In this document: positions 1-64,000 of the stretch, piece by piece
Layout of the letters: each line of letters starts with the position of its first letter
How positions within the stretch are numbered: the stretch's first letter is position 1
Assembly (NCBI GenBank): GCA_020152595.1
Contig: JAIGNY010004477.1
Coordinates: 114,501 to 178,500, forward strand
Reading direction: 5' to 3'
Source of the DNA: Chiridota heheva
Taxonomy: Eukaryota; Echinodermata; Holothuroidea; Apodida; Chiridotidae
Length of the DNA stretch: 64,000 bases
Made by a program: the position numbers and the translations under genes
Notes under the pieces: generated by a model
What the model was told of the DNA's origin: nothing
Database searches by the model: none
What the model saw: the letters and a program-made list of their open reading frames with translations, nothing else

Positions 1-798
1 ACGGTAGGGGCTGCGATACCAGGGGCACAGGAGGACCCACTTTTGTGCAAAGCCTAAAATTAGAAAAATCGTGGAATTCCTATCAGCGCGCAAAACAGTC
101 AATTTCTAGTGTTCTGTTCATCAATGGCCTAACGGCAATGCATGAAACGTAGGCCTATACTGAAAAAGCTTCCACTTCTGCTTATATTCTTGTTCTCTCC
201 GTTTGAAAATATAAAAACACTTAAATGGACCTGTTGTCATGCGAGCCACGCCAATTTTAATAGAGTGGCATAGGCAAAACTTACAATGAAGGCGGCGGGC
301 CCCGAAAGGGAATTTGACTGTCTAATATTGACCAACGTTAATTGATTTTCCACGGTGAACTTCTACGAATTTGTTTTCACTATAGATATAATTCAATACA
401 AAAGATATTTTAGCAACCCTTTTTTTTTTCTTGAAGGAGGGGGGAGGGGGAGCACCCCATATCAGCCTATGGTCACACTCTTAGAAAAAAGGGGTTATAG
501 TTTGTTCTCTTTTTTTAACCTTCGCAGGTTCTTCAAGGATTTTTTTCTAAGAGTTACTTATAGTAAAAAGGGTTCAGTTTGTCCCGTATTTGGAACCTTC
601 CCTTCTCTGTCAGTCTATAGAACTTTTTTTCCGGCGAAGAATGCAGCCGCCACTGATTGAAAAACTTTACCAGCACAATTTTTACCGGAAATGTTTTGGG
701 TTCTCTCGAACCGTGTAAGTGGTGACTCTTCCTGCACTCCTGCGGAGGAAGGTATGGGGGTAACGTTCAGCTTCGAAACCTCTTTGATTGACTTGCCT
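1..798. other. No gene recognised
   Basis: Reading frames here are short, and I see no conserved domain. The stretch has several T homopolymers and a G-rich patch near 435-455. I see no tRNA, rRNA or transposon terminus that I can name. Confidence 0.6.
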
Positions 799-949
799 TG
801 GGCACTAAGTCGGGCACAGATGTAAAATTTTTGATGTACTGTTTAAGTGATGGGAGATACATCCCAATCATACCCGAATCATTATATCAGAATCATGTCC
901 TCCCACTTAGGCACTAAGTCGGGTAGAGATTTAAAATGTTGGATGTATG
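799..949. repeat. Two-copy direct repeat (about 108-bp spacing)
   Basis: A roughly 40-bp block starting GGCACTAAGTCGGG occurs at about 799-840 and again, diverged, at about 908-949. No function is apparent. Confidence 0.6.
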
Positions 950-1199
950 TGGTTGGGAAACTGCATGCAGTAGGACATAATATGAAAGATGCCCCCCACA
1001 CAAAGTCAATGCCGGTTTAAAGCCAAGAGCCCTGATGATCATGGGTCATTTCTGGGCATCAAAAACTAGAAATCATCCGGGGCTTCGCCCCTTGGACCCT
1101 GTCAGATCTACATCCATGAATCCAACAGTCTGACAGTACGTGGATGAATTATTAAGGGAAACTTTTCCTCTCCCTGACACTAAGTATTTATAAATGGTA

Positions 1200-1790
1200 A
1201 CCCAAATGCTTATCTGAGAAAATTTTAACATTAGAATTTGATTTTTTTTTCTGCATCAATTACATTTCTGATTTTTGTGTTGATTTTAAGCTACTTTGGG
1301 GAAGAAAATCTTTAGACCAAGAATTTTGGAAATTCGTCTTTATTTTCAACCAGTTTGCTTGATTTCCTTCACTTTTGGGAAATTTCCTTAAATTTTCGTG
1401 AAATTTACATTTAATTCTCGTGAAATTTCCTTCATTTTCTGCAATTTTTTGGAAACGTTTGCTTCATTTTCGTGAAAAATTTACAATTTTGGGAAGTTTT
1501 CGAAAATTTTGTTCTTTTGTTGGAAATTTGCTTTCATTTTGGGAAATTTGCTTCATTTTGTAAAATTCACTTATATTCTTGCAAAATTTTTGCGAATTTG
1601 TTTTGATTTTACGGGAAATTCTCTTTCTTTTTTGGACAATTTGTTTTCATTTTTGGAAATATTGCCTCATTTCCAGATTTTCGTGAAATTTTATTTAATT
1701 TTCGCGAAGTTCTTTTAAATTTTGGGGATTTTTTTTTATTTTTGGGGAATTGACTTCGTTTTTGAAAAATTTTGCTGAATTTTCAATAAT
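1200..1790. repeat. Degenerate AT-rich short-period repeat (T-rich orientation)
   Basis: Blocks such as GGAAATTTGCTTCATTTT recur with a loose period of about 17-20 bp. The reverse-complement motif (GAAAATTGAAGGAAATTT) recurs at 15.4, 17.4-18.3, 23.4, 29.0 and 34.1 kb, so it is a dispersed low-complexity family. The ORF it contains (1509-1718) is rich in F, L and K and is compositional, not a gene. Confidence 0.65.
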
Positions 1791-2077
1791 TTTACCCCCC
1801 CATCCCTCCCTCTTTTCCTTTTACAAACAGTTTTGGGACATAAAAGACTCGTACATTCTCTAAGTTTGTTGAGACGAAAATAAAATTTGGCTCTCTCCAC
1901 CCCCATGTCAAATATCTTTCTACGCCACCGACTTGATAGATTATATGGAAATGATATATCCTTTCATGTTCCCCCTCCCTTATTTTTGCATTCAGTTTCT
2001 GACTGGGTTAGCAACAATATTGCTTTTCAAAACTCTATGTCAGTATGTAGCCTAATTGTTTTGAAATTCTTGTAAAC

Positions 2078-2312
2078 GAGCATTAGACTGAAAAGTGAGG
2101 GCGTATTTTTAGGGGTTGCCCCCCCCCCCCTCCCAAAAAAAAAGTCAAAGGCTCATCTAGCACGCAACGGTATAGCAATTTTCTGGTTAATATGAATATT
2201 AAAGTGACCTTTGCCACACGTCGTCTTTGGGCTATGTAGGCATGAAGTTTATAGATCTGTTGTGGATGATATATCTGTGAAATTCGCAAAAACAAGCGCC
2301 CTTACTTTCCGG
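2078..2312 (+). mobile_element. MITE family A, copy 1
   Basis: This is about 235 bp with imperfect terminal inverted repeats. The left end reads GAGCATTAGACTGAAAAGTG and the right end CGCCCTTACTTTCCGG. The core, with words such as AGTGACCTTTGCC and GGCATGAAGTTTATAGATC, recurs at 4.42-4.66, 14.16-14.41 and 53.07-53.26 kb (the last inverted). Other copies carry TTTAA at the element edge, which suggests a TTAA target and a Kolobok- or piggyBac-like origin (inference). Confidence 0.7.
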
Positions 2313-2689
2313 TATATATCATTTTCCTAATTCTATAAAGTACTGAAGTATGGGACAATCTACCAACCAGGGAAGCCAAACTACAATTCCGTTGTGAAAC
2401 ATTGCGTCATTTGACGCCTTTTACGTCACTTGTAAACACAGTATATTGTTTTATTCATCCTGGGAATTTAAGAAAAGCGTTAAAGCAATTTAACTATAGG
2501 GCGCGCATGTCTTTAGGACTTTACCGTAGTAATTGTGTGTGGCTATAGCGAACTTAACACCGCGTAACAAGACTATTTAGATTTTTTTTCTCGTGAGATA
2601 TTAATCGCAAACTCGATACGCAAATCGTGATTTATACATTAGAACATTACAGTGAAATACTGAATAACCCTAATATCACATTGTATAAC

Positions 2690-2790
2690 CTTGGTCAGAC
2701 CATTGTCGGACAAATGTTTGCCTTGATCAGACCATTTGTCGGACAAATGTTTGCCTTGATCAGACCATTGTCAGACAAATTCATCGGGTA
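2690..2790. repeat. Short tandem repeat, about 36 bp x 3
   Basis: Three adjacent copies of a unit containing CAGACCATTGTCGGACAAATG and TTTGCCTTGAT. The array is short and keeps a reading frame open by chance. Confidence 0.7.
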
Positions 2791-3679
2791 CACACTGAAA
2801 ACAAATCATTGTGACTTACATGTGCTTGTAAATGTCTGAAAGTGAAATACAAATAAGTTAGGCCTAATGCATTTTACTGAAAATTAATACCAACTTTTAT
2901 TAATGGAAAATACGTATTTCGAATATCATTCAGGTGGCAAATCAGTTGCTCCACTATACTTTGTTCTATTCTACACCATTTTTGAGGTCGGAGTGACGTA
3001 ACCGTGTACGAGCACCGTACGATTTTGCTAAGTTAGAGGGAAAACTTTATCATTACAGTCAATAGCATATTTTTATGAATACTTTGTAACGCCTCAGCCA
3101 GTCAGCAAAAATTAATGGTACTCATATATGTTGTAAACTAGTATCTAATACACACCATATTTGAAGAAAAATAAATTATGTGCAGTATTTGTTAAAAATG
3201 ACAAAAAATAGATTTGTCTCCCATTGACTGCAATGATAACTGACTGTTTGTTTTTCCCTTTGACTGAAGTTTGAGATCGTCAAAAAAGCATTATTACGTC
3301 GCCGTGTACCACAACATTTCCGGATGTCCGACATCCAGAATCCTGCTATCTCTAATCGCCGTATTTCGCTAAATACTTCAAGAGGTTTCAATTTAATATT
3401 TTGAGGATTGTGAGGGCGTGATGTCACGACGAGCTGATTTCAAACTATTCTGCAAAATTTCATTTTTTTAAACGGAATAAGATCTAGTATCACTATTTCT
3501 GCACTATTTTGTTCCTCGTGATATCTTCTTGCACAGGCATGCAGACAAGGGGAAGGGGGTAAACAGGTTTGTCATTGCCATATATTGCACATAATTCTTT
3601 GCTCGCAAAACCGTCTTTCTCTGATATATAAAAAGGATTCGCCAACAAATATTTGGTAGATTCTCTCTCCCAAAACTGT
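2791..3679. other. No gene recognised
   Basis: I see no conserved coding frame, RNA gene or repeat terminus. The short ORFs on both strands show no domain. Confidence 0.5.
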
Positions 3680-3943
3680 TTTGGTTTGTTTGTTGGATAT
3701 GAGCTTAACGGCACTACGACAACGAGGGTCAAACTGTGCCTGAGAGACTAGATCATTCTAGAGGTAGGGAGGAAAGAAAACAGGGAGAGAATGAGAAAAA
3801 TACAAGAACTAAAACTCAGAAAGCTGGGACCGAGAGAAGAGATGCATGGGTGAAAATAAATAAAGTAGAGAGAGGAGGGTGGGAGAGGGGAAATAAATAT
3901 GGCTGTAGAGGGAGGGAGTGGAAGAGGAGGACTAAAACTGTTT
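3680..3943 (-). mobile_element. LINE 3'-end fragment (same family as 56.7-60.6 kb)
   Basis: The sequence matches the 3' untranslated end of the long LINE at 56,726. It has a CAAA-type tail at the low-coordinate side, then TTAACGGCACTACGACAACG and CTAGATCATTCTAGAGG, then the purine-rich stretch of the LINE 3' UTR. It is severely 5'-truncated and has no coding capacity. The ORF at 3736-3945 is an antisense artefact of this UTR. Confidence 0.85.
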
Positions 3944-3967
3944 AGGCTGAATTCGCTATGACCCTTA

Positions 3968-4100
3968 GCTGCTTAGTTACATTCAAAATCGCGTGGTTAA
4001 TGGTGTACCATCGGTAATGTCCAAAACGAGTCTGATATTTCATCAAAGGTGCCCCCTCCCCCTCGCTCCCCAATCAACAGGTCTGAGTGCGTGCATGTTC
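3968..4100 (+). repeat. Dispersed repeat, inverted partner at 15.1 kb
   Basis: The sequence around GTCCAAAACGAGTCTGATATT and the preceding GTGGTTAATGG matches, in opposite orientation, 15,085-15,215. The element is old and unclassified, with no clear ends. Confidence 0.65.
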
Positions 4101-4423
4101 TTATATATTAACATATTAGACACAAATTTATCGCCAATTAGATTATTTTTCAATATGAAGAAGAAACGTTGCTGGATTTTAAAGTGTTCATCTATGCCAA
4201 TTTAGTTGCAGTAAACATTTTAACTTTCCACCGACGATTCTGTTAAAGGCTAGTTCTCGTGTTAATGTGGAGACAATGTAATTAACGTTTCTGATTGGCA
4301 GTTCATATTCACACGCATACTGACAAGCCAATCAAACGCTGCATCGAGAGTGACGCAGCTGGTATTTAGCAGATTTACGGGTGCTGTGTCAAACAATTTT
4401 CATGTGACGAGAATTCCCACAGA

Positions 4424-4664
4424 AAGGTGCACTAGACCGAAAAGTGACGGCGCAGTTTTAGGGGTTCCCCAATATTCGAATGCTTTTTCTAGCACGCAAT
4501 GGTACGGTAATTTTTTACTTAATATGAATATTCAAGTGACCTTTGCCATCACGTAATCTGTGGGCTATGCAGGTATGAAGTTTATGGATCTGTTGTAGAC
4601 TCATATATTATAGCTCTGAAATTCGCAAAAACGAGCCTCCTCACTTTCAGTCTCGTGCCCCTTT
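4424..4664 (+). mobile_element. MITE family A, copy 2
   Basis: The left terminus GCACTAGACCGAAAAGTGA is an imperfect inverted repeat of the right terminus TCACTTTCAGTCTCGTGCCC, which is followed by TTTAA. The core matches copies at 2.08, 14.16 and 53.07 kb. No coding capacity. TTAA at the edge is the expected footprint of a Kolobok- or piggyBac-type insertion. Confidence 0.75.
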
Positions 4665-5228
4665 AAAATACATATGTGATCATGTTATAAGGATTATTCT
4701 AGCCAACATGAATCGTAACGTAGTAAATGGAAGATAATGATTTTATAAATCTAGCTCCGTCGTGCCTTTTCTTCTGCATTATCAGTGAGTCGACAATATC
4801 TGCTCCATTTGGTATAAAGTTCACCCGCCGATAGAGGGGGGAATAAAACTGTTGTGACGTCATCTGGCATGGGTTTTTTTTCTCGCTGAATACAATGCAA
4901 AACAGCGAAAAATTGCTAACTCATTTTACAACGGTGCGTTCAGGTGGTTGTAGTTAATCTGTGAAGGGAAGAAACCAGTAAAGATAATTATTAGTGTAAA
5001 CAAATGAAGGTGGATCAGAGGGACTTCCTCCCAGTGGAAAGTTTTAGAAGTTTAAAATATGTTTACGCCCAAAGTATATAAGTAAGCCTATGCAGAGGGC
5101 CAGGATGCGAAATTGTTTTCCCAAACGGGATAGCAGTGGCACAAATTTACTCTTGTCTGATTGGCTTAAATTCTGGACCCAAACCATAACCTAACCTTAA
5201 CTTAATTCAAATGAGTGCATTTGCTATC

Positions 5229-5698
5229 ATGTTTGGGGAAAAATAGCGACCCGGACATTACAGGAAATAATTTTGTATTTGAAGCAAAAAGTAGGCCTGA
5301 TTCTGAGAATGGTTATTTTAAACTTTCCAGTGACGGATCCAGAGTGGGAGGCAAGGGGCGCGCGTCTCCCAATCCATGTCATTTATTATGTTTTGTTGTG
5401 TTTTTTTGTTTTACTTTGAAAAAAACACACAAAAAAACAGGACGCTGGGTTCAAACTTAAGGATGCATGTTTGGGGAAAAAAGCGACCCGGACATTACAG
5501 GAAATAATTTTGTATTTGAAGCAAAAAGTAGGCCTGATTCTTAGAATGGTTATTTTAAACTTTCCAGTGACGGATCCAGAGTGGGAGGCAAGGGGCGCGC
5601 GTCTCCCAATCCATGTCATTTATTATGTTTTGCTGTGTTTTTTTTTTTACTTTGAAAAAAAAAAAATACAAACAAACTTCAAACTTAAGGATGCATGA
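5229..5698. repeat. Recent 238-bp tandem duplication
   Basis: Two nearly identical units begin at about 5,229 and 5,467 with ATGTTTGGGGAAAAA and end in CTTAAGGATGCATG. Each contains CAGTGACGGATCCAGAG followed by a GC-rich segment, which resembles the GGATCCAGG termini of the MITE at 20.7 kb. Low divergence marks this as recent. Confidence 0.9.
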
Positions 5699-6470
5699 CC
5701 AAAAATAACTTTCAAAAATTAATAATAATCAACTCATTCCTCGTCCTTTACCTTCCACCACCAATGCTGTAGACCCTGGTAACTTCAACACATGCGTGTA
5801 TGATTACGAGACCCTGATCCGCGAATGTTTCACTCAAGAAAAATCATACCAGGGCCTAATTTGTTTTTTCTGCTCGTACTTATCGAGCTAAACTGTTTTG
5901 TAGACCAAATTAGCCTTTGATTGTGTCAAACTTTAAAGGCCAGATGTTGTGTAAACGTGGAGATTTCTGATTGGTCGAAATAATTACACAATCACTGGCG
6001 AGCCAATCAATCATCACCGTGGAAGTGACGTCATTAGTATGTATCGGATCTATTGGTGACGGGTCAAGAAGTTGTCTTAAAATGATTAAAAACGGAGTAA
6101 AGGAAAATTCGTGATGCTGAAAGTGGAAGGCGCCATTCCAAAAAAATTGAAATTGCAAACTGGGGGAATGATATTTCCTGAAAAGTGTGGAAAGGGTGAC
6201 GTGTACCCTGGTCCCCTTGTTCCGCGACCACTGCTAAAATCCAAATTTAGGATAAAGTGCGAACTAACCCTGAATAGCTAAGTAGGACTCCGTTGATTGA
6301 TTACCACGTAGTTCTGAAACATGTAGACATCTGTTTTCGAAGAAGAGAAAGAAACTTTATTATTTCACCAAAGCAGGGCAGTGGCGGTGCTACACGGTGG
6401 GGGCATTCCCAAAGAGATCGCTTTCCCCCCACTCCCCCTACCCCCATTTTTTTTGTAAAGTGACAACAAA
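5699..6470. other. No gene recognised
   Basis: Unique-looking AT-rich sequence. A C/T-rich patch lies at 6,420-6,450. No conserved ORF, RNA gene or clear element ends. Confidence 0.5.
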
Positions 6471-6473
6471 TTT

Positions 6474-6702
6474 TATTTTCAAAATGGATTTCTATTGTCA
6501 AAATGGACTAGAATAAAGCCTTCACATTACCATTATACTCTTTATTGGTACTCAATAAACTCTGTACCAGAACAGCAAACAAAATTTTTGTTTGCTGTTC
6601 TGGTACATAGTTTATTAAGCACCAAAATAGAAGTATAATGGTGATTTGAAGATTTTATCCCAGGCCATTTTGACAATAGAAATCTATTTTGAAAATAGAA
6701 GC
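6474..6702. mobile_element. Palindromic MITE, copy 1
   Basis: The whole roughly 230-bp unit is an inverted repeat centred near 6,584. The centre AGCAAACAAAA/TTTTGTTTGCT is perfect, and the arms extend through GTACCAGAAC, AAGTATAATGG and TTTTGACAATAGAAAT to TTTCAAAATGGATTTCTATT. A second diverged copy lies at 25,497-25,722, so this is a mobile family. No coding capacity. Confidence 0.85.
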
Positions 6703-7002
6703 TGTTTGACTTATATAATCCAATTGATTTTATTCGGATATTCCTATGGAAAGGCCGAGATGCATGGTTCTATACGTCGTGTCGCTGATCTGTGATTTGG
6801 GCGTGTTCATGGTTCTTGAGATGACTCTGTTAGTAGCTGTTACGTGCATTATTTGCTGGAAATGCGCTGGTAAAGTATCAAAATCCACGTCTTAAAAACA
6901 AATGAATTAAGATTTGGGTGTTTGTTGCTATGTGCTGGCATGATGAGCTCTATAGTAGGTGCGGGTTGACAGTAAGGATTCTAAAACAAGAATCAAACAA
7001 CA

Positions 7003-7503
7003 GCTCGGAAGCAACCCAAAAAATTGGGTACTTTCATGTTTTACGTCATCGCATGATCCTACATAATTGACTAGCCCACACTGAACATATGGGGTTTCTC
7101 ATTTGCTGCTCCGGATTGTCCAAAATTTCAATGGATATCCTGAAATTTTGGAGACGTCACTATTGTAAATAGATATTCAAAACTTTTTGCCGCTGCTTTT
7201 TGAAATTTATGGTTGCCTTTTTTAGAAAATTAATATGAGCAGTCTGTTTTGTTCATTTTCTCAAAAAGGCGACAAAGAATTTCAAAAAGCAGCGGCAAAA
7301 AGTTTTGAATATCTATTTACTATCCGTTTCCAAAATTTCAGGAAATGATTGAAATTTTAGACAATCCGGAGCGGGAAATGAGAAACCCCATATGTTTAGT
7401 GTGGGCTAGTCAAATGTGTCGGCTCATGCAATGACGTAATACTTAAAAGTACCCATTTTTCGGGGTATTTTAAAGTACCCAGTTTTTCGGGCTGCTCCCG
7501 AAG
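7003..7503. mobile_element. Foldback (long inverted repeat) element, about 500 bp
   Basis: Arms of roughly 200 bp flank a short loop at about 7,207-7,262. The inner arms share GCTGCTTTTTGAAATT/AATTTCAAAAAGCAGC and AAAAGTTTTGAATATCTATTTAC. The outer arms share GACTAGCCCACACT/AGTGTGGGCTAGTC and AAATTGGGTACTTT/AAAGTACCCAGTTT. The ends are GCTCGGAAGCAACCC and GGGCTGCTCCCG. Nothing codes for a transposase. Confidence 0.85.
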
Positions 7504-8690
7504 TGAACAATGCATGACAATCAATTACGATGTGCCTTTGGCTCTTTTAGAACACTTTGTTACTATGTTATATAAACGAACAAATCGGACAAGTAGTGAA
7601 GATAAAAGCTCGTTTGCAGCGTTTTCACATTTTTGCAGGGTTAAGTTCTTCTATGAGCACAAGAACTTCCTTCGTCCAAAGAATGGGGATAGTAAGACAT
7701 TGTGGTCAACCCTGCCAGAAGCAAGTCATTACTGCCGTGAACTCCTAACTGCCTAACTTAGATGCATGTGGTTGCCACCAATGATGCATATACCAGATGC
7801 AAGTGTGTCAAAGCAATGATATAGTGCACTGCAATAAGCAATGATATAGTGTAGTGTACTGCAATAAGTAACTGTTTGTGGTGAATGTGAGACTTATTCA
7901 GAGGATGCAAAAGTTGATAATTATTTCTAAAATAATATTTTACCAAAATTTTTGCCCCACCAACAAATGATTCTACCTTCATGATATACAAGTGAGTATT
8001 TCTATAGAACATAATTTTTGTCAAAGAATTGATGTTTTATTCAAACATACTTTTTAGTTACTCTGCATTTTGATTGAACAATCTCGAAATTTTGCCTATG
8101 TGCAAACCTGATCGGAGACTTTATTCAATAAATACATGTTCGGGTAGGTCAAATATATACTGTTTCATTTTGTTTCTTAAAGAACTTACTACATGGTGGT
8201 CATGACAGTCTACGCTTATAGTACTATAGCTTAAGATTTTCATAATAGTTTAGGGGATAAATACAAAGGTGGCTGGTCTCAAATGCCATTTGAGATCAAG
8301 GACAATGTTATCTGATGGTTTTAGTGGACCAAGGTGATGAAATGTAAGACTGACCACCATTGCTTTTATCCCATTCCTAAATATTAAATTTTGTAGAGAA
8401 AAATACCTCTAGACTAATATTAGTACTTTAAGTATAAGCGTTCAGTGAATAACTTCCAGGTCAGGGGACAGAGCGATCCCGTTGTGGGGAAATGCCCCCA
8501 TGTCCCCCGTAGCGCCATCAATGGCTACAAACAACGTTACGACAGAAAGACAATAACGCCGAGAAGGTACATTCACGGGGCGTGTTTTCTTTAGAAAAAA
8601 TCAAAATGAACAGCAATTCACACCACGGCTCCTAAAAGCACCATCCAAGGCCACACTCTCAATTCCTTTTGGTCTAAACCAAGATTTTAA
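7504..8690. other. Downstream flank of the transporter gene, no other gene
   Basis: The sequence lies 3' of the minus-strand transporter. An AATAAA on the minus strand at 8,125-8,120 is a possible poly(A) signal if the last coding exon ends at its TAA. I see no exon that could continue the protein beyond the possible splice donor at 8,697. Confidence 0.4.
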
Positions 8691-8697
8691 AACTTAC

Positions 8698-8854
8698 ATG
8701 ATGAGGATCCATGGTATCAATAGAAGTACCGCCATTATGATAAAGATGAACCCCGGATTAACTTGAGCAGCCAATGGGAAGAGTGCATTGAGACCTGGGA
8801 CAGCAACCAAAACTGCTAGACTTTGTGTACAGCCGCTAACGGCAAACATTATAC
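8698..8854 (-). CDS. SLC46-like transporter, exon 4 (last or penultimate)
   Basis: The acceptor CACAACAG is followed by GT, completing the Gly of PDEQG, then IMFAVSGCTQSLAVLVAVPG and a final hydrophobic helix (FIFIIMAVLLLIPWILIM). The frame meets TAA immediately after ATG at 8,699-8,697. The same bases form the strong donor ATGTAAGTTT, so the exon may instead splice to an unseen cytosolic tail exon. Ending exactly at the last TM helix would be short for SLC46, which slightly favours a further exon. No candidate is visible downstream. Confidence 0.82.
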
Positions 8855-11800
8855 CTGTTGTGTAGTGAGAGAAGAGTGTTGGTAGATAGCATATGCATGA
8901 TATAAGGGTGCATGCAGGCAACAGAGGGTAGAAACGGGAGTCTGGGGTTTTAGCCCCTTCTGTCTGGCAAAAATCTGATTTTGAAAATGCCAATCTGAGA
9001 TTGTATAGGCCTATACCAAAACTCCCAATCACAACTTGAGGCCTCGCGCGCCGCATTGTACGCCAAACGGTACCAGGGGAGAGGGGGACGTCATACTAAA
9101 AGTGGTAGGGGTGTGCAACCCACCAACCGAAAATTATACCTGCAGTAATTTTTGGTGACTGCAGTATGAAATTATACAATTTTGATACCCGCAGTATGAA
9201 AGAAGACCTATTTTGATACCTGCAGTATGAATATTCAACAAACATATTGTAAAAATGGACCAGCAATACAAACATAACACAATAAAACCTCATTTTTTGG
9301 GACCTACACTACGAAAATGATAAAAAAAAAGACAATTCTTTTAACTGATCTTTTTTTCTTTACATTCTTTTTAAATAGTAAAAAAGACATCTACACTACG
9401 AAAATGGTGCAAAAAGGGCATCTTCTCGAGCGGCACATATAAATACCTCACATATGGAAGTGCTCCCCCCCGCCCCCGGGACGGACCCACACGCGTTCAA
9501 GCACTTTGGAATAATTATGGTCATGGTGGTTAAGCACTTCGAAGTTTTGACAAGGTAGTGGTTGACATCTTACAGGAGCGGAAACTATAGGAAATGTTTT
9601 CTAAAAACAAAGGAATCGCTGGGAATCACTGCTCTGCATATAATGCAATTTTTTGCTGAGGAGGGGTAAGGGGTTGGGTGGGTGGAGAAAGGGGTTGGGT
9701 GGGTGGGGGAATTCATAAACCTCGTCAGCATTATTATCTAAACTTGTGTGTTGAGAACCCATGGATACAAACCTTGTTCATCGGGGCCAACCAGTTTGGA
9801 CATTCGAGATCTGCACAGCGGTACACATAGCATCCGAAATACGCCAAGGATTGTAACTAGAAAGAGATGAAAGTGTGCATAGCATTTGAATAGTATAAAG
9901 ATTAATCAATGGCGGCCATTTTGTTCAGAATTATATGCAGGTTTTGACGGGGACGTACATAAAGGTATTTTGGGAACCGTTTATTGTTTATCGGCTTTGT
10001 AACTGCTTAAATTCGTAGACATTGCAGTAAACCCGTAGCTATAATTTGTCTCAAACTGGCACAAATTAACACAAGGGATGTAACTTGAGAGTTGCCACAT
10101 ATGCCCTTGTTTCAATTGTATTGTTTGGTTTCACGCAAGGGGGCACGTATACCTTCGCAATAGGGTAAAAGGTCCCCGTAGCAATGGGCCAGCTCTGCAG
10201 AAATTGCTCTTGATCTTATTTGTTCCTCTTTATACCTTTCATACGTTAGACATAGACCAATGTAAATCTTCCTTCCCCTCTCTAACAACATTTAGAAGAT
10301 GCGGTCCTGAACACCTACCCCATGATCGTAAGGTATACTTCCTTAACATTCATGCCAAAAAGTTCATCTTTAAACCTACCCGCACCCGACACCTGAGTGA
10401 ATCCCGAAAACTCAGGTATGACAATTACCAACTCAACTTCCTGTTCAGTATATTGTGTTTCCACTTAAACAATGATTGTTTATCTGCCATTCCTATGCAT
10501 ACCACAGTCAAATAGCCCAAGGCTATTTGTGTGTATAAGATTACACAAAGCCAGAGCTGAATAATCGAGGCACTTTCACTCATCCGTGTTAAGTGTCTTA
10601 GTGGGAGAAGTTTGTTTGCAAACTGGTGATTAAAATAGCTGTGTATCATAATGCCTGAGGTAGTAATGTGCATTAACAGTGAATGATTGACGGACCATTT
10701 CTCCTAAAAATATTGCTTATGTCACAAAAACATGATACATATCAGTGGGCCAGTAGCGGAATTAGAGTCATGCGTCCGTATACAGGTATATATCGAGATC
10801 AGAAAGGGGATCAATTGAGGGAAGAATTTCCCTCTCCCATTTGTTTTATGGGCATCGTTCGTATGGTGTTTTTTTCTTTCTTCATCTTAGTGTGATTTTA
10901 TGATTTTATCTCCACTTTTGGAAGGTAATTTATATTTTGTAACTTTACCCTAAGTTCCCCCCAACTGTGGGAGAAAAAAATCCCGCCTATGGCTGTAGCC
11001 ATGGAGAATTTGGCGATCGACACCCCTTAACAAACACATCACATTGCTCGATTTTCACCGGAACCACGGGTTTTACCCACCCTTCCAACTCTATTGTTTC
11101 ACCAAGTGCTGCCAAGTGTAACTTACCAGCAAAAAATAATCCTTTACTTTGAACAACCGCCGAGAAGATTAAATTTAGGATGAAGCAACCGGTGGACAGA
11201 TGCATCATGGCGAAGTCAGACATGCACAGAGGCATCAGTAACCCACCCAGCAGCATGCCTGAATGCAAGAGGAAAGGTAAATGAAGTGTAAGATAAGTCA
11301 GTGGCGGGCATCGGGGAGAGAGTGGGGGTCGAAGATTAAATTCAGAATGAAATAGCCAGTTGACAGATGCATTATGCATGGCAAATTCGGACATGCAGAG
11401 AGGTACATTAGCAGTATTCCTGGATACAAGTTGTATAAAGTCATCATTTCATTTTAGGCCTATATCTTTTTAATTTGTCCCAGCCCACCCGGCTCCGCCG
11501 TCCCTAATGTGATCAACTTTGGCTTATCAAAGAGGCTCGTGTGCTCAAGATACCCCAGCCCACATCGGCCTTCGGGAGACCTTGGGAGACCCGACGTCCA
11601 GTCCATATGTTTCATACGTCCTCTGTTTAAAAAAAATAGATAGGCCTACAGACACGTGGCTCTCTGTTTCAGCTAGCTGGTCCCAGATAGTCCTGCTTCT
11701 CGCAATCGCTCACCTTTTTGCATAATAGTGTTGCCCGAAAAATATTGTACATTGGTACAATGGTATGCGTATATCTTATTACCGTCACTGCATTATTTTA

Positions 11801-13016
11801 TTCATGTTTTTGAGAGAGAAAAAATAATAATGCAGAAATGAATCTATAATAGTTCAAATTATACTTAAAAAATAAGTCACAGTGACTCACAAGGGTTTGC
11901 AAATATATAAACAGTGAAACTTTTCACAAGAAAATTGCTTGACACAGCACATACCAGTGACGTCACTTCCGCTTCCGTTTTTGATTGGCTTGTCGATGTT
12001 TGTACAAAAGGATCTGCCAATCAGAAACGTTGAATTGTGTTGCATGAAAATAGAAAAAATAACTCACCGAGACCGCATGAAATGAATTGTGCCGCCTCAT
12101 AGTAGCCAACTTCATTCGTAGAAAAACAAAATGGCTCCCCATTGGTGATGTATAACACTGTAACCGCAATGAACCCAAACGCGAAGCCCATGAAGGAAAA
12201 CACAATGATATTATAAGAAACTAGCTTCCAACAGCGCCCTCCCGGCCTTGAACGGAACAGCTCTTTCATCGAGGCGAACATTTCGGCGGGATTAAAATCC
12301 GACTTGCCCTTTCTTTCGTCATCAAATATGACGGTTTCTGGCAACCAAATTAGATAAGTGATTAAAATTAGCATGCACGCTAAAATGAACACGTAGGGTC
12401 CCATGTATCCAAAGTTGCTGATTAAAAACCCCGTTCCAAGTTGACCTGGACCTCCGCCTGCCGTTGTCATGGTTTCGGCGATGACGATCCGTAGCATTCG
12501 ATTCGACAATGTCGTTGAATCAGCGACATAGGCGAATCCAGCTGACATGAATGTGATGAAGTCGCCGCTGAATCCAAGGATAAGACTCGCTAACGCTAAA
12601 AAGTGTAAGCTCAAGTTAAATTGAATCACGAACATGTTTATTAAAGAATATAAAGTCAAACCCACGGTAGTTACGATCAAAGGAAAACGGCGACCTCTCT
12701 CGTCGCTAACGTGACCGTAATAGTTCGATGAAATAAACGCTGGCGCCGAAAGTGCCAACGCCAGATACATTGACCAGTAGGCAGTCTTAGTGTTAATATC
12801 ATGCACGGTAGGATATAATGGATTTGATTTATTTACATGGCAATCTGCATCGCCGGAAGCATCTGGTATATGAGCCTCCAGCATAAAACGATGTTTGAGG
12901 TATTCTGTTCTTAGTGGCAGCGTGATTCCATAAGCAACCATAAAAATAAAGAGGGCAGGCTCCACTTTAAAGTTTGAACACAACTTCTGATTCTTTTGTT
13001 CGTTCTGCGACGTCAT
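8698..13016 (-). CDS. SLC46/PCFT-like major facilitator transporter (four coding exons)
   Basis: Four minus-strand exons (13,016-12,068; 11,258-11,127; 9,856-9,773; 8,854-8,698) join with GT-AG introns in compatible phase to about 440 residues, the usual SLC46 length. The first TM follows an EPALFIFMVAYG segment. The MFS loop-2/3 motif reads GHVSDERGRR. The SLC46-specific stretch RSRMSKLVGPDEQG crosses the exon 3/4 junction. SLC46 members are plasma- or lysosomal-membrane carriers; the proton-coupled folate transporter is the best known. The substrate cannot be assigned from sequence, and I cannot choose among SLC46A1, A2 and A3. Start: the only upstream in-frame ATG that gives the family N terminus (MTSQNEQ). 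The C terminus is uncertain: the last codon can be read as TAA or as a GTAAGT donor. Confidence 0.9.
9090..9470. repeat. Short tandem repeats in intron 3 of the transporter
   Basis: GATACCTGCAGTATGAA recurs about every 35-40 bp at 9,140-9,240. CTACACTACGAAAATG recurs at 9,305 and 9,390. A C-rich patch follows at 9,460-9,480. No coding signal. Confidence 0.65.
9773..9856 (-). CDS. SLC46-like transporter, exon 3
   Basis: 84 bp between a TTTCTAG acceptor and a GTTTGT donor. It encodes VTILGVFRMLCVP then RSRMSKLVGPDEQ, the highly conserved SLC46 cytosolic loop between late TM helices. It has two bases, 27 codons and one base, so it joins both neighbours in frame. It is too short to stand out as an ORF, and was found by motif and phase. 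Confidence 0.88.
10085..10200. repeat. Dispersed repeat, second copy at 25.0 kb
   Basis: A short segment around ATGCCCTTGT, a T-rich middle, GCAAGGGGGCACGTATACC and TTCGCAAT aligns with 25,015-25,110. Unclassified, diverged and without clear ends. Confidence 0.5.
10330..10690 (-). repeat. Family C interspersed repeat, copy 1
   Basis: About 360 bp that matches 29,490-29,850 in opposite orientation across its whole length. Shared words include TAACACGGATGAGTGA, GGAATGGCAGATAAACAATC and CACTCAGGTGTCGGGTG. Both strands keep overlapping ORFs open, but the ORF peptides differ in frame between copies and show no domain. It is probably a non-autonomous element and sits in intron 2 of the transporter. 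Confidence 0.75.
11127..11258 (-). CDS. SLC46-like transporter, exon 2
   Basis: 132 bp. The acceptor TTGCATTCAG precedes it and the donor GTAAGT follows. The G left from exon 1 plus GC makes Gly, giving ISCGLG then MLLGGLLMPLC. It encodes one or two TM helices in the second MFS half. The next phase (one base, G) fits exon 3. A decayed partial copy of this exon and its acceptor sits 70-170 bp upstream at 11,331-11,432. Confidence 0.88.
11331..11432 (-). pseudogene. Decayed partial copy of transporter exon 2 with its acceptor
   Basis: The sequence aligns with the start of exon 2 and the bases just upstream. It includes an intact-looking acceptor (TATCCAG) and a frame-shifted echo of MSDFAMMHLSTG, here MSEFAMHNASVN because of a short insertion near ATGCATAATGC. 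Only the first half of the exon is represented. It would break the frame if spliced in. Origin by local tandem duplication over the intron-exon boundary is inferred. Confidence 0.8.
12068..13016 (-). CDS. SLC46-like transporter, exon 1
   Basis: 949 bp, 316 codons plus one base, ending in the donor GTGAGTT. It carries the N terminus and most of the first nine or so TM helices. TM1 (FIFMVAYGITLPL) is followed by a long extracellular loop with cysteines and an N-glycosylation sequon (NKS). Then comes TM2 (LALALSAPAFISS), the GHVSDERGRR loop, and a central cytosolic linker rich in charged residues (FDDERKGKSDFNPAEM). The large first exon resembles the single big exon of vertebrate SLC46 genes. 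The ORF runs on 15 codons into the intron, but the phase of exon 2 fixes the donor at 12,067. Confidence 0.92.
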
Positions 13017-13273
13017 GATTTTCTTTGTACTTGCAAAATGCTATTAAGAAGAAAGATATCGACAGATCAGTAATATTAACAACAACGATGAACCCAAATG
13101 TCTATGAATAATGATTCCACGTCACTTCCTGAAAGTGTAATATGGCTTATAATTTATGCACACATGATAGATCCCAAATCCCATTTACTCCATACTCCCT
13201 TCAGGTCCCTCCAACTGTTGTAAGTTAACTAGCAGTGATTGGTGTGTGTCATCCTCTCCTTCCTTCTTAATAG

Positions 13274-13552
13274 CATTGGTCACATGAATGGGCTTGCGTC
13301 AAGGCTTGCATTGGTCACATGAATGGGTTTGCATCAGAGCTTGCATTGGTCACATCAATAGGCTTGCATCAGGGCTTGCATTAGTCACATCAAAAGGCTT
13401 GCATCAGAGCTTGCATTAGTCACATCAATAGGCTTGCATCAGGGCTTGCATTGGTCACATCAATAGGCTTGCATCAGGGCTTGCATTGGTCACATCAATG
13501 GGCTTGCATCAGGCTTGCATTGGTCACATCAATGGGCTTGAATCAGGGCTTG
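13274..13552. repeat. 35-bp minisatellite, 8 copies
   Basis: The unit starts CATTGGTCACATCAATGGG and continues CTTGCATCAGGGCTTG. Eight units span 279 bp with a few substitutions and one 1-bp deletion. It lies about 250 bp upstream of the transporter start codon. Confidence 0.93.
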
Positions 13553-13754
13553 CATTTTAAAGGTCTATGGACAGATACACAAGTTTGCTTTTCAACCAGG
13601 TACCGAAAAGAGCAGTATGCAGTTAAAGAGGCGAAATCGTCATATGTGCACAATATTTAGAATTCCATTCAAATTTGTTGATTGGTTGAAATTTTGCTGC
13701 ACGATTAGTTGTCTCGTATTGCGAGGTACATAGTTATTTAAAACGCATTTAAAG

Positions 13755-13860
13755 TCATTGCACGAGTTAGCCCAGTGGGTTACGGCGATCGAAGGTAATT
13801 TTTTTCTCCAATCAACAGTCGTGAGTTCGAGCCCCGGTAGAATCGTTTGTTGCAATTTTT
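13755..13860 (+). mobile_element. tRNA-derived SINE-like element
   Basis: The sequence has an A-box-like GTTAGCCCAGTGGGTTA and, about 60 bp later, a B-box-like GAGTTCGAGCCCCGG, the internal RNA polymerase III promoter layout. The middle is too long and T-rich for a folded tRNA, and the 3' side does not close an acceptor stem. A SINE head or a tRNA pseudogene is more likely than a working tRNA. Confidence 0.6.
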
Positions 13861-14161
13861 GCTTTCATCTTCTATTTTTTCTTTTCTCAGTAATTTTTAT
13901 TTGGTGACTATTATTGTAGTATTACAATACTAATATTTCGCTTCTGACAAAAACGCATTGAAAAAAACAATAAAGTTTCTCGTCACAGTAACGTAATGCG
14001 CTGTGTGTGTAACAACGTACATGCTAGTGTCTGGCTGTACTGTGGTACAAACAGACAGTGGATCGGATCTTGCGTTCACAACCGGAAGTGACGTCAAAAT
14101 ATCGTATCCCCCAATTTTACTGTATTTTAATAAGACGAGCCTCCCTTTTTAAATTTTGAGT

Positions 14162-14412
14162 TTAAAGAGCACTAGGTCGAAAATTTAAGGGCGTGTTTTT
14201 CGGGTTCCCTACCCCCTTCCCCCAACAAAAAAATGAATTCCTTTTCTAACAGTCTAGCACGCAATGATGTAGCAATTTCCTGGTTAATATGAATATTCAA
14301 GTGACCTTTGCCCTCACATTGTCTGTGGGCTATGGAGGCATGAAGTTTATCGATCTGTTGTGGATAATATATTTGTGAAAATATATTCACCAAAAACGAA
14401 CGTCAAAATGTG
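14162..14412 (+). mobile_element. MITE family A, copy 3
   Basis: The left edge TTTAAAGAGCACTAGGTCGAA has the family terminus with TTAA at the boundary. The core matches 2.08 and 4.42 kb. The right terminus is decayed (ACGAACGTCAAAATGTG). No coding capacity. Confidence 0.72.
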
Positions 14413-15084
14413 AGAAATGAACAGGAAAACAGGAAAACAGGAAAACTTGTCAAATTGCTTTGTTTTTTCTTTGTATATTTTCTTTTTTCTAAATTCCAGA
14501 CCTTGAAAAATATTTATAAAAGCCTTCTTTAGATTGAGGATGGTTGGAGGTATGGCTGTATGGTAAAGATCAAATCCTCTGAATATAGAATTAACGTCCA
14601 TTTTTTCAAAAAGAAATGACAGAGGTTAAAGACAATGCATCTACATGAGAAAATATATAGAAACTATGTTCCGTTCATACATCACAAGATGAGTAATACA
14701 AAATGTGTATGTTTGCCCAAATTTAGGTATTGTCACAAAATCTTCCAAAAGCTGTCAAACGGCCAATCTTTATACAATTTTGATTAAAGTTTTTGCTTTC
14801 CTCATTTATTTTAATGGATTTTAATTACCTGTCCATATACCTTTAAGATCAATTTAGCTAAATGCTGCCACTACCTGTCCATATACCTTTAAAAGAATAT
14901 TCCCGTGATTTTTCATTTTCATATGGTAGACACAGACTGGTTTCAAACCATGCATGTTGATATCTTATTCCGTTTGGAGATTTTGCATCTCAAAGATTTG
15001 ATCAGCTGACCAGTGCCACCTTGCAGTGTACAATGTTATGTAAAGTCAAATTCCACCCCTCCCTAACTACCTTTGGGAGATATG
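14413..15084. other. No gene recognised
   Basis: AT-rich. CTGTCCATATACCTTTAA occurs twice at about 14,830 and 14,877, and GGAAAACA repeats at 14,420-14,445. The phrase GAATATTCCCGTGA at about 14,897 resembles the terminus of the TTAA elements at 15.5, 48.1 and 54.8 kb. Confidence 0.5.
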
Positions 15085-15215
15085 GTCATACGTAGCCAGA
15101 CCTGACGATTGGGGGGGGGGTAAGTTGGACGACAGCTCCGATGAAATATTATACTTGTTTTGGACGTTACAATATGGCACCATCTGACCATTAACCACGC
15201 GACTTTTGGATGTAA
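15085..15215 (-). repeat. Dispersed repeat, inverted partner of 3.97 kb
   Basis: Reverse complement shares GTGGTTAATGG, GTCCAAAACAAG and ATATTTCATC with 3,968-4,100. A G homopolymer lies at 15,111-15,120. Confidence 0.65.
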
Positions 15216-15216
15216 C

Positions 15217-15521
15217 CAGAGGCGTAGGAAGCAAGGGGAGGGAGCGGTTGACCTCATTAGAAGATTTAACCTTCCTCGTTGAATAGGCCTCCTACCTTCT
15301 TCCTGGTTGGGAGGTCAAATTGAAAAATTCTTAACATTAAAGTGAAAATTAGGTAAAACATAAAAAAATTAGGTAAAATCAAATTCGGTTATTAAATAAT
15401 AGAACAATTTTAGCAACATTTCTCAGAAATTGAAGGAAATTTCTCAGAAATTGAAGGAAATTTCCCGAAATTGAAGAAAATCCGTTTGCTTGCATTCCTT
15501 TTGTCAGGTTGTTGTCCGTAG
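15217..15521. repeat. Family E repeat (CAGAGGCGTAGGAAGC head, A-rich body), copy
   Basis: It begins at CAGAGGCGTAGGAAGC and runs into short-period GAAATTGAAGGAAATTTC units. Related copies lie at 23.3-23.6, 28.9-29.3 and 33.9-34.3 kb; the 33.9-kb copy has the same head (CAGGCGTAGGAAGCGGG). Unclassified, with no coding capacity. Confidence 0.6.
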
Positions 15522-15522
15522 T

Positions 15523-16428
15523 TAAAGGAATATTCCCAATGTTTTTACGTAACCTTTTCTAAGAAAGAGAAACATTTCAGCAACAATTTAGTACAAAAAT
15601 CATGTTGATATGTGTTATTCCTAACAGGAGATATTCAAATTTTAGGGTTCACAAAAAATGCCAAAAAACAAATAGGAAAAGGCTCAGTATGACATCACAG
15701 CAACACATTCTCCCACAAAGTTGATGTATTTCATAAATCTATCATCATTTTTTATTAGTAAAACCTGCTAGAAAAATGAATTGATAAAAGTTAGGTATTT
15801 ATTGGCAGATTGCCAAATATACCCTATTTTAACAACTTTTCGAAAATTGTTTATAATCATATTTAAACAACCAATTAACGTTCAAAGAAATACATAAACA
15901 TTTGCAATGGATTTGCCTCTGTCAGTCTCTAACATCATCAAACACGAATTCATAATACTGTATAACAAAAACTTTAAAATGCAATTGGGAAATCTTTAAA
16001 AATCCATATCTCCTGAACGGAATATGATATCAACCTGATTTTTGTACCAAATTGGCTCTAAAAGTATGTTCTTTCAAATAAAATTTGACAAAATCCATGG
16101 GAATATTACAAAAACCCATGGGAATATTACAAAAACCCATGGGAATATTACAAAAACCCATGGAAATATTACAAAAACCAGGGGAATATTACAAAAACCC
16201 ATGGGAATATTACAAAAACCCAGGGGAATAATATTGCAAAAACCCATGGGAATATTACAAAAACCCATGGGAATATTAAAAACCATGGGAATATTAAAAA
16301 AAACCATGGGAATATTAAAAAAACCCATGGGAATATTACAAAAACCCATGGGAATATTACAAAAACCCATGAGAATATTACAAAAACCCATGGGAATATT
16401 ACAAAAACCCATGGAAATATTCCTTTAA
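15523..16428. mobile_element. TTAA-flanked element with internal minisatellite
   Basis: The left end TTAAAGGAATATTCCCAATG and right end CATGGAAATATTCCTTTAA are inverted repeats, each beginning with TTAA. This is the expected layout of a Kolobok- or piggyBac-type non-autonomous element. The right third is an expanded 20-bp array built from a CCATGGGAATATT word close to the terminus. No transposase is present. Confidence 0.7.
16095..16425. repeat. 20-bp minisatellite, about 16 copies
   Basis: The unit is CCATGGGAATATTACAAAAA with small indels in the centre of the array. Frames on both strands stay largely open (128 and 112 residues), which is an effect of the repeat and not evidence for a gene. 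Confidence 0.92.
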
Positions 16429-16478
16429 TCTATTTTCTCATATCAAAGTATAATGTTCATGTTTTGGTAATGACACCT

Positions 16479-16896
16479 CAGACTTGTTCAGACGCTAATT
16501 GGGAGAGGTACCATATATGTATATCGTATTTCAGACTTGTCCAGGCGCTAATTGGGAGAGGTACCATATATGTATATCGTATTTCAGACTTGTTCAGACG
16601 CTGATTGGGAGAGGTACCAAACATGTATATCGTATTTCAGACTTGTCCAGACGCTAATTGGGAGAGGTACCATACATGTATATCGTATTTCAGACTTGTC
16701 CATACGCTAATTGGGAGAGGTACCATACATGTATATCGTATTTCAGACTTGTTCAGACGCTAATTGGGAGAGGCACCATACATGTATATCGTATTTCAGA
16801 CTAGTTCAGACGCTAATTGGGAGAGGTACCATACATGTATATCGTATTTCAGACTTGTTCAGACGCTAATTGGGAGAGGTACCATACATGTATATC
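16479..16896. repeat. 53-bp minisatellite, 7.9 copies
   Basis: Units start CAGACTTGTTCAGACGCTAA, continue TTGGGAGAGGTACCATACAT and end GTATATCGTATTT. The period is exactly 53 bp with few substitutions. Confidence 0.93.
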
Positions 16897-17399
16897 GGCA
16901 ACATGGTTGTTATTGTATTGTTTTTTTTTATCTCGTCTATTTATATCTGTCTAACCTAGTCCGCCCCCCTGTTATCAAGACCTAATTCCTGCATGCATGG
17001 GGGACAGCATGGGAGCTGAGCAGTATTTCAATGGGGGTGGCGGGGGGCGCATGTTTGAAACGATTCATCTGAAAGACGGAAATGCAAAATCAGTGAATTT
17101 GTTAATAATTAAGTAATCTCTTCACTTCCTTTCTAACTTAACCCTCCCCACCCCTCCCACCCCCCACCTCATCAAACAAACGAAGATAGTTTCGACGTGA
17201 TATTTGTTTCTTTGGTTATGAAACATGGAACAACATTTACATGTGAGCACGTCAGCAGCATAGGAAGATATTTGACATTGGGGCCTGATTTTATTTTTCT
17301 GCCAACAAACCAAAAATGTATGAATCTCTTATCACGGTCCGAAAACTATTAATGCAAAGGGAGGGTGTGGATGTTCGTTAAATGATTGGACATTATCAA

Positions 17400-18260
17400 A
17401 TTGGCAAAATAGGCCTATCCCAAAAATTGAAGAAAATTGCCGAAAATTAAGGAAATTTCACGACAATTGAAGCAAATTTCGCAAAAATGAAGGAAACTTA
17501 ACGAAAATATTGAAGGAGACCTCCGGATAATTGAAGAAAACTTTTCGAAATTTAAAAAAAGTTTCCCCAAACCCGCGGGGTCTTAGCAGTGTCCAAAAAC
17601 TATTTGCAAAGAGGTCACGGGGATAGGGTTCGTGAAATGACTCGGATTGGAATTTTTGGTAAACTTTGGTAACATTTCCCGAAAATTGGAGATCATTTCC
17701 CGCAATTTAAGAAAGTTTCACAAAAAATTGAAGCAATTTTCACAAAAATGAAGGAAATTTTAAGAAAACTGAAGCAGATTTGCCGAAAATCATAAAAAAA
17801 AAGCTGCTTGAAAATTTCTCAAAAATGAAAAAAACGTTCATAAAAATTGAAGTAAATTCCATGAAAATGAAAGAAATTTTACGAAAATTGAAAGAAATTC
17901 CCAGAAACGGAGAATTTTTTTACAAAAATTAAGGAAATTTCCCCAAAATTGAAGAAAACTTCTTGAAAATTTCCCAAAATTCATTCAATTTCTCAAAAAA
18001 AAAAAAAAAAATCATAAAAATTAAAGCAAATTCTATGAAATTAAAGGATAGTTTTACGAAAATTTAAGCAAATTTCGTGATTTTTTTTTTTTTTACAAAA
18101 CTTGAAGGAAATTCTATGAAAATGAAGGAAATTTTACGAAAATTAAGAAATTTTTAAAAACTTAAAGAAAACTTCTTGAAAATTTATCGAAATTGAAAGA
18201 AATTTTACGAAAATTAAAAAATTGAAGCAAAAATTTTACAAAAATAGAAGGACAATTTCT
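17400..18260. repeat. Long degenerate AAATTGAAG-type repeat
   Basis: More than 800 bp of loosely periodic GAAAATTGAAGGAAATTTC blocks with A homopolymers at about 17,998-18,010 and T homopolymers at about 18,080-18,093. It is the longest block of the dispersed motif also seen at 1.2-1.8 kb. No genes. Confidence 0.75.
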
Positions 18261-18784
18261 CCAAAAATGAAGATATCCGAAAGAAAAGATGCCATGGAAT
18301 CTGACTCTTCAAAATCAATTCGTTAGACAGTTAGACCTTCATTTATAGGGTGCACGACCAAAATGGTACTTAGCCCCCTGGCTCGCCCGATTCATATAAG
18401 CCACTGCACATTGTCTGAGCTTAAGGTTTAATACGACGTTTTATTGTAGTAATTTAGCCAAATATTTTGCCAATATCTTTCACCTGTTCAGTTCTCGTCG
18501 CCTTCACTTCTTTTAGGAATAATCATGTCCTAATCAAATGGGACATTTTATATTTTCTAATTATCTGTTTTCAGTGGATGTGATCTGTTATTCATATCTT
18601 TTGCAACAATAATTGTTACAAATTGCAGGTTATGATTTACGAAAACCCCCTACTCCGCGGTCCATGGGCAGGACCGTTACTTCTTTCCCCCTCCCTACAC
18701 TTTCCGGCAAAACAGTCCTCCCCCTCCCCAAGTTTGTAAATGAGAATTACGGCCTGCGTGTTATAATTCCCTTGATTGGTGACA

Positions 18785-19470
18785 ATCTATAGTGGTGCCG
18801 GAGAATCTTTCCTTGGTGGCAATCCAGTTGTACTGGGGATATAGTGTCTTCCATTGGTGATAATAGTGGTACCGGAGATGTAGTGGCTTCCCTTGGTATT
18901 ATTTTAGTGGTACCGGGGATGTAACATCTTCCTTTACTAGCAAGCTAGTGGTTCCGGAGATGTAATACCTTCCCTTGGTAGCCATCTAGTAGGACTGGAG
19001 ATGTAATATCTTCACTTGGTATCAATCTAGTGGTACTGGAGATGTAGTATATTCATTCGGTAGCAAGCTAGTGGTACTGGAGATGCAATATCTTCTCTTG
19101 ATCTGTTGATACCAAGCTGGTGGTACTGGAGAATGTGATATCTTCCCTTGATACAAAGCTAGTGGTACTGGAGATGTAATATCTTCCATTGGTAGCAAGC
19201 AAGAGGTACTGGAGATGTAGCATCTTCCCTTGGTAGCAAGCTAGTGATACTGGAGATATACTATCTTCCCTTGGTAGCAAGCTAGTGGTACTGGACAGCT
19301 GGAGATGTAACATCTTCCCTTGGTAGAGAGCTTGTGGTACTGGATATGCAATATCTTCCCTTGGTCATGTTGGTTCCTAGCTAGTGGCACTGGAGATATA
19401 ACATGTTCATTTGGTAGCCATTTAGTGGTGCTGGAAATGCAATATCTTCCCTTGGTACCAACTAGTAATA
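18785..19470. repeat. 41-bp degenerate minisatellite, about 16 copies
   Basis: The unit is roughly GTGGTACTGGAGATGTAATA then TCTTCCCTTGGTAGCAAGCTA. Divergence between units is high and unit lengths vary. It abuts the THAP-bearing relic at 19.48 kb. Confidence 0.88.
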
Positions 19471-19474
19471 TAAG

Positions 19475-19890
19475 GGTGTTTCAGCTGACGTCATTGAGGT
19501 CACAAGACTTGTTTACATCGTCATTTTGTCGGAATATACCACTGTCGTCTGCTGTACACTTAATTAGACTTACATACGTTTGCATGTTGTCATATACAAT
19601 TATTTTTGTAATATAATTATGCCGGATTCTTGCTGTGCCATTGGTTGCACTAATAGACGTGTACAGGGAAATAAAAAGACATTTTCTCGATTTCCATCTG
19701 ATCTTAATCGACGTCCGAAGTAGGTTTCTGATGTACGACGCGACGGCTTCAACCTACGGTTCACACCAGGATTTGCAGCGAGCCTGACTTTATATCAGAT
19801 ATGTAGGCTCTGTCTGAGTATAAGAACAATCAGCTGGCGGTAACGTTATCGTATACCCGGTGAAAATATAAAACTTAAGGAAAATATTAA
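19475..19890 (+). mobile_element. THAP-bearing transposon relic, copy 1
   Basis: About 415 bp match 47,390-47,840 in the same order: a leader (GGGTGTTTCAGCTGACGTCAT), the THAP start exon, and a tail with CAGCTGGCG, GTATACCCGGTGAAAATAT and AAACTTAAGGAAAATAT. Two copies with shared flanks beyond the coding part point to the 5' part of a mobile element, not a host gene. THAP domains are typical of P-element and Kolobok transposases. Confidence 0.72.
19619..19790 (+). pseudogene. THAP zinc-finger N terminus, broken
   Basis: From the ATG the frame reads MPDSCCAIGCTNRR and then TFSRFPSDLNRR before a TAG at 19,721-19,723. The CxxxC-like start and FxRFPxD segment are the beginning of a THAP DNA-binding domain. 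The stop falls where the conserved Trp of THAP should be (TGG to TAG), and the same frame then continues VSDVRRDGFN, as expected of the domain. The copy at 47.5 kb has TGT at that position. Confidence 0.78.
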
Positions 19891-20697
19891 TCAAATTCGG
19901 ATTTACACACATGTCCATCAACACAGCGGCGGCACCAGGCACCACTTTTCGATATTTGGATGAATTGGAAATCGATCATGGGATATCTTCGCTAATATAG
20001 TGGGGGTCACTAACTGGGCGTCGGTACTGGGGAATATTCGGGGACCTGTACCCTGCGGTTTTTGATGAATTGGAAATTGAACCTTGTGAGAAGTGGGGGA
20101 GGGGGGGGGGGACGGAGATGGCGAGTCTCCCTATGGTCTAGTCCTCCTCGTGTAGACGCTACCGAATCAAGAGCTGCAATTTGGAAAATAACTTACCCCT
20201 GGAAAAGTTCGTCGTTTTTTCACCAATATCAGGAAGTAAGTAATAAGCGGCTGAAATTTAGGCGTCTTCCTATGCGGAATAATTCATCATTAGCGCATCC
20301 AGAAGGGTATACCCTAACCGTATAAGTACAACCTATCTGTATTTCAACATACTAACGCATGATGTTATTTTAAATAAACTTCAATGAAACTGAAAATTGA
20401 TCGCCACAAAAATATTATTTATGATCGTTTGATTCCTTTAATGACGCTTTCAAAAGTTGTAAAAAGATAAGGTGGTGTCATCAATCATTACGTGACGGTT
20501 GTATGTATAGAACCCTCGTGAACCTCTTCACTCGGTTTCGGAAATAAAATATTTTACGGGGGTTACCATTTTGTCAAATACGGTAGTGTTTATGTTAATT
20601 AGGAAAGGTGCATGAACAGGTATAAAGATTGTTTATATTCAGATAAAAAGAGCTTTAGATTTTGAACAGAAACCTCTTGTTAAAATTCAACTGCTCC
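19891..20697. other. No gene; dispersed repeat at 20,040-20,120
   Basis: A block with GATGAATTGGAAATTGAACC followed by a G-rich run at 20,060-20,115 matches 21,415-21,475. No coding frame with a domain. Confidence 0.5.
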
Positions 20698-20941
20698 CAG
20701 GCGCGGATCCAGGTGGGTGTGCGCCGGGGACCCCCCCTTTTTTTTTTTACCCTCCGCACTCTTTTTGCTAAAAGTTTTCATTGAAAATTATGGTTGATAT
20801 CTACATGTTAGAGCCAGAGTGTGAGAAGAATAACGTCTTTGAATTCTGCATGAAACCCCGTGCACAACAGAACAAAACTTAGTCTGATCTGATATGCTCC
20901 ACCTCCCCCTTTTAGAAATTCCTGGATCCGCGCCTGGCCCC
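20698..20941. mobile_element. MITE with GGATCC-containing inverted ends
   Basis: The termini are perfect inverted repeats: CCAGGCGCGGATCCAGG at the left and CCTGGATCCGCGCCTGG at the right, 244 bp overall. The interior starts with a C- and T-rich stretch and carries no coding frame of note. The ORF 20788-21021 overlaps it by chance. Confidence 0.85.
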
Positions 20942-21630
20942 CATTCAAATAATTTTGGTGGAACATTTGATGTCCCAACATTTAAATACAATTTGCATAA
21001 TCTATTATTATAATAAGGCATTCAAAATGCCATAAATGGTAATTATTTTTAGCTATTTCTTACGCAACGTTTGTTATTTTTATAGCTGCTTTTACCAAAA
21101 GTAAAAAAAATATACCACAATCTTTTTTTTTTTTTTTTTTCTGTGTAGCAAATGGCGCTGAATATTTTTTTTTGTTTTTTTGTTCAAATGTTTTCCCACG
21201 GACAAAATTGTAAAAATGACCTTTTTATGTATTTTCTTTCCTTCGAAAAAAAAAAAAGACAGCCCCCTCCCCCTTCCCCCCACAACGTCGCCAGTACACT
21301 TATGCACACAACCGGCTGTGGACAACACTTGAAGTTGAAAGGTAGTAGAGACAATGCAAGGAACTCATTAAAGATTTACCACTTCTCCACCCACTCGATA
21401 TTTTTTTGGGGGGATTTGGATGAATTTGAATGGAAACAATTGATCCACTTGAGAAGTGGGGAGGGGGAACGGAATCCCCTTACCGTCGCCATTACCATGA
21501 TCACTGCATTCATTAACAGAACAGACTTCTTTTAATTTGATTTTTTGAATATCAGTGGTATGACGAGGTCAGGAGGATTTCAGTGGAGTCACGTGTCTTC
21601 ATACCATTATCAGCGGCGTTACAGGGGCAA
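20942..21630. other. No gene; low complexity and a repeat copy
   Basis: T homopolymer at 21,123-21,140 and A homopolymer at 21,246-21,256. The block at 21,400-21,480 repeats the GATGAATTTGAATGGAAAC plus G-rich motif of 20.06 kb. Confidence 0.5.
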
Positions 21631-21806
21631 CGTCCCCCTACTTTGTCCGAAGCCCCCTACTTTGTCCAAAGCCCCTACTTTGTCCGAAGCCCCCTACTTT
21701 GTCTGAAGCCCCCTACTTTGTCCGAAGCCCCCTACTTTGTCCGAAGCCCCCTACTTTGTCCGAAGCCCCCTACTTTGTCCGAAGCCCCCTACTTTGCCCG
21801 AAGCCC
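21631..21806. repeat. 19-bp minisatellite, about 9 copies
   Basis: The unit is CCCCCTACTTTGTCCGAAG with single-base variants and one 18-bp unit. Frames through it read SEAPYFVRSPLLCPKPPTL-like peptides that are repeat artefacts. Confidence 0.92.
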
Positions 21807-21939
21807 CGAATTTATATCTTTTGTTTAAGTTTTGTATCTCTGTTTTTGTATCTAGCTTTTGGTAGCCAAATCTTATTTTGTGACGAAGCCCAGCGATTAG
21901 GGCAATTTTGTAGAGAAAATCACACACTTGGACGCATAC

Positions 21940-22140
21940 AGTGGCGTAGCCAGTTAAGGTGAGGGGTTCGAGACCCCCCTCCCAAGACAGAAAGTCTTAA
22001 ACTTTAGCCCACCTCTGATGGAAGTTTTGTTTTGTTTTGAAGCAAAAAGAATAATAAACAAAGATTATCCCAATTTTCCCTCAAAATATTGGTGGTTGGG
22101 GAGGAGGGGTTCCGGACACCTCTCCCCTCGTAGCCAATAG
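21940..22140. repeat. GTGGCGTAGCC-headed repeat, copy 1
   Basis: Starts CAGTGGCGTAGCCAGTTAAG and passes through GACCCCCCTCCCAAGACAG and TTTAGCCCACCTCTGATGG. A related block lies at 23,260-23,345 (CCCCGCCTCCCAAGACG, TTTAGTCCACTTCTGAGGG). Likely a MITE or SINE remnant. Confidence 0.6.
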
Positions 22141-23250
22141 ACGCTGAGTACCGGACCGAAATTTTAATTAAAATATGGCAATAAGCAAAGACCATGTTTG
22201 TTGTTGGCATTTCCCCCCGTTTTCAAAAGGGAAGCAACGCATACTGAAGGTTATTTATAGGCATAGGCCTTAGAGTAAAAGTTCGAAGTCCAATGGTTTT
22301 GTTTATGTAACTGCCACTGTCATATTCTAAAATTTGCGAATGGTGTAAGAAATGCAAGCTAATTTTAAGATTTTAAAAGCTAGATTCGAAGCGGTATTTC
22401 TTGCCTTCTTTTTGTGGCTTTGCATGGCAACGGGTCACGGGAACTGGACTTAAAAGTTAATGATCGAATTGAATTCAAAGTCATGAAAACCGTATCTAAA
22501 GTAATGTGTTCGACTCGACAAATGTTGAAACAAAATCTTAGCTTAAATTCCAAAGCCAGACTACGATACAAGGCAGCCGAGAGAATCGCGTTGCTCGGGG
22601 AAAAATAATCCGAGTTTTCGCCATTTTTTTTTGAGGGTAGGAGGGGAGGGGGTGGATGAGTGAGGGGAAGCTTTTTTTTAAACGAGATGCCTTTTCTTGC
22701 TTTTTACGGCCCCCTATGACCAGGACCCCTGAGTAAAACTGGTCCCTTACTCCTTCTTGGCGATACTGCTACGATAGTACATTCTATTAAAAGCTCCATT
22801 TGTCACCTTATTTCTAATACGTTTGATTACCAAGGGCAATATTCAAAACAACTCAGTGCACCTTTTGAATGTTACTGAGGCTTAAACTAAGATGCGACCC
22901 CCTTCCGCCTATCCTCCTTAAAAAAAAGTTAGGAGAATTGGACAGAAATTATAGTAAGAAACAGGGACGGCAGAGCGTGTTTAGAAGTGTGTAGGATCAC
23001 GTGACTCCCAAGCAGCCCTGCGATAAGAGCAATTTTGTAGAGTAAAATATTTTAATCTTTATTTTCATCATTAATTTTACTTGTCTAGCAAAAATAAATG
23101 GAGGCTTAACTGTTTTGACAATTTGAGGAAAAAGTAAACGGGTGCAACAGGGGTTAAAAACGATGATGTTGTTAGAAGTATGATTTTATGATATGGTAGT
23201 GAGCATACTTTCATTCTTATTTAACTCAGCCAGCATTAAAACAGTGAAGG
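22141..23250. other. No gene recognised
   Basis: The ORFs at 22,380-22,608 on both strands overlap and show no domain. Several G- or C-rich patches. No RNA gene visible. Confidence 0.5.
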
Positions 23251-23259
23251 AGTCCAGGA

Positions 23260-23636
23260 TCCTAGACCCCCGCCTCCCAAGACGAAGTGTTCGAATTTAG
23301 TCCACTTCTGAGGGCAATTATTTATTTTTTAAGTGTAAAATGGCTACGCCCCCCCCTCCAAAGAAAGAGAGTATGAACGGGCAACATGCAGGTGCCCAGT
23401 TGTGAAGCTAAATTGGAAATTTTCTTAAATAAAATTTGGTAAAATTTCTCTACAATTAAAGGAATTTTTCTAAAAATGAAGGAAAGTTTCCAAACAATTG
23501 CCAAAAAATGAAGGAAATTTCCCCCAAACTGAAAGAGATATCCCGATAAAAAGTAATGTTTAATGGAAAGTTGATTTACCAGTGTAATTGTTCTGCTTGT
23601 AACCAGGGAATTTTGTTGGTTCTTGCCCCTCTGAGA
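23260..23636. repeat. Family E repeat copy
   Basis: Contains the CCCAAGACG block (23,270), an A-rich GAAAGTTTCC/AATGAAGGAAATTTC body and then TTTACCAGTGTAATTGTTCTGC and GGGAATTTTGTTGG. The same order follows the A-rich body at 34.2 kb. No coding capacity. Confidence 0.6.
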
Positions 23637-23795
23637 TGACCCCCCTAAGATCTGAAATGCCCCCTCTGAAATGACCCCTCCCCTCTAAGATGACCCCCTC
23701 TGAGATGACCCCCCCTTTGAAATGACCCCCTCTGAAATGACCCCCTCTGAGATGACCCCCTCTGAGATGACCCCCCTTTGAGATGACCCCTTCCT
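23637..23795. repeat. 15-16-bp minisatellite (GATGACCCCCTCTGA)
   Basis: About ten short units of GATGACCCCC plus TCTGAAAT or TCTGA, with variation in the C run. Confidence 0.88.
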
Positions 23796-24029
23796 ACACT
23801 GCAAACGAACAAAAATCCAATTATTTAGGTACGTCCATTATAACCACTCTAAGAAAATTAAGTATGTAAAGACACCAACAAGTGTTCCCGCTTTCCTATT
23901 TATTTACATAGCATGGCTCCAATGTATTCATAATTGCTCTCACACAACATAAAACTTTCATTTCTTATTGGCTTAAAGGAAAGGTATCGTCCCAGAAATA
24001 CCAGAAATGAAGACCCGTGCTTGCAAAGT

Positions 24030-24170
24030 CACTTCCGGTTTTCAATTTGATCAAGCAAGATGTTATCGATCACACATTCGCCGGATTTAACATAGAGGCC
24101 TACATTTGTTTTCAAAAACATGACAGATTTCTCACAATCAATAAGGAAAATTGAAAACCGGAAGTGACGT
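24030..24170. repeat. Inverted repeat flanking a short loop
   Basis: GTCACTTCCGGTTTTCAAT at about 24,030 pairs with ATTGAAAACCGGAAGTGAC at about 24,150. It is a possible small foldback or MITE fragment. Confidence 0.65.
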
Positions 24171-24331
24171 TACCAGCTCGGCAGCGATCACTTCAAAATT
24201 TGTTTATAGGACACAACCTTTCTTATCAACATTACATATAAAGATTCTTTAGTACTCTAAATGGAGTAATTTACATATCATACACAAACGTAATCCGTAA
24301 AAACAAAGCTAATTGGACAATTTCAATTCTC

Positions 24332-24858
24332 TTAAAGGATTAGGTCAGGGGTCAAGCATGTCCATCTTATATGAAAGAGGACTTCAAAAGAAACAAAATA
24401 ATGAAGAATGCGTCAAAAATATTATTCCTTTAAGGAGATATATAAGTTTAAAGTTTGGTATCACTTGTGTAGAAACGACTGAAATCAGACTAGTTGTGAT
24501 GTCATAGCCACAGATTCCTCAGATTCTTTGTTTTCTATCATATTTTGTCCTGCGATTTTGTGGCTTAAACACCATGGGATATTACTTATAATAAACCACC
24601 TGAAGAAAGTTTGAGGAAAAATAATTAAAATAGTGAATAAATTAAATAAACTTTCTTTCAAATACATAAAGATTTTAAGGAATCTGAGGCTGTGACATCA
24701 CAACTAGTCTGATTTCAGTCGTTTCTACACAAATGATACCAAACTTTAAACTAGAATATCCCTTAAAGGAAAAAGATTTTGCAATGCTTTCTTCACCATT
24801 TTGTTTCTTTTAAAGTCCTCTTTCATATAAGATGCTTGACCACTAACTAATCCTTTAA
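24332..24858. mobile_element. MITE family D, full copy with TTAA ends
   Basis: The ends are TTAAAGGATTAGGTCAGGGG and, inverted, CACTAACTAATCCTTTAA, each including TTAA. Arms of about 190 bp (GTCAAGCATG, GAAAGAGGACTTCAAAAGAA, GTAGAAACGACTGAAATCAG) flank a roughly 130-bp centre containing CCTGCGATTTTGTGGCTTAA. Other copies lie at 33.86 (fragment), 47.0 and 62.4-63.1 kb. The TTAA target and long arms suit a Kolobok-like family (inference). Confidence 0.85.
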
Positions 24859-24889
24859 TTGTCCAATGACAATCAAGAGCTAAGCAGCT

Positions 24890-25496
24890 GCATTATAAAT
24901 GAATAAATTAAATAACAATTATCACAACCAGGCCCACAGCCAGAACACTTTGCAGAGGGAGGGGGGAGGGGGGGGGGGGGCACAAGCACTCAAAGAGAGA
25001 GTACTTGGGCAGATACTCCATATACCCTTGTGTTATATTTTTTGTTTAATTTTACACAAGGGCACATACCTTTGCAATGTGATGAGGGGAACTGTCCCAT
25101 TCTGGCTACAGGCCTGTTCACAGCATACCTCATAAAGAAAACAAATCTTCACTCAGAAAACATAGAAAGTCATTAAAGAAGCACCCAGTAAAAACAAAAA
25201 GAATTATTGTGGGTTTCTCAAAAAACGTTTTTTTTTTTTCTTCGCAAAAAATATATTACTAGAATCATCTCCGACTTGATGCTTATAATTGAAAGTTTGG
25301 GCAAGATCTCGATGAGGGAAACATTCTCCCTGGAAAGCTCTATTTCTAAAGGATGTCTGAATCACAGGGGATACTGTCCCCTCCCCTTCACCTCACAGAG
25401 CCATCATGAGAAGGAAGAACTCTCTATTTATTGGGAAAGGGGAGGGGGAGGGGGCAACAAGGACCCTTTTTGGATTTTCTTCTTTTAGCAGCGTCT
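24890..25496. other. No gene; repeat fragment at 25,015-25,110
   Basis: G homopolymer at 24,959-24,980. The block with CCCTTGTGTTATATTTTTTG and ACACAAGGGCACATACC matches 10,085-10,200. The ORFs present have no domain. Confidence 0.5.
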
Positions 25497-25722
25497 ATTT
25501 TTAAAATGGATTTCTATTCTCAACATGGACTGGAATAAAACCTTCACATTATCATTATACTCCATTCTTGGTGCTTAATACACTCTGTACCAGAATAGAT
25601 ATGAACTTTTTGTTTGCTATTCTGATACAGAGTGCATTTAGCACCAAAAATGGAGTATAAAGGTTAGGTGAAGGCTTTATTCCAGTCCTTTTTGACAATA
25701 GAAATGCATTTTAAAAATAGAA
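25497..25722. mobile_element. Palindromic MITE, copy 2
   Basis: Matches 6,474-6,702 along its length (AAAATGGATTTCTATTCTC, TGTACCAGAATAG, TTTGACAATAGAAATGCATT). The palindrome is less perfect, centred near 25,609, so this copy is the older one or has diverged further. Confidence 0.82.
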
Positions 25723-25884
25723 AAGAAACTACTTTTTATTTAATTGTTTTTCTGCCTGTCTATATACATGACTGTTTTTATCATTTGAAATGTCCAAAAC
25801 GACATAAGATATCAACATGTTCTTTACCAAATTTGTTTCTTTCCTCGATCATATAAATAAAAAAAAAATCTTTAATGACATGAA

Positions 25885-26756
25885 AGCAGTTCAAACCAGT
25901 CCACCCAACTATGATATCCTTCACATTACCTTCATTTTCAATGCCAAGTAACTAAAATGAAAAAAGGCAACATTTTCCTCTTGTAACACACCCACTTACA
26001 TTCATAGTCAAAACGCAATCTTAGAGATTTATTCCAGATGCCAATTTGCATATTTAATTCATATCCAAAATTATGTCACCATAATGAGTCTATGTAAGTG
26101 GTCATTTAGATTCATACATGAATATGCATGATCTAGACAATGCACTTTGTATTTGGCAAACACTTCAAACCGGTCACACCCAACAATGATATCCTTCACA
26201 TAATCGTCATTTTCAATGCTGAGTAACTAAAATAAAAAAAAGGCAAAATTGTCCTCTTGTAACACACCCACTTACATTCATAGTCAAAACGCAATCTTAG
26301 AGATTTACCAAAAATAAATTTGCATATCTTCATATCCAAAAATATGTTACCATAATGAGTCATTATAACTGGTCATTTAGATTCATACATGAATATGCAT
26401 GATCTAGACTTTGTATTTGTAAATGACAAGCAATTCAAACTAGTCAGACCCAACTGTGTATCCTTCACATTATCTTCATTCTCAAAGCTGAGGAACTAAA
26501 AAAATGGCAAATTTTGCTCTTGTAACACACCCACTTACATTCATAGTCAAAACGCAATCTTAGAGATTTATCCGAGATGCCAATTTGCATAAATAATTCA
26601 TATTCAAAATATGTCACCATAATGAGTCATTGTAATTAGTCATTTAAGATTCACACATAAATATGCATGATCTAGACCGGTGATTCTTAATAGGTGCATG
26701 TCACCATAATGAGTCATTGTAATTAGTCATTTAGGATTCACAAATAAATATGTATG
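25885..26756. repeat. About 275-bp satellite, three copies
   Basis: Units share CTTGTAACACACCCACTTACA, AAAACGCAATCTTAGAGATT, ACCATAATGAGTC and AATATGCATGATCTAGAC and begin near 25,890, 26,165 and 26,440. The third unit is followed by a partial duplication (26,675-26,760) that repeats the left end of the neighbouring hAT element. The satellite is the landing site of that element. Confidence 0.85.
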
Positions 26757-26764
26757 ATCTAGAC

Positions 26765-27196
26765 CGGTGATTCTTAATAGGTGGCCTGTGGGCCAGATTG
26801 TCTGGCACGCAAACAATAGTCATTGTATAATTCAATACAAAACATTACATGTAAGATCAATCCGAGTGAGATCCGTAAAAATTGTAAAATATTCGTTTAT
26901 TTTGTTCTTTTCCCAGGCAGATCAGCTTACTAAAACATTGCGGTTTATCAAATAAAATGTTATCTTTAGTTCTGCTATAAATTGGGTCCACGGCTCGTCA
27001 AAGGAGGTGGATAAGAGAACCGCCAACATCTGCCGTACATCCTTCTAATCGCGCACGCTCTCAACTTGTTTGTATTCAGGGATTGTTTTGACGTGCTTTG
27101 TTTGTCACATGATGCTGGTTTTGTCACACGATTGGCCCACAGCCTGAGGCTGTTGTGAAATGATGGCCATTGGAAAAAATTAATTTAAAACCCTTG
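26765..27196. mobile_element. hAT-like MITE, copy 1 (intact ends, perfect 8-bp target duplication)
   Basis: 432 bp. It starts CGGTGATTCTTAATAGGTGG and ends TTAATTTAAAACCCTTG, an imperfect inverted pair. It is flanked on both sides by ATCTAGAC (26,757-26,764 and 27,197-27,204). Copies at 50.1 and 55.4 kb have similar ends and CTAG-centred 8-bp duplications. No transposase, so it is non-autonomous. An 8-bp duplication with these ends is the hAT signature. Confidence 0.9.
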
Positions 27197-27204
27197 ATCT
27201 AGAC

Positions 27205-27610
27205 AATGCATTTTGTATTTGTATCTGGCTGACAAAAATGCCAATATGGGCATTATGCATGAAAAGCACTTATGAATATGCATGATTTACAAAATATGCA
27301 GAAATATTTACAGAGCTATGGACAGGCAGCAACAACTGAAAGAAACTATGCTATGAACCAGTGATTCTTATTTTAAATCGGTTAAATATTTTATTTCAAA
27401 TTTGTGACATCACAACAACTAATGTATACAATAAAAAAACAATATCACGTATTCTCATTTGAGTTTGAGTGCTGGATCAGACTCACTGCAGGTGATTCGA
27501 TTGTGAGTGAGCCAGAAGTCAAAAGGTTCAAAAAATATGTGAAAAACTAATGTGATTGCAGGTCATCGATCTTTATTGAACAAATTTTTGAGATTCTCAT
27601 TGGTGGATCT
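27205..27610. other. No gene recognised
   Basis: Continuation of the 275-bp satellite environment (CATGATTTACAAAATATGC) and unique AT-rich sequence up to the minisatellite. Confidence 0.45.
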
Positions 27611-27611
27611 G

Positions 27612-28205
27612 ATCGCCTGCTCCGGATAATGATCACCTGCACCGGATCATGATCACCTGCCCCGGATGATGATCACCTGCCCCGGATGATGATCACCTGC
27701 CACCCCGGATGATGATCACCTGCCCCCGATGATGATCAAATGACCACCTGCCCCAGATGATGATCACCTGCCCCTGATGATGATCACCTGCCCCGGATGA
27801 TGATCACCTGCCCGGGATGATGATCACTTGCCCCGGATGATGATCACCTGCCCCGGATGATGATCACCTGCCCCGGATGATGATCACCTGCCCCGGATGA
27901 TGATCACCTGCCCCGGATGATGATCACCTGCCCCGGATGATGATCACCTGCCCCGGATGATGATCACCTGCCCCGGATCATGATCACCTGCCCCGGATCA
28001 TGATCACCTGCCCCGAATGATGATCACCTGCCCTGGATCATGATCACCTGCCCCGGATCATGATCACCTGCCCCGGATCATGATCACCTGCCCCGGATCA
28101 TGATCACCTGCCCCGGATCATGATCACCTGCCCCGGATCATGATCACCTGCCCCAGATCATGATCACCTGCACTGAATCATAATCACCTGCCCTGGATCA
28201 TAATC
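27612..28205. repeat. 20-bp minisatellite with a CACCTG in every unit, about 29 copies
   Basis: The unit is CCCCGGATGATGATCACCTG. A second variant, with ATCATGATC in place of ATGATGATC, is grouped in the right third (about 27,970-28,150) with a few outliers. Each unit holds an E-box core (CACCTG) and a TGATCA palindrome or near-palindrome. Confidence 0.94.
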
Positions 28206-28486
28206 CTACCCTTGCCTAGGATCTAAATCAAGTGACTGCATTCAGATCTGGGAGCTTTCTCACAGTAAAAAATTGGTGGATCTGATCGCGTGCAGTGGGG
28301 TCTGATCGCTTGCTCGTTGTTCAGTGAAAACAAACCATTAATGTGCATCATCTTTAATATGCATACAATGATAGTGCATTATGTGTTAAATGTATTACGG
28401 GTAGAATGCAATCCTTAACAAGCAAAACAAGATTCTCAGTGAAATGTAATCTTTAATAAAATGCACCCTGAATGTGCAAAATCTCA

Positions 28487-28876
28487 ATCACCAATTACAC
28501 TCCCAATGGAATGCATTGGTTTCTGAAACTTAAATCTTAATCACCAATTACACTCTTAATGAAATGCATTGGTTCCTGAAACTCAAATCTTAATCACCAA
28601 TTACACTCCCAATGAAATGCATTGGTTCCTGAAACTCAAATCTTAATCACCAATTACACTCCCAATGAAATGCATTGGTCCCTGAAACTCAAATCTTAAT
28701 CACCAATTACACTCCCAATGAAATGCATTGGTCCCTGAAACTCAAATCCCAATCACCAAATCTTAATCAAATCTTAATCACCAATTACACTCCCAATGAA
28801 ATGCATTGGTCCCTGAAACTCAAATCCCAATCACCAATTACACTCCCAATGGAATGCATTGGTCCCTGAAACTCTG
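28487..28876. repeat. 53-bp minisatellite, about 7 copies
   Basis: The unit is ATCTTAATCACCAATTACAC then TCCCAATGAAATGCATTGGT and a 13-bp end TCCTGAAACTCAA. There is one internal rearrangement at about 28,750-28,780. ATGCATTGG near-palindromes recur in each unit. Confidence 0.92.
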
Positions 28877-28889
28877 ACATGAAATTTGA

Positions 28890-29310
28890 AGCAAAATGTG
28901 ATGAGCTTAATTTACCAGTGCAAATTGCACTGGTAAATTAAGCTCTCATAACATTTTGCTGCTAATCGGGAAATTTCCCCAAATTTTTGGGAAAAGTCCT
29001 TCATTTTCAGGAAATGTTATGTCAGTTTCAGGAAACATTCTTCAATTTTCTGGAAATAATCTTCAAATTTGAGGAAATATTCTTTAAATTTCGTCAATTA
29101 TTCTTCAAATTTCCGGAAAACTCTTCATTTTTCAGAAATGTTGCCAAATTTCAAGTGCCAAAATTTACTTAATTTTCTCCAATTTTATTAAAACAACTTC
29201 CCATTCCCCCAAAAGCATGCAAGTGGGAAGGCAAACAACTCTCAGGCGGAAGGGGGGGGGGGCTGTTTTTCCCGCCACTTCCCCAACTTCTTATTTATCT
29301 CTGATAAAAC
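28890..29310. repeat. Family E repeat with a perfect hairpin at 28,903-28,945
   Basis: A 21-bp arm starting GAGCTTAATTTACCAGTGC is followed by one base and its exact reverse complement. The arm sequence (TTAATTTACCAGTGCAA) is the word found once in the copies at 23.6 and 34.2 kb. The A/T-rich GGAAATTTCCCC body and a G run at 29,252-29,261 follow. Confidence 0.75.
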
Positions 29311-29489
29311 TTCATTACCTACTCTTGCTGCAACACCTTCAAAAAAAGAGAGAAAGCCATTTTATTGCTTTTATTTGCAAAATAGATTAGATTAGGCAGA
29401 CTTTACAATCAATCACACTTGGATCAAAACCTATGCATTTAAGGGCATGAAGCAATATCTTTTCTTAGGAAAAATGGTATGTCAATCAT

Positions 29490-29850
29490 TCATACTTAAT
29501 GCACACGTCACCTCAGGCATATGATACACAACTATTTTATCAAAAGTTTGCAAAAAAAATTCTCCCTCTAAGACACCTAACACGGATGAGTGATTTCAAT
29601 CACAAAAGTGCCCTGATTACTCAGCACTGGCTGTCTGTAACCTTATACACACAAATAACCTTGGGATACTTGGCTGTGGTGTGCATGGGAATGGCAGTCA
29701 AACAATCATTGTTTGGAGTGGAAACACAATACACTAAACAGGAAGTCGGGTTGGTAATTGCTATACCTGTGTTTTCAGGATAACTCAGGTGTCGGGTGTG
29801 GGTAGGCTTAAAGAGACACTTTTTGGCATGGGAGCATAAAACACTGAAAA
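29490..29850 (+). repeat. Family C interspersed repeat, copy 2
   Basis: Inverted partner of 10,330-10,690 with roughly 80-85% identity by eye. Contains TAACACGGATGAGTGA, GGGAATGGCAGTCAAACAATC and ACTCAGGTGTCGGGTGTGGG. The 94-residue ORF is not conserved in frame between the two copies. Confidence 0.75.
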
Positions 29851-30577
29851 TTAACATAAAAGTAACAATTGTTCCACTTTCTCCCTTTGTCACCATAGTC
29901 TTGTAGAAATAAATGAAATACTGAGTTTTATTGTTTCAACATGCTCTATAAGTTCTAAAGATTGTCATGTCCAGAATATTACCTTATTTGCATAAATTCA
30001 AAATGGCCGCCATTTTCATATTTTTGAGGTCTAAAATCTCCTACACTATCAACTTTTTGGTATATGAATGTTTTGAATGCAGATACGACAATCTTTAGGA
30101 TAAATATATAGCATGTTTAAACAATAAAAAAACTATTGCCATTTTTTTGAGTGAAAAAAGCTAAATCTACCGATTATTATCTTTCAGGTGAAAATGAAAT
30201 TGCAGACAAACCATAACAAATATCATTTGCTGTAAATAAGATTGGCTGGACTCTAAATAAAACAAAAACATACTCACCAGTTAGGAATTGTAACTTATAC
30301 TCTATTGCATTCTCAAAGCAGGGTTATGGTCCCCTTCACCCCAAACTTATCCCTCAACCCCACCCTCCCCTAACCAACCATCCCCACCCTCCCCATATGC
30401 CAGCCCCACCCTCCCCTATGCCACCCCACCCCACCCTTCAAAACAAAACAGCCAAATTGTCTTTTAAATAAGGAAAGTGAAGTCCATGCAAGTACTGATG
30501 AGTTCAAACTGAAATTGATGTAAATCTCACACAGAAAAGTTATATTCAAGTTTGGTATCAACTAGAAGGATAATTTG
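29851..30577. other. No gene recognised
   Basis: Includes a CACCCTCCCC-rich stretch at 30,355-30,440. AT-rich otherwise. Confidence 0.5.
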
Positions 30578-30840
30578 TTAAATCCTCAAAGCACTAGGCC
30601 CATAGGGCTGGTGCTCTCTTTATTTCCTTGGTGTAAGCCAATGAGAGCACATGACTCCCTCTGGAGGGGAAGGCAGGTCATAGCAGGTTAACTCCCCAAC
30701 AGTGTCAGTACTCATTTTACAGCTGAGTGGACTGGAACAGGTTACGTACCTTGCTCAAGGACACCATGCAGCACTTGTGACAGGAGACAAACCCAGCACC
30801 TTTGCATACAAGCAAAACCCCAGAGATTTTCTACTTTTTT
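30578..30840 (+). mobile_element. SINE-like dispersed element (CTTGCTCAAGGACAC class)
   Basis: Contains CACTAGGCCCATAGGGCTGG, CTCATTTTACAGCTGAGTGG, TACCTTGCTCAAGGACACC and GACAAACCCAGCACCTTTGC. This order (threshold words, then a GGACACC block, then a reversed B-box-like end) resembles SINE cores that are common in deuterostome genomes. I cannot name the family from memory with certainty. Confidence 0.5.
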
Positions 30841-30879
30841 TGCTGATGGCATCCTTTCCAATTAGTACATGATGGCTTT

Positions 30880-31180
30880 TCTACTGTAAGGAATAGTTGC
30901 ATTACCATAGTAAGTGTGTGGCTGGTTACATTATTATTTACTTGTTTACTTTACCATCAAAATTGTGCTAATATACCATGCAGGATGGTAATACCACAAT
31001 GGTAGTGCATGAATAACTTCGTTGCCACAGGAAATGGCTAAATTACCATAAGGAATGGTTACATTACGATAGCTGTATATGAACAGCTTATTTACCATAA
31101 GAAATGGATACATTATCATATGGAATGGTTACATTACCATGGTAGTCACAATCAATAGCTACTTTTCCTTAAAGCACTGG
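30880..31180. repeat. Diverged outlier of the 70-bp minisatellite
   Basis: Phrases GGTTACATTACCATGGTAG, ATAGCTACTTT and ACCATAAGAAATGG recur irregularly. It is an older portion of the array at 32.1-32.65 kb, separated by about 0.9 kb of other sequence. Confidence 0.75.
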
Positions 31181-32104
31181 TGACATGAGAAGCAAGTTTG
31201 CTATAAACTGATGTTTAACACTCACTGAATACTTAGTAACCCCTAATTCTCCAAAATAATAATTGGAAAAGTGTGAAAATCACGCTATTTTGAAGTTCAG
31301 AATAACCACTTTGTGTGGTGTCCGCAAATTTATTTAAATACGTGACCATGCAAGTTGTAGATCCCCGCAGAACTGCCTGTGTAAATGTTTACAAAGTAAT
31401 TACAGACCTAAAATGTCGTCAGCAAAAAATTAGGAAATTTCATCCTCTGATACCAAGATTCCTTTTGAGAACTTGCAGATGCAATCATTATAGACCCCCA
31501 TAGTACACCTGAAGATGCAATCCAACCATAAATGTTCGAGATATTACCGGGAAAAGTTAGGCACTCTTGAGCCGGCTGAACTTGAAGTTCAGACCTATAG
31601 GCCTATGTACATGTATCACAACAAACCCTTCGCGAACGCCTTCACAACACCGCAAATTTAAGGTAACTTACGAATACATTTTAGAAATGCCTCTCAGTTT
31701 TATCCAGTACATGCGCTGATTCATACAATTGTCTACTTTTCGTCTAAGCTATACCATCATGCAATCTATTTCCTATAAATCACCAAAAGAAAGCTAAAAG
31801 ATTAGGCCTACAACTGGATTCGAGCTGGTCAGCTAGTAGTAGCCAATAAATATACACTATACACGCATTGCATGTGTAGGCCTAAGTACGGCCAGTTAGA
31901 GATAAATCATACCAACTTGACACGTCACAAAATTTTAATAATATGATTTAGAATAGGAAGTTAAGACGTTTATTTGAGCGGCAAAAAAAAGATTTTTTAA
32001 GATTGTAAAAGACAGAAATTTTTTGAACTACATATGTATTAGAAAGTTGTTCCAAATTAAAAAATACATCAGTTGATCCGAAATTGCTTCATGTCACCAG
32101 TCCT
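31181..32104. other. No gene recognised
   Basis: Several TAGGCCTA words (31,600, 31,805, 31,880). The ORF 31315-31503 shows no domain. Confidence 0.5.
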
Positions 32105-32650
32105 TTTAACAACTGTGCTATTACAGTATACCTTATAGAATGCTTACATTACCACAGTAGTGTATGAATAGCTTCTTTACCATAACAAATGGCTCCATTT
32201 ACCATATGGAAATGGTTACATTACCATGGTAATGCATCAATAGCTACTTTACCATAAGAAATGGGCACATCACAATCAGGGATGGTTACATTACCATGGT
32301 AGTGCATCATTAGCTACTTTACCATAAGAAATGGGCACATCACAATCAGGGATGGTTACATTACCATGGTAGTGCATCAATAGCTACTTTACCATAAGAA
32401 ATGGGCACATCACAATCAGGGATGGTTACATTATCATGGTAGTGCATCAATTACTTTACCATAAGAAATGGCACATCACAATCAGGGTGCATTATCATGG
32501 TAGTGCATCATTAGCTTTTTTACCATAAGAAATGGGCACATCACAATCAGGGATGGTTACATTACCATGGTAGTGCATCAATAGCTACTTTACCATAAGA
32601 AATGGGCACATCACAATCAGGGATGGTAACATTACCATAATGGATGGCTT
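32105..32650. repeat. 70-bp minisatellite, about 7 copies
   Basis: The unit is GGTTACATTACCATGGTAGT, GCATCAATAGCTACTTTACC, ATAAGAAATGGGCACATCAC, AATCAGGGAT. Units at 32,430-32,520 carry deletions. It ends about 40 bp before the SPRYD3 stop codon, so it would be transcribed as part of the SPRYD3 3' UTR. Confidence 0.92.
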
Positions 32651-32686
32651 TGTTCCCATGAATTGCTTGTTGCAAATGGCATGCTT

Positions 32687-32821
32687 CTACCCAGTTAAGG
32701 GGTGGAGATCCACTCTGACCGCTTCTTCAATGCTGATCATTCCGATGGTAGGGTAGTAACCACCCTCTGGGATGACAGTATCCTTTCTCCCGACAGTATT
32801 ACCATTTCTTGTAAAAAATAC
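32687..32821 (-). CDS. SPRYD3 last exon
   Basis: 135 bp; acceptor CCTTTTTAG; 44 codons and TAG (32,689-32,687). It reads VFFTRNGNTVGRKDTVIP, EGGYYPTIGMISIEEAVRV, DLHPLTG. The vertebrate end is VFFTRNGKIIGKKD...VDLHPLSG, the same length, so the C terminus is complete. Confidence 0.95.
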   Translation of the reverse strand, partial: VFFTRNGNTVGRKDTVIPEGGYYPTIGMISIEEAVRVDLHPLTG

Positions 32822-35800
32822 CTAAAAAGGAAAAAAGAAATCAGTTGGTTTGCGATGGACTGATGTCCTATCAAGGGTGAGTCATTTGCTCTCACCCATT
32901 TACACCAAGCAAACCTGGGAGGAGCTTTAATGGGCCTTACTGTCTGGATTATGGACTTTTTAATAATGACAATAACAACAATAACGCTAATAACACGCCT
33001 TTCATTCACATAAAATCCCATCCTTCGTTCCACATAATATATCCTCTTTTCACCAACTTTGTTGGTAAAGAAACATAATGGGACAATAAATGGGCAATAG
33101 AACACTGAAAGAATAATGCAAGGAACATAAAACATTCTGACAAATAAGGCAATAAAGGCTTCACAAAGGACAATGTAATGACAATAAAAGGAATTTAAAA
33201 GTAACATGTTAAGACAAAAAAGGACAATAAAAGAACATCTGATCTCTGTCCCAATTCACCTCCCTGTCCTCGTCCTTGGTGTCCTCGTCCTTGGACTAAA
33301 AGAACAATGCAAGAAACAAACAATGACAATAAAAGGACAATAAAGGTAACATAGAGGACAATGTAATGACAATACAATCAACATAAAACAACATAAAATG
33401 ACATTCAAAAGTAAAATTAAAGGACGGAAACTTACATTTAAAAGTAGTATAAAATGACATTTAAAAGTAATAGAAAAGGACATAAAATGACATTTAAAAG
33501 TAACAGAAAAGGACATGAAATGACATTTAAAAGTAAGAGAGAAAGAAAAAAGGACAATAAAAGAAAGTACATGGACAATACAATGACAATCATATCATGC
33601 TCCATACCTGGACCTTTTTGCCCCCCTGGTCTCTGCCCCAATTCACCTCCTCCTCCTCATCCTCGGACCAGTAGCTGTAGTCATCTACCTCCTCATCCTG
33701 AAGCATATCGAAGAGCCTCCTTGCGTTGGCCATCCCGCCTCCATTCACTCTATGCAGCACCCGGGCAGCCATGTTGTTTCGGACATTCCTGAACATTTGA
33801 TCCGTGTTGTCTGGATCATCATCTTGGTCACTGAGAAAACAAGATTCAGTGGTGAAGCAAAATTATGAAAGAGGACTTCAAAAGAAACAAACTGGTGAAG
33901 AAAGCAATCAAACATTATAGTCAGCCACAGGCGTAGGAAGCGGGTAGGGAAGGGGGGAAAACTGCCCCCCCCCCCTTCTTCCTTAGCTAATTTCACCTTC
34001 CCAATTGCATGTTTTCTGCCCGCTTGGGAGATGAAATTAGAAAATTATCAACATAAAATTGAAAAGTATCGTAAAATTATTGGATATTTCGAAAACTGGC
34101 CAATACTTTTAGAAATTTGAAGAACATTTTACAAAAATGAACAATATTTTCCAGAAATTGAAGGGAATTTCCCGATTAGCAGCAACTTTTGATGGAAACT
34201 TAATTTACCAGTGCAATTTTTCCACCTGTCACCGTGAAAGTTTTGAGGTTTTTGCCCCCCCCCCCTCCTCTCTCAGAGATGTGACCCTTCCTATGCCCCT
34301 ATATTCAGCATAAACCTGACTTGGTGGAGATTCCAGGTTTTGAATCTCAAGAGCTTCAACTAGGAGATTTTTCCACAGCCTTTCAGAGAGATACGCCAGA
34401 CAGCGAGGGCAGAAGTATCTTGTCAGTGTCACCTGCTCCTCATCCAGCCATTGGGGAAAATGAACAATGTCTGGATGGCGCTCACCGTCCCTCAGATGAA
34501 AACGTTAAATGGTGATCTCAACAGCGGGACAATTACTTCTCTGAACACCACTCGAGAAGAGAAGTGTGAGTACGTGGTGTTCATTCACTTCAGTCCAGTC
34601 CAGTCCAGTGAAGTTCATGATGCTGATCTTAAGAGAGAGAGAGAGTTGAACACACAATTACAATGACGGGGTCGTCGCCTGCGTATTCGGTTATGATAGT
34701 ACAAATGCTATCACGAAACGCTTAATACGACCCGGACGAGAACACAGGTACGACGTACGGACAGACATAACATCGACAACCAAGTCAATGTCCACGGCCT
34801 TTGATAACCAGTTGTGGTACACTGGAGCTGCTGCCTGAAGAATTTAAACTGTTGCGCAACAAAACTTCATTGTGAGTTATGTGTTACACGAACCAATATA
34901 ATAAACAATAGATAAGAACAACAACAAAGACAAACCGCCAATCATGATGAACCACTCACCTGTCTGTATCATAGTCCACAGGAAACATGATCCCGCACCC
35001 CATGATGTCCCCCTTATGGCACCGCGGTCCAAATGCTGTCCCAATACCCCTCCCTTCGAATAATTTGCCATCATCTGAAAAGATCATAGATTAACATAAG
35101 GTTTGGTTTGTTGATGTTTAACGGCACCGTGACAGTCAGAGTCAAATGTGCCATGAAGGTGTTAATAAATTATGGTGTAAGAGTAAGGATAGTGAGGAGA
35201 TGGAAGTTTTGTAAGGGAGAAAAGCAGAAAAAAAAGAGAGAAAAAGGAGGTAAGTAAGGTTAGGTGTAGAAAGGGAGGAAAGGGGGGAGTTAAATGTGGT
35301 GGAAGAGGTTGTTGTTGCAGGGAAGGTTCATGATGTTTGAGAAAGAATTGTTTTCGAAAAGGTCCGAGATTGAGGATAGTGAGGAGAGAAGAGATCCGGT
35401 GGAGGGGACAGGTTAGGAAAATATGCTTGATGGAGAGATGGGTTACAAGAGGGGCAGAGGGGTAGGCTATAGTGGACAGGCTACGAAGATATGCTTGATG
35501 GAGAGATCGGTGATACAAGTGGGGCTGAGGGGGGTAGGCTATAGTGGACAGGTTAGGAAGATACGCTTGATGGAGAGATCGGTGTTACAAGTGGGGCTGA
35601 GGGGGGTAGGCTATAGTGGACAGGTTAGGAAGATACGCTTGATGGAGAGCTCGGTGTTTTTCATAAACATTTTCAAAATTATAAATGTAAAAAGCGTTTT
35701 TTCTTTTTCAAACTTTAATAAAACGTGCAACTTTAGATAATGACTTGCAAAAAGGTTGAAAAGAGATTTTTCATGAATCTTAATAATGTAAATTTGTACA

Positions 35801-38800
35801 ATCCGCAACATTGGCATTGAGGAAGGGCTCTTATTAATCCAACTAACTGAAATTCATCCCGATTGAAGAACCCACCCCGATTGAAGAACCCACCCCGATT
35901 GAAGAACCCACCCGATTGAAGAACCCACTATGGTCATTCATATTCATGAGCACACGCATGAGTTTAAAGTGGTATGTCATGCACAACATACTTTTGTTTA
36001 ACGAGCAAACTTTCTCATATATGCTTACAGTGTACACACGTTGTACGCATTGTGTCCCGTACAATAATATTAGTTTGTTTATGTTCAAATCCAAGTTACC
36101 CAATGAAGCATTTCTTGTTTATTCTACTTACTCCCTGTCATAAATGAGTCTGACCTGCATGATATGCGACAAAACCTTTGACCCATTCAGGGTGTTTCTG
36201 ACATGGATAATCCATCATGGAATAACCAATGGCAATGAAGCATTTTTTGCTCACTGTCATAAATTGTCATAAATGAGTCTCACCTGCGTGATATGCGACA
36301 GAGCCTTTGACCCATCCAGGGTGCTTCTTACAAGGATAATCCCTCCTGGCTAATCCAATAGCGATGAAGCACTTCTTGCCAGGGTTTACGATCTCCAATT
36401 CAAAGTAGTGATTGGTTGGTGTGAGAGGCCGCCGAGCCTGAGCCAGACCAACATCTTCTATTCCAAACCCGTTACCAGTGTAAGACAGAATCTATATTGT
36501 GCAACAATGGCTTAAAATATTCATGAGGTGTTACATATACATAAGATATTAAATATTCATGAAGTACTACATATTCATGAGGTATTTCATATGATTCATT
36601 ATCAGTATATTCATGAGCATCTATGTTTATTTTTTGCAATGTGATTGGACGAGAGGAGAGTGTACATTATCCTGTGACAACAGACGTTTTCAGATTGATG
36701 TTCAACTTTTTCCTTCCTTCCTTCATCTAGTCTCTTCAGGCCTCCTGGCCCATAAGGCTGCAGTGCACTCTCTTCACTGGACTCTGTTATTTGCAACTTG
36801 TCTGGCTTCTGTCCATGAGCTCCATCCCATCACTTTCCTCTCCTTCTCAACTGTCCTTCTTCAGGTCGTTCTAGGACGACCAACTTTCCTTCTCCCCTCT
36901 GGTTTCCACATCATAGCTGTCACACAGTGCTTAATAATGCTCATGCGCATCACATGACCAATCCACCTCCACCTTCTCCTATTTACTTCAGTGCTGATTT
37001 TGTCATGTTTAATGACTCTCAGTATTTCCGATCGTTAGATATTACATATGGCCATCTGATTTTCAAAATTCTCCTGTAGCATTTGAACATAAATGTATCC
37101 ATAACTCACAACCATACGAAAGTACAGACTTAACAAGAGAGTTGAACAGTCGTATTTTTGTATATATTGAGAAAGTGCTTGAGTTCCATAACTTATTTAA
37201 CTTCATATATGTTACTCTACTTCTACTTTTTCATAGGGAAGTTACTTTTCTCATTCAATTTTGAGGCTTAAATCTAATTAAATTTCAAAACTTTTAACGG
37301 AAAATATTGCAACTGTTGACTTATTTCTACTTAATTTTAGAATGAAAGATGTGCAAACACAAATAAGACTTCATTGAAGATGTACCGTGTAGAAACAATC
37401 TAAACTTCTAAAGAATTAGGAAATGTAAATATTGAACACTTCATGTTTTTCCAATTGGAATCAATTTAGCCGCTGTACATTACTAAGTGGGGGTGAGGGT
37501 AACATTACTAAGTGGGGGTGAGGGTGTAAAGGGGGGTGGAAGAAGTCACTCCTTTGATTGCAGAAAGTATAAAAACCACCAAGCCTATTGGTCAGTTACA
37601 TTCAAGATGTTAATGAAGGATTGTATGGCTCTATCTACATACTCCTACGCTGTACACTTATAAATAAAAAAAGATGAAAAATAATACATATTCATGAGAT
37701 ACTTTATGTTCATGAGGTACTTTATATTCATGAGGTACTTCATATTCATGAGGTACTTTATATTCATGAGGTACTTCATATTCATAAGGTACCTGTTGTC
37801 GTAATGTGATGTCATACAGTCAGTCTCACTCATATCATCTTCCACATAAAAATTTAAAGATATTTGACACTAGAACTAGAATTTAAAAAAATGAAAGATA
37901 ATACATATTCATGAGGTACTTCATATTCATAAGGTACCTGTTGTCGTAATGTAATGTCATACGGTCTCACTCATATCATCTTCCACATATAAAAATTTCA
38001 AGATATCTGACACTAGAACTGAGTTATTGCATATTCATGAGGCACCTTTAACTATGTAATGAGACATCATCTTCAAAAAAAAAAAACTGTTGTTGGTACT
38101 GAGTTAAAGCTACTATACATCCATAAATCACTAAATATTCATGATGCAATACATATTCATGAGGTACCTGTCCTTGTAAGGAGATGTCATGCAGTCTCGC
38201 CCAATCGTCTTCCCCGGAATCATCAACCATCATATCTTCTTCCTGGTCAGTCCAGGTTGACCTTCCAAAAACTTTGACCCCCTGTCTACCTTTGTTGATG
38301 CTGACTGCGGGACAGAGACCACTGGGGGGTATGGTAATCTCTCTCCTGACCACCTGCAAACAAAAATAAGAGTCATCACCACCAATATCATTTTAAAATA
38401 TCTTCTGGCATTGACCCTACTGCAAGGTACCAGGTCTCTGGAGGAAGACAAGAGAGACAGACACAGTCAGGGGTGAAAACCACAACATCAATGATGTTGA
38501 AGCTTAACATTTTTTTGATGTGATGTATGTAAGGGGTCTTTGAAACATGTTTTCTCTCTAATCTATTTTAATCCTCTTCAGCAGGTTTTCCAGCTTGTTG
38601 TTAGTGTTAATTCTCATCCATAAGTGGGATGAGGGCGGTGGGGGTGCTGCTGAGCATGAATTTGGGGGTGGTGGGTGGGTGGATGGATGGGCCAAAAGCA
38701 GCAGTCTAAGAGTGAGGCATTATTAACCAACATAAGGTGAAATGTTTTATTTTGTCCCCTTTTGCAGGCAAATATTTCTTTAAAAATCAATACACATTTA

Positions 38801-41800
38801 TAAAATTAATGAAAAATGTGTAATTAGTTTGTTTTGTATAATTTGAAAAAAAATAGAGTCGAAAAAATAGTAGACCATGGCACCACCAATGGTCCCAGAA
38901 ATTTGATCAACTCTCCAGGAAGAGAAAGAAGAGCAAAAGAAAAGAAAGGAAAAAGGGGAAGAAAGAAAAGGAAAGGAAAGAAAAGGCGAAGAAGAACGAA
39001 AGATAAAAAGAAACAAGAAAAAACAATTTTGTTATATTAAAAATACATTTTTTGAAGACTTTCTGTGGTCCCATCAAGTCAAATATTTCTTGCACCCCAG
39101 GATCAAGGAGAAGGTGGAAAGATTACATCAAATTATTAGCTAGGTTAGAGAAGGAAAAAAATTGGCCGAAAAACATCAAAATTTGGCATTTTTTTGGGGG
39201 GGTAATATTACCCTTTTTTGGTATTTTTCCAAAAATAAATCCCCTCTTTAAAAATAAAAATATATATATTACATAATGGGAAGGAAAAAAAAAAAAATTG
39301 GCCGAAAAACATCAAAATTTGGCATTTTTTCTGCCAAATTTGGGTATTCTTTAGTATTTTTCTACTAAAATAAATCCCCTCTTTAAAAATAAAAATATAT
39401 ATATTACATAATGGGAAAAATAAAAAAAACAATAGGGCACATCTACAGACCATGAAGATTCTGTGTACCAAATATTAAGCAAAATCATACTAAGCCTCCC
39501 CCACTAAGCATATTTAATGAAATTCAACAATTTTTACATCATGAACATGTACACCTCAGCTAACATCATCATTATACCAAATATGAAACAAAACAGATAT
39601 GCGATTGTTACAATATGAACATTTTAAGATTTGTACATTAAGCTCTGCCAACTAATTAATTTGCATGACATCACAATCAAAAACAATAAGGCACATCTAC
39701 AGACAATGGGCTGTCTGTGTCCCACATACGACATGAATCCAATGTATTGTTCTTGAGATATCGTGTTTACGAGCTGACGACTACACACACACTAGTCTAT
39801 GGGCCAATATATCGAAACCATCCCCCCCCTCCCTCCCCTGAGGATTTTCATCCACTACACTTTTTAGTTAGTCTGGACCCTCAGCAATCATTTTCTGCTT
39901 GTTTGCCATTAAACTAATGGTGGGTGTGAGCACCAGGGCGTTGTCATGGCAACGAAGTGAAAAAAAATGGAATTTAAGGAAATGACATATATTTGTAACT
40001 AAACAACATTAAAACACATATATGTTTAATTAGGTATATATATTTAAGGCTGCCATATTGGTTGTAATCAAGATCTAGGTCATTTGAGGTCACAATCATG
40101 CCTTATCATGACCGTTGCCATGGCAACTCGGTGACAAAAAGCTTGAATTTGATAGAAAATGTCATATCTTTGAAACTTCACAGCATAAAAACACATTCCA
40201 GTGTCTAAGTATATATATTTGAAACTGTCCATTAGATTGCAATCAAGATCTGGGTCTTTTAAGGTCACGGTCATGCCCAATCAGGACAATTGTCATGCCA
40301 ATGCCGTGATAAAAAAATGAAAAAATAGGGAAAAATTGTCATATATTTTTAAGTAAACAATGCTAGTGTATAGGCATATAGGGATGTAGTGTAAGGTCAC
40401 AATAATGCCCAATCATAAAAGTTGCCATGATAACTGTGTACAAAAATTTGAAGTTGGTCAATTTGGAAATGTCATATCCCCGGTCTTCTCTTAGTTGTAA
40501 TACGCTACAATATAATATAAAATCACAATATAACTATATATGTATAGGCCTGTATAGATTTTAGATTAGCCGGTTGATTGCAATCAATATCTGGGTCCTT
40601 AAATACAGTCATGCTTAATCGCAATGCCTAAAGGAATGTTCATTTACATCAAATTGTCTTACAGTATTCTACAAACCATTATTATATTTGTAACATACCT
40701 TAATGTGTTACTTAAATACATGCATGTTTTTGGTTACATACTGACACGACTGAGAAGACCAAATGCTGATCTGTAACTTCACCGAAAACTGGGGTCCTAA
40801 GGAAAGCATATTAAGGTGTTCTAGTGATTTTCACGCCAATTCTGCTTTTCCAAAAATTGTCTACCACAAACAATCTTAATTAAAAGATGTTGAAAAAAGC
40901 CACAAAGATGGCAGAAAGCTTAATTTTTAATTTCTGTATGCTGCATACTACTTTCCAAAACATATGAAATGGTATTCCACATGAAGTCAATTCTCTTATA
41001 ATTCATATAAGTCATCATCATCCTCCTCATCATCAAACATATCTTCTTGCATGTTTTAGTAGTCAGCTTCAGTATCATCTTCTTCATGATCCTGCTCCAA
41101 TACTAAATCAATCAGTTCCTTTGGTAGCATTTCATCTTCTGTCCATTGGTACTCCAATTTGTCTCCCCGTAGAACCCATCCTTGACCATCGTCGGGCTTT
41201 GGCAATTTCCGATATGCAAATCAGCTTGATTCCATATGAGAGCCTGATAATTGGCACGTACAACATGCATCCTTAAGGAGAATTTGCAGGGTGGAAGCAA
41301 ACTTAGGTCAATGCCACTTTCACTGGACAGTAGCTGGTTCTTTGGTGTGTTACGTGTCATGAACATGGTATACCGCAGCTTGTTGATGTCCTTGACTCCT
41401 GACTTTGCCCCATATAAAAGACATGCGAATGCTTCTAGATCATCAAACATTCCTGCATTGAGAGTAGAGCTTGTACCCAAACCTGTAAAGACAGGAATAT
41501 ATTGCTTTTTTTTTTTTGCAGCACACGCAGGGGTCCCACCTTGCCTTTACGAACAAATGAACTAATAGTATCACAGCCAGTGAAAGTGGAAGTGAAAGCA
41601 ATGCATTGCAAAGATTGTTGCCAATGCCCCAGACTATTTTCCCATCTTGCCACAAAACCCATGTCTATATGTAAATTGAACAATTGCACCACCCCTAAAA
41701 TAAGATACACTAGCTCATGCTTACCTATAGATAGCCAGCTCATGCATGCCGAGTAAAACTCCACCTATGGTACTCTGCCAAGTTGCGACTGAAGCCAATA

Positions 41801-44800
41801 ATTCCTGGACCATGCTCACTGGCATGACGGTTATAAGCCAACGAACCCCCCTTTCTACTTAGATGTAGAAAACTTAGCCTCTCCTATGCTTTTAGAGTCC
41901 TCTCCAACACTCGGAACCCTGTTTACAACCTCATTAGGTACCCCTATTTCTCCACCCTCTTTGATAGGACTAAAACCCTATCCCTTCCCTTCAGCTTACA
42001 CCTTAAATCATACCTCTTCCATCTCGGCATCAACCCGCCACCTTCTCCTGGCCCACTTTTCCTCCATGGGCCACCCCCCTCCCTTCTGTCCACCTGGGCC
42101 TCTCCACTCATCACAAAACTCAAACCCACCCTAACCTCTTCATCAATCTCCACAACCAAATCAAAGACCAACTCTCAATTACACCTCCATCTATACTGAT
42201 GGCTCCAAGGAAGGCAACAAGACAGCTGCTGCTGCCATCATCCAAGACATCACCCTCAGTAGCAGACTTCCCAACTACTCATCCATCTTTTCAGCTGAGG
42301 CTAAGGCCATTCTCCTCGCCCTCAACTTTATTGAGTACTCTCCAATTAGCCACTTTGTCATTTTTTCCAACTCAAAGGCTGTTCTTACTTCTTTACTCAA
42401 TCTTAGATGGGATAACCTCACATGCCACCTCCTCATCTGGAAACTCCTTTCTCCCACCCTCTGCAGGAGAAGTATTCTTTTCTTCTGGATACCCAACCAT
42501 GTTGGCATCCCTGGCAATGACAGGGCTGATGCAGCCGCTAAGTTGTCCCTCAACCTCCTCCCTACCCTACCCCTTTTCCCAAAACCCTCTCTGACATCAA
42601 ACCGCTTATCGCTTCCCTTGTTCGTGACCGCTGGCAAACCTCATAGAACTCCCAAATTGATAACAAACTCCATGTCATTCAGCCCACAATTCCGATCAAA
42701 TCCACCATCTACAACCTCTCTCGTATCGACAACGTTCATATTACCCGTCTTAGAATTTGTCACACCCACCTCACTCACTCCTACCTCCTTATTGGCTTCC
42801 CCAACCCCTCTGCAACAATTGCCATTGCACCCTCACAATTCATCATGTTCTCCTTGCTTGCCCCCTGTACAAACTTCCCAGAGCTTCCCTCGCTCCCCAC
42901 AACTCAATTGCTGAGTTCTTCCAAAAAAATCCTCCGGATAAAATTATCTCCTTCTTTCATCATGCTTCCCTTTACAACCATATTTAATTCTCCTCTTCCA
43001 CCCCTCTCTACTTTGCTTTTGTTTTAACCATGCACCTCCCCTCTCGATCACAGCTTTCTGACCTTTTGTTCTTGAATTTCTCTCATTCTCCCTCTGTTTC
43101 CTTTCCTTCCTACCTCTAGAATGATCTGACCTCTCAGGAACAATTTGACCCTCGTTGTCGTGGTGCCATTGAGCCCTCATCAAACAAACAAACAAACTGT
43201 TTTATTGTTATGTCCACAGCATTGCGAGAGTTAGGAACTGCAGAGCGATTCACACTCATTCCTTTCTTTTTAAGTAGCTCCATTGCAGGTTGAGAAGTGT
43301 GTTTAAGTATAGTGATGTATACCTTGTATAGGTTGGCTTCTCTTGACTAAAGAAAAGAGGGCGCATTCATCTAGACAGGCCATGTGCAAGGTGATGTCAT
43401 TGATCTTTGTCGCCCTCAAGAACGCATCAGGAGCCATGCCTTATCCATGTAACCTAGCCAGAATTGTGCCGTTTTGCCCTTTTCTCCAGCACACACCTTC
43501 GCTTTGTACCCATCATACTTCTGCATCCATTCCTTCCATTTGAAGTTTTGCTTGACAGCGGACAAGTGCTCAGAATTTGGTGTTTTTGCCAGAACTGACA
43601 TCAGCTTCATTTCCTGCTCACCGATGACTAATCCATCTTCATCTTGAAATGAAGCCCACAATAGCCGTTCTAGAGCTTCCATCGATGTTCTGATAACATA
43701 CCTGGCCCTGTTGTAGTGTTTTCCATTCATGACTTTTTCGATGGAACCACTTGCACACACTGCAGATTCAACTTGCACTTCCACAAATCCACTCCCTTTC
43801 ATATATACTTTCCCAATGCACCGATGTATGCACACGCCATGTCGAATGCCCCCAGTCGAATGATGACATTGCAAAATCGATCTGCATACGACCACAATAT
43901 TCCATAGGCCTTCTTAGCAGCAGCCAGATGAAACGTATCTGGTATCTGGTACCCAGTCTGAGAGGTGATTTGAGCAGTGACGCATGACGTCATCAAGGGG
44001 CCATATGTATTATGAATTAATGTTATGGCATTTTCTCAAATTCATTTGTTTATCTTGGCGTTGCCATAGCAACAGCCAGTGGCGGGTGTGGGATTTCAAA
44101 TTAGGGGAGGTGGAGGGGGTGTTAACACCCAATTTACATAATACTAACATTCATGACTGAGGGGCAAAAGGTACAATTTTCATTAATGGGAGGGGCGAAC
44201 AACACTAACAAAAATGAATGGGGAGACTAAACCCATGCCCCCCCCCTCTCCCTCCAAAACCCCGCTAGTGGCAAAAGTCCCAATTAAAGGTATAACTTTG
44301 ACCGTAAATGACCCAGATCTTGATTGCAACCAACCAGCAGCTTCAAATCTATACAAAAAAAAAACATTTTTTCTCAAATTCATTTCTTCATCATGGCCTT
44401 GCCATATCAAGGTCCTTAAAGACATGAACACGACCTCAAATGACTTAAACCTTGATAGCGATCAACTGGGCAGCAACAAATATATATACCTGAACACTTA
44501 AAGTGTGCTGATATGTTATCCAGTTACAAAGATATGCCATTTTCTCAAAATTCCAGTTTCTCATTTAGACGTTGCCATGACAACGCCCTGGCGCTCACAC
44601 CCACCATTAGTTTAATGGCAAACAAGCAGAAAATGATTGCTGAGGGTCCAGACTAACTTAAAAGTGTAGTGGATGAAAATCCCTAAGGAAGGGGGAGGAG
44701 GGTCTACGGTTGGCCCACCGACTACACATACATACACATGCATACATACATACACCATCATGACCGCGTAGGTTCCTGATGCTATCGCATAGGAACCAAA

Positions 44801-47800
44801 AATAATGTAAAATGATAATCGAAAAACGCATGGTAAACTTATTTTATTAGACTGTGATTTTTTTTATATTGAGCTATTTTAGCTGTTAAGCACTGATGCG
44901 GAAGAAAATTCACAACCAGTTTTTACTGCTGATAAACTCGCAAAACGCACACTTTTATAATCAAATTCATAACTAGCATTGATTCACGTTCTTACCACTT
45001 TCCCACCAATGGTAAATGACATTGGGCATTTTCTCTCTCTGCCTGCTGAGGGAGGATCCATCTTGTCGAAATGCAAGACCACCCCCACTCTGTCCGACGA
45101 GGGACTCCAGAGTGGTGAGGGAGTGAAGAACCCTTCAAAGTAGCTGTTGGTAAAGCCAGAGTTGGAATTAATAATGAAATTTTCACGGTTCTGAATAAAG
45201 ATATCGAAAATTTTCCCATGAAAAATTGTGATAGAAATAATATTAATGTAGTGATTACATCTTTATACCCTTCCCTCTTTTGGCATTTAATGTACTTTTC
45301 ATCGCAAAATTACACGATGAACATTTTTAGAGCACATATTTACCACATACAGTGTTGCATACTCAAGAAATCTAAAAATAATAAAACAAGAAAGCAATCC
45401 ACAGAGTTGCTGATCTCATCGTACAGCATAGTGTACAGCATAGTGGGGAAAATAGCTAACAGGGTCACTATAGCTCTGTGACTTTTAATGGATTGCACTG
45501 CCCATGCAAGCTCGAGTTCAAGCATATCTTGAGACAGGCTTGGCTTTCTTTCTTTAGGCATGTTGATGGATTGCACTGCCCATGCAAGCTTGAGTTCAAG
45601 CATATCTTGAGACAGGCTTGGCTATCTTTCTTTAGGCATGTTGATGGATTGCACTGCCCATGCAAGCTTCGAGTTCAAGCATATCTTGAGACAGGCTGGC
45701 TATCTTTCTTTAGGCATTTTGATGGATTGCACTGCCATGCAATGCTTGAGTTCAAGCATATCTTGAGACAGGCTTGGCTTTCTTTCTTTAGGCATGTTGA
45801 TGGATTGCACTGCCCATGCAAGCTCGAGTACAAGCATATCTTGAGACAGGCTTGGCTTTCTTTCTCTAGGCATGTTGATGGATTGCACTGTCCATGCAAG
45901 TTCGAGTTCAAGCATATCTTGAGACAGGCTTGGCTATCTTTCTCTAGGCATGTTGATGGATTGCACTGTCCATGCAAGCTCGAGTTCAAGCATATCTTGA
46001 GACAGGCTTGGCTATCTTTCTCTAGGCATGTTGATGGATTGCACTGCCCATGTAAGCTCGAGTTCAAGCATATCTTGAGACAGGCTTGGCTTTCTTTCTC
46101 TAGGCATGTTGATGGATTGCACTGCCCATGCAAGCTCGAGTTCAAGCATATCTTGAGACAGGCTTGGCTTTCTTTCTCTAGGCATGTTGATGGATTGCAC
46201 TGCCCATGCAAGCTTGAGTTCAAGCATATCTTGAGACAGGCTTGGCTATCTTTCTCTAGGCATGTTGATGAATTGCACTGTCCATGCAAGCTCGAGTACA
46301 AGCATATCTTGAGACAGGCTTGGCTATCTTTCCTTAGGCATATTGATGAATTGTACTACCCATGGGAGTACAAACAGACCTTTGACATATTGACCCTAGA
46401 GTCCACAGGACACATTTATGTACCAAAGTATCATAGTACACCATAGGGTCGGTACAGGTCTTGTACTTTTCGTGTTTAAAATGCTGCAAAAATGTACAAA
46501 TTAGCACATAATTACCCCCTAAAACCACATATTTGACCTCTGACCATGACCCTAAACACTGAAATAACTTATAATTTTGTACATTTATCGTACCCTACTG
46601 CATGACACTATTCATGCTCACGTCACTCTTACCATTCCATAACTATAGGGGGAAATGGTGAAAAGGTCAATAGCTCTGTGACCTTTTAATCTCAGAATCT
46701 ACGGGACACAAATTCATATACCAAGGTATCATGGTACAACATAAGGTTGATATAGGTCTTGTACTTTCTGAGCTAAAAATGGTGCAAAAATGTACAAATT
46801 AGTTCATAATTACCCTTAAAATCACATATTTGACCTCTGACTACTGACCCTAATCACTGAAATAACCTCTGAATTTTTTCATTTATCACACTTCCTACTG
46901 TATGACACCACTCATGCTCACGTCACACTTACCATTCCATAACTATAAGAGGAAAATGGTGAAAAAGGTCAATAGCTCTGTGACCTTTAACCTAGGAAGG
47001 GTATTTATAATATAACACCTGAAGAAAGTTCAAGGAAAAATAATTCAAATAGTAAAAAAAATGAAATAAACTTTCTTTAAAATACATTAACAATTGTTAA
47101 CAATGTGAGGATGAGGACGCCAACTTTCCATAGTAGACTTACTACACCAGTCATTTCTACACAGATAAGACAAGAGCTTTAAACTTGATTATATTCTTAA
47201 CGGAATATGATTTTTGAATGCATTCTTCACCATTTTGTTTCTTTTGAAGTCCTCTTTCATATAAGATGGACATGCTTGACCCCTGAACTAATCCTTTAAT
47301 GAAAAACAAAGTTCTTCCCGTGAATTCCCATTTTTCCTGAGCATGTTATAACCGCCAGAGCTGTAGACTTTTTCCAGGTCTGGGTGTTTCAGCTAACGTC
47401 ATGAGGTCACATGACTTTGTTAACATTGCCATTTTGTCAGGCAAAAGCACTGCTGTCGGTTCTACACTTAATTAAACTTACATACTGTACTGTACGTTTG
47501 CATGTTGTTATATAAGATTGTTTTTGCAAGATAATTATGCTAGAATCTTGCTGTGCCGTTGGGTGCACTACTAGATGTGTGCAGGGGAAAAAAAAGACAT
47601 TTAATAAATTTCCAACTGATCTTGATCGACGTTCGAAGTGTGTTTCTGCTGTACAACGCAACGGCTTCTACCTACAGTAGACCTTACACACTAGGATTTG
47701 CAGCGAGCACTTTATATCAGGTACAGTATGTAGGCTTAGTATAACGAAGAATCAGCTGGCGTTAACGTTAAAGTTTCTCTTTGTATACCCGGTGAAAATA

Positions 47801-50800
47801 TAAAACTTAAGGAAAATATCAAGTAAAATCGGAAGCGAACAAAAAATTGCACTGAAAAATTCGCTGAAGTGGTGCTGGTTAGCATATATGTTTGTTGTAC
47901 TTGTGATGTGACTGAGCTCTGTGAATACGCGTGAAACGCAACGATGCGGCTGCCCTGCAAAATTGAAATTACATTATTTAAAATTTACATTGCATGTGTA
48001 CAAAATATTTACTTCCAGGATATTACTAGCTTAGTTGTTTTAAAATATATCAAATACCATCATACTGTAGTAGCAAAAAATTATTCAAAATTGGTTAAAA
48101 ATGTATAAATCGCTTCAAGAAATATCCCTGTGAATTTTTGTTTATGATAGAGAACTGTTAAAAAAACAATTGTGTCAAAATCATGTTCATATCCTAGGAT
48201 TTATTGCATTTCAAAAATTGCATGAGTGTCTTAAAAAGTGACCTCACTGTGTACAGAGCAGTGTTCACACTATAATCTTATTTTTTTTTTTTTTTTTTTT
48301 TTTTTTGGGAATTTCCCCTTGTGTAAATAATCATTTGGGGGGAATTTTGAAGAAAAATAGGGGGAGGGGTCTCAAAATGCTAAAATCTCCCAACATACAA
48401 AGTTTTCTTTGTCGTCATTACTTATTGCTAAGCAATTTCTTCATTAATGTTTCTTGCTGAAATCAGAAAATCAAGGGTAAAAACAGGTTCATAGTTAATA
48501 CATGCATCATGCAAAGGAGAAAGAAAAGTTAAATCAATATGCAAAACTAAAGGTAGAAACTGCTGTGTACTGTGTCCATTTTCATTTATGAGTTTAATTC
48601 ACATTATTATTATTATTTTATTTTTATTTTGTTATTAAAAAAAAAAAAAAAAAAAAATTATTTGTTTATTATTATTTTATTTTCATTTTTTATATTTTTT
48701 TATATTATATTATTATTTATTTTTCTAAAATTATTTTTATTATAAAAAAAAAAAAAAATCACACATTTTTCTTATTCTAAGGGACAGGGCAGACCCCAGG
48801 GGGTGGGAGGGGTGGATGGGCTGCCACTCTGAAACAGCAAAGCTAGGGCACTGAGTTGTTATTTTTGTAAACTTAATTCTTTTTTGCAGGAATTCCGCAT
48901 CTTAATGTAAATACTTGTTACAGAGTGATGTCATTGTAAATACTTGTACAGAGTGATGTCATTAAGGCAAACCCAAGGCACTTTATGCTTATCGCTTTGA
49001 AAATCAATTAACGTCTCTGAGTTACGATACAAGCCACACCCACCATAGCAATGCGGTAACTAGGTGGAGGCAAACAATCCTCAAATTTGCAACGGTGCAT
49101 TACCAATGCATTGACATTTAAGAGTTCGCGAGGCCTGCTGCAAGCTTTGGTCCATTTATGGCACTTCTCCGGATCTTTAGAGTTTTTAGCAAAAGGGATA
49201 AACAAAATTCAGTGTGCTAGGTGTTCTGGGTAACAGCAATCAGATTTACAAAGCCCGCAGCACAATTTTTGTTCACCATTTTGCCGTCACTCAGTCTGTG
49301 TGAGCAGAAATTTATTTTGTACAGTAAGTTGCATTGACTACATAAGCGCTCACCAGTAGCTAGTTGTACTGTACCAGTACAGCGTAAGATGTTTGCCCCA
49401 CTTAGTTATGCAGATTTTGTTGCTAGGAAAATTCATGTGGTGATTGGTTGAAAAAAATGTTAATCATCTGACTCAGAGAGGTTAATTTCCACTTCCTAAA
49501 TTACTGTAAGCACTATTTGTTTAATCATTATAACATCCACTTTATAGCAAAGCGCTTTGCCTATCTGTTTCTGCACCTTAAAATCTGAATTTTTTTATAG
49601 AAATATATCAGAATTGTCTTGGATCTGCATTCATGACATCACATTGTACTCTGTGAGGTCACTGTTCAACACACTCGCACAATCTGTGAAATGCAATAAC
49701 TCCTAATGGTAAAAGATATCACCATGATCTTCACACCAAATTGTTTCTTTCATAGTCATCTGTCATAAATGAAAATAAAAATTCACGGAAATGTTCCTTT
49801 AATCCTAAATAATTGCAGCCCTACATATGACGTTAGAATGAGCCTAAGCCCACCTACCCTCTTCCTTGGGGAATTTCCACACTCCATGACTTTGATAACT
49901 TTCCAACTTGGACGTCTAAAGGATAGTCTGGGGGAACAAGGCCAAAGTACAATGACCCTTGAAAACCAGATGACGGACATGGGACAATCTACAGAAATAA
50001 AGACCAAAAGATATTAAAATTATGAATTAGGCTGCCACAATAATATGGCATATACGTTGATAACTTTCCAGCTTGGGATGTCTAAGGTATGGTCTAGGGC
50101 AGTGTTTCTTAATAGGCGGCCCGCAGGCCAAATCTGGCCCGCCAGATAATATATTCTGGCCCACGAACAATAGCCGTAGCGGAAACAAATCCGAATGAGA
50201 TCTGTTAAAATCCCAAAATACTCGTTTATTTTGGCTTTTTCCTAGGCAGATCAGCATACTATAACATCATGGCTTATCAGGCAAAATGTTATCGTTAATT
50301 CCGCTATAAAATGGGCAGACTCGCAGCGCGTCAAAGGAAGCCTGATTAGAGAACCGCCAACATCTGGCATACATCCTTCTTATCGCATGCGCTCTCAGCT
50401 TGTTTGTTTGATGAAATTTTAACGGCACCACAACAGCAAGGGTCAAATTGTGCCTAAGAGGTTAGATCATTCCAGAGGTGGGAAGGAGAGTAATCAGGGG
50501 GAGATTGAGAGAAACACGAGAACTAAAAGGACAGAAAGCTGGGGTCAAGAGAGGAGTCTGGGTGGAAAAATAATGTAGAGAGAGAGGGGGGTTGGGGAAG
50601 GAGGACTAAATATGGTTTAGAGGGAAGCATGATGAAGAAAGGAGATAATTCTATCTGGAGGAATTTTTTTAAAAGAGCTCGGCTATTGAGTTGTGGGCAG
50701 CGAGGGAAGCTCTGGGAAGGTTGTACATGGGGCAAGCAAGGAGAATGTGATGGACTGTGAGGGTGCAATGGCAATTGTTGCAGAGGGGTGGGGGAGCCAA

Positions 50801-52513
50801 TAAGGAGGTGGGAGTGAATGAGGTGGGTGTGACCTATTCTAAGGCGGGTAATGTGGACGTTGTCGACACGGGAGAGGTTGTGAATGGTGGGTTTGATCTG
50901 AATGGTGGGCTGGATGACATGGAGTTTGTCTTCAATTTGGAAGTCCCATGAGGTTTGCCAGCAGCCATGTACAAGGGAAGCGATAAGCGATTTGATGTCA
51001 GAAAGGGTTCTGGGAAAAGCTTGTATTCAGGGATTGTTTTAAAGGGTTTTAAATATCAGATGACACTGGTTTTGCCACACGATTGTCCTGCGGCCCGAGG
51101 CTGTTGAGAAATGATGGCCTTTGGAAAAAATTGATTAAGAACCCGTGGTCTAGGAGAACAAGGCCAAAGTGCAGTGAACCTTGAAAACCGGAAGACGGAC
51201 AAACCTGGGAAGGCTGGGATGAGCCTGGCTAACAAGAAAATTCACTGAACATGGAACATGGGCTTGGAAATACTGACTTTGATCCTGGCTATGAATAGGT
51301 TACAAGGACAAACCTTACATATGTGGTCACACACTCTTTGTAGTACTGGTTTTCCTTCTTGAAAACATAAGTTTTGAAAAAGAAAACCATGGCAATGGCA
51401 AATACGAAATCACGGAAGAGAAAAAAATCAATGAAAAAGCCCCTATCTGACAAACTTGCTGATCACTGTTACCTTGCATAGGTGGCGGAAGATATTTCAT
51501 ATTAAAGGGGGGAAAGGGGGGGGGGGGGCAAGCTTCTAACATATAGTCTCGTAAAAAATTGCATAGCAAAGACATTATCATCCCCCCACCACTTTTCATG
51601 ATTCAAATTAGTGCTTTATACAATTACTTCACTTTAGAGTCTATTTTTGTCTCCACAGATTCTCTAAAGCACCGTCATGGTTTGGGCTGGCTTGAAAATT
51701 GTTCATATACTTTAACCCTTCAGATGCTGTCTTTGGTCTGCAAGCTCCAAAAGGTTCCAACTGTGGGCTTGCTTCAAATTAATGACTTCCCAAAGGTTAC
51801 AATTGCAAGCTTGTGGCTGGCTATATCTGATACATGCTTCAAGGATGAGTAGCTTTCATTTATCTTGAACTAGCTCACCAGTAGATCATACAAGTTTGGT
51901 GTTACCCTGTATAAGCTCTCGACTAGCATACACCTGCATGCGGGAAGCTCATTATAACTTCCTAGAGTTTGCTTTTCGTCTGCAGTTGTGGGCTCCATTC
52001 AAAATGATGACTTGTGGGAAGCTCGCATTGGAGTTTCAAGTGAGCTTGATACATCTATAAGTTTAGAATAACATACAAAGAGTGACTTTACCTCAAAATA
52101 ATTATTCTTTTCATCCAGCACCGGTTCAAATTTTGCCACAGCAGGTGTCACCCCATCTGACCTCCGAACCACCAAACTCCAGGACCCCATCAGTTTGACC
52201 TTAAGTCTTTCATCATTTTTGATAGAAAGTTTCTGTTCTTTTTCATTCCCTTGTTCTGGTGGCAGGGGTGGGTTGACCCCTGGCAGGACATGTTGCATCA
52301 CAGGGTTCATAAGTGGAATCCGTGCAGGTAGAAACATGGGAGGGGGCGGACCTCCTCCTGCTCTATTGTTCCTTTGTATTTGTAATAGCCTATTGTGTGC
52401 TTCGTCTCTGTTTCTCTGCTGTTGCACAATCATTTGAAGGGCGACAGCTCTTCTCACATCTAGTTGTGGTACATTACCATCTTCCATGTCATTCACCAGC
52501 CAATCACAGTAAC
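32687..52513 (-). CDS. SPRYD3 orthologue (two SPRY domains), seven coding exons seen
   Basis: Exons 52,513-52,092; 45,143-44,996; 38,353-38,168; 36,491-36,284; 35,074-34,960; 33,830-33,608; 32,821-32,687 share GT-AG borders. All phases match except across the 52,092/45,143 junction. The second SPRY domain (VGLAQARRPL, HYFELEIV, GSVAYHADDGKL, GPRCHKGDIMGCGIMFP, VFFTRNG) and C terminus (VDLHPLTG) align closely with vertebrate SPRYD3. The first SPRY domain is more diverged. One exon of about 43 codons between NNYFE and YFEGFF was not found, nor were the first exon(s). SPRY domains bind protein partners; the SPRYD3 role is not established. Introns of up to 6.9 kb are loaded with transposons. Confidence 0.9.
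33300..33590. repeat. Short-period repeat in the last SPRYD3 intron
   Basis: Units around AAAATGACATTTAAAAGTAA and GGACATAAAATGACA recur about every 30-33 bp. ORFs across it on both strands are lysine-rich or leucine-rich artefacts. Confidence 0.75.
33608..33830 (-). CDS. SPRYD3 exon (acidic insert of SPRY 2)
   Basis: 223 bp; acceptor TTTTCTCAG, donor GTATGG. The frame gives SDQDDDPDNTDQMFRNVRNN, a helix-like AARVLHRVNGGGMANARR segment and an acidic run (EDEEEEVNW) ending GGKKVQ. Vertebrate SPRYD3 also has an RNVRN segment and a long Glu run here. The central segment differs in length, as expected for a loop insert. Confidence 0.92.
33862..34300. repeat. MITE family D fragment plus Family E repeat
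   Basis: 33,862-33,908 matches the family D arm (ATGAAAGAGGACTTCAAAAG). From 33,928 (CAGGCGTAGGAAGCGGG) a family E copy runs through a C homopolymer (33,965-33,975), the A-rich GAAATTGAAGG body, AACTTAATTTACCAGTGC and a second C run at 34,253-34,263. Confidence 0.7.
34301..34959. other. Intron, no exon recognised
   Basis: Short overlapping ORFs without domains. GTCCAGTCCAGTCCAGT triplication at about 34,595. Confidence 0.5.
34960..35074 (-). CDS. SPRYD3 exon (SPRY 2 core)
   Basis: 115 bp; acceptor GATCTTTTCAG, donor GTGAGT. It joins in frame to give ADDGKLFEGRGIGTAFGPRC, HKGDIMGCGIMFPVDYDTD. GPRC-KGDIMGCGIMFP is the most conserved stretch of SPRYD3. Confidence 0.94.
35103..35660 (-). mobile_element. 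LINE 3'-end fragment of a related family, with a 72-bp tandem array
   Basis: The 3' tip (TTTAACGGCACCGTGACAG, then CAAATGTGCC) matches the 3' tip of the 56.7-kb LINE. The translated upstream part (HLSIKHIFLTCPL) corresponds to the LTIQHVLLACPL zinc-knuckle end of that LINE, but the UTR between differs, so this is a sister family. The 5' portion is amplified as about 3.3 units of 72 bp (35,405-35,660), each with CTTGATGGAGAGATCGG and GGTAGGCTATAGTGGACAGG. Confidence 0.75.
35858..35935. repeat. 18-bp tandem repeat, about 4 copies
   Basis: Unit CCCGATTGAAGAACCCAC, in the intron between two SPRY 2 exons. Confidence 0.85.
36150..36243 (-). pseudogene. Partial copy of SPRYD3 exon 36,284-36,491 with its donor
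   Basis: The minus strand reads SKKCFIAIGYSMMDYPCQKH then PEWVKGFVAYHAG, an uninterrupted frame, followed by GTCAGA where the true donor is GTGAGA. Only the 3' part of the exon is present, and no acceptor in the correct phase is seen. Several conserved residues differ (GLARRDYP to GYSMMDYP, HPGW to HPEW). A local tandem duplication across the exon-intron border is inferred. Confidence 0.85.
36284..36491 (-). CDS. SPRYD3 exon (start of SPRY 2)
   Basis: 208 bp; acceptor CACAATATAG, donor GTGAGAC, phase 0 in and one base out. It reads ILSYTGNGFGIEDVGLAQAR, RPLTPTNHYFELEIVNPGKK, CFIAIGLARRDYPCKKHPGW, VKGSVAYHA. Vertebrate SPRYD3 has VDVGLAQARHPL, HYFEVEIVDPGEKCYIALGL and HPGW at the same places. 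A nearly intact copy of the 3' half of this exon with its donor lies at 36,150-36,243. Confidence 0.94.
36510..36620. repeat. ATTCATGAGG motif cluster
   Basis: ATATTCATGAGGT or close variants at about 36,520, 36,557, 36,575 and 36,607. The same word forms the tandem array at 37.7 kb and flanks the donor at 38.17 kb. Confidence 0.7.
36690..37150 (-). mobile_element. RTE-type LINE C-terminal fragment, degenerate
   Basis: Minus-strand frames read, with shifts, LFNSLVKSVLSYGCELW, RWRWIGHVMRM, HCVTAMMWKPEGRRKVGRPR and AALW. These are C-terminal signatures of RTE-like ORF2 proteins (the RRRWRWIGHVLRM...GKRKRGRPR region). Stops and frameshifts interrupt every frame. The plus-strand ORF 36613-36957 is its antisense shadow. 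Confidence 0.75.
37680..37790. repeat. 18-bp tandem array (ATATTCATGAGGTACTTT)
   Basis: About six units of CATATTCATGAGGTACTT, running directly into degenerate copies of the SPRYD3 exon end. Confidence 0.88.
37784..38075 (-). pseudogene. Three degenerate copies of a SPRYD3 exon end with donor
   Basis: At about 37,784-37,845, 37,928-37,982 and 38,034-38,075 the sequence GGTACCTG...TGATGTCATAC...TCATCTTCC parallels the true exon edge at 38,158-38,215 (GGTACCTGTCCTTGTAAGG, GATGTCATGCAG, GTCTTCC). The minus strand of the first copy reads EDDMSETDCMTSHYDN against GEDDWARLHDISLQGQ. Two copies keep CAG|GTACC. Confidence 0.75.
38168..38353 (-). CDS. SPRYD3 exon (end of SPRY 1 and acidic linker)
   Basis: 186 bp, 62 codons, phase 0 at both sides; acceptor TTTGTTTGCAG, donor GTACCT. 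It reads VVRREITIPPSGLCPAVSIN, then EEDMMVDDSGEDDWARLHDI and SLQGQ. The vertebrate counterpart is PMSPDGLFPAVGMHS then MMVDSYEDEWGRLHDV. The donor lies next to ATTCATGAG repeats, and degenerate copies of the exon end and donor lie downstream at 37,784-38,075. Confidence 0.9.
38470..39794. repeat. Purine tract and 135-bp tandem duplication in SPRYD3 intron
   Basis: A GA-rich run (38,920-39,030) explains several lysine/arginine-rich ORFs. The block starting TTGGCCGAAAAACATCAAAAT and ending TATATATATTACATAATGGG occurs at about 39,160-39,280 and 39,298-39,415. GGCACATCTACAGAC recurs at 39,436 and 39,689. Confidence 0.75.
41112..43996 (-). pseudogene. Degenerate gene of an uncharacterised, multicopy invertebrate family (TGCDT motif)
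   Basis: Fragments in order on the minus strand: IRLGAFDMACAYIGALGK (43,860-43,800), GSGFVEVQVES, MNGKHYNRA and LERLL (43,800-43,650), MELLKKKGMSVNRSA and DITIKQ (43,290-43,210), then after a LINE insertion NRHASEHGPGIIGFSRN and YHRW (41,815-41,765), FTGCDTISSFVRKGK (41,600-41,540), KLRYTMF and LRMHVVRANYQALIW (41,370-41,220). I recognise this motif order from predicted proteins of unknown function in many cnidarians, molluscs and echinoderms. At least three frameshifts and several stops are present. No catalytic motif is recognised. The high copy number of the family suggests a transposon cargo or transposition gene (inference). Confidence 0.75.
41824..43197 (+). mobile_element. 5'-truncated LINE (RNase H and 3' end) inside the TGCDT gene
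   Basis: The sequence matches the 3' third of the 56.7-kb LINE, from the end of its RT-linker (CGAACCCCCCTTTCTACTT) through the RNase H domain (IYTDGSK at about 42,190; NDRADAAAK at about 42,520) and the zinc knuckle to a tail ATCAAACAAACAAACAAAC. It lies between the DITIKQ and AYNRHASEHG codons of the minus-strand pseudogene. Small indels break the frames, so it is dead. The pieces of the target gene abut it within a few bases. Confidence 0.9.
44996..45143 (-). CDS. SPRYD3 exon (middle of SPRY 1)
   Basis: The acceptor TTTACCAACAG and donor GTAAGAACG bound 148 bp (one base plus 49 codons). It reads YFEGFFTPSPLWS, DRVGVVLHFDK, CPMSFTIGGKV, matching the vertebrate order GKLYNG, DRIGCGIE, FFTKNGK. 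The phase requires two bases from the missing upstream exon. A codon ending in C before Tyr would fit GKL-Y. The exon is more diverged than those of SPRY 2, so homology is inferred from order and phase. Confidence 0.75.
45486..46362. repeat. 78-bp minisatellite, about 11 copies
   Basis: The unit is GATGGATTGCACTGCCCATG, CAAGCTCGAGTTCAAGCATA, TCTTGAGACAGGCTTGGCTT, TCTTTCTCTAGGCATGTT. Because 78 is a multiple of three, a 322-residue frame (plus) and a 208-residue frame (minus) stay open across it. Units with TTCTTTAGG lie at the left and TTCTCTAGG at the centre and right. It lies in a SPRYD3 intron. Confidence 0.94.
46385..46995. repeat. About 305-bp tandem duplication
   Basis: Two units share GGTATCATGGTACA-type words, AAAAATGTACAAATTAG, CATATTTGACCTCTGAC, CATGCTCACGTCAC and GGTCAATAGCTCTGTGACC. 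A third partial unit end (ATAGCTCTGTGACTTTTAATG at 45,467) lies left of the 78-bp minisatellite, so the minisatellite grew inside this older repeat. Confidence 0.85.
47010..47301 (-). mobile_element. MITE family D, partial copy with TTAA right end
   Basis: Matches the right half of 24,332-24,858: CACCTGAAGAAAGTTCAAGG, GAAATAAACTTTCTTT, TTCACCATTTTGTTTC and the terminus CTGAACTAATCCTTTAA at 47,284-47,300. The left arm is missing. Confidence 0.82.
47390..47840 (+). mobile_element. THAP-bearing transposon relic, copy 2
   Basis: Collinear with 19,475-19,890 from GGTGTTTCAGCTAACGTCAT to AAACTTAAGGAAAATATC, including the non-coding leader and the sequence after the THAP start. Confidence 0.75.
47537..47680 (+). 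pseudogene. THAP zinc-finger N terminus, truncated
   Basis: 47 codons from ATG: MLESCCAVGCTTRCVQGKK, TFNKFPTDLDRRSKCVSAV, ending at TAG (47,678-47,680). Cysteine spacing and the FxKFPxD segment match the start of a THAP domain. The conserved Trp position is Cys here, and the rest of the zinc ligands and the transposase are absent. Confidence 0.78.
48275..48770. repeat. A/T homopolymer and TTATTATTT low-complexity block
   Basis: A T run at about 48,282-48,306, A runs at 48,637-48,657 and 48,746-48,759, and TTATTATTTTATTTTT phrases in between. No genes. Confidence 0.9.
49060..49205 (-). pseudogene. THAP domain fragment (C-terminal half)
   Basis: The minus-strand frame reads IPFAKNSKDPEKCHKWTKAC, SRPRELLNVNALVMHRCKF. 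This matches the FIPFPKP-type THAP subgroup (FPKP..., EKC..W...CGRP...LN, then C..HF). The last zinc ligands are degraded (RCKFEDC where C-x-x-H-F is usual), so it is non-functional. Confidence 0.68.
49895..49990. repeat. Paralogous empty site of the hAT insertion at 50.1 kb
   Basis: Contains GATAACTTTCCAACTTGG, then AGTCTGGGGGAACAAGGCC and GAAAACCAGATGACGGACA. The same words flank the hAT element on its left (50,059-50,099) and right (51,148-51,205). This copy lacks the insertion. Confidence 0.85.
50100..51147. mobile_element. hAT-like MITE, copy 2, split by a LINE fragment
   Basis: Left end CAGTGTTTCTTAATAGGCGG, right end GATTAAGAACCCGTG. Flanks are GTCTAGGG (50,092-50,099) and GTCTAGGA (51,148-51,155), a 7/8 target duplication. 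Without the internal LINE the element is about 430 bp, the same as copy 1. The interior shares CAAATCTGGCCCGCCAGA and GTTTATTTTGGCTTTTTCC with copy 3. Confidence 0.9.
50404..51017 (-). mobile_element. LINE 3' fragment nested in the hAT copy
   Basis: 614 bp of the same LINE as 56.7 kb, from the CAAA-type tail (TTGTTTGATGAAATTTTAACG) to within the RNase H/zinc-knuckle linker (ends GGTTCTGGGAAA). It is flanked by AGCTTGT on both sides (50,397-50,403 and 51,018-51,024), a 7-bp target duplication. The hAT sequence resumes exactly after it (ATTCAGGGATTG). Confidence 0.92.
51210..52091. other. Intron, no exon recognised
   Basis: This stretch and 45.2-51.2 kb were searched by eye for the missing SPRY 1 exon (expected GW, SVAYH and GKL codons on the minus strand) without success. 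The ORF at 51,559-51,852 has no domain. Confidence 0.45.
52092..52513 (-). CDS. SPRYD3 exon (N-terminal; Pro/Gln-rich linker and start of SPRY 1)
   Basis: The acceptor TCTACAG and donor GTAAAG bound 422 bp (two bases plus 140 codons). The frame reads YCDWLVNDMEDG, a Gln/Arg-rich helix-like stretch (QMIVQQQRNRDEAHNR), a proline-rich linker (GGGPPPPMF, NPPLPPEQ), then RLKVKLMGSWSLVVRR and VLDEKNNYFE. The last part aligns with the start of SPRY 1 in vertebrate SPRYD3 (ending SNYFE). The linker has no counterpart I recall in vertebrates. The reading frame enters from an upstream exon in phase 1, so the ATG at 52,487 is probably internal. The upstream exon is unlocated. Confidence 0.82.
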
Positions 52514-52529
52514 CTGTAGATATAAAACA

Positions 52530-52665
52530 AATTAATCACAGCAATATTGTACATGAAGTCAAGCAATCACAGCAATATTGAACATGACGTCAACCAACAC
52601 AGCAATATTTAACATGACGTTAACCAATCACAGCAATATTGAACATGAAGTCAACCAATCACAAT
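52530..52665. repeat. 37-bp tandem repeat, about 4 copies
   Basis: Unit around CAATCACAGCAATATTGAAC plus ATGACGTCAAC, just upstream of the SPRYD3 N-terminal exon (minus strand). ATGACGTCA is a CRE-like palindrome, repeated with variation (ACGTC, AAGTC). Confidence 0.82.
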
Positions 52666-53065
52666 AATCTGTAGATATAAACCAGTCAATCAAGGTAATT
52701 AATCTAAAACGATAAGAAAGTTAACCTTTAGAACTAGTGATACTGTATCTAGATGCAACTTGAGCTTAACTACTTCAAAATTGACAAAGGACCATTAGTG
52801 CACCAAAAATACAACCAAACTTGCTTAAAACCCGACTATTTTCCGCATTGTCAATTTTGGGGGCTTATTGCGCAAAAATTTGTGACATGGCAGATGAAGA
52901 CATCTTCCCATACCTGGTAAATTCTTTGTTTTTCAATCCTCTCTAAAATACATTTTAAAGGTCAACACGTATTCCACTCAAGGCCTTGAAAACTTTATTA
53001 TACCTTTGTGGCAACAGGTAATCAGCAATAAAGAAATACAATATAGAACTGGCGTAAATTGAAGA
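52666..53065. other. No gene recognised
   Basis: Unique AT-rich intronic sequence. Confidence 0.45.
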
Positions 53066-53255
53066 ACACATAGAGCATTAGACTGACAAGTAAGGGCACT
53101 CCTTGTTTTGCGAATTTCAAAGATATATCAACAACAGATCGATAAACTTCATGCCTTTATAGCCCACAGATAACGTGAGGTCAAAGGTCACTTGAATATT
53201 CATATTAGCCAGAAAATTGCTATACCATTGTGCGCTAGATAAGCATTTGATTTTT
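53066..53255 (-). mobile_element. MITE family A, copy 4 (inverted)
   Basis: Starts GAGCATTAGACTGACAAGTAA and contains the reverse complement of the family core (CGATAAACTTCATGCC, GGTCAAAGGTCACTTGAATA). The far end is degraded. Confidence 0.72.
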
Positions 53256-53402
53256 TGATGACATCACAAAGTGTTCCTCTGATGACATCACAAAGTTTGC
53301 CAGAATTCTAAAATCTTGAAACTTTGATTGACCATAACTCAAAAATAAGACTTGTTTAACTTTCAAAGATTTGTATTCATTTTACACATAATTTAATGTT
53401 AT

Positions 53403-54832
53403 TTTACATATTGTAGGCCCTACAAAAACTGTTACATAGGCCCTATATTAAAACTGTTATATAGGCCCTACATAAAAATTGTAACATAGGCTCTACTGTA
53501 TATCAAAACTGTTACATAGGTCCTACATAAAAATTGTTACATAGGCTCTACTGTATATCAAAACTGTTACATAGGCCCTACATACAAATTGTTACATAGG
53601 CTCTACTGTATATCAAAACTGTTACATAGGCCCTACATAAATACTGTTACATAGGCCCTACATAAATACTGTTACATAGGCCCTACATAAAACTGTTACA
53701 TAGGCCCTACATAAAAACTGTTACATAGGCCCTACATAAAAACTGTTACATAGGCCCTACATAAAAACTGTTACATAGGCCCTACATAAAAACTGTTACA
53801 TAGGCCCTACATAAAAACTGTTACATAGGCCCTACATAAAAACTGTTACATAGGCCCTACCTAAAAACTGTTACATAGGCCCTACATAAAAACTGTTACA
53901 TAGGCCCTACATAAAAACTGTTACATAGGCCCTACATAAAAATTGTTACATAGGCCCTACCTAAAAACTGTTACATAGGCCCTACATAAAATCTGTTACA
54001 TAGGCCCTACATAAAATCTGTTACATAGGCCCTATATAAGAAGTGTTACATAGGCCCTACGTAAAAACTGTTACATAGGCTTTACAGAAAAATTGTTACA
54101 TAAGCGCTACATAAAACCTGTTACATGGGCCCCACATAAAAACTGTTACATAGGCCCTACATAAAAACTGTTACATAGGCCCTACGTAAAAACTCTTACA
54201 TAGGCCCTACATAAAAACTCTTACATTGGCCCTACATACAAACTGTTACATAGGCCCTACATAAAAACTGTTACATAGGCCCTACATAAATACTATTACA
54301 TAGGCCCTACATAAAAACTATTACATAGGCCCTACTTAAAAACTGTTACATAGGCCCTTCATAAAAACTGTTACATAGGTCCTACATAAAATCTGTTACA
54401 TAGGCCCTACATAAAATCTGTTGCATAGGCCCTACATAAAATCTGTAACATAGGCCCTACATAAAATCTGTTGCATAGGCCCTACTGTACATACTGTAAA
54501 AACTGTAACATAGGCCCTACTGTACATAAAAACTGTTACATAGGCCCTACATAAAATCTGTTACATAGGCTCTACATAAAAACTGTTACATACCTGTAGG
54601 CCCTACATAAAAACTGTTACATAGGCCCTACATAACAACTCTTACATAGGCCCCACAGAAAAACTGTTACATAAGCCTTACATAAAAAATGTTACATAAG
54701 CCCTACATTAAAAATGTTACATAGGCCCCACATAAAAACTCTTACATAGGCCCTACAAAAAAAAACCTGTTACATAGGTCCTACATAAAAACTGTCACAT
54801 AGGCCCACAGAAAAACTGCTACATGTTACTGA
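53403..54832. repeat. 25-bp satellite, about 57 copies
   Basis: Unit TAGGCCCTACATAAAAACTG plus TTACA. The central part is highly homogeneous; the left edge alternates with longer CTCTACTGTATATCAAAACTG units, and the right part is more diverse. It is the longest tandem array in the window. Confidence 0.95.
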
Positions 54833-54835
54833 CCT

Positions 54836-56260
54836 CCAAAGGAATATTCCCATGAATGATCATTTTCATGTGTATAATAGAGGACTAATAAGAAAAGAAA
54901 CAAAATGGAGTAAAAATCCATCTTGATATCTAACTCTGTTTAGGATTTTATTACATTTATCTGGTCCGACCTCAGAGTACAGTAATGCACTTGTGAGTTG
55001 TATGACTCATCCCTACTACCCCGGCAATGTCAGTCCAAGGGGAGTCATTGACATATGAAAAAGTGACTCACATGTGCATCGTTGTACCAAATTGTCAGTC
55101 ACCAGAGTGACTCAGGGGTGAGTCAATTTACTTCAGACCCATTTACTTTGTACAGAAGTGAGTAATTATGGGTAAGTCATTTGCACAAGAAATGTCAGTC
55201 ACCTAAGTGACTGAGGGGTGTGTCAATGTGCATGTTTTCACCACCCACTTTGGTGCAATGATTCACCTTGTCTGGGGGTGTAGAGGTGAGTCACACAACT
55301 GGCATGTATTGTCATGAAGGAAGATCCAATCTTGAAAACTTGATGTAAAACAAAACACTGCATTTCTTTTACTTCTAACTTCTAGAGAAGTCGATTCTTA
55401 ATACTGTGTGCCCGCAGGCCAAATCTGGCCCGCCAGACAATCCAATCTGGCCCACGAACAATAGTCATTATATAATGCAATACAGTGCATGCAGGCATTG
55501 CATGTAAGATCAATCCGAATGAGATCGGTAAAAATCGCAAAATCATTTATTTTGGTTTTTTCCTAGGCAGATCGCCAAATCGTTTATTTGGGTTTTTTCC
55601 TAGGCAGATCGCCAAATCGTTTATTTGGGGTTTTTTCTAGGCAGATCACCAAATTGCTTATTTTGGTTTTTTCCTCGGCAGATCAGCTCACAAAAACATT
55701 GCGGTTTATCAAATACAATGTTATGTTTGGTTCTGCTATAAATTAGGCTCGCGGCTTGTCAAACGAAGGTGGATAAAAAAAAACCCAACATCTGGCGTAC
55801 ATCTTTCTAATCGCGCACGTACTCAACTTGTTTACATTTAGGGATTGTTTTGAAGGGTTTTGTTTGTCACATGACACTGGTTTTGCCACGATTGGCCACA
55901 ACCTGAAGCTGTTGTGAAATGATGGCCCTTTGAAAAATTTAATCAAGAACCCTTGTTCTAAAGTGTAAGGTACATGAGCAGATGGCTAAAGCATGTTCGT
56001 ATATTATGTTACACTCCAATCAAATATTGCTTCTAACAATTTAATTGAAAGAGGCAATTATTTTTCAAAAGATATATGCCATGTTTCTGACATCACACTG
56101 TAGACTGCGAGGTCGCTTTTATCATAATGCACTCATCAATTGTGTGACTAACCCTACACCCCTGGACAAGGTGAGTCAATGCAAACAAAGTAGGTGGACA
56201 AAACATGTACATTGATGCACCCCTCAGTCACTTAGGTGACTGACATTTTTTGTGAAATAA
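54836..56260. mobile_element. TTAA-type element remnant with AP-1-like repeats, interrupted by hAT copy 3
   Basis: Left: GGAATATTCCCATGAATG (54,840) as in the 15.5-kb element, then GTCCGACCTCAGAGTACAG, and 55,010-55,300 with repeated TGAGTCA words and the palindrome AGTCACCTAAGTGACT. Right: 56,090-56,260 carries the inverted partner (GACTGCGAGGTCGC, GACAAGGTGAGTCAATGC, CAGTCACTTAGGTGACTG). The pair look like the arms of one element. No transposase is visible. Confidence 0.6.
55388..55955. mobile_element. hAT-like MITE, copy 3, with internal tandem expansion
   Basis: Left end AAGTCGATTCTTAATACTG, right end AATCAAGAACCCTTG, flanked by TTCTAGAG (55,380-55,387) and TTCTAAAG (55,956-55,963). The interior matches copies 1 and 2, but a roughly 37-bp unit (GCAGATCGCCAAATCGTTTA) is repeated 3-4 times at 55,540-55,690, which explains the 568-bp length. 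Confidence 0.88.
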
Positions 56261-56725
56261 TTTAATTTTATCGAAGTATTTACTGGATTACTTTTCATTC
56301 CGTAAAAACCATCTGACGAGCTCTTCAAAGTATGGTCCACGTGCAAAACACTGCTATCAGGGCTATAACATTTTAGCAGGGGTAGGGAATATGTTTTGGA
56401 TCATTTGAGGAAAACAAATTCACAATACTTATAAAGTATAAACATTTCTTGATGTTTTATTTGTTTTTACACACCGATTTTATAATAAAACAATTTAGAA
56501 ATTCCATGAACCAAAAAAAATGTTGTCAGCAAAAAATCTGCCTGCAGTTTAGTGGAACATCCTAAAAGTTATTTGCGGGCGTTCTAATTGATCACAAACA
56601 TGTGGTGATTAAGGAACATGGCAACCAAATCATTGAATCAGAGAACTTTATCCCATCGTGGTGCTAAACAGGTAAAGATTTAGGAAAAGTTTTTTTTTTA
56701 AAGTGTAATATTTGTGTTAGTCTAA
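56261..56725. other. No gene recognised
   Basis: AT-rich, no domain or repeat terminus named. Confidence 0.5.
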
Positions 56726-56935
56726 TAGCTTGTTTGTTTGTTTGATGAGGTCTTAACGGCACCACGACAATGAAGGTCAAATTGGTCCTGAGAGGTCAGA
56801 TCATTTTAGAGGTAGTAAGGAAAGAGACCAGGGGGAGAATGAGAGAAATTCAAGAACGAAAGCCAGAAAGCTGTGATCGAGAGAGGAGGTGCATGGGTAA
56901 AACAAAAACAAAGTAGAGGGGTTGAAAGAGGAGAA

Positions 56936-57745
56936 TTAAATATGGTTGTAGAGGGATGCATGCTGAAGGAAGGAGATTATTTTATCTGGAGGATTTTTCT
57001 GGAAGAACTCAGCAATTGAGTTGTGGGGAGCGAGGGAAGCTCTGGGAAGGTTGTACAGGGGGCAAGCAAGGAGAACGTGTTGGATTGTGAGGATGCAGTG
57101 GCAATTGTTACAGAGGGGTTGGAGGGAACCAATAAGGAGATGGGAGTGAGTGAGGTGGGTGTGACCAATTTTAAGACGGGTAATATGAACGTTGTCGATA
57201 CGAGAAAGGTTGTTGATGGTGGATTTGATCGGGATTGTGGGCTGGGGCTGGATGACATGGAGTTTGTTATCAATTTGGGGGTTCCATAAGGTTTGCCAGC
57301 AGTCACGAACAAGAGAAGTGATAAGCGGTTTGATGTCAGAAAGGGTTTTGGGAAAAGGGGAAGGGAGGAGGTTAAGGGCAAGCTTAGCGGCTGTATCAGC
57401 CCTGTCATTGCCAGGGATGCCAACATGGCTGGGTATCCAGAAGAAAAGAACACTTTTCCTGCAGAGGGTGGGAGAAAAGAGTTTCCGGAGGAGGAGGTGG
57501 CTGGTCAGGTTATTCCATTTAAGATTGAGTAATGAAGTAAGAACAGCCTTTGAGTCAGAGAAAATGGCAAAGTGACTAAGAGGAGAGTACTCAATAAAGT
57601 TGAGGGCAAGGAGAATAGCCTTAGCCTCGGCTGAAAAGATGGATGAGTGGTCAGGAAGTCTGCTACTGAGGGTGATGTCTTGGATGATGGCAGCAGCAGC
57701 TGTCTTGTTGCCTTCCTTGGAGCCATCAGTATAGATGGAGGTGTA
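56936..57745 (-). pseudogene. LINE RNase H domain and C-terminal zinc knuckle
   Basis: IYTDGSKEGNKTAAAAII starts the domain. The catalytic set is complete: Asp (YTDGS), Glu (SAEAKAIL), Asp (FSDSKAVL), Asp (GNDRADTAAK), and IPSHVGIPGN is intact. The C-terminal part reads LKIGHTHLTHSHLLIG, CNNCHCILTIQHVLLACPLY, a CCHC-type knuckle, and stops at TAA (56,938-56,936). Of the whole LINE this domain is the best preserved, with only linker indels. Confidence 0.88.
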
Positions 57746-58488
57746 ATTTGAGAGTTGGTCTTTGATTTGGTTGTGGAGATTGATGAAGAGGTTAGGGTGA
57801 GTTTGAGTTTTGTTATAAGTGGAGAGGTCTAGGTGGACAGAAGGGAGGGGGATGGCCCAAGGAGGAAAAGTGGGCCAGGAGTAGGTGCCGAGAGTGGCAG
57901 GGTTGATGCCAAGTTGAAAGAGGTCTGATTTATTGTGTAAGCTGAAGGGAGGCGATAGGGTTTTAGTCCTATCAAAGAGGGAGGAGAAATTGGGGTACCT
58001 AATGAGGTTGTAAACAGGGTTCTGGGTGTTGGTGAGGACTCCAAAAGCATAGGAGAGGCTAAGCTTTTTACATCTAAGTAGAAAGGGGGGTTCGTTGTTT
58101 CAACATGAACGCTAGTGATTGGGGAGGTCCTGTAGGCTCCTAGACACAGCCTGAGGGCTTCATTTTGCATGGTGTTAATGTGGTTGAGGTATGAGTTGTG
58201 AGCGACACAGTAGACAATATTGCCATAGTCAAGCTTGGCATGAATGGTGAGCCTGAAAATTTTGAGGAGAGCATAGCGGTTCGCTCCCCAAGTAGTGTTG
58301 GAGAGCAGTCGGAGGATGTTGAGGGAGCTATTGCATTTTAGTTTCAGGTTGGTGATGTGTGGCTTGTAGGTGAGCTTGGGGTCTAGAGTTAGACCAAGGA
58401 ACTTTGTGTTTTCAACTTTAGGGATGCGATTGACATTGAGCACAAAGTTCAGGTTGGGGTGGAGGTTGTTGAAATGACAAAAGTGCAT
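57746..58488 (-). pseudogene. LINE RT thumb and linker region
   Basis: A continuous frame from RIPKVENTKFLGLTLDPKL through LLSNTTWGANRYALLKIF, YGNIVYCVAHNS and NEALRLCLGAYRTSP, typical of I-type LINE C-terminal RT regions between the active site and RNase H. The frame is lost in the proline/leucine-rich linker before RNase H. Confidence 0.85.
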
Positions 58489-58489
58489 G

Positions 58490-59946
58490 CAGAATGTCTT
58501 GTCTTTAGAGAATTTAAAACCGTTATTGTTGTTCCAGACTTGCAGCTGGTTGAGGCCGGTTGGAGCCTATTTTCAACAATAGGAAAGCTAGGGGAGGAGT
58601 AGAAGATGGTGAAGTCCACGTAGAGGGTACGTTTGATGTTGGGGCCAAGGTTATTCGTGATGTCATTAATGCTCAGGTCGAAGAGAGTGGGGGAGAGGAT
58701 GCTGCCTTAGGGGACGCCCTCTTCTTGGGGGTACGGGTTGGAGAGGGTGTGGCCAATACGAACTTGGAACTGCCTGGGTGAGAGGAAGTTTTGAATACAG
58801 ATGGGGAGGTGGCCTCTGAGGCCGATGGTGTGAAGTTTTCAGGTAGTGTATTTCCAAGTAGTGTCGAAAGCTTTCTCGAGGTCAAAAAATATGGCAATGA
58901 GGTGTTCCTTTTTGCAAAGGATTCCCGGATAGCGGTGTCGAGCATAATTAACTGGTCTAGGGTATTGCGACGTTTTGGAAGCCGCTTTGGTGAGAGAGAG
59001 GATTCTGTTGGTCTCGAGGAACCAGTTTAGTCTCTGATTAATGATCTTTTCCATAATTTTACAGAGACAGCAAGTAAGGGCGATGGGTCGGTAGCTGGTG
59101 GGGTCGGTACCATCCTTCCCCGGTTTAAGGACGGGGATGACTATAGCTGTCCTCCAGATAGGGGGAAAGGAGTGTGAGGACCAAATGTGGTTGAAGATGG
59201 TGAGTAGGGTAGTGGTGGCCTTGATGGGGAGGTGTTTCAGAAACTGATAGGGGATGTTATCTGGGCCCTTGGAGGTGCAGCCAGCGTCGTTGATGGCTTG
59301 GTTTAATTCAGAAAGGGTGAGAGGGGTGTTGTAGCTTTCGGAGTTGTCGGAGGGAAAAGTGATTCTCTGGGCTTCATCGCAAGCTTTTTTGATTTTGAAA
59401 GCATTGGAGTAGTTGGTCGAGGACGAGATGTTGCTGAAAGAGGCGGCGAGGTGGTCAACGATGTCCTTTTTTGCAGTGAGAAGGTCTCCATTCCAAGAGA
59501 GATGGGAGATGGAAGATTTGCCTTCTCTGCCGTGGAAGCTGTTAACCATTCTCCAAATCTTCTTAGTGGGGGTGTTGGTGGGGAGAGAAGAGATAAAGTT
59601 GTTGTTCCAAGTGTTGGTTTTACTGCCCTTGATAGTGCGTCTGGCCTTGGCACGGCTGATGCGAAAGAGGTTAAGGTTATGGGTGGTCGGGTTAGTTTTA
59701 AAGTTCCAGAGGGCTCTTTTCCTGTTCTTGATGGCGGTTTTGCAGTCATCCGAGAACCAGGCATTGGGGGGATGATTTGGGGGTTTGGAGGTTTTGGGAA
59801 TTGAGCAGGTGGCGATGTTGATAAGGATATTACTGAAGTTAGACATGGGATCCTCATCCTCGAGGAGATGGGGGGGAGAGGTGTGAGTCACAGAGGGTTT
59901 CAAAAAGGGGCCAGTCAGCCTTGTTGAGGTTCCAATTGGGGTGTGC
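58490..59946 (-). pseudogene. LINE reverse transcriptase domain
   Basis: In order: WFSDDCKTAIKNRKRALW, KGPDNIPYQFLKHLP, TSYRPIALTCCLCKIMEKI, RNTLDQLIMLD (different frame), FFDLEKAFDTTW (motif A), then VP(stop)GSILSPTLF, LSINDI and LYVDFTIF. Motif B carries TAA in place of the Gln codon of VPQGS. The YVDD box lacks three bases, leaving YVDF, so one of two catalytic Asp residues is gone. At least three frameshifts occur. Confidence 0.9.
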
Positions 59947-60598
59947 TCAGTGGGATTTGAAGATTGGAGTGTATAAGAAGAGGGTAATGATCACTACCAC
60001 AGAGGTCAGCAGTGACTCTCCAACTAAAATCAGGGAGGAGCTTAGGGGAACAGATAGACAGGTGAGAGAGCCTGTGGCAGGATGGAGGTAGGTCAGGGAG
60101 TTAGTGTTCAGTAAGGACAGGCTGTGCTGAAGAGCGTTTTCGATGAGCTTGCCTCTAGGGGTGGTGGTATTAGAGCCCCACAGAGGGTTGTAAGCGTTGA
60201 AATCACCAAGAAGGATGAAGGGGATGGGAAGCTGAGAGATGAGGTTGTTAAGGCTGGTTGGTTGAATGTTGGTGTTGGGAGGGAGATAGATATTGCAGAG
60301 AGTGAAAGTTTTGTGGAGGGAGATAGAAATACAGATGGCCTGAAGGTCGGTGTGCACACGAACAGGGCTGTGTGGGATATCGTGTCTAACAAGAATGGAG
60401 ACGCCACCACAGGCCCTGTCAGCATCCACTTGATGTTTGTGATAGCAAGCGAAGTTGTTGAGGGAGTAATGTTCTGTGGTTTTCAAGAAAGTTTCTTGTA
60501 GGCAGAAAACGACTGGGTTGAAGGTGGAGGCCAGAAGGTCAATTTCTTCAGAATTGGCCTTAAGGCTCCTAATGTTCCATTGTATGATGTTGATAGCC
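59947..60598 (-). pseudogene. LINE apurinic-like endonuclease domain
   Basis: The frame opens at the truncation point with IIQWNIRSLKANSEEID, then VVFCLQETFL, CGGVSILVRHDIPHSP, CNIYLPPN and FILLGDFNAYNPLWGS. The catalytic Asn (QWN), Glu (QET) and Asp/Asn (GDFN) are present. A frameshift near 60,000-60,060 moves the last motif (CGSDHYPLLI, the SDHxP box) into another frame. Sequence N-terminal to the endonuclease, including any ORF1, is missing. Confidence 0.88.
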
Positions 60599-61829
60599 TA
60601 GGCCATGGGCCCTAACTTTAGGCTATATAGCTAGGCCTATATTAAGTTATTAAAAATATCCAAAAAGTAAGTTATTTTTCAATCATCAATTTTCTACATG
60701 TTAATTTAAGAACAAAAAAACATAGAAATTGTATACAACTTATAACAACCCTCGTACGGCAATCCCAATATCAACCGTACTGAGGGATGTGTATAATAAC
60801 TATCTTGGGTCTAGAATCTTAACATATTTTAACATTCGCGAAACTAGCTTCCTGGAATAACGTATTGATAAATCCCTAAAACGCCTACCTGATACCAAAA
60901 TCAATGATCACGTCACGCTTTCCCAGAAAGCACTATTTTACTTCCATTACATGAATAAAATGAACGTGATCCAGATTTCACTATTTCTTTCAAGGTAACA
61001 AGTGACTCTTACAAGTCTTCGCACTTTAATTTTAAAAGTTTTAGGCGTTAATTTCGCATGCCATCACACTTGCTTGGTGCAAAATTACATTGGGGTGGTA
61101 CTGTGCCATTTGTGGCGATCTTGCAATATAAATCAGGAATGACTGAAAAGGAAAGCATATTGGTGTGAATTACAGCACGTCACCGCCCGTCAACACGCCC
61201 CGCCCCCTCCCCGTCCCTTCCCCCTTCCTCCTCGCTCCGTTTCCGTTTGCACACAAAGAGTGGTTCGTGTATGACATTGTTAATATGTTGTCATAGTTGT
61301 GATATGGCCTTGATACGGTAATTTCGGGAATAAAATTGCTCAGCCCAGAGGAAGTTTCAAGTTGCGTCCAGTATGGATTCCCTACCTATCCTGGATGAAC
61401 TGCTCCCAACATGGATTAAAAATGGATGAACCAGCTTATCTCAGTTGGGATTTTTTTTAAATAGTCGGAAAATCCCACCTGGAAATTTAAGCTCCTGGCC
61501 CGCGAAATATTCATTTTGGCGGCCATAGAAATAGAAAGTAAGGCCAGGATACAGATGGGCTCGACTCATCCGGATTGAAGCCAACTTGTATATCTGTAAG
61601 TCACCAAAATCGCGAGTTTCCTTAATGACTCTCGTAATAAATAAATGTTAAATTCACTTGTAAAACCAACTGAATATCTCTCTAACACGTACTGTCTCTA
61701 ACAGTACGTGGCACTTTCAGCTCGGTCAAAATCTATGTTCATCCATCAGTTCCATCATATAGCATAACATATTAACGTCCCGAAAGCATCCAGTGCTGGA
61801 CATTATAGCAAAACGGCCACGGCCTTATG
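60599..61829. other. No gene; GC-box-like patch at 61,185-61,245
   Basis: A C-rich segment (CGCCCCGCCCCCTCCCC) gives GGGGCGGGGCG on the minus strand, next to TGACGTGCTG. It could be a promoter region for the minus-strand SPRYD3 gene, whose first exon is missing, but no first exon can be assigned. Confidence 0.3.
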
Positions 61830-61912
61830 CACTCACTGGTTCAGTACCGGGATTTAAACCCGGGACGTGTGGGTGTTAGGAAAAAGCACTAACCACTATC
61901 ACCACAGAGGTC
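61830..61912 (-). mobile_element. tRNA-derived SINE head or tRNA pseudogene
   Basis: The minus strand reads GATAGTGGTTAGTGC (A box) and GGGTTTAAATCCCGGTACTG (B box) about 40 bp apart. The anticodon arm and acceptor stem are not convincingly paired, so a working tRNA is unlikely. Confidence 0.6.
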
Positions 61913-62380
61913 TGTAATGGTCAAATATTGACCATTCTTTTTTAGAGTATAACGATTTCTATATAAAATACGTCTTCGGTCGTCCGTGCAGTCCGTCGGT
62001 TAATCGATGTGTTGCCAGCAACATTACCTAAATATGGATATTTTGAATCATTCTGAAATCTTAGGCATTACTAAGCAAATTTTGTATCCAAATTCGTGAT
62101 GTATTGCACAACGAGTTAGTATGTTCTTAATGTAAATCCTTCTCATAATTTCCCATTTTGAAGAAGCGTATAAGTCTGTTACGTTCCCACCCTCAAGGTG
62201 GGCATTCTTATTCATTGATTGAGCTTTAGGAAAGACATTTTGAGTTGCCGCCCAGTCATACGTCACAAAATAAGCACAAATGAACTGACGAAAAAATATC
62301 CAAAATATTTAGGGCGATAAGTTAAAGACTAGAAGAGCTAAGTGAAAATTTAAAACCTGATCTATTCAGATCTTTGTAGT

Positions 62381-63136
62381 TTTTTAACAGATTTGTTCAG
62401 TGGTGAAGCAAGTCCATTTTATATGAAGGAGGACTTCAAAAGAAACAAAATGACTTATAGAACTGTATAAAACATTAAAAAATCTTACTACGTTAAGGAG
62501 ATATTCAAATTTAAAGTTTGGTTTCATTTGTGTAGAAACGACTGAAATCAGACTAGTTGTAAATCACAGCCTCAGAATCACTCGAAGTCTTTATGTATTT
62601 CATCATATTTTGTCCTGCAATTTTGTCGCGGTGGCTTAAAAACCATTGGATATGTCAGGAAAGTGGTAAAACACTGGATCTTGTAAGGGTGGGCCTAATA
62701 TTATAATTTACAACCTGCATTGGCGCAACACTGTGGCCAGAGGTTCTTCAGTGGTTGCTAAAATGGCTCCTTTTTCTGATTGCTCTCCTCGATATGGGGC
62801 GCCTTTCATGGACCTCGGCTGTTGCTAAGTTGGGGCCCCTTTTTTGATTTTCTTCCCCGATGTGGAGCCCCTTTCATGTATCTTTCGGTTGTTAAGATGG
62901 GTACCTTTTTCTTATCTCCGTAAACTTATTTTATTGTGTGAATGTGATTATGTTAATTTATATTGTATTTTTACGGGTGGAAATTTTCTGAAAGGGGCCC
63001 CTCATCGGGATGTACCCAGGGTCCCCACATTTCTAAATCCGGCCCTGATTGAAGTAGTTACTTCACCATTTTGTTTCTTTTAAAGTCCTCTTCAATGTAA
63101 GATTAACTTGCTTGACCACTCAACTAATCCTTTAAC
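62381..63136 (+). mobile_element. MITE family D copy split by a 0.4-kb insertion
   Basis: The left part (62,396-62,655) matches 24.33 kb: GTTCAGTGGTGAAGCAAGTC, GAGGACTTCAAAAGAAACAA, GTAGAAACGACTGAAATCAG, TTTTGTCCTGC. The right arm (63,060-63,136) has TTCACCATTTTGTTTCTTTT and ACTAATCCTTTAA. Between them (about 62,660-63,058) lies unrelated sequence with two CCCGATGTGGAGCCCCTTTC-like units and ATCCGGCCCTGATTG. Confidence 0.78.
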
Positions 63137-64000
63137 AAGTTTAACCAGAAACCAAAAGGTTGTGTGGTTCAGATGCCTTATTCTTTTTAAGAAGCTGTTG
63201 TAGTGCAGGTGGAATAATAATGTTATTTAATGGACTAATATTAGATGTCACTCCTTATATTATAATTAACATCTTAGGATATTGAGATCTGTTTAATTTC
63301 ATTTTGTTAATCATTCAGAGCCCCCAGTGAGACCCCATTTGAATTTCAAGTCAGTATGTTTCATGGCCCCTTTCTCTCCAAACAGAGAAATGTTGAATAG
63401 TATAGTTATGTAATGCAGGTTTCAACGCAAGAACTTTGAGCCCCAGTTGTGCGAATGACTCTTGATGTCAACTTTCCCTCTCTCCTAGTTGTGGGAATGA
63501 ATCTTTTGATTGGTATGTGCTAATACACTTAGACATCTGTGCTTCAAAGTGACAAGTTTTTGCATTGAGTTTAAGAATGTGGATATATATATTGGGTATT
63601 GCACATCTAGTCTTTAACAGTTTAGGTTATATAGAGATAATCTACCTGTGTAGAACTGATGAATAAACAGCCACCGGGGAATTGCACCAGGCACATCTAA
63701 ATTGGCAATGTATTAATATCACCACTAGACCAAAGTATTTGTTTCTTTTAAGCTTTTAGATAATTATACAAAGTCACTAATGACCAATTGTAAAACATCT
63801 GTTGGTCTCTTGCGATTGTTCAGCATTGAGAAGGAATGCACTTCAAATGCAGTTCAAAGGTGGCAGGCTTGCCACTGTGACCGTCTATTAATTCATCTAG
63901 TCTTTGTTTTGGGAGAACAATAATGCTAATATAGACAAACAAAGGAACTTAGGTTTTTGAAATGGTAATAATTTACAACAGTATAAAAGAGATTAATTTA
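63137..64000. other. No gene recognised
   Basis: AT-rich sequence without domain-bearing ORFs, RNA genes or named repeat ends. Confidence 0.5.

Follow-up and report, generated by a model that had tools for sequence, protein, structure and literature searches.

The Academ superfamily of DNA transposons and its AcademX lineage reportedly go back to Kapitonov and Jurka (2010) and Kojima (2020), and the original description of Academ is said to include a cysteine-rich zinc finger. Two other groups, Harbinger and EnSpm, generate 3-bp target-site duplications, with Harbinger favouring TWA targets. Proteins with a TGCDT motif recur, nameless, in invertebrate gene sets, as a first-pass annotation of the present DNA also stated, and we know of no function assigned to the Pfam family DUF6589. 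AcademX elements encode a nuclease and have target-site duplications of 3 or 4 bp, AcademH elements encode a helicase and have duplications of 9–10 bp, and Zator elements have 3-bp duplications (PMC10045372). Among bivalves, curated Academ elements have a mean length of 5,565 bp.

The window analysed here, a 64,000-nt stretch of the genome of the holothurian Chiridota heheva, contains a TGCDT gene within a dead, crippled copy of a cut-and-paste DNA transposon. We consider it quite probable that this copy is non-autonomous, that the TGCDT protein is of transposase type, and that the element is AcademX-like.

Ends, arms and insertion sites

The inserted element occupies positions 39,793–44,724 (4,932 bp; minus strand, as oriented by its gene), with TAGTC at 39,793 and GACTA ending at 44,724, within 2 bp of the bounds 39,795–44,725 given by the first-pass annotation. 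The same annotation described inverted, internally repetitive blocks enclosing a gene, and both features are present. Positions 39,822–39,954 are 93% complementary to 44,570–44,702 over 133 nt, and weaker homology in the window lengthens these arms to 39,822–40,162 and 44,364–44,702, aligned at 79%. Measured from the exact ends, the inverted ends of the window copy are ~370 bp long and start 5'-TAGTC; they lie at 39,793–40,162 on the gene's 3' side (plus strand; 5'-TAGTCTATGGGCCAA...) and at 44,364–44,724 on its 5' side (minus strand; 5'-TAGTCGGTGGGCCAA...). In the left arm (39,939–40,603), subterminal direct repeats of families D1, D2, D3, D5 and D6 recur every ~175 bp, and families D4 and D12 occupy the other arm (44,019–44,583). 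These repeats are candidate transposase binding sites.

The element is flanked by CAC at 39,790–39,792 and at 44,725–44,727; the left duplication is weak evidence on its own because it lies within a CA-rich stretch. Across the family, a 3-bp target-site duplication was exact in 14/14 copies with both ends and extended to 4 bp in none of them, whereas mismatched flank pairings agreed in 20 of 182 cases. The duplicated sequence was TTA or TAA in seven copies and GTG, TGT, AGA, CCA, ACT or (twice) TTG in the others. These 14 full elements are 93.4–96.8% identical and similar in length, and their flanks differ. An empty site for one insertion (L044) was found in L042 (86% over 247 columns), a single case in which the empty counterpart is a paralogous repeat and not an allele. 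The many, mostly degenerate gene copies of the close family would also fit duplication of a segmental repeat, or of a host gene family, together with its inverted arms, but exact duplications in differing flanks, along with an empty site, are not expected from segmental duplication. That reading is refuted for the close family, and overall we give it almost no credence.

A genome search with the arm yielded 40 scored matches (the best 40 of 131 candidates; best E 2.4e-51), and a terminal-pattern search allowing up to two mismatches found 44 three-prime and 56 five-prime ends, compared with none in a backwards control; the arms are therefore not a product of chance. Neither of the patterns that would have refuted the earlier proposal, gene copies without arms or arms commonly free of the gene, held among the copies and arms that could be assessed. 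The gene's first part lay inward of 36 of the 40 scored arms when these were typed against one gene place per element (70 places). Of the other four arms, for which no gene was listed, one (C1170) has the gene's last part inward and another (C2997:459) runs off its contig. A recognisable 5' arm was present in 19 of the 20 other close copies of the gene; the exception, L053, shows a 3' arm, and the matching 5' terminus ~3.5 kb past the stretch read is taken to be its own. Together with the exact duplications, these data bear out the earlier proposal that an inverted-repeat element carries the gene from place to place, which accounts for how many copies the close family has. All such counts are minimum values, since genome searches scored only the best candidates (for the first part 150 of 470, for the middle part 149 of 681 and for the TGCDT part 150 of 684).

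The broken gene and its spread

All motifs named in the first-pass annotation are present on the minus strand in the order given there. The gene's first part (GKHYNRA...DITIxQ) is frameshifted and lies at 43,202–44,035, the middle part (NRHA..GxIGFSRN, YxRW) at 41,635–41,838, and the last part (TGCDTISxFVRKGK, LRMHxxRANYQ and an acidic tail), also frameshifted, at 41,047–41,634, with the TGCDT motif itself at ~41,567–41,581. Two further lesions had been overlooked. A 1.36-kb LINE 3' fragment with an RNase H match (E 7.5e-10; about 41,839–43,201, plus strand), inserted antisense to the gene and sharing 90% identity with a LINE at 56,724–58,097, interrupts the coding sequence after DITIxQ and before NRHA. 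An internal deletion, with its joint at 41,634–41,635, has removed ~1.97 kb by comparison with three other copies (L053, L055 and L058), taking out the middle exon and the EEADT/SPDTD part just before TGCDT.

Of 21 inspected copies, 17 carry both the LINE and the deletion, two the LINE only and one neither, and one is unclassed; 20 of these were chosen because they best matched the gene part of the window, which biases the share of 17/21 towards the window's subfamily. With both lesions in so many copies, the doubly broken form, the commonest in this set picked by similarity to the window, has therefore multiplied as a non-autonomous derivative. The earlier identification of a DNA transposon stands, on the basis of the ends, duplications and empty site; the window copy is not an intact vehicle. 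The gene was broken stepwise, first by the LINE and then by the deletion. Among 3' ends with A at the seventh terminal base, 32 of 35 are without a listed middle exon, while the middle exon is present in 8 of 9 ends with G; this base thus tracks the deletion (Fisher p 8e-6, using 27 close-family middle-exon places). The sole G end without a middle exon (C106) does have the EEADT part. One of the nine G ends also differs at the sixth base.

No intact gene was found among the close-family copies read, and no autonomous member among the copies read. The broken form may have spread using protein made elsewhere, for which the simplest source would be siblings that lack the deletion (~5.6 kb when the LINE is not counted) and encode the complete TGCDT protein; this protein perhaps binds the subterminal repeats. 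The stepwise series of copies with no lesion, with the LINE only and with the LINE plus the deletion makes the family a clear example of a parent element outgrown by its non-autonomous derivative.

The TGCDT protein: transposase or cargo

The first-pass annotation regarded the TGCDT gene as cargo, a description that does not hold up well. Of the 29 frames listed for L053, the copy with the least damage, 15 were scanned, and among these the TGCDT gene alone had a convincing Pfam match, which makes it more likely the mobility gene. The match, in the first exon, is to DUF6589 (PF20231; E 1.2e-7, 31.2 bits against a curated cut-off of 27). DUF6589 was matched at E<=0.001 in 4 of 12 copies; the window's own first-part frames, homologous to that of L053, fall short alone. 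The scan of the 15 L053 frames found no transposase domain and no helicase domain.

The gene also occurs in this genome in many divergent copies, which share 27–47% identity with the queries. Its parts are collinear there, with 42 and 58 pairs ordered, 0 reversed and 0 on opposite strands, in a set drawn from divergent places (58 for the first part, 108 for the middle part, 99 for the TGCDT part and, for TCR, all 31), without rows of the close family or, in one list, the weakest ones (below C1694). A TCR/CXC domain, which may correspond to the Academ zinc finger, lies downstream in six divergent copies; for the window's subfamily, a Pfam scan of the C-terminal frame (L041) did not find it. Two queries found no relative in viral contigs. 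That so many genomic copies belong to an unnamed protein family suggests mobile-element machinery rather than passenger cargo.

If the gene were a passenger captured by a transposon and moved by an unrelated transposase, the spread of gene-dead copies, which therefore moved without need of the local gene, would be readily understood, as would the failure to find transposase catalytic residues. However, the scanned L053 frames revealed no other gene that encodes a transposase domain, and high copy number with collinearity in divergent copies is expected of a transposase family. We regard capture as cargo as unlikely; judging from sequence, the TGCDT gene is probably the mobility gene itself. 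Since its copies travel as transposons, such genes should be annotated as mobile elements. The match in L053 also links DUF6589, a functionally unassigned Pfam family, to a transposon.

After the DUF6589 part, the protein carries the acidic motifs VLDE, VTDT, EEADT, SPDTD and TGCDT; no DDE triad was identified in it. By eye, the order and approximate context of these motifs resemble those of FEN-1/XPG flap endonucleases (D, D, ExxD, DxD, then GCDT here in place of GSDY/GTDY), but homology had no support in any statistical test made. Pfam XPG_I matched the genome at five places, all of them away from the listed TGCDT places, and searches of Pfam, PHROGs, NCBIfam and PDB gave nothing in support of XPG homology. 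An hhalign comparison with 49 archaeal FEN-1 proteins returned a probability of 0.3%; with three HMMs of these proteins, 401 to 1,043 of 2,000 shuffles equalled three spliced copies where these were scored; and in a profile alignment 42 of 300 shuffles were as good as the real sequence, the sensitivity of such profiles being limited by close copies that are too alike. AlphaFold models built from alignments of near-identical copies were unusable, with a mean pLDDT of 42.5 for the DUF6589 part and 30.4 for the TGCDT part. Literature searches returned nothing relevant on DUF6589 or PF20231 (one PF20231 match was judged unrelated by its title), nothing on GCDTTS or on XPG with transposons, and nothing on TGCDT, which was sought only jointly with a second term.

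A transposase-type TGCDT protein would thus comprise the DUF6589 part, a middle part, the XPG/FEN-like acidic motifs and, in some relatives, TCR/CXC. It is doubtful that the family supplies the transposase for an undescribed superfamily, or for a reinterpreted AcademX, in which an XPG/FEN-like flap nuclease joined to DUF6589, with a TCR/CXC DNA-binding domain in some lineages, cuts the DNA in place of a classical RNase-H DDE core. If true, a family that is common and unnamed in invertebrates, according to the first-pass annotation, would be mobile-element machinery.

Comparison with AcademX and other known systems

Membership of another superfamily with 3-bp duplications, be it Harbinger, EnSpm/CACTA or Zator, appears very improbable. 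The duplication length fits Harbinger and EnSpm, and the TTA and TAA targets in half of the 14 copies are of TWA type, but the remaining seven are not, the ends begin TAGTC rather than CACTA, and the 15 L053 frames gave no match to a Pfam transposase family. Zator also produces 3-bp duplications (PMC10045372).

AcademH would share a superfamily with the present element if the placement is right, but 3-bp duplications and the lack of a helicase domain in the scanned L053 frames contrast with the 9–10 bp and helicase given for AcademH. A DUF6589–helicase bridge to AcademH was considered and rejected: Helicase_C at C2067:37614-37940 (+) lies near a DUF6589 place at C2067:41943-44080 (-), where DEAD has no match, and this pair was the only such neighbour seen when the lists were compared by eye. 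DUF6589 itself is matched above its curated cut-off in L053, but over only part of the profile (positions 134–360 of 410).

The closest parallels are with AcademX, to which the element is likened by description rather than by Repbase sequences. A difference is that nuclease homology was undetectable and a DDE core was not found here; because the sequence tests for a nuclease were negative and the structure models unusable, membership falls short of proof. Like AcademX, with its 3 or 4 bp, the element makes 3-bp duplications, and it encodes a long protein with motifs that look nuclease-like by eye. The predicted full length of ~5.6 kb without the LINE is close to the mean of 5,565 bp given for curated bivalve Academ elements. 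Taken together, these sequence features make membership of AcademX likely.

Ends of the element and evidence for transposition

The inverted arms, the enclosed gene and its ordered motifs, all described in the first-pass annotation, were found in the window sequence as claimed. The arm core of the window element is 133 nt with 93% complementarity, and each arm reaches ~370 bp once weaker homology is added. Ends were mapped by lining up 20 further gene copies and their flanks, from the same 1.1-Gb genome, to find the limits of similarity. The recognised ends are TAGTC or a one-base variant, outside which the flanking sequence varies from copy to copy; this comparison places the window transposon at 39,793-44,724. 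About 760 bp from it lies a tandem array of a 78-bp unit (45,488-46,364; 11.2 copies, 95%). Since 78 is a multiple of three, one strand of the array stays open for 328 residues and the opposite strand for 226; it is not likely to be a gene. A long array of a 25-bp unit (~56 copies) occupies 53,414-54,824, and an exon-like open frame at 12,021-13,040 on the reverse strand, with similarity to a Major Facilitator transporter (E 2.2e-12), is a probable host gene.

Aligning the flanks of other gene copies, as the first-pass annotation had proposed, revealed the same TAGTC-type ends, and the outer three bases are identical at both ends in all 14 two-ended copies, indicating a 3-bp target-site duplication. 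The match extends to four bases in 0/14, and control pairing of ends from different copies gave three-base agreement in 20/182. TTA or TAA makes up 7 of the 14 duplications, which may reflect a preference in target choice. An empty site was also found: the flanks of L044, a close-family copy, when joined without the element, align to a repeat in L042, another such copy (247 columns, 86%). Among the best 40 of 131 candidate arms, 36 have the first part of the gene inward at no more than 6 kb; 24 of these arms flank the gene's 5' side (median distance 709 bp, 650-1,692) and 12 its 3' side (median 3,477 bp, 3,019-3,798). The four without a listed inward first part are on contigs C938, C1170, where the last part of the gene is listed inward, C2869 and C2997 (C2997:459, reaching past the contig end). 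Allowing at most two mismatches, terminal patterns identified 56 five-prime and 44 three-prime ends in the genome and none in controls; 20 of the 29 convergent pairs within 15 kb measure 4.49-4.99 kb. The window unit is a real and well-supported transposon. The duplications, the L044 empty site and the gene-facing arms uphold the earlier reading that the gene lies inside an inverted-repeat element, but not that it is cargo.

The window copy as a derivative within its family

The window copy is a derivative. In comparison with L053, the least damaged copy, a 1.36-kb antisense LINE 3' fragment is present in most of the copies inspected, and most lack ~1.97 kb relative to the copies L053, L055 and L058. 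The fragment has 90% identity to a LINE located at 56,724-60,597 of the window on the reverse strand, whose successive frames encode endonuclease, reverse transcriptase and RNase H domains. Among 21 copies, window included, both changes occur in 17, the LINE without the deletion in L055 and L058, and neither in L053; L051 is unscored. Three-prime ends with A as the seventh terminal base lack a listed middle exon in 32 of 35 cases, and 8 of 9 with G have one, a pattern that would follow if the subfamily descends from a single deleted copy. The lengths of four elements that retain the middle exon are 6.9-7.1 kb; given that the LINE is demonstrated in one of them, L058, and assumed in the other three, the LINE-free parent would have been ~5.6 kb. 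Pairwise identity of 14 full elements is 93.4-96.8%. L053 is apparently interrupted near its 5' end (~400-2,000) by another retroelement with an A-rich tail at its end, and a matching 5' terminus is located beyond it at C2596:1321823.

The TGCDT gene and the nuclease question

The L053 gene contains frameshifts and comprises three coding regions: a first exon, a middle exon and an EEADT-to-end region. The first exon matches DUF6589 (E 1.2e-7, exceeding the Pfam cut-off), the middle exon has no matches, and a transposase domain is absent from ten additional L053 frames. Divergent copies, with 27-47% identity to the queries, often have long open frames. The arrangement and distances of the parts are maintained in them: among the matches listed, the first part precedes the middle part in 42 pairs (median gap 382 bp) and the middle part precedes the TGCDT part in 58 (median gap 324 bp), and neither set contains a reversed pair or one on opposite strands. 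Six of the 31 TCR/CXC matches in the genome lie directly downstream of divergent middle exons, and on contig C47 the middle part, TGCDT part and TCR match are each reported in a 768-residue open frame. The parts form one conserved protein, of which the window holds a broken version, and the gene more probably serves the element's own mobility than rides along as cargo. Two DUF6589 matches outside the listed places of the gene's parts (C1581:927313-928386 and C3232:753606-754685), located within open frames 1,774 and 1,831 residues long, may represent a further lineage of this type of element. At C2067:37614-44080, ~4 kb separates a Helicase_C match from a DUF6589 match on the opposite strand, with no DEAD match nearby among the matches listed.

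Judged by eye, the TGCDT protein has its acidic motifs in the same order as FEN-1/XPG nucleases. An XPG_I search of the genome gave matches only away from listed TGCDT places, Pfam and PDB searches for a nuclease relative were empty, and AlphaFold models of the protein parts were unusable. Comparison with FEN-1 by hhalign gave 0.3% probability, and HMM and profile scores for nuclease homology fell inside the range of shuffles. The close copies resemble one another too much to yield a good profile. Because all tests were unsupportive and the copies so alike, putative nuclease activity is a lead rather than a result.

Placement among DNA transposons

As far as the cited passages describe them, AcademX duplications are 3-4 bp and AcademH duplications 9-10 bp, a difference related to nuclease and helicase, respectively (PMC10045372), and Academ is a large group in bivalves with a mean length of 5,565 bp (PMC10294476). 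By the length of its duplication, its inferred size and the order of its motifs as judged by eye, the element fits AcademX; it does not fit AcademH. We class it as a TIR DNA transposon that is most likely, with moderate confidence, AcademX-like, a placement that is not proven.
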